Assembly: GCF_016097555.1 (NCBI RefSeq) | Contig: NC_054701.1 | Location: forward strand, 62,957,543-63,021,542 | Reading direction: 5' to 3' | Source: Gigantopelta aegis | Taxonomy: Eukaryota > Mollusca > Gastropoda > Neomphalida > Peltospiridae | DNA length: 64,000 bases | Part shown: positions 1-64,000 of the stretch, one piece after another | Position numbering within the stretch: position 1 is the first letter of the stretch | Layout of the letters: each line of letters begins with the position of its first letter | The notes under the pieces: model-generated | Database searches by the model: none | What the model saw: the letters and a program-made list of their open reading frames with translations, nothing else | What the model was told of the DNA's origin: nothing | Translations under genes and position numbers: made by a program

Positions 1-45
1 AAACTTAGTGTCTATTTTTACGTGCTGAAACTAGGGTCTTAGCCT
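1..45 (+). mobile_element. Right end of TIR element family M1 (truncated by window edge)
   Basis: These bases match the right end of the complete M1 copy at 49982-50358: the shared text runs from AAACTTAGTGTC to the CTAGGGTCT terminal repeat, and TTAA follows at 46-49. M1 is a short non-autonomous DNA transposon with inverted ends AGGGACA(T/G)ACCCTAG. Confidence 0.75.
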
Positions 46-1152
46 TTAAGTCATCAGCCTTGTACAGGGCTCACACGACCGGGCGAAGTAGCAGACCTCA
101 ACGTGAAAAAAATGTGGGGAGTAATTAAAAAAAACTAGTTTTACGTAGACTTTTACATAATGAATAAATTCAACATACAAAACAGATGTCGAAATTATAA
201 AATAATACAGGCAAACCTGTCCTTGCAGATTTCTAATAAAATACAGATTGTAAAAGATAACTTGTTTTTGCGTATTTAATTTTTTGGATTAAAAATTCAA
301 GTCTCCCTGTTGTTAAAAACTTCGCCCTCTCTAAAGTTTGAGAGAGAAGTGAGTTCGCTCTATGATTTGGACCTCGCGTGAGGCCAGCATATAGAGATTG
401 TCCTGAGGTTGTTGCCATTGCAAAAATTAATAAAAGAAATGCCTTTAACTCATGCATCCAGCTTTACAATCAGAAAATATCATCACTGACCCAAGTTTCC
501 AATGACAAACATTTTATATATAATTTTGAACCTACATTTTTCAACATCAAATTGTATGAAAATAACTGACGTAACACACTTGTAGTAGTGTAATATTTTA
601 GGGAATATCTTAGTGAGTCTAATTACACAGCAAAATAAAATGTACAGTACTTAATTAATTAATTAGTTTTACTCAATAAGCAATCCCATCCATCATCTTC
701 AAAGTCTGTATCATCATTTACTTTTGGCGAATACTTTGTTGCACCAGTTGTGAAGCATTTGCTGGAATAAGAAATAGCCTAATTGGCCCACTAAAATAAA
801 AATTTCACAATTTCACAATTTTTGATGACTCCCCAGAAAATCATAGTACCCTGTTTCAGAAATATCCAATTATTTAAATTAAAAAATAAATTAATAAAAC
901 TTCAAAATTTCCTAAACATTCTCTCTATTAGCTTGTGGAGAATGCCCCAGAGGATCACTGTGATTTCAAAATAATCCAATCAAAACTAGGAGAAGAAAAA
1001 ACATTGATAGACAACCGACGGACAGACATTTTTAAATGTGAAGGTTGAATCATGATCTGAAACCACATCCACAGTCTACTATACAATATTTTGTACATTT
1101 GAAAAATAGTGTTGTTGCTCTTGTGTTTTATTTTTGTTTCTTTTATTTGTAG

Positions 1153-3058
1153 GCCCAGCAGTAGACCTTTTCCGGTTGCCATTTTATGAAAAATTAAGAG
1201 ATGGTTTGAAACCAAATGGAGTGGTCTGTTGTCAAGGTTGATATTAAACTAGGGTTTTTTCCCCGATATTCAATGTATTTTATACCTCATTTAATTTTTT
1301 TTAATTGTTTTTAGGTGGGGGGGGGGCATACATTTTTAATAATATGTTTTGACCATGTTATGAGGTGTCCTCAGATGACTATACATTAATTCTTAAACAT
1401 TATTAACTGATAATTTTTCCTTTAGGTCATCTTCTAATAATTCTAAAAATATATATATTTTTAATTCTATACTGGTGGGGCAGAACGATGCGAGGTCGGT
1501 CTGGGATCGATCCCCGTCGGTGGGCCCATTGGGCTATTTCTCGTTCCAGCCAGTGCACCACGACTGGTATATCAAAGGCCGTGGTATGTGTTATCTTGTA
1601 TGTGGGATAGTGCATATAAATTACACCTTGCTGCTAATCTAAAAAGTAGCCCATGACGTAGCGACAGTGGGTTTCCTCTCTCAATATCTGTGTGGTCCTT
1701 AACCATATGTCTGACGCCATATAACCGTAAATAAAATGTGTTGAGTGTGTCGTTAAATAAAGCATTTCCTTTCCTTTCTATACTGGTAGATAAATTAAAT
1801 TATTTTGTTTTAATCTTTTTATGGGCATATGGTAGAAGGTATATTTGAAGGTTGAAGGTATTATCTTGTGGGATAGTGCATATTTTGTATTTTGAAGGTA
1901 TATTTTTTACATTTCAAAGAAAAAGTTAATAAATAATTTGGCAAGAAGCTACGATTATGCTACAGCGTTCAAAATAAACACTTGTCCGTTTGTCCTGACA
2001 AGTGAAAACTGCTCGGACAAGCAAAATATACCTTGGTGGTTATCCAGTGGACAAATAAAAATGTTCAATGACCAATCAAGAACATTGTCCTTGCACTTGA
2101 ATAAAACAAATAATTTCTTTGGACAAATGAAATTATAGGTGGACAAGTAGATTAGTAGATGTACTTGTCCGATGAACTAGTGAAATGTTCTGCTCATTTC
2201 CATCACTGTGCTACTTTAAGATTGCATCTTTAATGATTTGCTTAAGAAGATTGTCCTGAGTTTGTTGAAATTGTAACTTGTTTCTACCCAACAGAGCCTT
2301 TCTAACTGCCAAAATTACATGTTAAATACATCGTCTTATTTAGAATATCAGTCTCCATTATTTTATTCAATGTGTTTGTGATTGTCTTAAAGTTTTCAGT
2401 AGCCCAAACTGACTAATTTCATACATACAAAAACATATTATTTTATTAATAACTTATTATAAGTAAAATAAGATTTGATCAACTCCTTACTTAGCAAATA
2501 GTATGATAGTCAGAAACATTCGTATATAGACACTGATATTCTAAACAAGAAAAAATTATTTAATATGGAAATTTATCTTTTACATTTTCATTTCAATTTA
2601 TTTTTGTGCTTGTGTCCAATTAAGGTTCAAGCACGCTGTCCTGGGCACACACATCAGCTGTCTGAGCTGTCTGTCCAGAATAGTGGGTTAGTTGTTAGTT
2701 GGTTAGTGGTTAGTGAGAGAGAAGAGGGTGTAGTGGCCTTACACCTACCCATTGAGCCCTTAAGAACTAATTACTCTGGGTTGGAGCCAGTACCGGGTTG
2801 CAAACCCTGTACCAACCAAGGCTAGTAATTTAAACTAATTTTAGTCATTACAAAAATATTAGTTAGTCTAAAACACCTTACACTGGCAGCAAACTCGTAT
2901 CTCATTTTTCAGGACTGACTTTGTGGTTTGACCTGCCTACAATTAAAGATATGGTTACCACCTCTAAGATGGTCTTTCCAAGTGATGCATATGCGCTGGG
3001 AAATACCCCCAGCTTTATAGGGGGTTCTACAGGTTATCTTCTCTGTGCAAAAGAACCT
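1153..3058 (+). CDS. Spermidine synthase-like gene, two C-terminal-half exons
   Basis: Two exons with clean AG/GT borders and compatible phases lie at 1153-1236 and 2913-3058. They encode a segment beginning PAVDLFRLPFYEKLRDGLKP, ending NGVVCCQG, then continuing LTLWFDLPTIKDMV and closing GYLLCAKEP. In animal spermidine synthase (aminopropyltransferase; putrescine plus decarboxylated S-adenosylmethionine gives spermidine, cytosolic) the matching stretch is GPAESLF...DGVLCCQGE...GFMLCSKNP, so order and spacing fit. The match is clear but divergent, so this may be a paralogue. Exons for the N-terminal half and the DSSDP stretch are not seen upstream and may lie outside the window. The intron holds a SINE A and a SINE E. 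Confidence 0.75.
1474..1776 (+). mobile_element. SINE A copy, 5' shortened
   Basis: tRNA-related SINE. The box-B-like GGGATCGATCCCC, the GGGCCCATTGGGCTATTTC block, the CCATATAACCGTAAATAAAA block and the tail GTCGTTAAATAAAGCATTTC are all present. The front of the tRNA-like head is damaged. It sits in the intron of the spermidine synthase-like gene. Confidence 0.85.
2580..2825 (-). mobile_element. SINE E copy
   Basis: This repeat recurs at 27719-27970 and, more decayed, at 37660-37860. Shared blocks are GTTCAAGCACGCTGTCCTGG, GGCCTTACACCTACCCATTG and the GGAGCC(A/G)GTACCGGG stretch. On the - strand the head resembles the tRNA-like head of SINE D (GGCTGGTAGGTAC, then a box B-like part), so E is read as a - strand SINE with a different body. 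Confidence 0.7.
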
Positions 3059-3180
3059 GTAAGTGTTTTATAGTAATTTTATTATTTAAGTTTGAATACA
3101 GGGCCGGCCCTCGCAGAAAGCAAAAATAAAAAACCTCTAAAAGAAAAATCTGTTTTTTAAGTTTAAAAGTGTCTTTTTAA

Positions 3181-3535
3181 AGGGACATACCCTAGTTTTT
3201 CAACACTAAGGCATATTTTTTACTATTAGAGCTGTTTATGATCATTGAATTCAAACTTTACAGTCTTGTATTTTATTGTTTAGCATATCCATTTCTGTAC
3301 AACCAAAGTTTTTTTGGTCATCATGGCGTTTCTAATACCACAAAATGCATGTTTTATATATTTAAAAACGCATGTGCACCTGAGAAGTAACAGTTATGGA
3401 GTCGATTTTTAGTCTTATTTTTAACGGTATTTCACCGTTTCAACTTCACAGACTCTTGTTTCACTCTCTTGTAACGTTATCCAAATGTATTACAAGTTTG
3501 TAACTTAACCAAACTTGTCTTTTTCTATTTTTACT
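3181..3535 (+). mobile_element. M1 TIR element, right end lost
   Basis: The left end is TTAA (3177-3180) followed by AGGGACATACCCTAG. The interior is alignable with the complete copy at 49982-50358 (GAGCTGTTTATGATCA, TGCACCTGAGAAGTA). Similarity fades near 3535 before the right inverted repeat. Confidence 0.75.
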
Positions 3536-3713
3536 TTAAAAGTGTCATTTTCATCTTTTCTTTCTGACCCCCAGATGTGGTACCCTGCCCCGAAAACCCC
3601 AGTGTGTAGCAACTGAATACTATGAATTTATTTGTTTAGTGTTGGACAAGTAATATTTTCATTGGTAATAATGTTTATCCAGTGGCAAAAACTACAAAAT
3701 CGATAAAGCCCCC

Positions 3714-3853
3714 GACCTATGCCAGTTCATACTGATCACACCTATGCCAGGTCATACTGATCACACCTATGGCAGTTCATACTGATCACACCTATGGCAG
3801 TTCATACTGATCACACCTATGCCAGTTCATACTGATCACACCTATGGCAGTTA
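3714..3853. repeat. Short tandem array, 27-bp unit, about 5 copies
   Basis: The unit CCTATG(C/G)CAGTTCATACTGATCACA recurs head to tail with few changes, mainly C/G alternation at one site, so the expansion looks recent. Confidence 0.9.
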
Positions 3854-3865
3854 CTGTCAGTGCAG

Positions 3866-3970
3866 GGCGGGATTTAGCTCAGTCATTTGAATGCTCACCT
3901 TGGGTGCTTACGTCGCAGGATCAAACCACCTTGGTGGATCCATTCAACTGATTGCATTTTTTTCCAACAA
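3866..3970 (+). mobile_element. tRNA-like SINE head fragment (second head type)
   Basis: GGGCGGGATTTAGCTCAGTC resembles a tRNA 5' half with an A box. It is followed by GGATCAAACCACCTTGGTGG and a (A)TTGCATTTTTTTCCAAC stretch. The same head appears inverted in the chimeric repeat at 10440-10790. It is not a tRNA gene: the box B is imperfect and no acceptor stem closes. Confidence 0.6.
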
Positions 3971-4562
3971 GTGTTATGTGCTTTATCAATTTGTAACCCT
4001 TTATCAATCATAAACACCATTTATATGTATATGTTATTATGTGGCAACATTATAGGCCTAATAGTTTCTAACATTTCTGTTCTGTGCTCGAATGTGGACA
4101 GTTTCGGCAGACTGGTAACACATTTGCATAATAATAAAAAATAATACACGGTTTAACCAAACACATTAAAATTTGGCAAATAACTAGTTACGGTAACAAA
4201 GAAAATTGTGCTAATTTTAGCTTTTTGTAAAAGTTTTATATCTTGCTTTGGTGTGTGTGTGTCGGGGGTGGGGGGGGGGGGGGCTCTGTAATATCCATTG
4301 AGTGTCATGTTTACATCTATGCTGAAGAAGATTTATGATGAAATATTAAAAGGTCCATTTGCTTCAGTTTACATTAAAAAAAGTCATAAAATTATGGGCG
4401 AAATTACTCGTTTTGCGCGAGCTCACATAGATAAATTTATACACGGAGTCAGTGTATCTAGTATACAATGTTCTACATTCAAGACTAAACCATGGCTTGT
4501 CAGTTTTAAGACAAGAAATATACTGATCAACACAATCACCAGTCACATGACCCTGTTCATTA

Positions 4563-4830
4563 CAGGGGGTAGGACATAGCTCAGTGGTACAATGCTCGCT
4601 TGATGCATGGTCAGTCTGGGATCGATCCCTGCCAGCATACCCATTTGGGCTATTTTTTTCTCCAGCCAGTGCACCATGACTGGTATATCAAAGGCCGTGG
4701 TATGTGTTATTCTGTCTGTGGGATGGTGCATATAAAAGATCCCTTGCTGCCAAATGAAAAAGAGTAGCTCATGAAGTGGCGACAGCAGGTTTCCGCTATT
4801 AATATCTGTGTGGTCTAGACCGACCTGGGC
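4563..4830 (+). mobile_element. SINE A copy, 3' truncated
   Basis: Full tRNA-like head: GGACATAGCTCAGTGGTAC (A box region) and GGGATCGATCCCTGCC (B box), then the conserved body to TCAATATCTGTGTGG-like sequence near 4810. The usual GTCGTTAAATAAA tail is missing. Confidence 0.85.
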
Positions 4831-4855
4831 CTGGGCGGCCAGCTATTGTTTGTAG

Positions 4856-5002
<147 letters not shown>

Positions 5003-5015
5003 TAACATGTTTTTT

Positions 5016-5389
5016 GTGTGTTTGTGGTGTGTGTGAGAGAGAGAGAGAGACAGAGACAGAGACACAGACAGACAGAGACACAGACAGAGACACAGACAGA
5101 GAGAGAGAGACAAACCAAGACAGGAAAAGAGAGATGGACCATAATGTACAGGACATGCAAATCTGTCCATGGCCAGTGAAAGTAAAACANNNNNNNNNNN
5201 NNNNNNNNNNNNNNNNNNNNNNNNNNNNNNNNNNNNNNNNNNNNNNNNNNNNNNNNNNNNNNNNNNNNNNNNNNNNNNNNNNNNNNNNNNNNNNNNNNNN
5301 NNNNNNNNNNNNNNNNNNNNNNNNNNNNNNNNNNNNNNNNNNNNNNNNNNNNNNNNNNNNNNNNNNNNNNNNNNNNNNNNNNNNNNNNN
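5016..5389. repeat. GA/CAGA simple repeat followed by a 200-base assembly gap
   Basis: Bases 5029-5112 are a low-complexity purine-rich run (GAGAGA, CAGACA). Bases 5190-5389 are all N, exactly 200, the usual size for a gap of unknown length. Any protein read through this interval is meaningless. Confidence 0.95.
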
Positions 5390-5653
5390 CAAGTATCGCA
5401 GTGTCAACGGAATGTTAAATGGCACCCCAGCACATTGTTTCATTACAAGTATCTTACATGTAACTTGATAATTGCAGCACTTGGATCTACAAAATGAGAG
5501 AAGAAGCCAGCTGCCACTATACGTCATATATATATATATATTATGATCATTGATTAGTAATAAGTAGTATTCTATATGCACTGCTCCAGACAAGGCAGCA
5601 CATACCTTTGATATGTCATGAATCATTGACTGGATTTGGAAAATTTCAATAAA

Positions 5654-5955
5654 GTTTGTTTTGATACAGACACCACTAAAGCACATTGATTTATTAATCA
5701 TCGCCTATTGGATGTCAAACATTTGGTAATTTTGACATATAGTCTTAGAGAGAAAACCCACATTTTTCCATTAGTAGCAAGTGATCTTTTATATGTACCA
5801 TCTCATAGACAGTATAGCACATACCATGGCCTTTGAGATACCATTCGAGGTGCACTGGATGGAACGAGAAATAGCCCAATGGGCCCACCAACGGGGATCG
5901 ATCCTAGATCGACCGCGCATCAAATGAGCACTTTACCACTGAAAAACCTGACGGA
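5654..5955 (-). mobile_element. SINE B copy
   Basis: Read on the - strand: a damaged tRNA-like head (box B GGGATCGATCC at about 5905-5915), the CAATGGGCCCA body, then the B-type 3' part (ATGTCAAAATTACC, CCAATAGGCGATGATTAA) and the tail that ends in AAACAAACTT-like sequence. B differs from A only in the 3' third. Confidence 0.8.
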
Positions 5956-6107
5956 CTGTACACTTAAGATCAATCCTGTAAATTATATTAAACATCCGAT
6001 TGCATAATGTACCACTTAAAGGAGAGGGGGGGGGGGGGTTTGCTCCTCTTGATATTACATTAAAAATATAGATTTTATAAAACTTGCTTTGTTTTTTTCT
6101 TTTTCAG

Positions 6108-6122
6108 GCTCTGGCAAATTAA
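6108..6122 (+). CDS. Possible terminal coding exon of the spermidine synthase-like gene
   Basis: A strong polypyrimidine tract and CAG at 6105-6107 precede GCTCTGGCAAATTAA, which reads A-L-A-N-stop. Human spermidine synthase ends ...FARKALNDVS, so an ALAN terminus would fit in position. An AATAAA signal lies at 6196-6201. Four residues are too few to prove this. The exon that should precede it (YYN...FVLPEF in the family) is not visible and could be in the N gap. Confidence 0.35.
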   Translation, partial: ALAN

Positions 6123-6721
6123 GCATTTGATGTTTCAAAAGCATGAGTTTGATGAAGTTTTTCTTTTGAGGAAGATCATTCTAGTGCTCTTTAATAATAA
6201 AAACGTTTAGAGAGAACTACCCTGTAAGTTTTGTCTCGGACTCTTTTCCACATGGTTTTCTGGACTTTTTTTTTTCTTTCCCACAGTGCCCGATATTGAA
6301 ATTTTTTGCATAACTTTATCATGTAGTTACGGGTCATAGTGTTTTCATCTGTTAAACTCAGGCAATATTACAGCTTTATTGTATCTGGTCTTTCTGACTT
6401 TATTTACAGCTTTATTGTATGTGTTCTTTCTGACTTTATTTCTGCAATGCTGTGAGATATTTAGCTGAAATTTTACATATAGCTTTATGTTGTTGAGTTG
6501 CCGATCAATTTGGTTCAGACTTTAGATTCAAGGACCAAAACTGTCAAAAATGGGCAAATCCCTATAAAGCTCAAAATTGATCGGCAGGGAACATTTTGTT
6601 TTCATAATTTTGGTTAGTGAGAAGTTTAAAAATTTATTAGGAACTACAAGATGTACTAATTAACTTCTTAGAATTATATAGCAATCTCTGAAAACTGCAT
6701 ACTGAATTGCAATGTGATGTA

Positions 6722-7368
6722 CAGTCAGACCTCGTTACAGTGACTGTTGTTACTACAACATTTACACCATCTGACCAAAAATTGTTGGGAATGTATGTAC
6801 ACCAATGTTATTCTGTTCATTACAATGGAATTCACACCTTCTGACACCGACAGAGCAAATTAGAACAAACGTGCACCCAACATCTTAAAAACACCTCTTT
6901 ACAACGACATTGCATAATCACAGATGCTGTAGTATGTTGGCAGTACACACAGCCATTTTGCATTCTTGATCTCGTCATGGGCCGACAATGTCCCATGATG
7001 TCGGAGTTACCGATGTTGGCTATGTAGATGTGTATTGGCTTTTGAACATAAGACTAGTCATTCAATTAAAGGATTAACTTCGAACAATCAAGTCTACTAG
7101 TTTTATGACATTTTGTGAATGCGCTTTGATTAATAATAATATACTTAGGATTTAACGATGGTCTATGATCCATCCCCGTCTGTGGGACCATTGGTACATT
7201 AAATGCCTTTGTATGTGTTATCCTGTCTGTGGGATGGTGCATATAAATAATCACTTGCTACTACTGACACCCAATAGCCAACGATTGATAAATTGATATA
7301 ACAACAATTTCGATATAACGACAAAGTGTCCCAGGGACGAACGTGGTCGTTGTAATGAGGTCCGACTG
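6722..7368. mobile_element. Pogo/Tigger-like non-autonomous element with a SINE fragment inside
   Basis: The left end CAGTCAGACCTCGTTACAG is mirrored by GTAATGAGGTCCGACTG on the right. A TA precedes the left end; the base pair after the right end is TT, so the target duplication has decayed. CAGTC...ACCTCGTTA ends are typical of the pogo branch of Tc1/mariner. A SINE fragment (7150-7290, + strand, CATCCCCGTCTGTGGG to ACCCAATAGCCAACGATTG) lies inside. No transposase is seen. Confidence 0.75.
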
Positions 7369-7554
7369 TTTATGTATGTTCCCTGCCATTGAAATGTTCA
7401 TGTTTAAAACAAGTTCATCCATTGAATTTTTTTTCTAAATAAAAAGTTTTCCCATATTTGTATTGTTGTTTTTCATAAACATTAGTTTTATTCCTACCTT
7501 TTATTTTATTTTTGGTAAAATTGGCACTTATGTACTGACCTGTATTAAAAAGTG

Positions 7555-7632
7555 CATATATAAAAGATCCCGTCATTGGTAGTAGCCAATGTGGTGGCAG
7601 CAAGTTTCCTCTCTTTCTCACTATCAACCAAA
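7555..7632 (+). mobile_element. Short SINE body fragment
   Basis: Only the AGTGCATATATAAAAGATCC block and a following TGGTGGCAGCAAGTTTCCTC stretch match the SINE bodies. The rest of 7400-8790 holds AT-rich sequence in which I see no gene or clear repeat. Confidence 0.5.
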
Positions 7633-8797
7633 TGTAGAAATGACAAATTTCACAAAAACCGTAAGCCCAGTTTTGCATGTAAACATAAATCTACGACTAA
7701 ACCACAAGTTTTATTGCTATTATAGTACAACAAACATAGTTAGAAGTACATCTGTTCCTTTTCTTCAGTCTTTAAATTGCTCCATTTTCCTGAAATGATG
7801 TAATTTTCTTCATGAAATAGATGCAAAACACATTATGCTTAACAAATTTATTACCTTTTAGGTCTGTTTTTTATAAGTAAACAAAAATTACACCAACACT
7901 CAAACTATTAAACAAAATGCATACACATTTTGAGTTTGAGTTCAATAATATAACATCAAATTCCTCAAAATATATTGGATAATTTTGTTAACAAATACCT
8001 ATGCAAGGTATTACTGGGGTTTTTTTGTCCACTGTTTGGATATTTCGGGTGGTTCGGGTGGTTTTACCCTGAAATCATTTCGAAGCCTGTTTTGCAAAGG
8101 GAAACCACTCGTAGCGCCTTATTATCTTGTGGATTTTAAACGTTTATGAAAACAAAATTGAACACCCGCAGTCAAACAAAAATGTTTGTTGTGTTGTACT
8201 AACTTGTAGAGCCTGTAAAAAAGTATGTCAAGTTATTACTTAAAACATGTTTGTGATAATTAGCACAAGTTCTAACACGGTAACGGATTACGCAATGCTA
8301 TATTCTAGAATTCGCTTTTAATATGCAAAAAACTAAAATTTAGCACATTGTTTGGCCAAACGTGCTCGAGAAATCTTCAAATAAACAGTAAAAATAAAAT
8401 TTACTGAATTGTGGTATTCCCATTCATAATGAATTCAAGACTTTTAAGAAATTTAATCAGAGGCGTGTTGAAGAAAATTTTGTCGCTCTCATCCGCTGCT
8501 TGTATTTTCGTACAACCAGTCAAGCAAGTCACGTGACATTTCGTACACCCCGGAAAATTCTGTATTTTCCCACTAACGACATGGTGTACTTGTGGTATGC
8601 ATTGGCTATTGACCAATCATATCGCATGGACTTTATCCAAGGTAATAAGTAAATGTATGCCCAGTGAAACTGCTATATGCAGACGTAATCTTATGATGAT
8701 TTGTGAAATTGGCCCTATATAGCCATAGTGGAAAATGTGCTGAAGTGTCATACAAATATTCCTTTCCTTTCCTCTTCTCTTTGTCTGTCTCTCTCAG

Positions 8798-9125
8798 GGA
8801 CAGGATGTAGCCCAGTGGTAAAGTGTTCGCTTGATGCGCGGTCGGTCTAGGATCGATCCCCGTCGGAGGACCCATTGGGCTATTTCTCGCTCCAGCCAGT
8901 CCTCTACAACTGGTGTAACAAAGGCCGTGGTATGTACTATCCTGTCTGTGGGATGGTGCATATAAAAGATCCCTTGCTGCTAATCGAAAAGAGTAGCCCA
9001 TGAAGTGGCGACAGTATTTTTCCTCTCTCTCAATATCTGTGTGGTCCTTAACCATATGTCCGACGCCATATAACCGTAAATAAAATGTGCTGAGTGCATC
9101 ATTAAATAAAACATTTCCTTCCTTC
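8798..9125 (+). mobile_element. SINE A copy, full length
   Basis: Best complete A copy: head GATGTAGCCCAGTGGTAAAG (A box) with GTCGGTCTAGGATCGATCCC (B box), body CCATTGGGCTATTTCTCG, AAAGATCCCTTGCTGCTAAT, 3' part CCATATAACCGTAAATAAAA and tail TTAAATAAAACATTTCCTTC. A CA dinucleotide run (9131-9152) follows. The stretch 9150-10007 is the 3' side of ARPC3 and shows no further feature. Confidence 0.9.
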
Positions 9126-10007
9126 CTCTCTCGCTCACACACACACACACACTATTTTTTGCTCTCTTAACACAATTACAAATATTAAAATTGGTCTATT
9201 TTATTAAATATTTTTCAATTCATATGCCTGATGAATTATCACATTACATGCACAATACATTGTATGAACATAATCAAAACATAAAAACTTGAAATTATAT
9301 TCTTGAAAATAAAGAAAAGAAAATGAGAATATTCAACCAAAAAAAGTTAGAATGTTTTAGAACAGACCAATTTTATTACTGTTTAATATTTAATTTTTAT
9401 TATTTTTATTACAAATCTCAAATATTATAAAGGCACTATTATATTATTAGATGTGTTCTGCATGTTTCAGCTAAAATTCATGTACTGAATGGCACATAGT
9501 TAATGTGCTGTAACCTATTTCATATCACTTTAAAATGGATATTGCATTATATACGAAGCAACAAAAGAGATGAGTAAAAAAAAAAATATCCTGTCTATAA
9601 TCCCCAGTGTAAAATGTCATATACGATATTAATTAAAACTGAAACTCTCTTCTTTTAAATACCGGTATGTTGGCTTGAAATCACATACCTGCAATTGCAC
9701 AATCTCAATGTATGTCTATTAATTTTATATTCTGACTAAAACAACACTTTTTGTTTTTAATCTTGCATTTCTTATATATATATTTGTAGTAGCTTTTCTA
9801 TTATCAGATAAAAAGCATAGTGTGAAAAAAAAAATCAATGAAAGCACATAGTTCGGCCATATATGATTATAAAGATGTATCCTGTACATTATTCATAACA
9901 TAATGTATTTTCAACAATGTGTATTGATATCATTTGTGCCTCAAGGTTGATTTTCCTTAAAATTTTGGAGAATATAAAAAATTTTCTATATTTTGTGCTT
10001 AGATCTT

Positions 10008-13000
10008 TCACTGTCCTGGTGCTGACAGACTTTTGTCCATGAATTTCCTCCTGGCGAAACACAACCACCACTGAAAAACAAAAACAATAGAAAACTATAT
10101 TCAATCAAACTTTGGTGCTTTAACCAGGTTGCTGTGTATTGCCAGCTCATAACTGAAGGTACATTAATAAAGCATATTGTGTACAAAATTCAAACTGCAG
10201 CAAAGGAATGTTTAATAACATGCCAACACCCCTTTTTTCATAGTAAGCTATTCCAGCATTTTCCACTTAAACATCGATTCCCACCTAAAATCTAGAGGTG
10301 TGTTTAGTTTAGGAACCACCAGGCCAGTGAATTTGGGATTCTGCCCCAAACACACTCACTGCTGAAGTCAAGAAGTTGTGCCCAGAATGAGTATGATTGG
10401 ACCTTAATGGGACAGAGATATGTTAATAGAAAAAGTTGTGGGTTTTTTTAACAACACCACTAGAGCACATTGATTAATTAATCATCAGCTATTGAATGTC
10501 AAACATTTGGTAACTCTGACATAGTCTTAGAGAGGAAACCTGCACGATCCCACAGACAGGATAGCACATACCACAGCCTTAATATACAAGTCGTGTGACT
10601 ATGGAAAAGTGCATATGAAAGATCCCTTGCTGCTAATGGAAATACATATCGCTGCCTTTGACCAGTTGTGGCACACTGGTTGGTTGGAACGAAAACAAAA
10701 AACCCAATCAGTTGAATGGATCCACCAAGGTGGTTCAATCCTGCAGTACAAGCACGTTTGGTGAGCACTCAACTGACGGAGGTAAATCCCACCCCCTCCC
10801 TCTATGTTAATAGTAAGGAAACAAATATTTTTTAATGGAACCTCAGCGCTTTAAAAGTACAACTATTTGGTGTCAAACATGATTATTTTGACATTATATA
10901 TGATTATTTTGACATTATGTCTTGACGGGGACAAAGAAGAAAGCCACTGACACCACATAGGTTACTCCTACCAATAAAGTAACAAGGGCTCTTTTATCCT
11001 GACATATATTGTGGGAGGAATCTGCACTACATTTTTCCATCAGCAGCATGGGTTCTTTTATCCAGGCATATTGTTGGAGGAATCTCCGCTACATTTTTTC
11101 ATTAGCAACAAGGGATCTTTCATATGCACTTTTCCATAGTCACACGACTTGTATATAAAGGCTGTGGTATGTGCTATTCTGTCTGTGGGATCGTGCATAT
11201 AAAAGATCCCTTGCTACTAATGGAAATATTTAGCAGTGTTTGCTCTCTAAGACGATGTCAAAATTACCACGTTTGACATCCAAAAGCCGATGTTTGATAA
11301 ATCAATGTGCTCTAGTGGTGCCGTTAAACTAAATACACTTTTAACCTTTTTCCTTAGTCAGGATACCACATACCATGGGGGAACTGGTTGAAACAGGGTA
11401 GAAAAAACGGTCTACCAAGTGGGTACAATCCTACAGGCACAAACACCCCAGGAGAGTGCTGTATGGACGGCTAAATCCTGTCCAGTTTATTTAAAGCCAT
11501 GTGACTGATTTACCTTGCTGGGCTTGTCTGTTGAAGGATCGAAGACTTTTTCGCACAGTCTGCTTCCAGTTTCCTGCCTCAGCTGTTGCAAGTATGCTCG
11601 CATTGTGTCTGTAATTCAAACAGCAGAACCAATATTTAATCATTTCATAATCACTTCAGGACCCCACCATTGGACATCAACAGAAATATTTTCGGGACAA
11701 TTAAAATAAAAACCCACCTAAATTTACTCCTTTTCTTCCAATTTAATAAAACAGATGTAACCATCGCTTACATGTATTTCCATGTATGAATCATTCGAAA
11801 GTGACCATAATAATGAATATATGAAGAACAAAAGGCTAGATTATGAAACATCTAAATCTGTATTTTTCTTTTTCAAACTGACAGTAATATGCCTCTAAAT
11901 AAAAAACTAAGTACAAGCTCTACCAAATTTTATTTTTCAAAGTCATCCTAAATAAAGAAACTTAGTCATAGTGGTAGTGGTGGTGGTGGTGGTGGTGGTG
12001 GTACATGAAGAGGCATATATCTCTAATCAAGAGGTGTAGTTATCAACAGTATCAAATATCAATAAAATTACCGTAATTGGTTTCATTACATCAAACAACA
12101 ATATTAAAACTGGGAAATAACTCACAGTAGTGGGGGGAAAAAGAGAAAGATATCTAAACTTGTAAACTACTGGTAATATTTTTATGATTATAAAAATGTA
12201 TATGTGTTACCTTCTTCATTTCGGTTGCGAGGTTTGACATACATGGCATTCAAGGGAAACTGTCCTTCTCCGGGAATAGGGAAGTTGGAGATTCCAAGAG
12301 TATACATTTCCTTTTCACCTTGATTTCTTGACGAGCACTGGAAATGTGTTTAAATGTCACATTAAGCACTGCAGTTCCATCAACGTGTGTAGCTATTGGG
12401 TGTCTAACATTGGATCTACTCAATGTAGGATAAACATTATATTTCAGATTACATACATACCAGTGTGCCACGAGAGCTTGTTGATTAATTAATCATTGGC
12501 TGCTGGATGTCTAGATAATCTGACATGCAGTCTTTTGAGAAGGGGTGGAACATAGCCTAATTGTAAAGCATTCGCCTGATGCACGGTTAGTTTAGGATCG
12601 ATACCCGTCAGTGGGCCCATTGGGCTATTTCTCGTTCCAGCCAGTGCACCACGACTGGTATATCAAAGGCTGTGGTACATGTATGTGCTATCCTGTCTGT
12701 AGGATGGTGCATGTAAAAGATCTCTTGCTACTAATGGAAAAATGTTAGCGGGTTTCCTCTTAAAGACTATATGTCAAAATTACCACATTTTGGACATCCA
12801 ACATCCAGTGATTAACACATCAATGTGCTTAGTGGTGGTGTTTAACAAAACAAACTTGTTTTTCTTTAGAGAAAATCTGATATATTTTTCCATTAGCAAA
12901 GGGATATTTTATACAGACTTTCCCACAAACAGGTCAGTACAATCTACAACCTTTGATATACCAGTCATGGGGCACTGGTTGGAATGGGGATAAACAGAAT

Positions 13001-16000
13001 CAGAGAATGGGGTTATTTGGATCACTGGAGATTGGAACTTGTTCCGATTGGAAATGCTTCAGGAATCCCATATTACATCAGTGTTTGACAAATGTTTGAG
13101 AAAGTCACTAGCCCTCACCGAAGCTTTGGTTAGTGCCCCATGTAATACAGTTCATTATTTTTATGTCTGCCCTCTGTTCATCAGACAAAGATATGATTTA
13201 TTTGCATCCTTAAGGAATTACCTTGATATCTTAGACATTGATCTACTATTATCCGGCTCAATAAACCTACTAATTGAAGAAAACTATTTAATGTTTAAAG
13301 CAGTACATAAATCTATAGCTGAAAGTAAGAGATTCGAGTTGAACTAACTTATTATTCTGATTTTTACTGTCCCATATAAGGTTTATCCCACAATAGGATC
13401 ATCACGATCATAATTTTTCTCAACTATCCCATTTCTATTATATCTACTCTCTACCTATTATTACTATATGTTAATAAATATTAATTATGTTAAATACGTT
13501 ATGCCATTGGACATTATGTTATTATGTTTTATATATGATTATTGTCTGATGTCCATCTTGTTTAGGAGAGCACTTATATAGGCTCTGACATTTTTTTTCT
13601 GAGCAATAAAATATTTCAACAACAAAATAAAAAGTTGATAATTTTTACTAGCTCAGACCCAAAATCCACTAGCTGGGAATGAGGGCTAGTGGATTTGTCA
13701 AACCCTGATTATATAATACTACCTTTAAAAATTTTGGCACTTAATATATCATTTTTTTATGTCAATGATATTGTCTTAATTTTCTCTTCTTTTTTTTAAC
13801 AAAATAAAGGAACATTTTTTTTAAACAAGCTAAAGCAATAAGACAAGTAACAACCAACCTTTTGAAACTTTTTCAAGCATTCACTTATATACAGTGTTAT
13901 GTAGATCAGTGTTCTATCAGCTTCACTCTAAAAAAAAAAAACAAGAGATAAAATTCAATATATCAATAATTATAATACATGTATTATTGTTGTTGTTGTT
14001 GTTTAGTGACATTATTTCAGTCATAGTATGAGCCATATACCCAGTAAGTAGATACATTTTGTATATCGGCATGGGACGTTTTTTTGTCAGGAACTTAGAG
14101 GGTTAAGCTAGACTTAAAACACTTCTTTCAATTTTAAATTTAAAAAAATATAAATGTGTCTTAACAACCAGACCTGTCAACCCTCCCAGATTCCATGGGT
14201 GTCTCCTGGTAACTTAACAACTTCATGAGTTTGAGGAAAGGGTTAGAAAAATTATTTTTTACATTTTGGTTTAAGCTAAACAAAATATTACAACAAACAT
14301 GTACATGTAAAGATTCTTAAATATTTTCTGTGTTCAACAAATTTGCAAACTTGCTCTTTTTGGTCAGCTCACAGGGGCAGATCAACAGTGTTGATTGGAG
14401 GGAGGAGTTGCACTCCTTTCAAAAACTGTTGGTTCCTTAACAAAAACCTAACTTCCATAGATTGCACTATAAATTTACTTTAAATAAGACTATACCTTAT
14501 TTATCAGAATGAATAAAAGAAAGGTAAAGATTCTTACATTGTGGTTAACCAAGCATTTTAGATTGAGAAAATGTAAGGTCACAAGTAAATTTAGCAATTT
14601 AAAAACAAAAACATGGATTAAAATCAAAGACAAAAACGAAAAAGAAGGAAATGCAGTGGTGAGCTTATGGCAGTTTAAATTACTCCAGTATATATTCCCC
14701 ATTCCATCTGGAATAAAAAGATACCTCTGCAAGTTCACTTTTTATGAACTGCACCCTATCCCAAGAAACATCCTGAACCCTCCCTGGCTTAAATTAAAAG
14801 TTTGTTTTGATTAATGACACCACTAGAGCACATTGATTTATTAATCATCAGCTATTGGATGTCAAACATATGGTCATTTTGACACTGTCATAAAGAGGAA
14901 ACCCACTATATTTTTCCATTAGTAGCAAGGGATCTTTTATGTGAACCATCGTGATAGCCTTTGATATACCAGTCATGGTGCATTGGCTGTGACAAGAAAT
15001 AGCCCAACGGGCCCACCAATGGGGATCAATCCCAGACTGACAGTGCATCAAGCAAGTGCTTTACCACTGAGCTACGTCCTGCCACCCCTGGCTTAAATAA
15101 ACAAAAGTAAATACAATAATTATGGCACAATGCCACAATGGAAGTACATGTATTTATATACTTATGGCACTAATTTTATCGCAATGAACTTGACTAACAG
15201 CATGTCACATGACTTGGTGACCTCTGACATGAATTTTTACTGCTAGACTTGGCAGCTGTCTACTGGGTTATACTACAAATTAATCCTTTCTAGAAATCCT
15301 CACCTTAATTTCATAACTTCTGAAGAAAATATTTGCTTTGAAAAAGTAAATAGCTTCATCAATGATATCTTGTTCACCAGCTAAACAAAGAGAGAGAGAG
15401 AGAAGAATAAAACAAATTATATATTTAAAATGAATGGAATTTTTTTTTACGAAACAATGAGTGAATGTTCCATACCATTTGTAACTTGAGCAACTTTGGA
15501 GTTATAATTAGTTCTGAAATTAAAAGGAACTACAGGCATGGTGGAATGCCACCCCCCCCACCCCCCCCCCCCCCCCCATAATTATGAATCAAAAATATTA
15601 TTGGGAGTAAATCTTAAGACAAGAGATGAATTTTACTTGTAGGATGCAGGAAATTGCATTTCAGGACATCTAGTATTCAAAATGTTACAAGGAAACATAC
15701 CCCGAACCCCACTAGAAACTTTGCTTTGTGCCCTCGATCTCATTCAGCCCCCCCCCCACCCCCCACCCCCATGTCTACTTGCTTCTGCCATGCCTTAACT
15801 AATTCCCAACCTGAAAAACTCTAGTGGACATTATAACTGATATCATTGAACAAGACGCATGTAATTTTATTTCCATGCTTATAATGAATTTATATTCAAA
15901 AGCCCTTGCAAGAGCAATTTAGTACAAATAGTAATGAAGAAAATTACAAAATATTACAAAAACTGCTGTCACTGATTATCAATTTTGTAACTGCTTTTGT

Positions 16001-19000
16001 GGTGACACTGCTGAATGACGATGCAAATTTTTAGGGTCAGTTCAAGCACTCCAGTTTGGAATATATTTAAGTTATTGGTTATTGAAAAAATCCATACAAA
16101 ACTCTACTGGACATTAACTGATGCCAAGAGACAAACTACAGTCGAGTCATTCTTTCATTTTATTAAATGTTCAAACAGTCCATCTTGCCATATGTTGTCT
16201 ATCTAAGACAGATGCTAGTATATACATTATGTATATAGTTAATGAGAAAATAATCTTAACATCTACCCACCAACAGAGTACAAACTGTATATGGATCCAA
16301 AACTACTTACTAGTTGTCTAATAGGATAACTGATGACAGTATTAGTAAGTACTCACCATTCTTAGGGGCTGGTCCCTTATACTGACTTCTGATTGGAAGT
16401 AATGCCATGTTGCCAACTAGCTGGGGTGGATTTAGAAACTGGGAATGGTAGGCCTAGAAAGACAATAAAGAAATACTAGAAGTTTGTTTTGTTTAACAAC
16501 ACATCTAGATCACATTGGTTTATTAATCATCTGTCATTTGGATGTCAAGCATTTGATAATTCTGACATATTATAGTCTTAAAGGAAGCCTGCTACAGTTT
16601 TCCATTAACAAGAAGGAATTTTTTTTAATGTTCCCACAAACATGACGGCACATAACACACTGTGGCCTTTGATGTACCACAGGGAATATTTTGCTTTCAA
16701 AATCTTGATCAGCAATATTTTTAGTCGACTGAAAATTGATTAGCAATTACTGTTTAATGTTCCAAAATTGTATAGCGATCTCTGAAACTTGCAAAGCGAA
16801 TCGTGATGCAATACCAAACAAAATGTTCCATATATACCACTTGTGGGGCACAATGGGTCCACCAAGGTAGTTTGATCCAATTACCCAACCAACCAAGGTT
16901 TAGCTCCAACAATAGGATCATCACTATCATAATTTTTCTCAACTATCCCATTTCTATTCTATCTACTCTCTACCTATTATTACTATATGTTAATAAATAT
17001 TAATTATGTTAAATACTTTATGCCATTGGACATTATGTTATGTTTTATATATGATTATGAATATTGATTATTGTCTGATGTTCACCTTGTTTAGGAGAGC
17101 ACTTATATAGGCTCTGACTTTTTTCTGATCAATAAAATATTTCAAAACAAAAACCCAACCACCCCAGGTGATAGATCCCACATTCCCCCATAGAGATACT
17201 AACTTAAAGTTACTACAATAAATGCATGTTAAATAAAGCCATCTATTGGATGATTTATCCACTAAATGAATTGTGGGGTCTCACTTCATCACACTCCGAC
17301 TCAGGTTGGTTTAAACAATATTTATTTGCCAAAACAACATACTGGGATTGGTCAACAGGCTTAGCCTATTAAGACCTTTCCCTACAATTTACATGCGGAT
17401 ACATGTTTAGATACCACATACTATAGTAGATTTAAAGGAGGAAGAAAAGAAGAGGGGATAGAGTGAAAGATGTAGGTATAGTAAATAGAAAACCAAATAC
17501 TTTTCTTTGGTTTTGGGAATTTCTAGCCAAAACATTAGTGTAAACTTTAGCAGAAACGTTTAGTAGCAGTTATGTATTTTAAAGTAGTTATAATAATTTT
17601 TTCATTTTCTTTTTCACGAAATTCTGAATTTCCCAATAGAATCTTCTTATAATTTAGATGTAAATAGTTTGACATGAAATTGTTTCTTTGTTCATTGTAT
17701 AGACTCAGGTTCACAACAAACCATGCGGCACCTGATTTATTAAAGACTGAATTGCACTCATAAACTAATTTGAAATTTAAACTCTGCATACTTCCTATTC
17801 TGCTAAAATCTATAGGGCTCAAGTTAAATTTGTATGAAACGGTCCAGGCTTCCCTTTCGACCGTTTCTGTTTTTCAGAGTATATTAGCTATACAGTTCTG
17901 GAGTTACCACGTACATGTCATGTTTTCTATGTAATTCTATATGTATTATTTTTACTCTAATAAAATATTACAACACCATATTTCTTTATAATTTACTCAT
18001 TACAGTTCATCTTAACAAGGTATGCACAGTATTTGGTCATAACAGTTCATGCCTGTGGAAGGTAATGATTAAAGTTCACGGTTAATCATCATGCCCGGTA
18101 TTCACTGCAAGAACTATACTCAGAAAACAATATTACTAGTATATTGACGACCTCTTTGTTATTCAATTAGTGTAATGCTCTGTGGTTAATTACTGGACTG
18201 GCTACAGGTACCAATCACATGTTGTTATAATCATGGCCTACTACATTTAAAATATTTATCCTCTCATCACTGGATATTTGCGATCTTTCGTAATATAAAG
18301 TTTCTCTGATGTTAACTTTACTTTAAAAATAAAAATGTTTCCATTATTTTTATCTCAAGTAACATTATTTTAGTTTATTCCTTTCAGGTCGAAATATACG
18401 CTGGAGATAAACCAAGATAAGCCACTGGCTTAGCTACGACCGGCTTTCTTAGATAGAACCACATACCTGTTGTTTGTTTTGCCATGTTATTTGTTGTTTA
18501 TAGTGAGCAAGAATATTATACCATGAGACCGTCCCTAGTGCACTATAAACTCGTGCAATAACAGGGCTAGCTCTGGCACTCGCCAAATTCGAATTTTGAA
18601 AGCAACTGGCAAATTTTATTTTAATTTGGCTGAATAATTTTATGTAATAACTGACATTTTTTTGAAAATTCTGTTGATTTCTGCAATTTTTGAAGTTTAA
18701 TAAACAAATTGGTTAATTTTTTTGCTCACCCAAATCTTGCTCTGAATAAATAACATAGCAAAACAACAGGTATGTGGTTCCATATTTATTACATACCACC
18801 TTTATGATTAACAACAGTTTAATTAAATAACACAACTTACTAGCGTCCTGGCTAGGAACATGACATCATTCCTGTCTAGAAAGATGATTTTGTATCACAG
18901 GTCAATATATTTTTTTAAATTTTATTGTACGGTCAGAATTGTCTTTATTACTTTAGTCAATAAAACAAAGTCAACCAGTTCGAGTGTGGTATATAATACT

Positions 19001-21754
19001 CGTAGCTGTGAGGATATTTAATATTTATCTCTTTGTGTGTATTTTAGTCGATGAAACATTTTTACAGCACAGCACAGTAAGTACCACAGAACACAATAAC
19101 ACCCACCCAACAAAATGAGACGCAATTATTTAAAAAATAAAAACAGGTTGAAATGGCGGTAATCCGTTCAAATTTGGTTATATCTATTAGGCTATGGATG
19201 GCAAACAATGCAAACAAAATAGAGAAAACATAAATTCACTTTCATTTCAGTTAAATAAAGGGTTCTAAATAAATATATGTGAATAGTAATAAATTTAAAA
19301 CAACCGGAAAAAAAACCCCACAAGACAAACATAAATGATCTTGTCGAAGCACTGCATTGACTGAGAGTAATAAAACAAGTTGAAATGGCGACGAATCCCT
19401 CAAATTACATACACGATTTCGCCCAGCTTCAAGCTTGAAACAGCATAGGTTCAACAGCTAAGTACAGTGATTTTGCCCAGCTTCAAGCGACAGAAGGTAA
19501 ACAGCTGATAAGGCCTTTTATTGACTTGTTACTTAAGTAACTATATATTAAAAAAAATTTAAGAAAATAAATGAATACAAAAATAATAATAAAAGAAAAA
19601 AAAGTGAAGTGGAGTATGTTTAAAAAAAGTAAATAGAAACAGATACGGATTATATATAACTGTTATTTCACCCATCACTGAATGGCTATCTCACCCAACA
19701 GGTTCAAGCATAGAGTATGGCGATTTCGCCCAGCCTCAACAGACAGAAGGTAAACGGCTGAGACATAAACAACCAATGATAGAAACACACATACATAAGA
19801 TGGAGTAGGTTTAAACAAGAAATCAGAAAGGCTTTATGATAACAAGTTCATTAATTTATTTTAGTAATATACATTTATATGAAGTCAAACTTCGATAACT
19901 TGATCTTGAAGGAGACGAGGAAATAGTTCCAAGTTTCAGAGAGTTCGAGCTTTTGAAATTAATATAAGAGTTCAAATTTGAAACTGCATTGCAACTGGTT
20001 GGTTTCGCTTAATATTGTAAGAAACGTGTGCTTCGCTGCCTACCTCTGAATTTTGTAAAAACTATACTGAATACTGTCACCACAACCCATCACACCCCAC
20101 CCAAGCCTAGCTGTTGGCATGTTCGGCGGCTGTGGTACATTCATTTTGCGTATATTGTAAAAGTAAATAACAAAACAAAAAAGATAACCCAGATGAATTT
20201 GAAATATATGCTTGGGCATATAGGCTACATGTATTTATTACCCATGTGCTTACAAATATCTTGGTACATATCAAAGTGATATGGCGGAACGTAACTAACA
20301 TAGAGTACTCTGGTTGACAAAAATAACAAGTTTTTATTATAGGGAACTTGTCACCGGCAGTAGACAGCAATTATAACTGACCAGGGGTGAGACGTAGCTC
20401 AGTGGTAAAGCGCTCGCTTGATGCACAGTCGGTTTGGGATCGATCCCTGTCAGTTGGCCCATTGGGCTATTTCTCACTCCAGCCAGTGCACCACAACTGG
20501 TACATCAAAGGCCATAGTATGTGCTATCTTGTCTATGGGATGGTGCATATAAAAGATCCCTTGCTGCCAATCGAAAAGAGTAGCCCATGAAGTGGCAACA
20601 GCCGTAACCATATGTCTGATGCCATATAACTGTAAATAAAATGTGTTGAGTGCGTCGTTAAATAAAAGATTTCCTTCCTTTATAACTGACCAAATGTCTT
20701 TCTAGTTCGTAGCTCGTTAATGACAAAGTACTGGATACCAGTTGGGAAAAATGGTTTTGCAACTTTGAACTTTTGGTGAAAATCACCAAACGGCAACACA
20801 CTGTACACACTTAGTTCACCAAGATAAACCTCATGTGCAAGCACAAACAGCGAGGTTTATCTTGTCTAGGCATTCCGCCATTAGCAGCTTCTGGACAACG
20901 GTTCCGAGGAATTTTGCTCGGAACAAAATTGCGGTCAAAATAACGATTACCATCACATTTCCACACCCTAATCGTATATTGTGATCTATTTCGAGCTCAC
21001 TGAGACCAAGAAATACTTACTTTGAAACAATCTTCACTTTGAATTAAAGGAAAAAAGTCCGACTTTACCGAGCGGATTCTAGCAGCCACTTTCTAGCAGA
21101 CAATTACGCTGGCAGACAATCTCAGCTGACACGCATGGCGACGTTCTAAACACCGGACTCATATGCCTTTCGAAGACCTTTTAAGACATAAAAATGAGTC
21201 TTGGTTGTTATTTTGATTTTGTGTGTTTTTTTATATAAAGATACTCTTTTAAACTCTGAAATTCTTAAGTTATAGTGAATACTAATAATTAGCATATCGG
21301 TGTGTTTGAAAAGCGTATGAGTCCGGTGTTTAGAACGTCGCCATGCGTGTCAGCTGAGATTGTCTGCCAGCGTAATTGTCTGCTAGAATCCGCTCGGTAA
21401 AGTCGGACTTTTTTCCTTTAATTCAAAGTGAAGATTGTTTCAAAGTAAGTATTTCTTGGTCTCAGTGAGCTCGAAATAGATCACAATATACGATTAGGAT
21501 GTGGAAATGTGATGGTAATCGTTATTTTGACCGCAATTTCGTTCCGAGCAAAATTCCTCGGAACCGTTTTCCAGAAGCTGCTAATGGCGAAATGCCTAGA
21601 CAAGATAAACCTTGCTGTTTGTGCTTGCACGCGAGGTTTATCTTGGTGAACTATGTACACACTGTAACACAGTAGGAAATGGAGCCGGGTGTTCAGGTTT
21701 AAAATCTAGGAAATAGCTATGTGGCCGTTAAATTAATAACCAACTGACCGGCAT
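10008..21754 (-). CDS. ARPC3: Actin-related protein 2/3 complex subunit 3 (ARPC3, p21-Arc)
   Basis: Complete gene, 177 aa (human 178). Exons in coding order: 21754-21749 (ATGCCG only), 16453-16357, 15380-15304, 13927-13859, 12337-12211, 11608-11514, 10070-10008; every intron is GT-AG and all phases join. The product is a subunit of the seven-protein Arp2/3 complex, which nucleates branched actin filaments in the cytoplasm. Diagnostic stretches are [86 protein letters not shown] and the C-terminus [10 protein letters not shown]. The two-codon first exon is deduced because it restores M-P-A-Y-H, as in human, and has a GTCAGT donor. Intron 1 (about 5.3 kb) carries a foldback element, SINEs and a LINE tail. 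It is divergent to GPN3. Confidence 0.96.
10440..10790 (-). mobile_element. Chimeric SINE: B-type 3' part with the second tRNA-like head
   Basis: On the - strand the 5' end is the GGGATTTACCTCCGTCAG-type head also seen at 3866. Next comes GGTTGAACCACCTTGGTGGATCC-like sequence, then a body with AAAGTGCATATGAAAGATCC, and finally the B-type 3' part ending in AATCAATGTGCTCTAGTGG and TTGTTAAAAAACC. A stretch near 10560-10640 runs in the opposite sense, so it may be two fused fragments. Confidence 0.6.
10920..11490. mobile_element. Cluster of SINE fragments in ARPC3 intron 6/7 region
   Basis: Decayed pieces in both orientations: - strand fragments around 10960-11140; a + strand B-type 3' half at 11150-11343 (GTGCATATAAAAGATCCCTT, GACATCCAAAAGCCGATG, CAATGTGCTCTAGTGGTG, then TTAAACTAAA); and a - strand head fragment at 11350-11490. 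It lies in the last ARPC3 intron. Confidence 0.65.
11968..12001. repeat. GGT microsatellite
   Basis: About ten GTG/GGT triplets in a row inside ARPC3. Confidence 0.9.
12541..12866 (+). mobile_element. SINE B copy, near full length
   Basis: Head GAACATAGCCTAATTGTAAA and box B-like GGATCGATACCCGTC, body CCATTGGGCTATTTCTCGTT, B-type end ATATGTCAAAATTACCACAT, then a final GTTTAACAAAACAAACTTG. A - strand SINE fragment follows at 12870-13005. Confidence 0.85.
13036..13640 (+). mobile_element. LINE 3' end: C-terminal ORF2 fragment and 3' UTR
   Basis: An open stretch (13039-13347, 102 aa) ends in a pattern common at the C-terminus of non-LTR retrotransposon ORF2: [13 protein letters not shown], a C-x3-H-x4-C knuckle, followed by R-x-D-L-F and [20 protein letters not shown]. 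The 3' UTR continues to TAAAATATTTCAACAACAAA near 13630. A second copy of that UTR lies at 16905-17150, which supports a LINE tail. The element is 5' truncated. It lies in the ARPC3 intron between the exons at 13927-13859 and 12337-12211, opposite to the gene. Confidence 0.75.
14800..15085 (-). mobile_element. SINE B copy
   Basis: The - strand reads head (GACGTAGCTCAGTGGTAAAG-like), box B-like GGGATTGATCCCC, GGGCCCGTTGGGCTATTTC, the TATAAA-like body with a deletion, and the B-type end with CCAATAGCTGATGATTAATA and CTCTAGTGGTGTC. It lies inside an ARPC3 intron. Confidence 0.85.
15546..15775. repeat. Poly-C low-complexity runs
   Basis: Two C-rich tracts (15550-15580 and 15748-15770). Otherwise 15390-16350 is intronic sequence with nothing recognised. 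Confidence 0.8.
16480..16685 (-). mobile_element. SINE B 3' part
   Basis: The B-type 3' end is first on the + strand (AGTTTGTTTTGTTTAACAAC, CACATTGGTTTATTAATCAT, GGATGTCAAGCATTTG). It decays after CCTTTGATGTACCA and lacks the head. Confidence 0.75.
16905..17150 (+). mobile_element. LINE 3' UTR fragment
   Basis: CAATAGGATCATCACTATCA through CCTATTATTACTATATGTTA to TGATCAATAAAATATTTC repeats the 3' UTR at 13385-13640 almost base for base, including GCACTTATATAGGCTCTGAC. Only the tail is present, as expected for a severely 5'-truncated insertion. Confidence 0.85.
18456..18783. mobile_element. TIR element of about 328 bp
   Basis: GAACCACATACCTGTTGTTT at 18456 is mirrored by AAACAACAGGTATGTGGTTC ending near 18783. 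The match continues inwards on both sides (TTTTGCCATGTTATTTGTT against AATAACATAGCAAAAC). It has no coding capacity and lies in ARPC3 intron 1. Family not known to me. Confidence 0.75.
19140..19765. repeat. Degenerate dispersed duplications
   Basis: GGTTGAAATGGCGGTAATCC (19146) recurs as AGTTGAAATGGCGACGAATCC (19378). GATTTCGCCCAGCTTCAAGC (19416) recurs at 19470 and, altered, at 19722, two of them followed by GACAGAAGGTAAAC. This looks like an old tandem duplication broken by drift. Confidence 0.55.
19885..19985. mobile_element. Possible single end of a pogo-like element
   Basis: AGTCAAACTTCGATAACTTG resembles pogo/Tigger-type ends, with GAGTTCGAGCTTTTGAAATT after it. No mirrored end is found, so this is weak. 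Confidence 0.3.
20384..20679 (+). mobile_element. SINE A copy with 13-bp target duplication
   Basis: A complete A-type SINE flanked by perfect direct repeats TTATAACTGACCA (20371-20383 and 20680-20692). Head GAGACGTAGCTCAGTGGTAA, box B GGGATCGATCCCTG, tail TTAAATAAAAGATTTCCTTC. Intact target duplications show fairly young LINE-mediated insertion into ARPC3 intron 1. Confidence 0.93.
20812..21653. mobile_element. Foldback element, 842 bp, with 10-bp target duplication
   Basis: Two arms of about 345-360 bp (20812-21174 and 21306-21653) are near-perfect inverted copies around a unique core of about 130 bp. The ends are TAGTTCACCAAGATAAACC. Each arm also begins with its own small hairpin (AAGATAAACCT...AGGTTTATCTT, stem 11, loop about 25). 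Perfect 10-bp direct repeats TGTACACACT flank it at 20802-20811 and 21654-21663. Long arms with a 9-11 bp duplication are typical of Mutator-like (MULE) elements; that assignment is inference. No transposase is present. It sits in ARPC3 intron 1, 95 bases from the first exon. Confidence 0.93.
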
Positions 21755-22135
21755 GATGGAACACGTTCTTGGCTTATCAAGTGATTAAATTAAAAACTAT
21801 ATTCTGAAAGAGACAGCAAAACTAAAGATGAGTAACACGCCCAATGCTAAATCCACTTCCGTGTTAGTTATGGACTGGTTATTTGTGCTTATTTTAATGA
21901 ATGTTTTATTGCGTACGCTTATAAAGATACCAGTTACGTTATATAGTCTCGTTTACTAAAATCTACAATACGTTAGACTTTAACGAGACTAAGATAGAGT
22001 GTTTCTTTCTCATATTGTAATTGTATTCTACGACATGGGGATTAGACGTAGTAATGAATGTCATAAACAGTCTATAAACACAAAAAGAATGAGAAAAGAT
22101 TTTAAATAAATATAAATTTTTTACCAGCAGCAATC
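21755..22135. promoter_or_regulatory. Likely shared bidirectional promoter of ARPC3 and GPN3
   Basis: Only 381 bases separate the ARPC3 ATG (- strand, 21754) from the GPN3 ATG (+ strand, 22136), so both 5' UTRs and transcription starts must lie here or in unseen upstream exons. The stretch is free of recognisable repeats while its surroundings are full of them, which agrees with selection. I see no clear TATA box or CpG island. Confidence 0.65.
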
Positions 22136-25100
22136 ATGAGATACGCACAACTTATTATGGGACCGGCTGGAAGTGGGAAGGTTAAAATTAGTTTTGTTAT
22201 ACTAACTGTAGATAACTAAGCTAAAATGGAACCATGGCAAAATTAAGCTAAACTAAAAGTTTAAATTTATTAAATAATAATAAGTTAAAATTGTTTTGTT
22301 TAACGACACCACTACAGTGACTACTGCACTAGAGCACATTGATTAATCATCGCCTATTGGATGTCAGACATTTAGTAATTCTGACACATATTCATCATAG
22401 GAAACCCGCTACATTTTTCATTAGATTAGCAGCAAGTTCTCTGAGCAAGATATTTTTTTATATCACTGTTATCAGGGCTCAGACTTAACGACGGCACCGA
22501 CGGCAATTGCTGTTATTGAGATATAAATTGCCGTAGGTAGAGATCATCACCAATGTCACATTACACTGACGGTAAAAGGCGAGGGAGTTGACAAGAGAAT
22601 TATATAATTATATAGGATAATAGGGGGTAATAATCTTAGGGTTACATCCACTAACCAATTAAATAAAATTAAGCTTTGGCTTTGTTTTGCAGTCAACATT
22701 TTGTTCGAACATAGTGAAGCACTGTGAAGTGATTGGACGCTCTGTACAGGTTGTGAATCTTGATCCAGCTGCTGAACATTTCGACTACCCAGTATATGCA
22801 GGTATTATTTTAAAATAGCTGCAGGATTATTCAGTGTTATTGAACATGTACAGGACTTGCAGGATAATATACCATTAATGTCAATAGAAAGTGGTTAATT
22901 ACATGTAATAACATGCAATACCACTATTTTAATTCTCTTTGCTAATTAACATCTGAATTGCAAAAAATGTACCCATTTTAAATAATGCATTCTATGTTTA
23001 CAACTCAATGGTAGAGCACTCAAGATTCTAATGAGCATTGGATTTTATAGATTCAATTAGTATTACTCTTGATGGCTTTCCACTCGATGAGTGCCTTTTT
23101 TTCAAACATATTAATAGTTATTTCTTTGACATTGTAATCATTTCTTAACATTATTTTGTGGTATACTATAACCAAAAAAGTAAAATAGAGTTAGAATTCA
23201 ACATTAATGTCCAGTTTTTATTAACTGTTTGTATTCATTATCATGCGGCCGATTTGTCCACTCGCTCGTACATTATCTCACATGTCACGATGAGGTAAAT
23301 AGGTAATGCAAGCCTCCGCTTTGGAAGACTTTATTACCATGTCATGTTCTCCTTCAGTGGCGTAAATTCTATCCACTGTACCTCCCTTGTCACATGTTAT
23401 CCCCATATGCCTAATAACCTCGAAATAAAATAAAAACTTGTTTCTTCAATTCCAATTTAATTAAATGTTGTTTTAGACGCTACTGGATCCAACTTGGTGA
23501 AACAAGCTTAAGCTAATTACTTCACAATATCACAATAGAGGACACCTGTACACTTAATTGGTAAAGCAAACAGAAACCAAACAAGTTGAAAGGGAAGGGC
23601 TAAAGATTATCTTTACTGGGTATATTGTACTAAAAACATCCTACGACATGTAGCGTGAAAGGTGTACATTATAGAAACAAACAATAACCGAATAAATAGA
23701 AACGCCAAAGAATTATGTCTGCAGAGCATTGTTACAAAAACATCTACCAAGTATAATCTAATGCAATATAATTTATTTTCACCTTTGTAAATTTATGACA
23801 CAGCAAAAAAAAATACGGGGTAAAATATATCTAATAATTTATTTAGCCCCCACGTACATGTAGTACACATTATTTGGTCCGTGGACGAAATGTACTGGGG
23901 AAATAAAAACCCAGTGGAGTTCCTTAGTGGATGAATTTTCAGTGGACAAATCGTCCGTGGACGAATTGTCCAGTGGATGAATCGACTGCATCCCTCTTGA
24001 TGGATTCAAGCTATTTGCTATCCAGTAACTTGCAACTTGTACATAAAAGTTTGTGGTATGTACTGTTCTGTCTCTGTCTCTCTCTCTCTCTGTGTGTGTC
24101 TCTGTCTCTTTCTTTCTCCCACTCTCTCTCACTAGTCTTTTTCATCAAGCCAATATTTCTTTTCCCTTTGGTTCTTTCCTTTTGAGTGTAATATTTATAA
24201 CATAAGACAGAAACAAGGCAAAACCAGACCTCCAGTTATATTTGCCTGTTTTAAGGTGTGTTGAATTTCCAGATTGACCGGTATAACAGTGAATAAATTT
24301 ATTTGAGTCTACTCTTTTTTTTCTTTCTTTTTTTATACAGATATTAGGGAGCTAATTCATATTGATGATGCAATGGAAGATACTGTTCTGAAATTTGGTC
24401 CAAATGGTGGTCTTATTTTTTGCATGGAGTAAGTTTTATAAAATTTAGAATGTCTACATATAAGCTGAGTCTATATTTGATTTTAAGTTACACTACCAAA
24501 AAAGTCTTGAATTGCTCAAAACGATAAGGAAAAAATGTATCGGATTGCTCCTCACCTATATAGATAAGTCATATGACAGTTTTATTTTTAATTTGAATCT
24601 TTCGTTGGTTTTTGGGGTGGTTTAATTTGCCTTCTTACCCTTGTTTTATTTTAAATTGGTATCATTATAAAGTGAATAAAAGTTACAATCTAAAAGATAT
24701 GTTAAAAAAACCAAAAACATATTATTTAGTTTCATTGAGTGAATGTTTTAAGTTTACTTATAGCAATGTTATATTATATTCTGCTGAAGACTGACAGTCT
24801 AGTAGAAATTTTGCAGGACTAGTACATGTAAAAAAAATTCTGGTTCCGATCCAGCAGTCTGAGCAGATTAATAAAATATACATTTCTGCACCGTTCATAA
24901 ACTAACTGTTAATAGTATTATTAATATTGTTACAGGTATTTAGCTCAAAACTTTGACTGGTTACAAGAGCAGCTGGATGATATCGATGATGACTACATTC
25001 TGTTCGACTGTCCAGGTAAGAGTGTATTTAATAAAACACGTAGAGTTAATGAGCAGCACAATAATTAATATATTGTTGCCATCAACATTACTAGTTTTAA

Positions 25101-28100
25101 GGTATGTTTTTTTTCTAATATTAAAGATGTTTGAAATGCCAACAAAAATATTAGTAAATATTCGTAATAAATAATAAGATGTGTATTAATTTCTTCGTTT
25201 TTAGCTCTCTTAGAAGAAGTTTTCACTGATAGTTTTACTAGGCCACCATATTTAAAAAGAAATTAGACCTTTTTGATATTTTTAACAACATTGAGAACAG
25301 CATAAGGAAACTTATCAACAACATCACTGCATTTTTTTAATACCTTGGGTTGCTGAAATGTCCATTTTATTATTCTAAAAATACCATCATTTCTTGTTTC
25401 TCTTTATGTTTTCCATCATGTGGAGGGCCACTTAAGAATGGGTATTGCACAATGAAATTGGATTTCCTTTGTAGTACGTTGCTATAGTAGTTAAAAATAT
25501 TGGAGAATTTATGAAGTCATCGAAAAAACTGTAGAACCCATTGATTAATCTGTTATCTACTACTGAAGATTTCTATTAAATGTTACGTTTAATATATGTT
25601 CCTGCCATTTATTAATAATGTTAGCTTATCTTCAAACTTCACAGACTTATTTATACCAAATAATAATGCTAAATGATTTTGATAATACACCAAGTTGTAA
25701 AATGATGGCTTGCTTTTACCTTTTTTAAAATACTACCTGAACTATCTAAATGCATTCCGATATATGTTCTTTTTTTATATATCCTCCATATTTTAATGGA
25801 CTGGTCCAAACCAGTCATTGATTAAAATCTTCTATTGAGTAATTAATATCATATTTCCAGTCATGTGATCATCTCTTCCTGAAAAGACATTTTCCTTGCT
25901 TGTCATGAAAAGCGGAAACATTAAAAAATGTAATTAGTTTCTAATTACATTTCGTGATATTTTACAGGTCAGATTGAACTGTACACTCATATCCCTGTGA
26001 TCCGACAGTTGGTGGACACGCTACAAAACTGGAACTTTCGCATATGTGGCGTGTTTCTCATTGATGCACAGTTCATGATAGAAGCTTCCAAGTTTGTGTC
26101 GGGTGTGTTAGCAGCACTGTCCACCATGGTGAGCCTGGAGATCTCTCATGTGAACGTCCTCACCAAGCTCGATCTGCTCAGTAAAAAAGCCAAGAAACAA
26201 GTCGAAAGGTTTGTAGTTTAATTCTTACAGTTTAGGGCTTCTAGATTATGGTAGCCCCACTCCCATGGATAGTGATATTCAATATTCAATAGTACATTAA
26301 AAAAACAAACTAATAGAAAGTTAAAAAAAACAAATGTTTTGTTTTTGGTCCACATTCACCACAGTAATTTTATTTTATTTTTAGGTACTTGGATCCAGAC
26401 ATGGAAACATTATTACATGAAGAGTTTGATGACAGCAAATTTAGCCACAGATTTAAGAAGTTGAACAAGTCCATGGCAAAACTGGTAAAAAGTTTTGTTA
26501 TTTCTTACTTTGTTAGCCACTTAAATCAATTCTTTAAAAGAAAAAAAACCCAAATGAGGTACTTTATGAAATTTATAGATTCTTAAATATGTTTTTAAAA
26601 AACCCTTCAACCGAGTGCACACCATTAATTGGAATCTAAAAATCTTTTATGAAAAGGGCTTTTCTGCACTAAAAGGACACTCTTTTCTGGATATTGTGTA
26701 TCTCCTTTCCTATCCAAACCAGGCCTCTTGACAGGTATATCAAAAGCTGTGCTATGTGCTTTCAATGGGGAAGTGCATATACAAGATTCCTTGCTTCTAA
26801 TGGAAACATGTAGCTGGTTACCTCTGAAGACTTATGTCAGAAATGTTTATATCTAATTAAGCAATAGCCTTTGTTTAATTATCAGGGGCTCTAATGGTAC
26901 CATTAAATAAAAGAAACCTTAAATTCGTAGAGACCCACACTCCTTCGTTGTTAAATATGTCCAGCATATTTATCAAGCATTATGAGAGTACTGCTAAAGC
27001 AATACATGTCCCCTACCAAACTCAAATGTTTTTTGTATCTCCTAAATTCAAGGGCCATACTTCTGTGAAAAGAGGGTAAATCACCATAAAAGTTCAACTT
27101 AATCAGTAACATTACATGATAAGGAAGGAACGAAATGGTTTATTTAACGACACACTTAACACATTTTATTTACAGTACCCGCTATTGCCACTTCATGAGC
27201 TACTCTTTTTCGATTAGCAGTAAGGGCTCTTTTATATGCACCACCCCATAGACAGGATAGCACATACCACATCCTTTGATGTACCAGTCGTGGTGCACTG
27301 GCTGGAGCGAGAAATAGCCCAATGGGCCCACTGATGGGGATCGATCCCAAACCGATCGCGCATCAAGCGAGTGCTTTACCACTGGGCTACGTCTCGCCCC
27401 ATATTACATGATAAAGGCATATGCAACATTTCCTATCAATATCTTCAGGCATTGCAAAACAAAGTCTGGAAAACAAATTTTATACCTCCTTAGTTCAAGG
27501 GTCATAACTCCGTCAAAAATGGGTAAATTGCCATGAAAGTAAAACTTGATTTGTAACGGTATATGATAAAGCTATACACATAATTTCAGGTCAATATCTC
27601 AAGGCCTGAAAAAAAGTCCGGAAAACAAATATTCATTTCTCCTAAGTTCAAGGACCATAACTCCGTCAATTCTGCATGAATCACCATGAAAGTCAAACTT
27701 GATCTGTAACAGTACATTCATTCATTTCAACTTATTTTCGTGCTTATATCCAATTAAGGTTCAAGCACGCTGTCCTGGGCACACACCTCAGCTATCTGGG
27801 CTGTCTGTCCAGGACAGTAGGTTAATTGTTAGTTGGTTAGTAGTTAGTGAGAGAGAAGAGGGTGTAGTGGCCTTACACCTACCCATTGAGCCCTTAAGAA
27901 CTCGCTCTGGGTTGGAGCCGGTACCGGGCTGCAAACCTGTACCTACCAGCCTGTAGTCCGATGGCTTAGTAACAGTACATGATAAAGCTATACAGAAAAT
28001 TGCAGGTCAATATCTCGAGGCTTTCTAAAAACAAAATCTGGAAAACTATATGTAGGACAGACAGACGAACGGACAGACAGAAGGACTGAGATGAGTACTT

Positions 28101-29689
28101 GTACCTACAATAATGGTATTCAGCTGGTAAGTAGGTTTACCATTACCAATCATACAGGGTACCTTGTACCTGTGTCTTTCACCATATTAATCCATTATTG
28201 ACAGGAAAATCATCTCTCTCAGTTTTTTCAAATTACAGGTTGATGACTATAGTTTAGTTAGGTTTATTCCACTTGACCCAACAGATGAGGAATGCATGAG
28301 TGAAGTTCTAATGCAAATTGACATGGCGATTCAGTATGGAGAAGACGTGGAACCAAAAGAACCCAGGGTAGGTGCTACAAGGGGATTTGTGACACACAAA
28401 AACAGGCACTGGTACTAAACAGGTACAGGACGACAAAATATTGGACGACAGTCAGTGGTCACAAATTGACGTAATGACCGTTCTGATCATGTGTCAAATT
28501 TGACACCAAATATACTGACGTCCAAAAGAAACTATACCAATATTCTTGAGAGACTACTGACAGGGTTCGCACGCATCCTGGAAAATCCTGGAAAGTGCTT
28601 AATTTTTTTTTTTTTACCCTGGAAAGTCCTTAAATGTCCTGAAAAAGTCAGTTTACCTCCTGGAAAGTCCGGGAAATTCGAAATTTTGTTTCTAATTTTG
28701 TTTTAGTGATGTTACAAATACATAAATAAACGCGTTTGACTTAGGTACCTCTCCCCCAAAAGAAAGAAAGAAAACCCCCCCACAAAAACAATACCTAAAC
28801 GCATCGATGATTATAATGAGGTCGACTGCCATTGGTCAGTTGTTGAGCAGGAAATACTGTGTTGGTTTATTTGGTCTATAGATAGGTGTAGTGGTGCTCG
28901 TTAGAGCACGAGTAGATAATCTTAATTGAGATGGCGACACAATTCTTCAAGCATGGAATCCGGATAAAAAATATATACCAGTATGACATTAAAAAAAAGA
29001 AAAAGAAAAACGGGTAGATGTGTAAATCACTTCTGCGAAAATGCCTAACAGAAAGTGTATGTTTTTAGAAAAACAAGCACGCATCTGACGTCATGTAAGT
29101 TGACTACTGGCATGTAAGTAATTTTATGGACCTGTTAAATCCCGACAAATTCGAGTAACTGAATAAATCCATTTAGCTCGTAAACGTTAATATAACAGTG
29201 TATAATTAAGTAGGAATTAACACCTCACAAAGTGAGCTATCACTTTAACAATGGCCCACCGCTTGGGTATGAATCCTGTGCGGCGAGTCGTTACCATGAT
29301 TAATCATTTGACCAGAAAGAAGCCCATATCTTTAAATAAACCCCATCGATGTAACGTGAGATTAAAAATGAGTTTAACACCATAGAGATTTGCAACGGTC
29401 TCCTTTCAACAATCGTAACAGTATATAACATTGTTACACTTGTTTCTTTTGGTGCTGTCGCCCATGTTTATTCGATCTACTTGAGCCAAGCCAAAACAAA
29501 GGAGATGTATATTTCAGAAGGCGCACATGCAACACGCTTTGATTTAGCAGCCGAGCTTTAGCTGCAAGGATTTAATTGACAACTAATTTACACAAGGAGG
29601 CGTGGACAAGACCGGTTTAGATCACACCAATAATTATAAACGTTCTAAGCTGTTTCATACTTACTTGTGTATATATATATATACTAGTA

Positions 29690-29735
<46 letters not shown>

Positions 29736-29767
29736 AATAAAAAAAAATATATATATATATAAATAAA

Positions 29768-29800
<33 letters not shown>

Positions 29801-30875
29801 GTATTCTATTTGAGTATTAGATACATGTTTATATCACTATTTTGTACAATGTACAACAAATGTAGTTAATAAAATATTTTATTTCAACAGTTTTAGTTTA
29901 CAACTTTACCATCCAAAAGTTATATTCAGAGTGGGGTGTGACTACTGTAGACCGTGTGTAACAAGTATTGTATGTTGGAGACATAGCAGCCACTGACTAA
30001 ACAATCTGCTAGGGTGTCGTTAAACAAAAACTTCTTTCCAAGTCATATATTCAGACCCCTGGAAAAAGGTAAAATAGTCCTGGAAAATGAACGAAAATAG
30101 CCCTTAAAAGTCCTGAAAAATGAAACTATTTGAAGTGTATGAACCCTGACTGAAGAAAAAACTAAAATATGATGATCTTTAAAACGTATATATACATGAG
30201 AGTGGTGTTTTGGCATGTTGGGAACAAAATTTTATTCCATAAAAGCAGAAAGATATTTAACAACCCTTTTATTTTCATTATCCAAATTATAATTGAATTT
30301 AAATCATAGTTCTTGGTATAGTTTTTTTTGGAGGTCAGTATATATAAGAGTAATATGTCATAATGATAATACAGTTATCAGATTTTTATCCTAGGGGTTT
30401 TCATGAATTATGTGTAATAAGCAAAAAATAGCTGGATATAATTTTGATTTGACTCTATAGTCCGTCCCATCATTCTATAAAAATGTATTTTGTAAATAAT
30501 TTCAGTTCATTCATTCATCTTTCTCATCTATCACCCTCTGCCTATCATTCTCATTATCTTAATATAAAAAACTTTCCAAGTTTGTTTTTGATGTAAGAAG
30601 AAAAGTAAAAGTTTTTCAGAAATTAAAAAAAATTACTAATTTTGTGTGCAATTTACAAATCAATCGGCTCAGAAATAAATAACTTGTAGTGAATTTCATA
30701 GTACACAAAAAAGTGTTTCCTGTAGGATGGACTATAGTATAAAGTGGCAAGGTTTTATTATATTACCTTAGGATTTAACTAGAAAATATAAATTTAGTAA
30801 TTTCCTACATAAATATTGCAGGATGAAGCAGATCCCGATAGAGCTGGGGAAGAGGACAGTGGATTTGATGGATGA
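22136..30875 (+). CDS. GPN3: GPN-loop GTPase 3
   Basis: Complete gene, 281 aa (human 284). Exons: 22136-22180, 22693-22801, 24341-24428, 24936-25015, 25968-26208, 26385-26484, 28239-28367, 30822-30875; all borders are GT-AG and phases join. GPN GTPases act as dimers in assembly and nuclear import of RNA polymerase II. Visible motifs: P-loop GPAGSGKST (residues 9-17), NLDPAAEHF switch region, the defining G-P-N triad at 71-73 ([13 protein letters not shown]), G3-like [11 protein letters not shown] (105-115), and the base-recognition motif TKLD (173-176). The tail is acidic and short ([14 protein letters not shown]). The start fits the human MPRYAQLVMG with one residue fewer. Introns carry SINEs and nested transposons, and intron 7 (2.45 kb) holds the largest. 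Confidence 0.97.
22285..22450 (-). mobile_element. SINE B 3' part in GPN3 intron 1
   Basis: TTGTTTTGTTTAACGACACC, a small local duplication (ACTACAGTGACTACTGCACT), then GAGCACATTGATTAATCATC and GGATGTCAGACATTTAG. The head is missing. Confidence 0.75.
23840..24180. repeat. CT/GT low-complexity stretch in GPN3 intron 2
   Basis: TCTGTCTCTCTCTCTCTC and TGTGTGTCTCTGTCTC at 24065-24130, preceded by repeated GTGGACGAATTGTCC-like motifs (23930-23990). The rest of intron 2 has nothing recognised. Confidence 0.7.
26735..26915 (+). mobile_element. Decayed SINE B 3' half in GPN3 intron 6
   Basis: GGTATATCAAAAGCTGTGCT, GTGCATATACAAGATTCC, CTTCTAATGGAAACATGTAG and a tail near GGTACCATTAAATAAAAG follow the SINE B order with many changes, so this is an old copy. 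Confidence 0.7.
27121..27400 (-). mobile_element. SINE A copy
   Basis: The - strand reads GGGGCGAGACGTAGCCCAGT, box B GGGATCGATCCCC, CCATTGGGCTATTTCTCGCT, then the A-type end and tail (GTTAAATAAACCATTTCG). The CCATATAACC block is partly deleted. In GPN3 intron 6. Confidence 0.88.
27719..27970 (-). mobile_element. SINE E copy
   Basis: Close copy of 2580-2825, and more complete at the head: on the - strand GCCATCGGACTACAGGCTGG followed by AGGTTTGCAGCCCGGTACC. It lies in GPN3 intron 6. The flanking intron has repeated AAGTTCAAGG(A/G)CCATAACTCCGTC stretches (27485, 27645), an older local duplication. Confidence 0.78.
28561..30152. mobile_element. Nested element with CAGGGTTC ends
   Basis: CAGGGTTCGCACGCATCCTG at 28561 is matched on the opposite strand by CAGGGTTCATACACTTCAAA at 30152. 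Both ends carry repeated TCCTGGAAA(A/G)TCC-like motifs just inside. CAGGG ends suggest hAT, but the flanks (ACTACTGA against ACTGAAGA) do not give a clean 8-bp duplication. The interior includes a TA/TG microsatellite (29668-29805) and a SINE-like tail GGTGTCGTTAAACAAAAAC (30013-30043). Confidence 0.55.
29668..29805. repeat. TA/TG microsatellite
   Basis: Alternating (TA)n and (TG)n runs with an AAAAAATAATAAAAAAAA interruption. Confidence 0.95.
30456..30738. mobile_element. M2 TIR element in GPN3 intron 7
   Basis: The left end TATAGTCCGTCCCATCATTC is mirrored by AGGATGGACTATA on the right. Interior landmarks (TTTGTAAATAATTTCAGTT, AAGAAGAAAAGTAAAAG, AAATAACTTGTAGTGAATT) recur in the other M2 copies at 49351, 53397, 55868 and 60611. 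It ends 83 bases before GPN3 exon 8. Confidence 0.85.
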
Positions 30876-31475
30876 CACAGACTCCTGTAAATTGTACCAG
30901 ACCAGTCCCACAATGCACTGCACAAGACGTGTTGGTGAACATCAGAGACTATATGTTCCGTGTTAAGAATGTGCCAGACAGATGAACATTAGGACTCGGA
31001 CCTAGTTACTGAACAGAAACTGAGCAAGTTAAAATGTCAAAAACAGAAACTGATGCAGGATTAGTTGCTGTAAATACATCTCGAATAATGTGAGAGAAAA
31101 AAAAAAAGAGGAATGTTTACAAGTACCGATGTGGAATATTAAATTTCCAGTATTAAACATTTTAACATCTTTCTACTGTTTACATTGCTCAAGTGTTCTT
31201 TCAATTATCTGTTGATTTCAAAGATACCTTCTGGCTGAGCCAATCATACAAGTCTGCTGTTGTCTACAGTCTACCAACCGAGTTGGCCACATCATGAACT
31301 GAATGTTTCTTCCAACTGTTTAGTTGATAGTGCAAGCACTTCCTACAATTCAATTAGAATCTTGACTGCTATAGACCGCAAACAAATTGGATATACAGAT
31401 ATTGATATTCAAAACAAGAAAATGTATTGAATATGTAATTTGAGTTGTCAAAAAGGCTCCGTTAAATTTTTAAAA
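30876..31475 (+). other. GPN3 3' UTR and downstream flank
   Basis: Follows the GPN3 stop codon. I see no unambiguous AATAAA close by, so the transcript end is not placed. No other gene or repeat is visible here. Confidence 0.5.
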
Positions 31476-32160
31476 AAGTTTGTTTTGTTTATCAACACCA
31501 CTAGAGCACATTGATTTATTAATCATAAGCTATTGGATGTCACACATTTGGTAATTATGACATATAGTCTTAGAATGAAACCCGCCACATTTTTCATTAG
31601 TAGCCAGGGATATTTTATATGCATTATCCCACAGACAGGATAGCACATACCACATCGTTTGATATACCAATTGCAGTGCACTGGCTGGAAAGTAAAGTTT
31701 GTTTTATTTAACGATGCCACTAGAGCACATTGATTTTTTTATCTTATCATCGGCTATTGGACGTCAAACATATGGTCATTCTGACATTTTTTTTTTATAG
31801 AAGAAACCCGCTATCGCCACATAGACTTCTCTTTTTACAACAGGCAGCAAGGGATCTTTTATTTGTACTTCCCACAGGCAGGATAGCACAAACCATGGCC
31901 TTTGTTGAACCAGTTATGGATCACTGGTCGGTGCAAGCGGTTTACACCTACCCATTGAGCCTTGCGGAGCACTCGCTCAGGGTTTGGAGTCTGTATCTGG
32001 ATTAAAAATCCCATGCCTCGACTGGGATCCGAACCCAGTACCTACAAGCCTGTAGACCGATGGCCTAACCACAACGCCACCGAAGCCGGTTGCACTGGCT
32101 AGAATGAGATATAGCCCAATGGGCCCACAGACAGGGATCGATTGTAGAGAGACTGCACAT
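31476..32160 (-). mobile_element. SINE D inserted next to or into a SINE B
   Basis: 31476-31690 is a - strand B-type copy that stops at TGCACTGGCTGGAA; 32091-32160 resumes with TTGCACTGGCTAGAATGAGA and the head. Between them (31694-32090) lies SINE D. Its - strand tRNA-like head has ACCGGCTTCGGTGGCGTTGT (A box) and GGGTTCGGATCCCAGTCG (B box), then CTCAATGGGTAGGTGTAAAC. The order shows D landed in B. Confidence 0.78.
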
Positions 32161-33545
32161 TAGGCAATCTCCAAGGCTTTGTTAGACGGAAACATCTTAC
32201 AATGACTGTAAACCCAGGATGGTCCATTTAATTGTTCTTATGCAGTCAAATAAAATATTCCAATAGGAAATCACACTAAAACATTTCTGGTCTTTGACCA
32301 ATAAAACTAAACACACTTGCTGAAAGCGTAAAAAATGTCATAATAATTTATTGGAGGGATAACATCAAGTACACTGTAAATAATATAAAATAAAAACAAA
32401 TTCCACATCAACAATATAAATGTTTTTATCACAGACAATTAGATGGTACAAATCTAATACATTTAAATGTTATTTATTTTAAAAAGCTTGGAAATAAAAA
32501 ATTTCAAAAATCAACACTCGGGCTCCCACTATTAATGTTTTCAAAACCACAATCAGATTCAGCCAGCTGAAAACATAACATCTTGGCCAATAAAAATAAA
32601 TAAATAATTTATACATTGTATATTTCTCTCTTACTTAACTATTGGGACACGAACCCTGACATTTTTGGTTTAATTTAGGGAAAATAAAAATGGAATTTTT
32701 TTTTTTAAATGAAAGGGTTTTGGGGCACTTCCTGTTTGGGAATGAGTTGCACACTTAGAGTACCCCACCAAACATCCATGCCTGAAGAACATAGCACTAC
32801 TGGAAACATCTCAGAAACTTAAAGATTGCTTTTCCTGTTGGATCCAAAAGCTAGTGTAATAAGTACATTCACGTTATGATATACTAGTATATTAAAATAA
32901 TTGTGCTCCATACATGGTCACATACATCCATTTTCTTACAGAGATTACTTGGTAGCTGGTTACTGTCACATACTGGTTTTATCCATGAAAAACATGATGA
33001 CTGTTCTGAAGCTTTGCTGAACTGACATTTGCATTTTTATTATATAAAAAAAAAAAATTTAAACATTAAAAAACCCCACCTAATAACTTTTTTTTTTTTT
33101 TAAAGGTGACTGCTTATTTGACAACTCTACAATTCAACAAAAATAAAAGAGAACTATAATTTATTCCTATTTTTCATCTGCCAGACCACTTTTAAAAACA
33201 AATTTGCTGTGACCAAACTATAAAATTACTATTCATTTTAATTTGTTTTCCGCAGATTTCTTTTCTTTCTTTTATCAATGAAATGTTTTAAAATATATCT
33301 TTAATAAATATATATAATAATAAATAACATACTGACTGAGACACTACTAAAATAAACAAAATTTAGCATCACTGTACAATACACAACATAAGAAAAATGT
33401 CAGCTAGCAACCAAAGTTTGTTTTTTGAAGTATGTATAACACCATCCAAAAAATACCATAATTTTACAGCAGCTCCAAGAACTTCTAAGTCTTGGTTTTT
33501 AAATTTACACTTAAGATTGAGATTCCACCGCTTGCACACTTATAG
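32161..33545. other. Intergenic, nothing recognised
   Basis: AT-rich sequence with A and T homopolymers (for example 33040-33105). No coding stretch with splice support and no repeat family seen. Confidence 0.6.
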
Positions 33546-33547
33546 TA

Positions 33548-33835
33548 AAAGTAACAGTTTGTTTTCTTTAACATAGCCACTTCAGCAAAGATTTATTCAT
33601 CACTGGTTACTGGATGACAAACATTTGGTAATTCTGACACATAATCTTCAGAGGAAAACTACTGCTTTTTTCCATTAGTAGCGAGATATCGTTTTCATGC
33701 ACTTTACCCAGACATGACAGTACATGCTTTAACCTCAGATATACCAGTTGTAGGGAATACAAAAACAAATCCGAGAATGGATCCACCAAAGGAGTTTGAT
33801 CCTACGTCTGAAGCGCCTCGGGTGATCACTGTATC
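33548..33835 (-). mobile_element. Decayed SINE with second head type
   Basis: AGTTTGTTTTCTTTAACATA, TTGGTAATTCTGACACATAA and CCATTAGTAGCGAGATATC follow the B-type order in reverse. GAATGGATCCACCAAAGGAG corresponds to the head seen at 3866 and 10740. Strongly mutated. Confidence 0.6.
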
Positions 33836-36800
33836 AAATGAGCTAGATCATGCTCTAAAAATTTATAGACAAACGCATAGGAAATTGGAACATGTAAGGA
33901 CACACAAATTACAGTGTTCACTGTGGTCCTAGATATAAATGTTCATGAAAACTAATGCATTTTAAATACATTGAGGTATTTTACTACTGTAAAACAGAGA
34001 TATCTGTACAGAGGCAGTGGAATCGCAGCCTTACTATGTCTACATCATCCATACACTCGGGCAATCGACGAATCCTTTTAGCTGGTCATCTATGTGTGAG
34101 CAACCTTATTGTTGGTTAGGGCATTGTACGTGTTATTTTGTTTTTGGCAATATGATACCAAGATAGTTAATTCAAAGCTTTAAGAAGTCAACAATACGTT
34201 AATAAAATAACATTTAAAAAAACATTAACTTAAAATTGAGTGTTTTGTTGTGTCCACAATAACTTGATTCAAACATTTATATATTCCACTGATTAGTATA
34301 CTAAAACTAATAAAGAGCTGACCCTGGTCCGATAGCTAAAGCCTATCACACACTGAGCTATAAGCTGAGCAACATATTACTTGAAACCTTTCTCTTATCT
34401 GTTAGCTTATAGAAATTTCACCACACACACAAAATTAACTAAGTGTTTACGACTGTTACAATGTCATTACTCTGGCACAATTTTTAAAATAGTGTGATCT
34501 TAATTCACAAGGCCAAAGAGATCAGACGTGATACTTTTCTTTTGACCTTACGAGGCAAAAAACTGCACATGAAAGCTATCAGCTGAACATAAAAGTCTCT
34601 AGAGACGTTTTACTTAGCTGATTGCTCACATGTATAGCAGGCATAACAGGTTTTATAAGCCCACTCTGAAGACAATTACAGAAGCTTATCTAGTCCTAAG
34701 ATCTTGCCAACAAATACACACGTACTGTGATGATTACCAGATTAGACATAGTTGCAGTAGATATCTTAAGTGTCAAATATGTTTTAATACACTCATGGGC
34801 ATTCAAGCATGAACCTATGGTCAGACAAGGGCTCAAATAGGATTGTTCTAGGAGGGAGGTGCAGCTTTACAGTATTTCAAATATCAACATTCTTTTTGAC
34901 ACACCTAGCCGATCAAGCTACAACATCTACCCCACTAAAAACAATTCATTATATTAATCTGTAAAAAAAGGTCCTTTGTTGGTGCGCACAGCCAGCTGCC
35001 ACTGTTTTGATATGAACATACTGGGTTAACATCCTAAGAAGTATGGCTTTTAAAAGCAGGTTACCTTTACATAGAGGTAAATAAACACAAATGCGAGCAT
35101 AAAGTTTAAAATTAAAGTGTCATTACCTTCAGATTGAATTATTATTCCACGACTTTACATATGAAAGCTATAATAGACTTGGTGCCATTGGTGGTGTATT
35201 GTATAAAAAAAACCCAACATATTTATGTTATTTTCTGAAAATGTTAGTACAGTCAGTATGTAAAAATAAATATTATTTTCATATGTGCACAAAAATGTTT
35301 AATAAAGATATTTTTTGCAAGATTAATAATGGTGAAGCTTGGTTGCTTCATAAAACATTATGGTACATTAAAAACATCCTGTGCAACCATAAGACATGTA
35401 ATTAACATCTATGTAAATTCGGAAGTATATATTAAAAAGGTGATAATATTTTGTAACATCATTAACAGGTAACAAAATGAATGAATGAGTAAACAATAAA
35501 AACATTATTTACAAGTCAACAATACATGATAGGAAATGCATTATTTTACACAAAACTGTATCCACATCTCAAAGAAGTTTATGCCGAGCAAAGGTACTGA
35601 ATTACATTTTGAAATTTTTGTTACATGTTTACCAAATGTTTCTAATTTATAGGTACGTGTTCCACTATGTGCAAAATGTCCTCCTTTTTCTTCTTAAAAT
35701 ATTGGACAAAGACCAGAAATCATAATCCCACCCCTTCTTGGACCATACGTGTCTGTGTGCTATTATACACATCATCCATAAAAGTCATTACCAGTAAGAT
35801 AAATTCTGTACATGTAATAACCTTTAAATGGGGATCCTTTCAAGCAAACTGCTTATAGTAAAACCTGTATTTAACGGTCATCCGAAGGCATATCAATAAG
35901 TGTCCTGTGGAACAGGTGGCTGCTTAATACAGGTTACTCTAGGAGAAGATTAAGATTGATTCATACATAGATGACAGCCTTAACGGACAACACCATATAA
36001 TATTATATAGTGCTCCCACTCACTATCTATCGGAGCCATTCTCTCAAATAAGTATCTGCTCAACTTTTGTTTAATGCATGTTTAAAATGTGGCTTTCATT
36101 CTTGAGTAGAACAAAAAATATCAGAATTGTCAAACTAAGTTCCTAATGTATAAGATCTATGATTCTATTTAGCACAAAACAACAAATACTGGAAGTATGT
36201 GAAAAGAAATTTGATTCTTTTCATGTGAGGTAGATTCCATGGAAAATATCAATGAAATTTAAATTCAAAATACAAAGAATGTAATACTAAGCTATCAAAT
36301 ACTATTATCTCTAACAGTATTACAGTGACACTAGTAAATTTATAAGGACTGAGGTAGGGAGAGGGAAGAATTAACTATGTATGTCTGGCACCGACATTTT
36401 ATTAACACAGGCAAAAACGAAAATAGAAAGGTATGTTTTTAATGAACTTTCAGCACTTTATTCATGTGTGACTATTTACAAGATGAGAGAAAAAAACTGC
36501 TTTCACCATATGGTTACTTTTATCTTTTATTACCAATTAAATGCATGAGGTTATTAATAATCCACCAGTCATGACGCACTAGTTGGAATGGGACAAATGC
36601 TAGCATGGCTGTCCACCTCAGGAGAACCTTTCAAAAGATTTTTAAAAAACCCCGAGCAGAGTCCCTATCTCAGCGTAATTTTATTTTTTCACTTCTATTA
36701 CTTTAATAACATTAAAATAAATAATAATCATTTGTTTACATTGTACGCTATATATGTTGTGAATCCAGAGCTGATTAAGATATTGCTGGACTATTTGAAA

Positions 36801-36890
36801 ACCGACAACTTTAGAAATAAAGTAGTCTTTATTATTGGCACCCAAACCACTGACCTATATGTACAAATATAATCTGATAAATCTGGCAGC
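33836..36890. other. Intergenic stretch with one pogo-like remnant
   Basis: No gene found. At 35856-35945 a short piece has AAAACCTGTATTTAACGGTC mirrored loosely by GGCTGCTTAATACAGGTTAC, like the pogo-type element at 42937. A SINE scrap (CCACCAGTCATGACGCACTA) lies at 36562-36600. Confidence 0.5.
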
Positions 36891-36896
36891 TAAATA

Positions 36897-37075
36897 TTTA
36901 AAAAAATCTGTGGCTATACACAGCCTAAAATAATTAGGGTGGGGGGGGGAGAGTTTAAAAATCTGTGGCTATACACAGCCTAAAATAATTAGGGTGGGGG
37001 GGGGGCAGAGTTTAAAAATCTGTGGCTATACACAGCCTAAAATAATTAGGGTAGGGGGGGGGAGAGAGTTTAAAA
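36897..37075. repeat. Tandem triplication of a 60-bp unit
   Basis: Three near-identical units of TTTAAAAATCTGTGGCTATA, CACAGCCTAAAATAATTAGG and a G-run. The inner CTGTGGCTATACACAGCC part forms a small hairpin. The G-runs differ in length between units. Confidence 0.93.
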
Positions 37076-37659
37076 ATAAAAACTGGGGAACAGCCATGTA
37101 CAGGGTCTTTTTTCTAACTAGATAAAAAGAGCACTTAAAAGCTATAAGCAAAAACACATAAATATATTAATTCCTACTTATGCGTTATGAATATTTAAAA
37201 CAAATTGGTGTTTTTTTCCAAATAAAATGTTTGAAGAAAGTACCCCAACATGTACTAGAGGAAAAACAAAATACATTAAAAATAGTTAAATCAAAAATTA
37301 GTAAATGCAAAGTAAAGTTCGAGTAACATGTACACATGCAAGGCGCACTCCCACCTTGTGTAAACTAGAAACCAGTGTATTGTACATGAGCCCGTCTTAT
37401 TAATCTTCACCTCACTGTGTTTCCGCTTGACCACCATCTATCCCCAATTTACCAGCTTTACATAAACCGATTACTAAAGCTTTGGGGGTCACTGTGAGTT
37501 TAAACAGATGAACTTTCAGTTTGGCTGAAGTCAACTAAACCTGAACACAGGGATGTGATTTTTCTACTTTTACCCAGTATTGAATCTTTAAGTTATTAGC
37601 TTTTTTAGATCATATCTCAGCTTTTATTTTTAAATGTGAACACTTTCTTTCATTCAACT

Positions 37660-37860
37660 TACTTTCATACCTTTATTCAATTAATGCTCAAGCATGCTGT
37701 CCTGGGCACACAAATAATTAGATTGCTGGGTTTTCTGTCCAACTGAGAAGTTGATGTAGTGGCCTTACACAACCCCACCAAGTCTCTAAAACTCTCTGGA
37801 TAGGAGCTGGTACCGGGATCAAAATCCAGTATCTTCTAATCTTACCCCCGATGGCTTCTT
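37660..37860 (-). mobile_element. Old SINE E copy
   Basis: GCTCAAGCATGCTGTCCTGG, GGCCTTACACAACCCCACCA and GGAGCTGGTACCGGGATC match SINE E with many changes. Confidence 0.65.
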
Positions 37861-38109
37861 TGTATGTAATGAAGATAAACAGGTATTTAATGAAAATAAA
37901 CTGTGAGTTAATAAGACTGGTTAATGTCTTGCATATTTCTTCAGTGACATCTCTCTGGAAACTAATGCTACATTCCTCATTTTGAAACTTGACACCTTAA
38001 GTCAAGGTTACTGTAAACAAAATCTGTACATTGAACATCTCTTGGATGTCTTCGACAATACACTCATTTCTTCATTCATGTCCTTGCAAGAACTGCTGTA
38101 GCTTTTATT

Positions 38110-41100
38110 TCATTTAGGTACTGACACTTTGTATCCCTTTGAGTCTGCCCACACTTTTAACAGTTCATCCTGTTTTGTGAGCTGACTTTCATATTTGGCA
38201 ATTAATGAATTCAGCTCCTTTATCATTTGGTCTTTGTGTCTTGCAGCCGAGTCAATCTTTTCCAACTTGCTTGTTAGCACTGTGCAGTTTGAACAATGAC
38301 CCTGAAGAGAAAACTTTAGCTAAAATATACATGTAAAAATAGATTTAAAAAAAAAATATTAAACAAAACTAGATATGATTTTTTTTTTTTTTTTAAATAT
38401 TAAACAAAAAATAGATATGAATTTTTTTTTTTTAAATATTAAACATTTTTTTTTTTAATACAAACAATAATGTTTCTCTAACTAGTTAAACCACAGGACT
38501 GTGTGATTGTACATGATTAACAATTAGGAAAATTAAAAAAAACTTTTATTCTGCTAACAAAATTTACAACCAGCCCCTCAACCCCTGTATTACAGTTCCA
38601 CTTAAAGTTTTGACAAGTTATTCTGACAAAAACGATAAATGGCAAAAACTGTTCAACGAGTCCCAAACTTCATGACACGTATACAAACCTGTTTGGTTTT
38701 AGAGTAAGACTTGAGTTTAATTCTAAGCATGTCTGACTCATCCTGAAGTCTGGCTAATTCTTTAGTAAGTTCTTCTAGTTGTTGTTGTCTTTCCCTACAA
38801 AATATACGGGGTTCAATATTATACATGTGTAACAGCATAGCATCATAATTTGAAAGAAAAAAGAAAGAAAGAGAAAGTTCTACACACAAATTTAAATTGT
38901 AAAGGAAAAACATTGATGTGAATATAAGAATTAAATTCAACTCTTAGAATGTCACTATGTTACCCAAGCTGAATGCCAGACCATTCCTAAATTAAAATAC
39001 ATGTAAGTACAAACTGTACAATAACATAAATCTAAGACATACAGAGAAATTAGACTGTTGAAAAGTACCAAGAATTTCCTTTCAGTGCGTCAGCCATTTG
39101 TAACTTGAGTCGGCCCAGCTTCTCATCTCTGATAACTATATCTTTATCTTTACTACAAATCGTTTCTTTCAGCTTTTCTATCTGAAAAATAAAATGCAAT
39201 ATTTATTTTGTTGTTGCATCTTATCAATTGGGTAGGGTTGTTGAGAAAAACTGGTGTGTGTGTGGGGTGGGGGGGATAAATATAAATCGTTATTAATACT
39301 GATAATGAAAGGCTGGTTACCATTTAAAATTTGAAATCTGCAATAAAATAATCCATTAATAATTGTGATTATTACTCACCAGTAAATAACATACAATTTG
39401 TTTTAGATATTCATTCATGTTGAACTCCAGCTGAGTTTTTCTGGGCTTGCTGTACATAATTCAACAAAGTCTTAAGGAGCCATTTACAATTAAATTGTTT
39501 TTATAAGAATACACTGGGGGAGGTGGTTAATGTCAGTATACACAGTGAAAAAATATTCCTTATAAAATTGACATTTTTGTTGTAATAAGCTTTTAGGAAG
39601 AGTTTGTACAACCTTAAAAAGGGTGATAATTGTGAACGGCTTCTAAATACATTGTATATGATTATACCTCATTTCTCAAACGTTCTACAATGTATATGAT
39701 TATTATACCTCATTTCTCAAGCATTCTACAACGTATATGATTATTATACCTCATTTCTCAAGCATTCTACAACATATATGATTATTATACCTCATTTCTC
39801 AAGCATTCTACAACGTATATGATTATTATACCTCATTTCTCAAACATTCTACAACATATATGATTATTATACCTCATTTCTCAAGCATTCTACAACATAT
39901 ATGATTATTATACCTCATTTCTCAAGCATTCTACAACGTATATGATTATTATACCTCATTTCTTAATCATTCTACAAAGTACATGTATATGATTATTATA
40001 CCTCATTTGTCAACCATTCTACAACGTATATGATTATTATACCTAATTTCTCAACCATTCTACAATATAGTATATACCTCATTTGTCAACCATTCTACAA
40101 TATAATATATACCTCATTTGTCAACCATTCTACAATATAATATATACCTAATTTGTCAACCATTCTACAATATAATATATACCTAATTTGTCAACCATTC
40201 TACAATATAATATATACCTCATTTGTCAACCATTCTACAATGTATATGATTATTATACCTCAACCAAGGGCGAGATGTAAAACACTCGCTTGATGCACAG
40301 TCAGTTTGGGATCGATCCCCATCAGTGGGCCCATTGGGCTATTTCTCGCTCCAGCCCTGTTACCACAATTGGTACATCAAAGGCTGTGGTATGTGCTATC
40401 CTGTCTATGGGATGGTGCATATAAAAGATCCCTTGCTGCTAATCGAAAAGAGTAGCCTATGAAGTGGCAACAGCGGGTTTCCTCCCTCAATATCTGTGTG
40501 GTCCATAACCATATGTCTGACGCCATATAGCCGTAAATAAAATGTGTTGAGTGCGTCGTTAAATAAACTATTTCTTTTCCTTCCTTTCATTTCTCAACCA
40601 TCTACAATATATATGATTCTACCTCATTTGTCAATCATTCTAGCACAATGACGTTATAGAAAGGTGGTAGAAAAACCGTCTACCACATGTGTGTAGACAC
40701 TAATCCGCCCTTTTCATTGGTTAATATTAGGATGTACACAACAGTTGCTACCGGTTGATTACGTAATTTTCGTCTTCTCGACACCACTGTATGCTTTCAC
40801 ACTCGTGACGTAACATGGGTGTCAGCTTAGAGGTGACGTCACGTTACAAAAATAAAATGAAGAGACTTACAGTATAGTTAGACTAAATTAATAATAAAAT
40901 TTATAAGACAGGTTGTGCTAGAAAATATTTCTGGCACTCGTCCTTTTCTATATGGTTTTTCTGACACTCGTCTCAAGAAAATCAATCCATGGAGCTCGCT
41001 AAAGCTTGCTCCAAAGATTGATTTTCTTGAGACTCGTGTCAGAAAAACCATCTACAAAATGACTCATGCCAGAAACTATTATTCTACAATGTATACAATT

Positions 41101-44100
41101 ATTATATACATGTACCTCCTCTCTCAACCGTTCTATTTCATTTGAATGGTCCTCCTTTAGGGCATGTATCACACAATTTAAACTGTTTATCTTCTCGTTA
41201 GACATCTCTAGATGTTTCTTGGTGTCCTCATGTTTCATTGTCTCCAATTCTATAGCAGCTGCATGCTGTTTCATCTGAAAATATTCATACAAATACATGT
41301 ATTAAAAATTATAAGAATTATGAATACATCTTTTTGGGGGGAATATTTAGTTTGCTGTTTCCCCAAATTATTATATATAATATTCATCCAAGTTACAATT
41401 GAATAAAAATGCATTAGAATAAATATGAAAAACAGATGATTTGAGAATTTACATGTTTCATGGATGAATTGATGCCTTTTTAATTTATGTGACACATTTT
41501 TAAAATCTGAATATGGCTGTAGGGTTTGGGTTTTTTCATTCCAGAAAATGCCAGCTGGGACCTGTTGCCACCGCATAGGCTACTCTAATGATATTTTATC
41601 CCACAATCACTGTATACATTGGCAAGATATGATGACTAGATAAATCTCTATATTTTTGGTCACTGACGAAAAATATAGGTCACGTGACAAAAGCCCAAGT
41701 ATTTCAGAGTAGATTTTCAATAAACATACTCTTTAAATCATTTGTTGAAGTGCTGTAAATACAAAGAACTTTAAGTTTTGCGATAACAATACTAAACTTG
41801 TATAAAATTACGTCACGCATCTTGTATGACGTCATACGACAAAAGCCTTACTAGGTTGACAATACTCGATTTGCGAACACAAAACTGGAATAAATAATAA
41901 TTTTCCGAATATTCCTGTAGAATTGCAGGATAAAAGAAATAACTGGTTACTGGCTTAAGATATCGGCTGTATCCTGCTCAGGACGAATGGCGAATGTAGC
42001 TCGGAATAGCCTCTTTGCATTCGTCATTCTAACCTTCGCAGGATAAAGTCGATATCTTAAGACAGTAACCAGTTATTTCCTATATATCAAACAGTAAGCT
42101 ATTTGTTATATGCACTTTCCCACTGACAGACAAATATATATTACAGCAAAAACTTTGATCCTGAGCTATATTATTTTTCCCCTATTTTGTAATCATTTCA
42201 TCTACAACTACAATTAGTACTGCATGTATAAAAGTGTATGACTGGATTAAAAAAAAATTGTATTGACTGTTTAATAAAAGTGTTTTTTTTTTAATAGTAG
42301 ATGATCAACTGTTTAATTACATGTAACATAAGTGCCAGGCGGCTTAAGCAGGAATGACTATCCCACAAAATAAAAAAATACCTTCAAGATAAACAATTCA
42401 ATGTTAATTATATTTTTTTTCAATTATTCTTTCCAGATATTCATAATACAAAACCTCCCAAAGGCAATATTCATGTACACACCACATTCATGATGAAAAT
42501 AGCTTCTAGCCCACAATGGAAACTGCTTTTATTATCACTATTAATAGCACAGTCGTTAATAGTTTTATTTGGGAATATTCAATTCAGTCTTCTTACGTGC
42601 TCTGGAAACTAATCACACTTCAGCTGAATAAGCCTGATTGTGATATAATAACAGAGACTTCCTCATAGTATTATATTTGAGTATTCTGACCGAACAAGTC
42701 TTGTGAAACGACCCAATATAGATTTTCCATGTGACTGGTTCTGATCTAAATATCTTCGATTACAGCGTTTCTCAACCGGTGATGCGTGACACACAAGTAA
42801 ACCATGTTGACCAATGTGTACGAACCATGACTCTTTAATTTTGTAACACATACATATACTTCTATTTAAGTCAATTTTACTTAAAATTAGTTAAATGTTT
42901 ATATTGATCAATTTGAGGGGAAGAAATTAAGAAATACAGTGAAACCTGTCTAAACCGGATCAAGCCAGGACCTATTATTTATCCAATTTAGACAGATCAA
43001 CTGAGCAACTCTAGTGTTTCGAGTGTTGCGTTTTACAATCTAGACAATTCGGGACCATGAAACTTGGCCGGTTTTGACAAGATTCCAGTTACTTGAGGGT
43101 CTGGTTTGGACAGGTTTCCCTGTATTTCCGTTGACCTAGGGGACTAATAGCCTAGAAATGTTATTGGTGCCCATGAAGAATTACTAGTTTTCCTCCACAC
43201 ACACCCCACCACCCTCCATTATTGGCAGGAAACATGACAAATATTTAACATAATTAGTTTCCAGAATTGAAAATAAACACCCAACAAATTGTATGACTGC
43301 ATAATAATCAAACTAGAACATATATAATTATGTAACATTCCTAGAGGTCTATAGCATCATTTAGTTTTAAACTGTACACATCCCCAGCAATTCCTATAGT
43401 CATGGTGTTCAAACAAGGGTACCGGTGAGGTACATGATACGCCCGTCAGGAGTTTGATGGAAAACCATAGATATTAATGATTATGTTACGGGTATGATTC
43501 AATTCTAATTATGTGAAATTTTTGCAATGGGATGAACAGTTTGTTTTGGACCAACTACTGATGATACTGTATCCATTGGAGAAGATGCTGTCTGATTAAT
43601 GAAGTTATTGTTCTTTAATTAGAAAGGGAAATTTTGTTTAGCATGGGTAATCTGTAGTTACGGTATTGTAACAGAAACGTTTCAGTTACCGTTACAGGAT
43701 ATGGATGCCATTTCTTCGTAGCAGCACCGCCACAGATCACAGCGGCACATTTCCCGCCAATATCATTGCACGTATCGTTCAAATAAAGTGGTAGTTGTAT
43801 ACATATTTAAGTTTCTTCACGACTGACAATTATCAGGCACCATAAAGATGTCTTATGTAAGCCCTTAAAATTCGCAATGTACAATATCATCTGGCTGTTC
43901 TTATCCCTTTACTACCATGTTGGTTGTAAGTAGTTTCCTCCGATATCTTCTTCGGAGCACCGCAGAAACTGCGTCGAGTAATATTTGTTTTTACATATAT
44001 AAAACTATTTACTAACTGTAGGTATTTTAAAACCATATACTGTCCGAGACGAGCTCATGAGGAATATTTTGCTATCACTAATAGTAATTAATACAGTGTT

Positions 44101-47100
44101 AATAATAACAATAAATTGATTAATTAAAGTCAAAGACTACACTACTAGCACAGTCAACATATTATTTACAGTTCTTCCTCTCAGATTTGAGATAGGCCAC
44201 TACAATAATGCACAAAATACACACTAATATTAAAATGACATTCTACCACTACATTACTAGCAAAAGATTAGCACTGTAAGTACTTTAAAAACCACTATGG
44301 TCGATGACGGTCACTTTTCGCACCCTTATTTTGGCTTTGTACACAATAAATATCCTACAGTAATATCACTTGAAATCCATATTTCGTAAATAGTACAGTT
44401 TTTTTAATCACAAGATTTTCTTCAGAGTGAAGTGCATTAGCCATTAGCAATGTTAAAAAAAAAAAAAAAATTGCATTGAAATGTTTCCAGCGTTCTTAAA
44501 ATGGAAACGTCATTCACCCAGTTTATTGTTCTTGTATAGAGATGTAAACTGATGTCATTAAAAAAATTGTTTTTATCTATATTATTACAATGCTTCGCCA
44601 CATTAAAATAAAAACTGGTCTACTTACCGTGACCTCTGTCAAAAAAGTTCCGATAGCAGACAATGCAGTTTAAATGTCAGTATGTTTTTATTTTTTATAA
44701 TTTTAGACAAACTATTAAGTTTAAGTTTTAAAAGATAAAAGAAATAAAGAAATACATTTTGTCAAATATATCATAAAACAAAAATTACTCTAGTAGATTA
44801 TATATTTTCATGTATGGATATTTCACATTCTCACGAGATTCTCGTATTATCTGTCATGACAGCCGAAGAACGCTTTTAGTCTTGATATTTGTTAATCTGC
44901 ATTGTATTAATTATATTTGCAACAACAATTAATTTAATATATATCAACAATATCGAGTAAGTGTTTCCAACAAAATGTGAATGTTTTTTTACAGAACACT
45001 GAAGTTTGTTTTTGCTACACATGGGGTATATGCCCAGTGTTCTCGCTGGGTGAAAATTAAAGGAGGGCGGCCGGTTGGCACCACATCCTTCAAAAAAAAA
45101 AAAAAAAAAAAACCCCACCAAAAAACGAAAAGCAAAAAAAAAGAAAAAAAAAGGGGGGGGGGGGGTAGTTTGGTTATCATATTGTTGTGTGTTGGTAGAC
45201 TTTGAGAAAAGACATACTCCTTATTTTGCCTACAAAAAAGTGCAAAGGGGTTTATAAAAAAACTTGTCTTTTAATTGAACCGAAAATGATATCGGTCTGA
45301 CATTCACGGGCAGTTCCGGTTTTGCTGGACCGATCAAAGTTTTAATATTATTATTTTTAATAACGATTTCAAGATATACGAAAAACAATAAAGATGTTTG
45401 TAAAGTGATCTCCTAATGTCAGATACATTTTTGTTATTTCAATCTTCATCGAATGAATCGATCGCTGTGATAAAATATTATCGCCAGCTGATAAAAAGTA
45501 GTTTCGTTTTTGTAAAGGCGGTGTATATATTATTTGGCACTCAAGATAAATGATTTTAATGATAAACACTACCACTTCCGTTATTTTTATAAGCATTCAT
45601 ATCCCCTCAAAATGAAAAGTTTACAATATTTTATAAAGAACTGCTGAATAAACAGAATAACAGAAAGTAAAAATCATCAGTTTCAACTAATTATATCTGC
45701 AACTGAGGACAAAATATCAAACGATAGTTAGTGGAAACAAAAGATTGAATGACCGTTCTGATCACGTGACAAATTTGGCGCCAAATAAGAGGGTTTTTTT
45801 CAATCGGGTATTGCCGAATCCGTAAAAAAATTAATGTTTTCATTGCTTACATAAAATATAACTTTTATTGTGTCTATCAAACATACAAATGGATACAGAT
45901 ATTGGACAAAATAGAGGCTGTTAAAAATACTGTTAAATTATGTTACGGTAACTGTCGTAAATGTTTCGTCAATTGCTTTTTCGTACACAACGCGGCACGC
46001 GGCTTGTTTCCTTTGATGTCCAGTGTGCAGACTGATCGTTGTTTTTTGTGTGGAAAAAAGTGTGCATAGATAGGTGCTGGAAAATAAAGAGGGGCGCTCA
46101 AAAATAAAGGAGGGCGGGGAACGTGAAAGGAGGGCGGCAAAATGGAATAGCGGGGCAGGGCGCCCCGCTTAAATGGAGCAGCGAGAACACTGATGCCTCA
46201 TCTCATAACGCTGAACAGAAGACCGTGTCGATGTCAGCGCTACGTTATCGTATCTAGGGTAATCTGGTGACACAGTATGCGATACAGCACCATCCCAAGT
46301 TCATCCTACATGTGAGATTTCATGGTTCTGTATGCATCTGTATGCAAGATATGGTACAGACAAGAAAAAGTTAACAGACGGACATATATAAGGATGGACA
46401 TACAGACAATGCTATACCATAGTACGATTCATTAAAGACTGGCGTCAAAAAAAAGTAGGTGGATATATTTACTCAATGTAGAGGTTTATAACTGTAAGCG
46501 TTCATCAATGTGGTGATTTCAAATCGTCGCCTGCCACCTACTAATGAACACACTGTGCAGCTAGTACTTTACCTGAGTTTCTATTCTGACACCCATTTCC
46601 AAAATGGTCTGCTCTTTATCTTTCAGCTGTGTTCTCAAGTCTTTTATGATCTTTTCCAGATTGGATACAAAAAGTTTCAGACTTTTCTCCCTCGCCTGAA
46701 AAGAAAACAAGAGTATGAAATGTAGTACGTACCATATGGTCAATTGAAATAATACTGATGGTGCAGTTGTGAAGGACATTATAATGGTCAATTAAGTTTT
46801 CCTTTAATCCCAGCAACTCATAACATAAAGTTAAAAGTTAACAATACCATTAAAGCACATTGATTTATTAAATAATCATCGGTTATTGGATGTCAAACAT
46901 TTTGTAATTTTTACATATACAGTCCTAGAGAGGAAACCCGCTACATTTTCCATTAGGTAGTAGAAAGGGATCTTTTATATGCACCATGCATATACCCTGT
47001 ATATCCCACAAACAGGATAGCACATACGACAGCCTTTGATATACTGTAGATCCTGAAATTAATGTGTCCCTAAATTAATGCGACTGATGGTAGTCAGACA

Positions 47101-50100
47101 AAAATGCAAACTGAATGTAATGCGAGTATCCCCTCTTGGAAATATTACTTTTCTAATAACACACATTTGGTACCCTAATTTCAGTTAGATCTGAGGTGCA
47201 GGCATCTTCATTAGTATTATGCTGATAAAATTGCAGCCATCGTGAACAATAAAAACAAAGAACCCATCGACTTTATGATTAGTGTATCATGTTGGCTTTG
47301 ACAGGGAGGCCAGACTTCTGCAGGTGCATGCTAGACTATTGGGTAACTAGTCTTACATACAGTGATGGGCAGGGTATAGCCCAGTGGTAAAGTGCTCGCT
47401 TGATGCACAGTCGGTCTGCGATCGATCCCCATCAATGGGTCCGTTGGGCTATTTCTCGTTCCAGCCAGTGCACCACAACTGGTATATCAAAGACTGTGAT
47501 ATGCTTTATCCTATCTGTGGTATGATGCATATAAAAGATCCCTTGCTACTAATGAAAAATGTAGACGGTTTCCTCTCTAAAATATGTCAAAATTACCAGA
47601 TGTTTGACATCCAATAGCTGATGATTAATAAATCAATGTACTCTAGTGGTGTCATTAAACAAAACAAACTTTAAATTTACATATAGTGAATTGTCTTCTA
47701 CTTGTGTTTTGTGAAATATAATTAGTATTTTAATTTTTGTTTGCTTTTCTTTAATGACATGTGACATATAGACAAAACTTTAAAATAAATGTGTCATGTT
47801 ATTAATGCAAATAATGCATTTTTTACATTAATATTATGATCGCATTAATTTCAGGAGGGAAGGATGTAGCCCAGTGGTAAAGCGCTTTGTTGATGCATGG
47901 TCAGTTTGGGATCGATCCCCGTCAGTGGGCCCTTTGAGCTATTTCTCTTTCCAGCCAGTGTACTACAACTGGTATATCAAAGGCTGTGGTATGTGCTATC
48001 CTGTCTGTGGGATGGTGAATATAAAAGGTCCATTGCAAATAATGGAAAAATGTAGCGGGTTTCTTTTCTAAGATTATATGTCAAATTTACCAAATGTTTG
48101 ACATCCACTAGCCGATGATTAATAAAACCATGTGCTCTAGTGGTGTCGTTAAACAAAACAAACTTTTAACTCTTAATTTCAGGATCTACAGTGCCAGTCA
48201 TTGTGCACTGGCTGGAACGAGAAATACCCAATGGGCCCACCAACTTGCATAGCAAAGTGCGATATGATATTGATCAAAATGTTCTCCGATTCGCATTAAT
48301 TTCATGTCACATTTTAGTCTGCCCACCATCACTTGCATTAATTTAGGAACACGCTAATTTCAGAATCTACAGTATTTTAAACAAGAAAAGGTAATTAATA
48401 TAAAATTGTAGTCTTTACAACTAGGCTCTATTAGTTGGAAGAAGTTTGTTTTGTTTAACGATACCACTAGAGCACATTGATTTATTAATCATCGGCTATT
48501 GGATGTCAAACATATCATGGTCATTTTGACAGTCATTGAGATGAAACCCACTATATTTTTCCATCAGTAGCAAGGGATCTTTTATAAGCACCATCCCACA
48601 GACAGGATAGCAGATACCATGGCCTTTGATATACCAGTCATGGTGCACTGGCTAGATTGAGAAATAGTCCAATAGGGCCATCGATGGGGATTGATCCTAG
48701 ACCGACCGCGCATCAAGTGTCCTCTATTAGGTGGAAACATCATATAATGCAGCGAACTCATGACAGTTCTTTAATATAAATTATGTTCAGCCATATTACA
48801 AAACCCATTCCCATGCATGTATACATAGGCAACACATGCACTTTTTGTGTATGACATTATTGTTCTTATTCACCTGTACCATAAACAAATAAACAAAAGT
48901 CAATTCCAAAGCCAGATACTACATGTATGCAGATTACTCAATTACAATGTAGACGTATTGGCAAACAAGAATATAAATAGAATGAAAATATATTCTTTAT
49001 TAAAATGGACACAATACATGTATGTGTCATTGCTCACACAGACTTATAATGTTTAACTACAGTCATTATGACTTGGCACACCTTGTGCAGATTGTCCTTA
49101 TCTGAATATTTTTGCACCAATTGAGCTGGCTAACAAGGAAAGCAAACATTGCTTCAGTACTTTACAGTCAATACATCATGTATTTAGACACCTGTAGATC
49201 ATGGGAGGTGACGTCTAAAAATAGTTCTTTTGTTTGGTAGGCCAATATCTTATAAACATAAACAGCTTGCTGTAAACCAAAACCTTTCTTCAACTCATTT
49301 TGCTTCTCGGCTATTTGTTTTTAATCAGCATATAATAAAAAAAGTTAATTTATAGTCCTTCCGACTGGAAACACTGTTTTCTTACTATAGTAATTGCTAC
49401 AAGTTATTTATTTCTGAGCCAATTGTTTTTATTTCTAAACTGCACACAAAAATAGTTTTTGTGCTATTTCCAAACTTTTAAAACTTTTTTTCTTATGTCA
49501 AAGCAAACTGAAATTATTTACAAAAAAATTCTGTTCATGGAGGATGGGAAGAACTACATATGTACAAGTTATCTTATTTTGATACAGGTACTTGATCCAA
49601 TAATGGTGCAGGGAGACAAGTTTCTAAATGCATTTTCCTACAGGCAGAATAGTCAAGGTTGTTATGTTAATAAACAGTTGTAATTCTTATTAGCTGTCAT
49701 CAAGGTTTTGTGATTACTGTACATCATTATGTAGATGATAATAAATGAGTTACCAATTATTAAGTTCTGAGTGAAATAATTTTCACTTCTTACAAGCTTT
49801 GCCAAACTGTGAAGACTCATATTTAGTACTGTCGAGGTCAGTGCATGGTTTGTAAGTGTTAGACTACCGATATCCAATAATATTGTACATTTAATGCATG
49901 ACAGATAGGGAGAAGTTATGTTTATCATTCCCTGGTTCCCATTAAAACTGTGTAATATAGATATAGATATATATAGGTTAAAGGGACAGACCCTAGTTTT
50001 TAAACACTACAGCATATGTTTCACTATTAGAGCCGTTTATGATTACTAAAATCAAACATTACTTATACTTTATTGTTTAGATTATCCATTTCCGTACAAC

Positions 50101-51270
50101 CAAAGTGTTTATAGTCATCCTGTTGTTTCTAATATCACAAAATGCATTTTTCATATTTTTTAAAATGTATGTGTATCTGAGAAGTAGTGGTTATTGATTA
50201 AAGTTCTACTCTATTTTGTAAGGATATATGTGGGTTTTAACGTCAGACTTTTTCACTCTGTTGTAACTTAATTTATCCAAATGTATTACGTATAGGTTAA
50301 TTTGTAGATTAACTAAACTTAGTGTCCATTTTTACGAGTTGAAACTAGGGTCTGGCCTTTAATATAACTGCTTATTTTTCACATTTCAAAGTGTATTTCT
50401 TGATTTTCTAAATGACCATTATGTTTCACTTTATGCTGGAGTTCCTATATATGATGACCTGTTTTGGTCTTTAAAAATAAAAGAACACTGATTGTCTTTG
50501 ATTTGCTAACTGGAATTAGTGGTCAGTGAGAAAAAAGTTGTTAAAATAAATCAATTTAAAATGAAGAATAATACTCTTCTATCAATCTTAGATTCTATCT
50601 AGTTTAAACCTTCCATGACTGGTATATTCAGTCTCCATTAAGGAAAGACCCATGCACTTGCTTTCAAGGATTTATAGCGTATGAATATGAAAACAGTAAA
50701 AGACGGCAGTTTGTTTTAACATTTGCTTTGAATTCTCTTTCTTTTTTAAACTTTATTGGCAATGTATTTATTAATTAGCTTTGAAATTAGGAGACAGCAG
50801 CTTTATCTAACAAACAGTGATTATGTGATATATACAATTGTAAACATGAATGTACATGTACGTGGTGGTGATGACAGCCTACTAATATAAATGTTCTGTA
50901 TTTTATTTTCTAAAATAGTGGAATATTAGCTACATAAAAGGAAACTTAGAAGTCTTACCAATGCTTCCTTTAGTTCTTTCTTGTCAGAACTTTCCTGCAA
51001 CTTGTTAGCTTCTTTCACTGGTGATACTTTTTCTCCGCCAATGTCTCTGGACGACTCTTGCGAAGATGTGCCTGAAACGGACACTGCATTTCCTTGTATT
51101 CCTTTGTAGTTTTTATCCAGTTTAACATTGGGTTTTGCTTCTGGTTTTACATCAGGTTTCAACTCAACGCCACTACTCAGCAGTCGATGGATGTGAAATT
51201 TGTCATCCGTGGAAACAGAATGCCGAATTAAGCCAAGAGGTCTTGTTTTTTTTCCTTTTGATTGTGACAT
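38110..51270 (-). CDS. Coiled-coil protein of 334 aa, function unknown
   Basis: Six coding exons with GT-AG borders and matching phases: 51270-50959, 46695-46573, 41274-41116, 39181-39069, 38794-38689, 38301-38110 (stop TGA). Residues 1-104 are basic and disordered-looking, with a K-P-rich stretch VELKPDVKPEAKPNVK and a Ser-rich part. From about 105 to 325 the chain is Leu/Glu/Lys-rich with heptad-like spacing (EKIIKDLRTQLKDKEQTILE; RQQQLEELTKELARLQDESD). A CSNC pair lies at residues 274-277, and the end is GYKVSVPK. No signal peptide or membrane segment is visible. Start choice: the first ATG after an in-phase AG, with AAG just before it. Centrosomal, ciliary or Golgi coiled-coil proteins look like this, but I cannot name a family, and a small exon could be missed in the large introns. 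Confidence 0.82.
39667..40266. repeat. Intronic minisatellite, 41-bp and 35-bp units
   Basis: About 15 head-to-tail units of CCTCATTTCTCAAGCATTCT plus ACAACGTATATGATTATTATA. The first nine are 41 bp (one of 47), then four to five shortened 35-bp units (ACAATATAATATATA), then 41 bp again. About 1.5 more units lie at 40591-40652 beyond a SINE. It lies in the intron after the exon 41274-41116 of the coiled-coil gene. On the gene strand each unit reads GAACGTTTGAGAAATGAG followed by GTATAATAATC, very like that exon's last 18 bases and donor. Confidence 0.95.
40267..40590 (+). mobile_element. SINE A copy inserted in the minisatellite
   Basis: AGGGCGAGATGTAAAACACT head (A box slightly damaged), box B GGGATCGATCCCC, A-type end and TTAAATAAACTATTTCTTTT tail. 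CTCAACCA occurs on both sides and is a likely 8-bp target duplication within a repeat unit. Confidence 0.88.
40928..41080. mobile_element. Foldback hairpin element beside a coiled-coil gene exon
   Basis: GGTTTTTCTGACACTCGTCT...AAGAAAATCAATC is mirrored by GATTGATTTTCTTGAGACTC...GTGTCAGAAAAACC around a loop of about 30 bases. The outer parts also pair (TCTGGCACTCGT against ATGACTCATGCCAGA). It begins about 36 bases past the donor of exon 41274-41116, so the intron RNA could form a strong hairpin there. Confidence 0.85.
41934..42082. mobile_element. Short inverted-repeat element
   Basis: GAAATAACTGGTTACTGGCT...TAAGATATCG...TATCCTGC is mirrored by GCAGGATAAAGTCGATATCT...TAAGACAGTAACCAGTTATTTC. 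The inner pair GAATGGCGAATG/GCATTCGTCATTC also folds. No coding content; in an intron of the coiled-coil gene. Confidence 0.85.
42937..43122. mobile_element. Pogo-like MITE, 186 bp
   Basis: CAGTGAAACCTGTCTAAACC and the mirrored GGTTTGGACAGGTTTCCCTG form the ends, and TA flanks both sides. The interior keeps GACAGATCAACTGAGC and GGCCGGTTTTGAC motifs of matching character. Confidence 0.85.
43125..45034. other. Intron of the coiled-coil gene, nothing further recognised
   Basis: AT-rich sequence with an A15 run near 44456. No exon with matching phase and no repeat family identified. Confidence 0.5.
45035..46192. mobile_element. Non-autonomous TIR element, copy 1 of a 1.15-kb pair
   Basis: Ends CAGTGTTCTCGCTG and mirrored CAGCGAGAACACTG. 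ATGCC occurs directly on both sides (45030-45034 and 46193-46197). The interior is collinear with 59434-60575, including ACCGATATCATTTTC-type and GATCACGTGACAAATTTGGC blocks. G-rich and A-rich tracts at 45090-45166 are specific to this copy. A 68-75 aa - strand open frame is shared by both copies but has no recognised domain. The superfamily is not certain; hAT or CACTA-like ends are possible. Confidence 0.82.
46815..47043 (-). mobile_element. SINE B, left piece, split by a TIR element
   Basis: B-type 3' end and body in reverse order, up to CCTTTGATATA. The continuation CCAGTCATTGTGCACTGGCT with GGAACGAGAAATA lies at 48194-48244, after the inserted element, and stops at CCCACCAAC. Confidence 0.85.
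47366..47676 (+). mobile_element. SINE B with 13-bp target duplication, inside M3
   Basis: Flanked by TTACATACAGTGA (47353-47365) and TTACATATAGTGA (47677-47689), one mismatch. Head GGGTATAGCCCAGTGGTAAA, box B GCGATCGATCCCC, B-type end and tail TTAAACAAAACAAACTT. Confidence 0.93.
47857..48172 (+). mobile_element. SINE B with 12-bp target duplication, inside the M3 right end
   Basis: Flanked by perfect TTAATTTCAGGA (47845-47856 and 48173-48184). The target was the terminal inverted repeat of M3 itself, which is therefore present in two pieces. Confidence 0.93.
48245..48372 (-). mobile_element. Second M3 end, inverted
   Basis: On the - strand it starts CTGTAGATTCTGAAATTAGC, GTGTTCCTAAATTAATGC and follows the left end of the first copy for about 65 bases (TGATGGT, CAGAC). 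TA follows at 48373. Only this end is present. Confidence 0.75.
48437..48720 (-). mobile_element. SINE B copy
   Basis: AGTTTGTTTTGTTTAACGAT, GATTTATTAATCATCGGCTA, AAGGGATCTTTTATAAGC, CCTTTGATATACCAGTCATG and head box B GGGATTGATCC in reverse. The A box end is missing. Confidence 0.88.
49351..49558. mobile_element. M2 TIR element, old copy
   Basis: TATAGTCCTTCCGACTGG on the left, and GGAGGATGGGAAGAACTAC on the right, with the M2 landmarks TACAAGTTATTTATTTCTGA and AACTGCACACAAAAATAG between. In intron 1 of the coiled-coil gene. Confidence 0.75.
49982..50358. mobile_element. M1 TIR element, complete copy
   Basis: Flanked by TTAA on both sides (49978-49981 and 50359-50362). Ends AGGGACAGACCCTAGTTTTT and mirrored AAACTAGGGTCTGGCCT. 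TTAA targeting resembles piggyBac, but the terminal bases differ from the usual CCY, so the superfamily stays open. Confidence 0.9.
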
Positions 51271-52207
51271 CTTTTTAGAAAAAGAAATCACAGCAAGCTG
51301 TCAGTTTAGTACAAGCATGAGGCTATATATACAGTCACATTCTGTACAAAATAAAAGATGCAGAATAGAATTTCACAATCCCTGGATCTTATTATGTATA
51401 TGTAGGTGATGACAAATTCATATTACAGATAACATCCTGTCAACTTCTCAAAGTGAAAACTGAAAAGAGAATGGAATGCATGTTTCATGACAGCACAAAT
51501 AAAACTATGAACTTATGTGTTAAATAGATGCATACCCAGACCACCAACATATACTGGCATTTGGAAACAAAAAAAGCATAATGTAATTTTAGAATTAATA
51601 ATAAAAAAGATTATTTGGTTTCTTTTGAGTCGCCTTTGGTAATCTAGCTTGGAAGGGAAGTGATCTCAGTTGCTGTAAACTACTCCTGTATGCGCAGACT
51701 AAACAAACACAGTAATTTAAGGCAATGTACTTCGTTTTGATCAGCCTGACTTGTACAACAACATAAATACCCTGATAAAATAATAAACTATTTAACAAAA
51801 CACATTTCAATGTGCATTAACAGAACAAAATGGGGTTACAGTAGTTTTCCCTCTGCAAATATCCAAAGGAAAAAATGCATACTAGTAGGCCTAGTAGTAA
51901 GTTCAAACAAACATGACACGAGGCCATGATAATTTTCTTTGGAACTATGTACTTTGTCAGTTCTGTGATTGTGGATGGAGCAGTCTATACTTAATCAATA
52001 GTATTACAGAATTATTTACAGTAATAAACCCTCTCGGTTGATAATATCAATTACCATTTTAGGGATGACAGGTTATTTGTTGGAGAATAGTGTGTTAAAT
52101 AATGTTGAATATGCATACCAGTCTAAAACCTTGTTTAATCATTCCTTTATCTAAGATTACGGGGAGCTATTTAAAGTATTACCATACTGAATACAAAACA
52201 TGCTAAG
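51271..52207. other. 5' flank of the coiled-coil coding region
   Basis: Probably a 5' UTR intron or promoter. No repeat or coding exon recognised. Confidence 0.45.
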
Positions 52208-53320
52208 GCAAGGCCGTAGCTAGGATTTTTTGTTGGGGGGTGGGGGCAACTAAGTAGTTAATAGTCTAAAACTCCTTAAACGGTTAAGAAGAGAATTTTC
52301 TTTAAGTTTCTATAATGCTTTCCGGATTTTTTTTCAGAGGGGGCAACTGCTACATCTACTGCGCCGAATCACCGGACATGCAAATTGTTTTGGATACAAG
52401 GGGGTGTCTACATTTATGCACAATTTTAAAATGTTTATTTACTACAGACATAAAACAATTTGTAGTGTATCTTAGATTATGCATTGCTTCATTGGTGAGA
52501 GACATATTTTATTAAGTATTTCACAGTGTTTACATAGAAAATGGTTTTTGAATGCTTAGGTGCACCGATACACCAGACAGCACTGTATTCACACTATTGT
52601 CCGAACCAAATTGTTAACAACTACAAAAAAGTACTCTCCTACCTTTAATTGCCATTAGATTTCCTCCAAAGTTTGTCCAGACACAAATCGCAAAAAAAAC
52701 ACTACAAATATACAGATTCCACACACGAGACTGCAACGATGTCGCCGATATTGTCTTTGCGGAGATTGCATAGGGAAAAATACATGCAGTTTTCTGCCGT
52801 CTGCCATGTTGCTTGTTTATGGAATACTCTTCAAGAGGGGTGAAAGCCTCCAAAGTATGTGACACAATTAATATGAAATTGATGATCTCTAGTCGTATCA
52901 TTAAAATAATAATAATAATATAAAAAAAAAAATAATATGATGTCATCACGTTTGCTTTTATATCATAACATGTTATGACGTTGTTAGATTAAGTCCTATC
53001 CTTTCACCCCTCTTGAAGAATATTCCATAAAAAGTCAAAATGGCAGCTGATACAAAATTACATGCTTTTTTCCCTATGCGCTCTCAGCGAAGTCGATATA
53101 GATGACATGGTTAGCATCTGGTATGTGGTATCTGTGTCATTGTAATGGTTTTTTCAAGATTTGTGTCTGGACAAACTTTGGAGGAAATCTAACGGCAATT
53201 AAAGGTAGGAGAGTAATTTTTCGAAGTTGTTAACAATTTGGTTCGGACAATAGTTATATAAAGCAAAATATCTGAAAAGTGGGGGCACATACCCCCCCCC
53301 CCCCCTTCCTACGCCAGTGC
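52208..53320. mobile_element. Foldback element with long inner inverted repeat
   Basis: Inner arms 52596-52853 and 52996-53253 are inverted copies of about 255 bp. They share CTATTGTCCGAACCAAATTG, CCTCCAAAGTTTGTCCAGAC and CTTCAAGAGGGGTGAAAG, with several differences inside. The core of about 140 bp contains AAT repeats. Outer ends GCAAGGCCGTAGCTAGG and the mirrored CCTACGCCAGTGC, each next to a G or C run, look like looser terminal repeats of the same element. No coding capacity. Confidence 0.82.
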
Positions 53321-53396
53321 AATTACTGACCAAAACAAATAAAACCTCAAAATGTTTGCAGTGGATTCAGTACCTTTAACTTAAATTTAACTAAAA

Positions 53397-53537
53397 GTCC
53401 GTCCCATCCTCCTATAAAAAATATTTTTATCAATAATTTCAGTTTGGTTTGACGTAGGCTAAGAAGAAAAGTAAATAACTTGTAGTAAATTCCATAGCAT
53501 GAAAAAGGCGCTCCCCGTGGGACGGACTTATAGACCT
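53397..53537. mobile_element. M2 TIR element, internally deleted
   Basis: AGTCCGTCCCATCCTCCTAT on the left, mirrored by CCCGTGGGACGGACTTATAG on the right. Interior AATAATTTCAGTTTGG and AAGAAGAAAAGTAAATAACT joins are shorter than in other copies. Confidence 0.85.
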
Positions 53538-53752
53538 AGTACATTAAAAATAAGCCTCGGCGACGTTTATTTTAATGCACTAATTTGACTAAAGTTTAAC
53601 GACAGGTTAGTGGATTTTGTCAATTTTAACAAACAAAAGTCAGCTAAAGGCCATGTTTTAGTCTTCATCCTAACCGTGTCTTAACTTCAAGTTATCAATA
53701 TCTATTCACATAAAGAATTAGACTGAGTGAGGAAATAAATTAACAATCTTAC

Positions 53753-53830
53753 CACATCAACCAGATGTTCTTCTAAAAGCGAAAGCGTCGGGTAACTATG
53801 CTGCCTGACGCAAGGCGTAGATATGTATTG
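53753..53830 (-). other. Possible 5' UTR exon of the coiled-coil gene
   Basis: On the - strand a sequence ending CATCTGGTTGATGTG is followed by a good donor GTAAGATTG. The coding start at 51270 is directly preceded by a pyrimidine-rich tract and AG, so an upstream non-coding exon is expected. No ATG leads in frame into it. Upper limit arbitrary. Confidence 0.35.
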
Positions 53831-54084
53831 AAGAACAGTCTTGGCTGACCTAAACGTGAATACCAGTCTACCCAGAACCTTTGATTAACCCTTGCAGTTC
53901 TAGAATACTCTCGTTAGGCTATTATGACATGCCAATCTGATTAAAATTGGCTCTACTGGTCTACCACAGGTAACAGTTATTAACCAGGGGAGCTAATTTT
54001 AATTAGATTATATGACATGCGTTTATTTCCAAGTATCACATGATACATTATACGTTGATTTTCGAGCGGATGTCGAAAAAAGAA

Positions 54085-54380
54085 AAAAGAAAGAAAGAAA
54101 TGTTTTATTTAACGACGCACTCAACACATTTTATTTACGGTTATATGGCGTCAGACATATGGTTAAGGAACACACATATTTTGAGAGGAAACCCGCTGTC
54201 GCCACTACATGATCTACTCTTTCTACTGGTCGGTGTAAGTGGTTTACACCTATCCATTGAGCCTTGCGGAGCACTCACTGAGGGTTTGGAGTCGGTATCT
54301 GGATTAAAAATCCCATGCCTCGACTGGGATCCGAACCCAGTACCTACCGATGGCCTACCTCGACGCCACCGAGCCCGGTC
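54085..54380 (-). mobile_element. SINE D copy, internally deleted
   Basis: The - strand starts with ACCGGGCTCGGTGGCGTCGA, then GGGTTCGGATCCCAGTCG (box B), CTCAATGGATAGGTGTAAAC, and ends with the A-type tail part (CCATATAACCGTAAATAAAA, GTCGTTAAATAAAACATTTC). D therefore shares its 3' end with SINE A. Confidence 0.88.
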
Positions 54381-54612
54381 GAAAAAAGAAGGCCAAGCTT
54401 GAAAGCAAGTGCAAAGTTGAAAGTTACCAGCGCTTTCAAGTTTCAACATCCTCTTGGAAATCACACTGTATGAGATAGCTGCTATCACAGCGTGTTACAG
54501 GTGTCGTGGGTGTGAACACATTACTCGGAAGGAGGTGTGCGCTCTTCTTATAATTAAAAAAAAAATCCTTAAATCTGTGGAATAATGTTGTTAATTAATA
54601 AGACAACCCTCT

Positions 54613-54733
<121 letters not shown>

Positions 54734-55039
54734 ATATACGCACGTACACATTAGGCCTACACGGGCTCGATCCCATTTTTGTTGGGGGTGAGTTGAGGCT
54801 GATTTTTGTTTGAATTAAACGAAAATGTTCGAATATGAACAATAACGTTTATTCATATTTGCATTACTAGTAGCCAAACAGCTATGGGTGGAGTTTCAAA
54901 CAACGATCGAATCACTACGCATTTTTATATGGATTACAAGTTCACTAAAACTGAGTACAATTATGGAAATACATGGTGAAAAGTTTAGCCTAAAGGCCAG
55001 CTCATTTTACCCGAACGTCTCCATAATTTTTGCACAAAG

Positions 55040-55345
55040 TCTGTTTAGTTTAACGAAACCACTACGGCACATTTATTTATTAATCATCTGCTATTGGATG
55101 TCAAACGTTTGGTAATTTTTTACATAGTCTCAGAGAAAAAACCCGCTACCTTTTTTCCATTAGTAGCATGAAATATTTTATATGCACTACCTCACAAACA
55201 GGATAGCACATACCACGGCCTGGTATACCACTCGTGATTCCACTGGTCGGAACTAGAAATAGCCCACTGGACCCACCGACTGGGATCGATCGTAAACTAA
55301 CTGCACATCAAGCGAGCGCTTTATCACTGGGTTACGTCTCGCCCT
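55040..55345 (-). mobile_element. SINE B copy
   Basis: The - strand reads GGGCGAGACGTAACCCAGTG, box B-like CGATCGATCCCAGTC, the body and the B-type end up to CGTTAAACTAAACAGACTT. Confidence 0.88.
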
Positions 55346-55867
55346 TTATTTTTGCCCAAATGCGAAGACTTGTTTTAACATTGGTGGTGGTGGTTGGGGG
55401 AGGGGGGGGGGGGGTAATGGCACACGCATGCACGCACGCAAGAACACACATTCTATGGTAGATTTTTTTTATTTTTTTTATTGCAACAGAATTGGTTTCT
55501 TGTCAAAATATCTGCTCGACATTGTATATGTATAGATGTACGTGTGCGTGCGTATGTGCATGATCTCCCCATGGATGAGCATCTATATGTTCTTTGTGAG
55601 AGTAATTAATATATTGTCATTTTGTGGATAGTTTTTTATTTTATTTTAATTTTTATTTTAAATACATGTACATTTAACTGGGTACTCTGTTTTAAATAGA
55701 TTTTTTAAATCTCTGACTGTTGTCTGTAGTACAAAAAATCTAAATGGTGGAGACACAGGTCACTCATGGAGTAAATATTTGTGAAGCATACCTGTTCACA
55801 GGTGGCGCGCATGTTACCTATTATCTGGAATAATATAAATTCTGGACTGTTGGCTTGGAAATGTAGC

Positions 55868-56072
55868 ATATAGACCGTCCATATTCCTACAAATTGTTTT
55901 TTGTAAATAATTTCAGTTTTGTTTAACGTAAGAAGAAAAGTAAAAGTGTTTTGAAAATAACAAACAAATACTATTTTTGTGACCAATTTAGAAAACAATC
56001 TGCTAAGAAATAAATGACTTGTAGTGAATTCCATAGCATGAAAAAAGGCGTTCCCTATGGGACGAACTATAG
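55868..56072. mobile_element. M2 TIR element
   Basis: TATAGACCGTCCATATTCCT mirrored by CCCTATGGGACGAACTATAG. Interior TTTGTAAATAATTTCAGTTT, AAGAAGAAAAGTAAAAGTG and ATAAATGACTTGTAGTGAAT match the other copies. Confidence 0.88.
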
Positions 56073-56891
56073 ATATAATTTCGCGCGATTATTATTTTGT
56101 TTTATATTGATTAATGAATCTATAAAATATTTCAGAATAGAGGATCGAGGGAAGGGTGTTAATTGGCTGCTTATATTTATTTGATAAATGAAAATGGACC
56201 ATATAGTTTTGAAGACATCTAAAGTACACACACCATTTTAGGCTTGGGCTAGTCCGAACAGACATAGAAAGAAAGTGTGGTTGTGTCTACGTCCGAAATT
56301 TTTTACATTACCTTATATTACATTACAATATAACTGTTATTCACAACAACAACAACAACAAACAAACAAAAAAAACAAAAAAAAATATAATAATTATAGC
56401 ACCATGTTTCAACCGTTTCTCAACCGAAATAGTGCAACAAATAGAGGGAAGCAACTCGCCCTGCACATTAAGAAAAGTATTGACTTAATGCGGGCCCACA
56501 ATTAGGCTTAGGCTCAAATGAACATCGTCCGCTGTATACATCATGAAATTGTTATATCATGTCATTGAGGCCCCCTAAATGGATGAATCCGCCACTGTGG
56601 TGCCATGTATTAGTTTACATGACTCATTGATCTGACAAGTGTGCTTAGTATATTTAGCGTACATTTACACCTTCCTATGTATCTTCGTATCAAGCACGAA
56701 GACATAAGCCTACACAAACTATTTTGTATTCCTGATTGTGCAATTTTAATATCAGAGTCCTGCCTCGCAAAATACCAAAAACTGCATGTCGCCAACACGA
56801 CCACAAAACATAAATAATTAATTTAATATTTAAAAAATAAATAAAATTGATTGAAATATCACCATAGTTTAACTCAATAATATACAATAAT

Positions 56892-56896
<5 letters not shown>

Positions 56897-56929
<33 letters not shown>

Positions 56930-56967
56930 TGTATGTATGTATGTATGTATGTATGTATGTATGTATA
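56897..56967. repeat. GTAT tetranucleotide microsatellite
   Basis: About 17 GTAT repeats. It adjoins the low-coordinate (3') side of the LINE piece on the - strand. Confidence 0.97.
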
Positions 56968-56969
56968 TT

Positions 56970-58060
56970 CCTTATAATAAATATGAAAATCTACTAACAA
57001 TTTCTACATTAGTACTATCACCATATTTAACTGCACGCATACTATTTGACAACATCTCTCCTTTTCAAAATATCATTATCTTTGGGGTTTTTTTTTTAAT
57101 ATTAACAACTAATTTCCAACGTATACAATAATCATGATGAGTATCTAAGCATAATTTTAAGTTGTCCTTATTATCTGCCAATAAGACTGTCATCTGCATA
57201 CAGTAATATACTCTGTAAAAAAAGAAACGCATAGGTGATAGGGAAAGAAGAAAAGTGTTTGATTTTACAAAATATCGGGTTTTTTGTACAATGTTGCTGA
57301 ATTACCATGTTTGTTAATGTTCCTGGAATGGGACAGCATGCCCAAATTCACCCTAAAACAAATTTAACGCACGTTGTGGCACGTTGTGCAACAATTGCAG
57401 GAAATCGACGTGAAATGGTATGATTTTGGCGAATGCACGTGAAATTCAGGGAAAAGATTGGGGTAGTGATGGGTATTTAAAGCTACAATGCTCGCAATGA
57501 TGCCCCATTTCCATTTCGACGTAGACGAGTTACAAGATGCCAAGACTAAGCCTGCCGAATCGAAACATTGCAATAGGCCGCCTCCAGTTAGGTGAATCAC
57601 AGTCAACAGTCGCACGCCACATGAACGTCCATCAGGGCACCATTTCACGTCTCTGGGACAGGTACTAGCCGTTTCAATCAATTGAAGACCGGCCAAGAAG
57701 TAGAATACATTGCAAAAAAAAAAGGCGAAATACATTCTCCCCGTCTTACTCCATTTTTACACATAAACGGTTCAGATAACAAAATTATTTGTGCAACTAT
57801 ACATATTCCGTATAATATTTAACATTCTTCCTCTAATTCCAAGTTTTAAAAGTTTATACCATAAATTGTCTCTCACTACATAATCAAATGATTTTGAAAA
57901 ATCAACAAAGGCACAAACTGATTGTTTACCACTATTCACAAAATGTTTAATCAAAGAATGCAAAACAAATATATTGTCTGTAGTGCCCATACTTGTGCGA
58001 AATCCAGACTGTCTTTCAATATAAATATAATAGTTTTCTGACCAAGTAGTCAGTAACATT
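56970..58060 (-). mobile_element. LINE reverse-transcriptase fragment interrupted by a Tc1-like piece
   Basis: 58059-57772 encodes an RT stretch QSGFRTSMGTTDNIFVLHSL followed by CAFVDFSKSFDYV and LWYKLLKLGIRGRMLNIIRN. After a frame change NGVRRGE follows at about 57725-57765. The catalytic Y-A-D-D (ILLYADDSLI) is on the other side of the inserted Tc1-like fragment, at about 57180-57210. These are RT blocks of a non-LTR retrotransposon; the part normally between NGVRRGE and YADD is absent. Decayed and non-functional. Confidence 0.85.
57212..57716 (+). mobile_element. 5' part of a Tc1-like transposon inside the LINE piece
   Basis: Begins CTGTAAAAAAAGAAACGCAT, a typical Tc1-like end in aquatic invertebrates. 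From 57534 the frame reads MPRLSLPNRNIAIGRLQLGE then SQSTVARHMNVHQGTISRLW, the N-terminal helix-turn-helix of Tc1-type transposases, and hits a stop after DRY before the expected linker (PFQSIEDRP). The DDE catalytic domain is missing. Confidence 0.85.
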
Positions 58061-58800
58061 TAGCAGTTAGTGGTATGCACAAGTTGGATGGAAAAGGGTC
58101 GCATATAATGTTTTCTAATTAGTTGTAATTTACGTTACATGTATGTTGGGTAAATTAAACAACGTGGAAATAATATTATGTTTGTAGTAAAGGTGTGCCC
58201 GCACATTGCTAAATATGTATACACTTTCTATAAACTTAATAATACAATTCAAATTCAAATTCTATATCGTTATTGCAAAATTCTTCTTGGACTATTTTTT
58301 AAGGGTGTAATCAACGTGATAACGTTTGTACACCTATGCATAGTATCAAAATTAAATTGTATGTTTTCAAAAATTAGCCACGATCAGTACATGTACACCA
58401 GTACAAAATATCACATGTTATTCTTTGCCAATTAAAATTATTTTCCAATATGTAACGGTGTAATATATCAGATCTACTAGATGTCATTTTAAGTTTATGT
58501 GAAAACAATGGTTGTTATCTTTTCATAATGAATGGTCAGCAGTGTTATAACTACATGTATATCCCTTCTGAAATAGGCCTACACTGCATTGATTGGTTCG
58601 TTCGTTCGTTCGTGCCTATTATGTATGGCGATTTTGCAGAATACAGGTTGCCTTGCTGCACGTGTTTTTTGTTGTCTTTTTTCCCTCCCTGTTTTACATA
58701 ATTACAAGGCGGAATTAAAGTCAATTATATATCAATTAATGTACAACGTCAACATACGAATTATACTAATGTAACTAAAGCTGCCCACTGCTCACTGCTC

Positions 58801-58833
<33 letters not shown>

Positions 58834-59016
58834 TATTGAGCAGCTTTAGTTAAATAAATAAATAAATAAATATATATATATATATATATATATACTTTTC
58901 GCCGTGCGCCCACCACCCTCCCCCGCCGGCTACTCCACTGTCCACCGGATGGATAGGGTGAGGGTCGATTCTATTATCTAAGCACTATAAATTACTTAAG
59001 CGCTCTACCACTCTTC
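58061..59016. other. Unassigned AT-rich stretch with small inverted repeat
   Basis: At 58773-58855 TAACTAAAGCTG...TGCTCAATA is mirrored by TATTGAGCAGCTTTAGTTA around a TA-rich loop. A (TA)n run follows at 58868-58893. No gene seen. Confidence 0.55.
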
Positions 59017-59126
59017 TGGGCCCCGTTCCACGAAGCAATGTTAGCAGTAAGATCACCTTAAGTGCATAGCTACCTTATGCACTAAGGTGATCTTACTGCT
59101 AACATCGCTTCGTGGAACGGGGCCCA
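59017..59126. mobile_element. Near-perfect 110-bp palindrome
   Basis: TGGGCCCCGTTCCACGAAGC, then ATGTTAGCAGTAAGATCACC, is mirrored almost exactly after a loop of about 8 bases. The only arm differences are A/G at one site and one extra A. Behaves as a hairpin MITE; GGGCCCCGTTCCACGAAGC ends are shared by small repeats in other invertebrates (recollection, not checked). Confidence 0.93.
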
Positions 59127-59433
59127 GGACTTAACCCGAGAATATCCGAAACCGCATATGATTTCGGTCACTGTTTTAACAAAATCCAGGTGCAAATTTT
59201 TACCTGAGTCACCTGCCCTTGTCCCATTTTAAAAAGCTTTGCAAATGGCGGAATGTAAGCAGTCCAGGTAAATTTAGTTTGTTTGAAGTTTACGACTAGA
59301 TGTTTTTTGTTGAAGCAATGTATTTTTCAAAATGCAATAGACCTTAGCCCAAGTACTCTGACGGTAAGAGAGCTAGACGGACATTTGGACAGTTATCAAA
59401 TCTCTATAGCAGACAACATTGACACATCCACTC

Positions 59434-60575
59434 CAGTGTTCTCTCTTGGTGAAAATTAAAGTAGAGTGGCCGCTCGGCACCACACCCTTAAAAAAAAAAC
59501 CCAATATGAATAAACGAAAAGCAAAACCTCATATTGTTGTGTGTTGGTAGACTTTTTTGAAAAGACATACACCTTATTTTGCCTACAAAAAAATGCAAAA
59601 AGGTTTATAAATACAAAATACAAGCAGACTCATCTTTTAATTGAACCGAAGATGATATCGGTCTGACATTCACGGGCAGTTCGGTTTGGCTTGACGATCA
59701 AAGTTTTAATATTATTTTTAATAAAGATTTCAAGATATACGAAAAACAATAAAGATGTTTGTAAAGTGATCTCCTAATGTCAGATACATTTTTGTTATTT
59801 CCATCTTCATCGAATGAATCGATCGCTGTGATAAAATATTATCGCCAGCTGATAAAAAGTAGTTTCGTTTTTGTAAAGGCGGTGTATATATTATTTGGCA
59901 CTCAAGATAAATGAATTTAATGATAAACACTACCACTTCCGTTGTTTTTATAAGCGTTCATATCCCCCGAAAATGAAAAGTTTACAATATTTTTTATAAA
60001 GAACTGCTGAATAAACAGAATGACAGAAATTAAAAATCATCAGTTACAACCAATTATATCTGCAACTGAGGACAAAATATCAAACGATAGTTAGTGGAAA
60101 CAAAAGACAGAATGACCGTTCTGATCACGTGACAAATTTGGCACCAAATAAGAGGGGTTTTTTTCAATCGGAGATTGCCGAATCCGTAAAAAAATCAAAT
60201 GTTTTCATTGCTCACATAAAATATAACTTTTATTGTGTCTGTCAAACATACAAATGGATACAGATATTGGACAAAATAGAGGCTGTTAAAAATACTGTTA
60301 AATTACGTTACGGTAACTGTCGTAAATGTCTCGTCAGTTACTTTTTCGTACACAACGCAGCTTATTTCCTTTGCTGTCCAGTGTTACAGTGTGCAGACTG
60401 ATCATGTGTTTTTTTTTGTGTGGAAAAAAGTGTGCATTTGGAAACAGCGGAGATATGTGCTGGAAAATAAAGAGAGGTGCTCAAAAATAAAGGAGGGCGG
60501 GGAACGTGAAAGGAGGGCGGCAAAATGGAATAGTGGGGCAGGGAGCCCTGCTTAAATGGAGCAGCGAGAACACTG
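59434..60575. mobile_element. Non-autonomous TIR element, copy 2 of the 1.15-kb pair
   Basis: Ends CAGTGTTCTCTCTTGG and mirrored GCAGCGAGAACACTG. Collinear with 45035-46192 at high identity through most of its length, including TTCACGGGCAGTTC and GAATGACCGTTCTGATCACG. The poly-G tract of copy 1 is absent. Confidence 0.85.
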
Positions 60576-60610
60576 ACATCAACTGGAGTCCAAATGCCTG
60601 TCAATACTAC

Positions 60611-61120
60611 TATAGTCCGTCCCACAAGGAACGCCTTTTTCATGCTATGGAATTTACTACAAGTTATTTATTTCTGAACCGATCTGATTTGTAAATTGCA
60701 CACAAAAATAGTATATTTTTGTTATTTCCAAAACACTTTTTCTTTTCTTCTTAGGTCAAACCAAACCGAAAATATTTACAAAAAACATATTTATTTTTGG
60801 AAGCGAACATACGGGTACTTCGGCCCTATCCGCCATTGTTTATCACGTGACGTGGTGAAGCTTCTCCTTGGTTTGATAGTGAATTTAGTCAATTTCAGTC
60901 GATCATTTACACAGTTAACGGCCAAGATGCCTAAAAGATGTTGTGCGGTTGGCTGCATAAACCATAACTTGATGTTAAAAAAAATATTGTTTTACAAATT
61001 TCGAAAAGAAGAGAACAGGCGCCGCTTCTGGGTAGAGGCACTAAAACGTGACAAACCCATAAGGGACCAAAACCTTACCGGTTCTGCACAGGACGTTCCT
61101 ACACAGGGCGGTCTATAGTA
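60611..61120 (+). mobile_element. M2-type TIR element carrying a THAP-domain segment
   Basis: The left end TATAGTCCGTCCCACAAGGA and about 170 bases of M2 interior (AATTTACTACAAGTTATTTA, TTTGTAAATTGCACACAAAA) are followed by unique sequence. The right end GGGCGGTCTATAG mirrors the M2 end TATAGACCGTCC. At 510 bp it is the longest M2 copy in the window. Confidence 0.72.
60927..61118 (+). CDS. THAP-type zinc-finger N-terminus, 63 aa, inside an M2 element
   Basis: Begins MPKRCCAVGCINHN and continues LFYKFRKEENRRRFWVEALK. THAP domains start with M-P-x-x-C-x(2-4)-C, then F-x-F-P-like and an invariant Trp in a R-R-x-x-W context; all these are visible. The second metal pair (C-x2-H) and the AVPTIF-like end of the domain are missing, because the frame ends at GGL* in the right inverted repeat. 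The ATG context GCCAAGATGC is good. It could be the first exon of a THAP-bearing transposase (as in P-type elements), or a captured host exon. Confidence 0.7.
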   Translation: MPKRCCAVGCINHNLMLKKILFYKFRKEENRRRFWVEALKRDKPIRDQNLTGSAQDVPTQGGL

Positions 61121-61342
61121 TATGCTGTGAACAGTTACCAGTTGTCGCACAGGATGATGTGTACTGAGATATAAGGGGGAAGTCAGTAATAATAAAGAAA
61201 ATATATGTATATTTTGGATAATACTCAATGCCTTCGTGTTGAGTATTATATATATATATATATATAACGTGTGCGTGTGAGCATTAAATATATATATATA
61301 TATATAAACTGACGATCAAAAGAAAGTATACCAATTATTTTT

Positions 61343-63138
61343 ATGATAATGTTAGAAAAACATGTCCAGTTAGATTTGAATGAGGTGAGTCTTTGGTGCA
61401 ACCATAATAAGATGTCTCTTAACCTAAATAAAACTAAAATCATGCTTATTGGTTCTTCTAAAAAACTGACCTCGATTGCAGAAACCTCAACAGCATTGAC
61501 TGTATATGTAGATCACATACCAGTGCAATGTTCCACTTCTGAAAAACTTCTTGGTGTACACATTGACCCAACACTGACATGGGCTAACCACATAAATGAC
61601 ATTATTAAAAAATCTTCTTATTTATTATACATTTTTCGACAAAACAGAAAATATCTTGACCAAAAGACCAGATTAATATTCTACAGCTCTTACATATTAC
61701 CTCACTTAGACTATTGCTCCACAATTTGGGGAACCTGTTCAAAACATTCTATAGGAAAACTTCAAAAAATCCAAAATCAAGCTGCAAGACATATTACTGA
61801 AAAAAGCAAAGAAATGTCCACTGCAGAAATAATTAGCTCTCTCAAATGGCTTAAAATCAAAGAGAGAATTGATTTTAGAACCTGCCAGTTTGTCTACAAA
61901 GTCCTCAACAAACTATCTCCATCATATCTAGAAACAATGTTTCAAACAACTTCAGAAATTCACTCCTTAAATCTGAGGTCAACTCAACATAATCATCTTT
62001 ATGAATTAAAACCAAGAACAGAATTTTATCGCCATAGTTTTTCATGCAGGGGAGCTAAACTGTGGAACACACTACCTTCAAAGATAAAATATTCTCAATC
62101 CCTCGCCTCATTCAAATCCAGTTATTTTAAGCACTGTTCAAATAATAATCAATTTTAAGATATACCTTTGTTGTTGATTTTGTGTTTGTTAAAATAATTA
62201 TGATGTATTGAGTTATCACTGACTCAAGTTTCTTCAAGGGACATACCCTAGTTTCAACCCGTGAAAATTAACACTAAGTTTAGTTAATCTACATACCTGT
62301 AACACATTTGGATAAAGTTACAACTGAGTGAAACAGAGTCTGTGACTTTGACATGGTGAAATACCCTCTAGAAATAGACTAAAACTCGACTCCATAACTG
62401 TTACTTCTCAGACGCACGTGCGTTTTTAAAAATATAAGAAATGCATTTTGTAATATTAAAAACACCAGGATGACCAAAAACACTTCAAATTAATAATCTA
62501 AACAGTAAAACCTCCTAGTCACCTGCCACCCCTATTTTGAGGGCTAATTAATATATTTAAAAAACATTTTAAAATATATTTATATTTAGGACTGCCCGAT
62601 CTAAATTTGCGTTACAAACTGTTAGTTGTTTGCTGTATATTAAATATTGTTTGGGAAAATAACGCACAAAATTATTTATTGTAAAGTCCTTTTTCCCTGT
62701 TTGTTTAAATATCAAAATTGCCCCAGTAATTGTTCTGTCCCAGGTTGGACTACTGGCATCCGGTGGCCGAACCTGGATAGACATGCTCGAAACCTTCGTG
62801 GTATAGGAGCATGTAAATATTTTATTGATTGATTGACTAAATAAAGTATGATTTCAATTATCAAAAACGGCTATAATGGTAAACAATATGCCTTAGTGTT
62901 TAAAAACTAGGGTATGTCCCTTTAACAAATTGATTTAAATATTATTTATATATTCATAATATGTGCTATTGTTCCTCATGCTATACATATTACATGTATG
63001 TTGCTGTTGTTTCTTTGAATGTATGTATGTATAATATCATGTATAGATTAGAGAGGGCCTCATGGGAGACCAGTCATCGTGTACTGAATGTGTTTACCCT
63101 CTGAAAATAAAGAATTTTATTATTATTATTATTATTAA
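61343..63138 (+). mobile_element. 5'-truncated LINE: C-terminal ORF2 and 3' UTR with (ATT)n tail
   Basis: The 271-aa open frame 61343-62158 encodes the end of a non-LTR reverse transcriptase. It has SLWCNHNKMSLNLNKTKIML and GVHIDPTLTWANHINDIIKK, HLDYCSTIWG, then LQKIQNQAARHI and GAKLWNTLPSKIKYSQSLAS near the end. These are the thumb and C-terminal blocks of Jockey/CR1/Rex-like LINEs. The catalytic YADD part is missing. The 3' UTR continues around the inserted M1 element to AAAATAAAGAATTTTATTAT and an ATT repeat at 63116-63138. The intact frame suggests a young insertion. Confidence 0.88.
62237..62921 (-). mobile_element. M1 element inserted in the LINE 3' UTR, itself interrupted
   Basis: Ends AGGGACATACCCTAG and mirrored CTAGGGTATGTCCCT; flanks TTCA and TTAA. 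Compared with 49982-50358 it is reversed and has an extra piece of about 330 bp (62512-62845) that ends TTGATTGATTGAC, like a retroposon tail. The insert contains GTCCCAGGTTGGACTACTGG and is not recognised. Confidence 0.85.
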
Positions 63139-63552
63139 TACATCAATCTAATTAATATTAGCTCTACTATTACATGTGGATCTAACACCAGCCAGTTGGA
63201 GCTCATGTCCACCAATCAAAACCTTACTTGCAGAATCCTGCCAGTGATTTAAAAATAATTTGAAAACATTCCGAATTATCCTGAGGGTATGCGATATGTT
63301 TCATGAGTGGTCCTTTATGAAATGGCACATTTCACCCCAAGTGCTGTTGTGAACTGTCATATTATCATTTTATGGGTTTTATTGAGTATACTCATGTTTA
63401 TTTATCGCCAAATTATTATACTTTAAAAATATAACATTTGCATACACTTGTGTTTTGTGTTGTTTTTAATACTTTGAAAAAATAATTGGTATACTTTCTT
63501 TTGATCGTCAGTTTATATAGATATAGAGATATAGATATATACACATACATAC

Positions 63553-63905
63553 CGGCGTTGTGGCAGGCCGGTCTACAGGCTGGTAGGTACTGGGTTCGGA
63601 TCCCAGTCGAGGCATGGGATTTTTAATCCAGATACCGACTCCGCAAGGCTCAATGGATAGGTGTAAACCACTTGCACCGACCAGTGATCCATAACTGGTT
63701 CAACAAAGGCCATGGCTTGTGCTATCCTGCCTGTGGGAAGTGCAAATAAAAGATCCCTTGCTGCCAATCGGAAGAGTAGCCCATGTAGTGGCGACAGCGG
63801 GTTTCCTCTCAAAATCTGTGTGGTCCTTAACCATATGTCTGACGCCATATAACCGTAAATAAAATGTGTTGAGTGCGTCGTTAATTAAATAAAACATTTC
63901 TTTCT
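63553..63905 (+). mobile_element. SINE D copy, near full length
   Basis: ACCGGCGTTGTGGCAGGCCG head, GGGTTCGGATCCCAGTCGAG (box B), CTCAATGGATAGGTGTAAAC, CCTGTGGGAAGTGCAAATAA, then the A-type end CCATATAACCGTAAATAAAA and TTAAATAAAACATTTCTTTC tail. Confidence 0.9.
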
Positions 63906-63911
63906 TTCTTT

Positions 63912-63992
<81 letters not shown>
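63906..63992. repeat. CA microsatellite
   Basis: About 35 CA repeats directly after the SINE D tail; such runs often grow from SINE tails. Confidence 0.97.
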
Positions 63993-63993
<1 letters not shown>

Positions 63994-64000
63994 ATGTACC

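Follow-up and report, generated by a model that had tools for sequence, protein, structure and literature searches.

The window analysed here, a stretch of 64,000 nucleotides from the gastropod Gigantopelta aegis, contains a coiled-coil gene on its minus strand. The gene model joins six exons with AG/GT borders into an open frame that is 1005 nt long and encodes 334 aa. The predicted product is a coiled coil with no dependable family assignment, and the gene was left unnamed. Its Pfam matches were all below the cut-off, the best being to the coiled-coil family CCDC92 (20.3 bits against a required 28.3); exon 3 alone had no match in Pfam, and the protein had no match in the PDB below E 0.27. 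No paralogue was found in the genome search, as all six protein matches fell within this same gene. Exon 3 is in phase 0 at both borders and its end is coding and in frame; in the gene model, the donor at 41115 preserves the reading frame into exon 4. The intron that follows exon 3 carries a minisatellite and two insertions. The features are as follows.

41116 to 41274, minus strand: coding exon 3 (159 nt, in phase 0 at either border) of the coiled-coil gene model; its translation ends ...EIERLREE
41085 to 41133, minus strand: unit 0, made up of 18 nt of exon end and 31 nt of intron start with the true donor GAG|GTACAT; putative source of the array
40638 to 41081, minus strand: dispersed repeat element with the ends TAATAG...GTGCTAGAA and a long internal foldback, lying as an insertion between units 0 and 1
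40587 to 40637, minus strand: unit 1 with the beginning of unit 2, on the upstream side of the SINE-like repeat, 85% match to the array
40276 to 40593, plus strand: SINE-like repeat inside the array (approximate ends); more than 12 further partial copies lie elsewhere in the window
39661 to 40262, minus strand: main array (TRF), with units of 35, 41 or 47 bp that carry TTGTAG and AG|GTA
39641 to 39685, minus strand: last headed unit and array end; head 18/21, the nearest to the exon end; unit truncated, whole-unit score 35.0
39069 to 39181, minus strand: coding exon 4 from the gene model, the next exon 3' of the array-bearing intron

TRF described the main array as a 41-bp consensus repeated 15.3 times at 91% matches, plus a block of a 35-bp variant. 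With units of 35-47 bp, the array has the unit size of a minisatellite. The units are ordered as five of 35 bp, then one of 41 bp, one of 47 bp, seven of 41 bp and a last, incomplete unit. Approximately 1.5 further units sit beyond the SINE-like repeat, outside the main array. Downstream of the junction, 17 copies were counted. The main array contributes 15 units with a head, another unit precedes the SINE-like repeat, and that repeat splits the remaining one. The initial annotation had estimated about 15-17 copies downstream of the true donor; the locations it gave for the array and the junction were confirmed.

The dinucleotide pair AG|GT is retained in all 17 units downstream of the junction. 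The columns GAA and AAAT are also invariant, and the constancy of AG|GT, being shared with them, is what is expected of a homogenised array. The head of the unit reads GAATG in 15 of the 16 units parsed and GAACG, as in the exon, in the last. The array terminates with ...ATACAATGTATTTAGAAGCC, the exon counterpart of which is AAATAGAACGG. Among the 16 tails parsed, six read ECLRNE, four EWLTNE and one ERLRNE, and five contain a stop. The proposal that every unit carries an ERLRNE tail thus held for the last unit (GAACGTTTGAGAAATGAG) and failed for the other 15.

The exon-3/intron-3 junction has the sequence GAACGGTTGAGAGAGGAG|GTACATGTATATAATAATTGTATACATTGTAGAA. When the 41-bp consensus, extended by a 12-nt wrap, was compared with the junction, 45 bases were aligned, of which 38 were identical, with one gap of 8 bp and a score of 45.5. 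The highest score among 2000 dinucleotide shuffles of the junction was 33.5, and 2488 further 100-bp windows from the 64 kb did not exceed 26. A cyclic comparison of junction and unit scored 51.5, and none of 1000 letter shuffles rose above 31.5. For a single consensus unit the margin was narrow (37.5 against a maximum of 36.0 in 2000 shuffles of the unit). The 15 real units, taken singly, scored between 26.5 and 42.5 against the junction, with the penultimate unit highest and the 35-bp units at 26.5-31.5; the stretch that holds unit 1 was weak (24.0).

When the junction was compared with the real DNA of the whole main array the score was 52.5. This comparison bears on the possibility that an AT-rich repeat and an intron start, which is also AT-rich, are alike by chance. 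Across 2000 letter shuffles of the junction chance likeness peaked at 40.5, and across 2488 other 100-bp windows at 35.0, short of the observed value. It is disfavoured by the controls run, and also by the register of the junction with unit 1 (see below), and is considered extremely improbable. The similarity of the array to the junction is real and extends well past the TTGAGA core. The earlier suggestion that each unit holds an exon-tail-like piece, a donor-like GT and the start of the intron is upheld by the whole-unit alignment and by AG|GT in 17 of 17 units, and the alignment check that had been proposed alongside it, unit consensus against junction and shuffles, placed the score above every shuffle and window tested.

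The register of the array could be read only after the dispersed element had been discounted. This element returned at least 76 match rows in the genome (the best 40 of 496 candidate places were scored), and its ends were mapped from ten loci, its own locus among them. The left end, TAATAG, was present in all ten, and the right end, GTGCTAGAA, was identical in the eight loci where the pattern matched; in the other two of the ten loci read, there was no pattern match for the right end. Over the longest stretch of alignment, the intronic copy was 94-98% similar to the other nine that were read, which suggests that the element was inserted later than the array. Removal of 41081-40638 gives the empty site ACATTGTAGAA|TGATTGACAAATGAGG, which continues like the array's own ACATTGTAGAATGGTTGACAAATGAGG. 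No clear target-site duplication was seen at the element, so this empty site is accurate to a few bases only. As the empty site is in register, unit 1 continues from the junction, and the junction takes the place of unit 0. The first repeat is thus the true exon end with its 5' splice site, contiguous with the others only once the dispersed element is discounted.

The 1.15-Gb genome was searched for further copies by BLAST and with a unit pattern, and no second array cluster was found, in a search that skips very common words. With up to one mismatch, the unit pattern gave 29 matches, 15 at the array locus and 14 single ones elsewhere. The backwards pattern, used as a control, gave eight, fewer than the 14 scattered forward matches. 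Of these 14 loci, the five that were read lacked any second unit core. BLAST matches of the array elsewhere had best E-values of 1.9e-10 in C5 and 6.4e-7 in C15. The array read backwards gave comparable matches (best E 6.7e-10, ten rows in four contigs), the C5 match being slightly better than the best of these, and homology of the intronic array to the C5 and C15 arrays was rejected as chance. A dispersed satellite family was likewise rejected, as the same unit was not found at many loci and the weak matches were comparable to the backwards control.

The array at C15:46155006-46160712 is 5.7 kb long, and AGAACGGTTGA occurs both in its 40-bp unit and in the exon. This unit scored above all of its 1000 shuffles against the 35-bp unit (38) and against the junction (35.5), and against the 41-bp unit 208 of 1000 shuffles were as good. 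A genome search with the C15 array yielded nothing beyond that array and a weak hit on the intronic one. On these comparisons a remote link between the two arrays is conceivable, though the likeness was judged to be chance after the backwards control.

The minisatellite very probably arose when the gene's own junction of exon 3 and intron 3 was expanded in tandem. This origin, which the initial annotation had put forward, is well supported by the whole-unit similarity, the register with unit 1 and the restriction to a single locus, although it is still a matter of inference. The direction, from junction to array, rests on evidence internal to the locus. For the duplication mechanism, the order of the length changes and the use of the splice sites, we infer the following course. 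A 49-bp segment that extends from GAACGG in the exon to ACAWTGTA in the intron (41133-41085) would have been copied next to itself. Such a duplication, with an overlap of the 2 bp TA, would account for the unit border unaided; a TA of 2 bp at the presumed breakpoints is too short to serve as proof of the mechanism. Slippage or unequal exchange could then have raised the number to approximately 17 copies, which were homogenised. An 8-bp loss would account for the 41-bp unit, and the 35-bp units would stem from one more variant. The dispersed element would later have parted unit 0 from unit 1, and unit 2 would have been interrupted by the SINE-like repeat. Being first in the row and keeping the frame, the original exon end and donor probably stay in use, and the donor copies further down are probably pseudo-5' splice sites that are passive and would generate nonsense.

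The same similarity and register would also result if the array had been present first and the exon end had been recruited from it, by extension of the exon into a unit. Against this order of events, the hydrophobic spacing of the coiled coil (I, L, I, L, I in EIERLREEIEKLKETI), as judged by eye, continues over the border, and removal of the six residues ERLREE would displace it by six. In addition, the exon's GAACG recurs only in the last unit, which fits an old state kept at both ends; its presence in the exon and in the last unit is expected if the ends of an array keep the older state. The last unit is nearest to the exon in its head alone, since among whole units the penultimate scores best. 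Recruitment of the exon end from a pre-existing array is accordingly thought unlikely, and the expansion of the junction is the preferred reading.

RNA folding was also compared between the junction and the array. From the donor's T onward the junction RNA forms a predicted hairpin of -8.6 kcal/mol (z -2.47), with 4 of 200 shuffles as good. Nothing outstanding was obtained for the array stretch tested (z +1.11), and an RNA structure common to junction and array was therefore rejected. The hairpin at 41133-41085 might mask the donor or promote slippage of the strands.

A direct precedent for the expansion of a splice junction is found in intron 7 of human F7. This intron holds 37-bp repeats, the first of which contains the true 5' splice site and is followed by highly homologous repeats; splicing is reported to occur normally at the donor farthest upstream and at no other (PMC6627357, a review). 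The likeness lies in a tandem repeat within an intron, with units of about the same length and a first copy that holds the true 5' splice site. The gastropod array differs in having lost 8 bp and in being several bases off its source, and in the mobile element that stands between unit 0 and unit 1. The two genes are linked by resemblance alone, the gastropod case being known from the sequence of one assembly, and the intronic array would be best filed as another, independent case of the F7-like kind. In human segmental duplications, expansion of minisatellites with units of 30 bp on average at exon-intron boundaries alters gene structure (PMC2812944). Those repeats vary between paralogs and have transcript support, whereas no paralogue was found for the coiled-coil gene. 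In fission yeast, 24-bp repeats, tandem duplications with AG|GT, are implicated in intron gain (PMC4974935). Both systems have tandem copies with AG|GT; a new intron is formed in the yeast, and the gastropod copies lie inside an existing one. Intron gain by AGGT tandem duplication was rejected for the present locus, as the copies are within one intron of the gene model, between exons 3 and 4.

The kind of repeat is thus already known from human F7. In the gastropod gene the likely source copy of an intronic minisatellite is pinned by a coding exon, which provides a readable case of where such arrays may arise, and the two insertions supply a partial order of events. The array could also serve as a natural test of splice-site choice among many near-copies.

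The intron contains 18 AG|GT sites, of which 17 are in the array, and the downstream repeats do have donor-like sites. By sequence, the array could possibly act as a row of decoy donors, as had been suggested. Donors were scored with human matrix values. On this scale the true donor scored +0.54, the fourth of 121 intron GTs, and the AG|GT donors of the array scored from -3.2 to -0.06. The donors of the other four spliced exons scored 2.5, 3.8, -3.3 and 1.7, so the scale separates used from unused sites poorly. In U1 duplex energy the array donors (-5.6 to -6.6) and the true donor (-5.7, the 18th of 121 GTs) were about equal.

A stop codon, TAG at 41001-40999, lies before every array donor, and each extension of exon 3 into the array meets it. 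The main array offers 105 acceptor-donor pairs of up to 400 nt, 30 of which have a length divisible by three, and none of these 30 is open in phase 0. Use of the array donors would therefore give nonsense transcripts, which contradicts the further proposal that the array could yield in-frame variants. In the gene model, reading frame alone favours the upstream, true donor.

On top of an origin from the junction, the array donors might conceivably work as a reserve of decoy or backup 5' splice sites, the copy number of which tunes expression through unproductive splicing. This would agree with the retention of AG|GT in every downstream unit, with the near-equal U1 duplex energies and with human F7, where downstream cryptic sites are used once the first is mutated (PMC6627357). 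The AG|GT columns are, however, no more constant than GAA and AAAT in this homogenised array, the array donors score below the true donor with the human matrix, and a far better donor lies elsewhere in the intron (CTGGTGAGT at 39379, +7.6 on the same human matrix, the top score in the intron and outside the array). Such a functional reserve is considered improbable, and a decoy function is not favoured. A more specific form, in which array length acts as a dosage knob by spreading U1 snRNP over 17 self-derived weak donors beside a weak true donor, with unproductive splicing that depends on copy number, would be more doubtful still.

The donor at 39379 on the minus strand (CTG|GTGAGT) lies downstream of a possible acceptor, TGTACAG|CAAGCC, at about 39450. 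The stretch between them contains, by eye, a TGA in phase 0, and could be an unproductive alternative exon.
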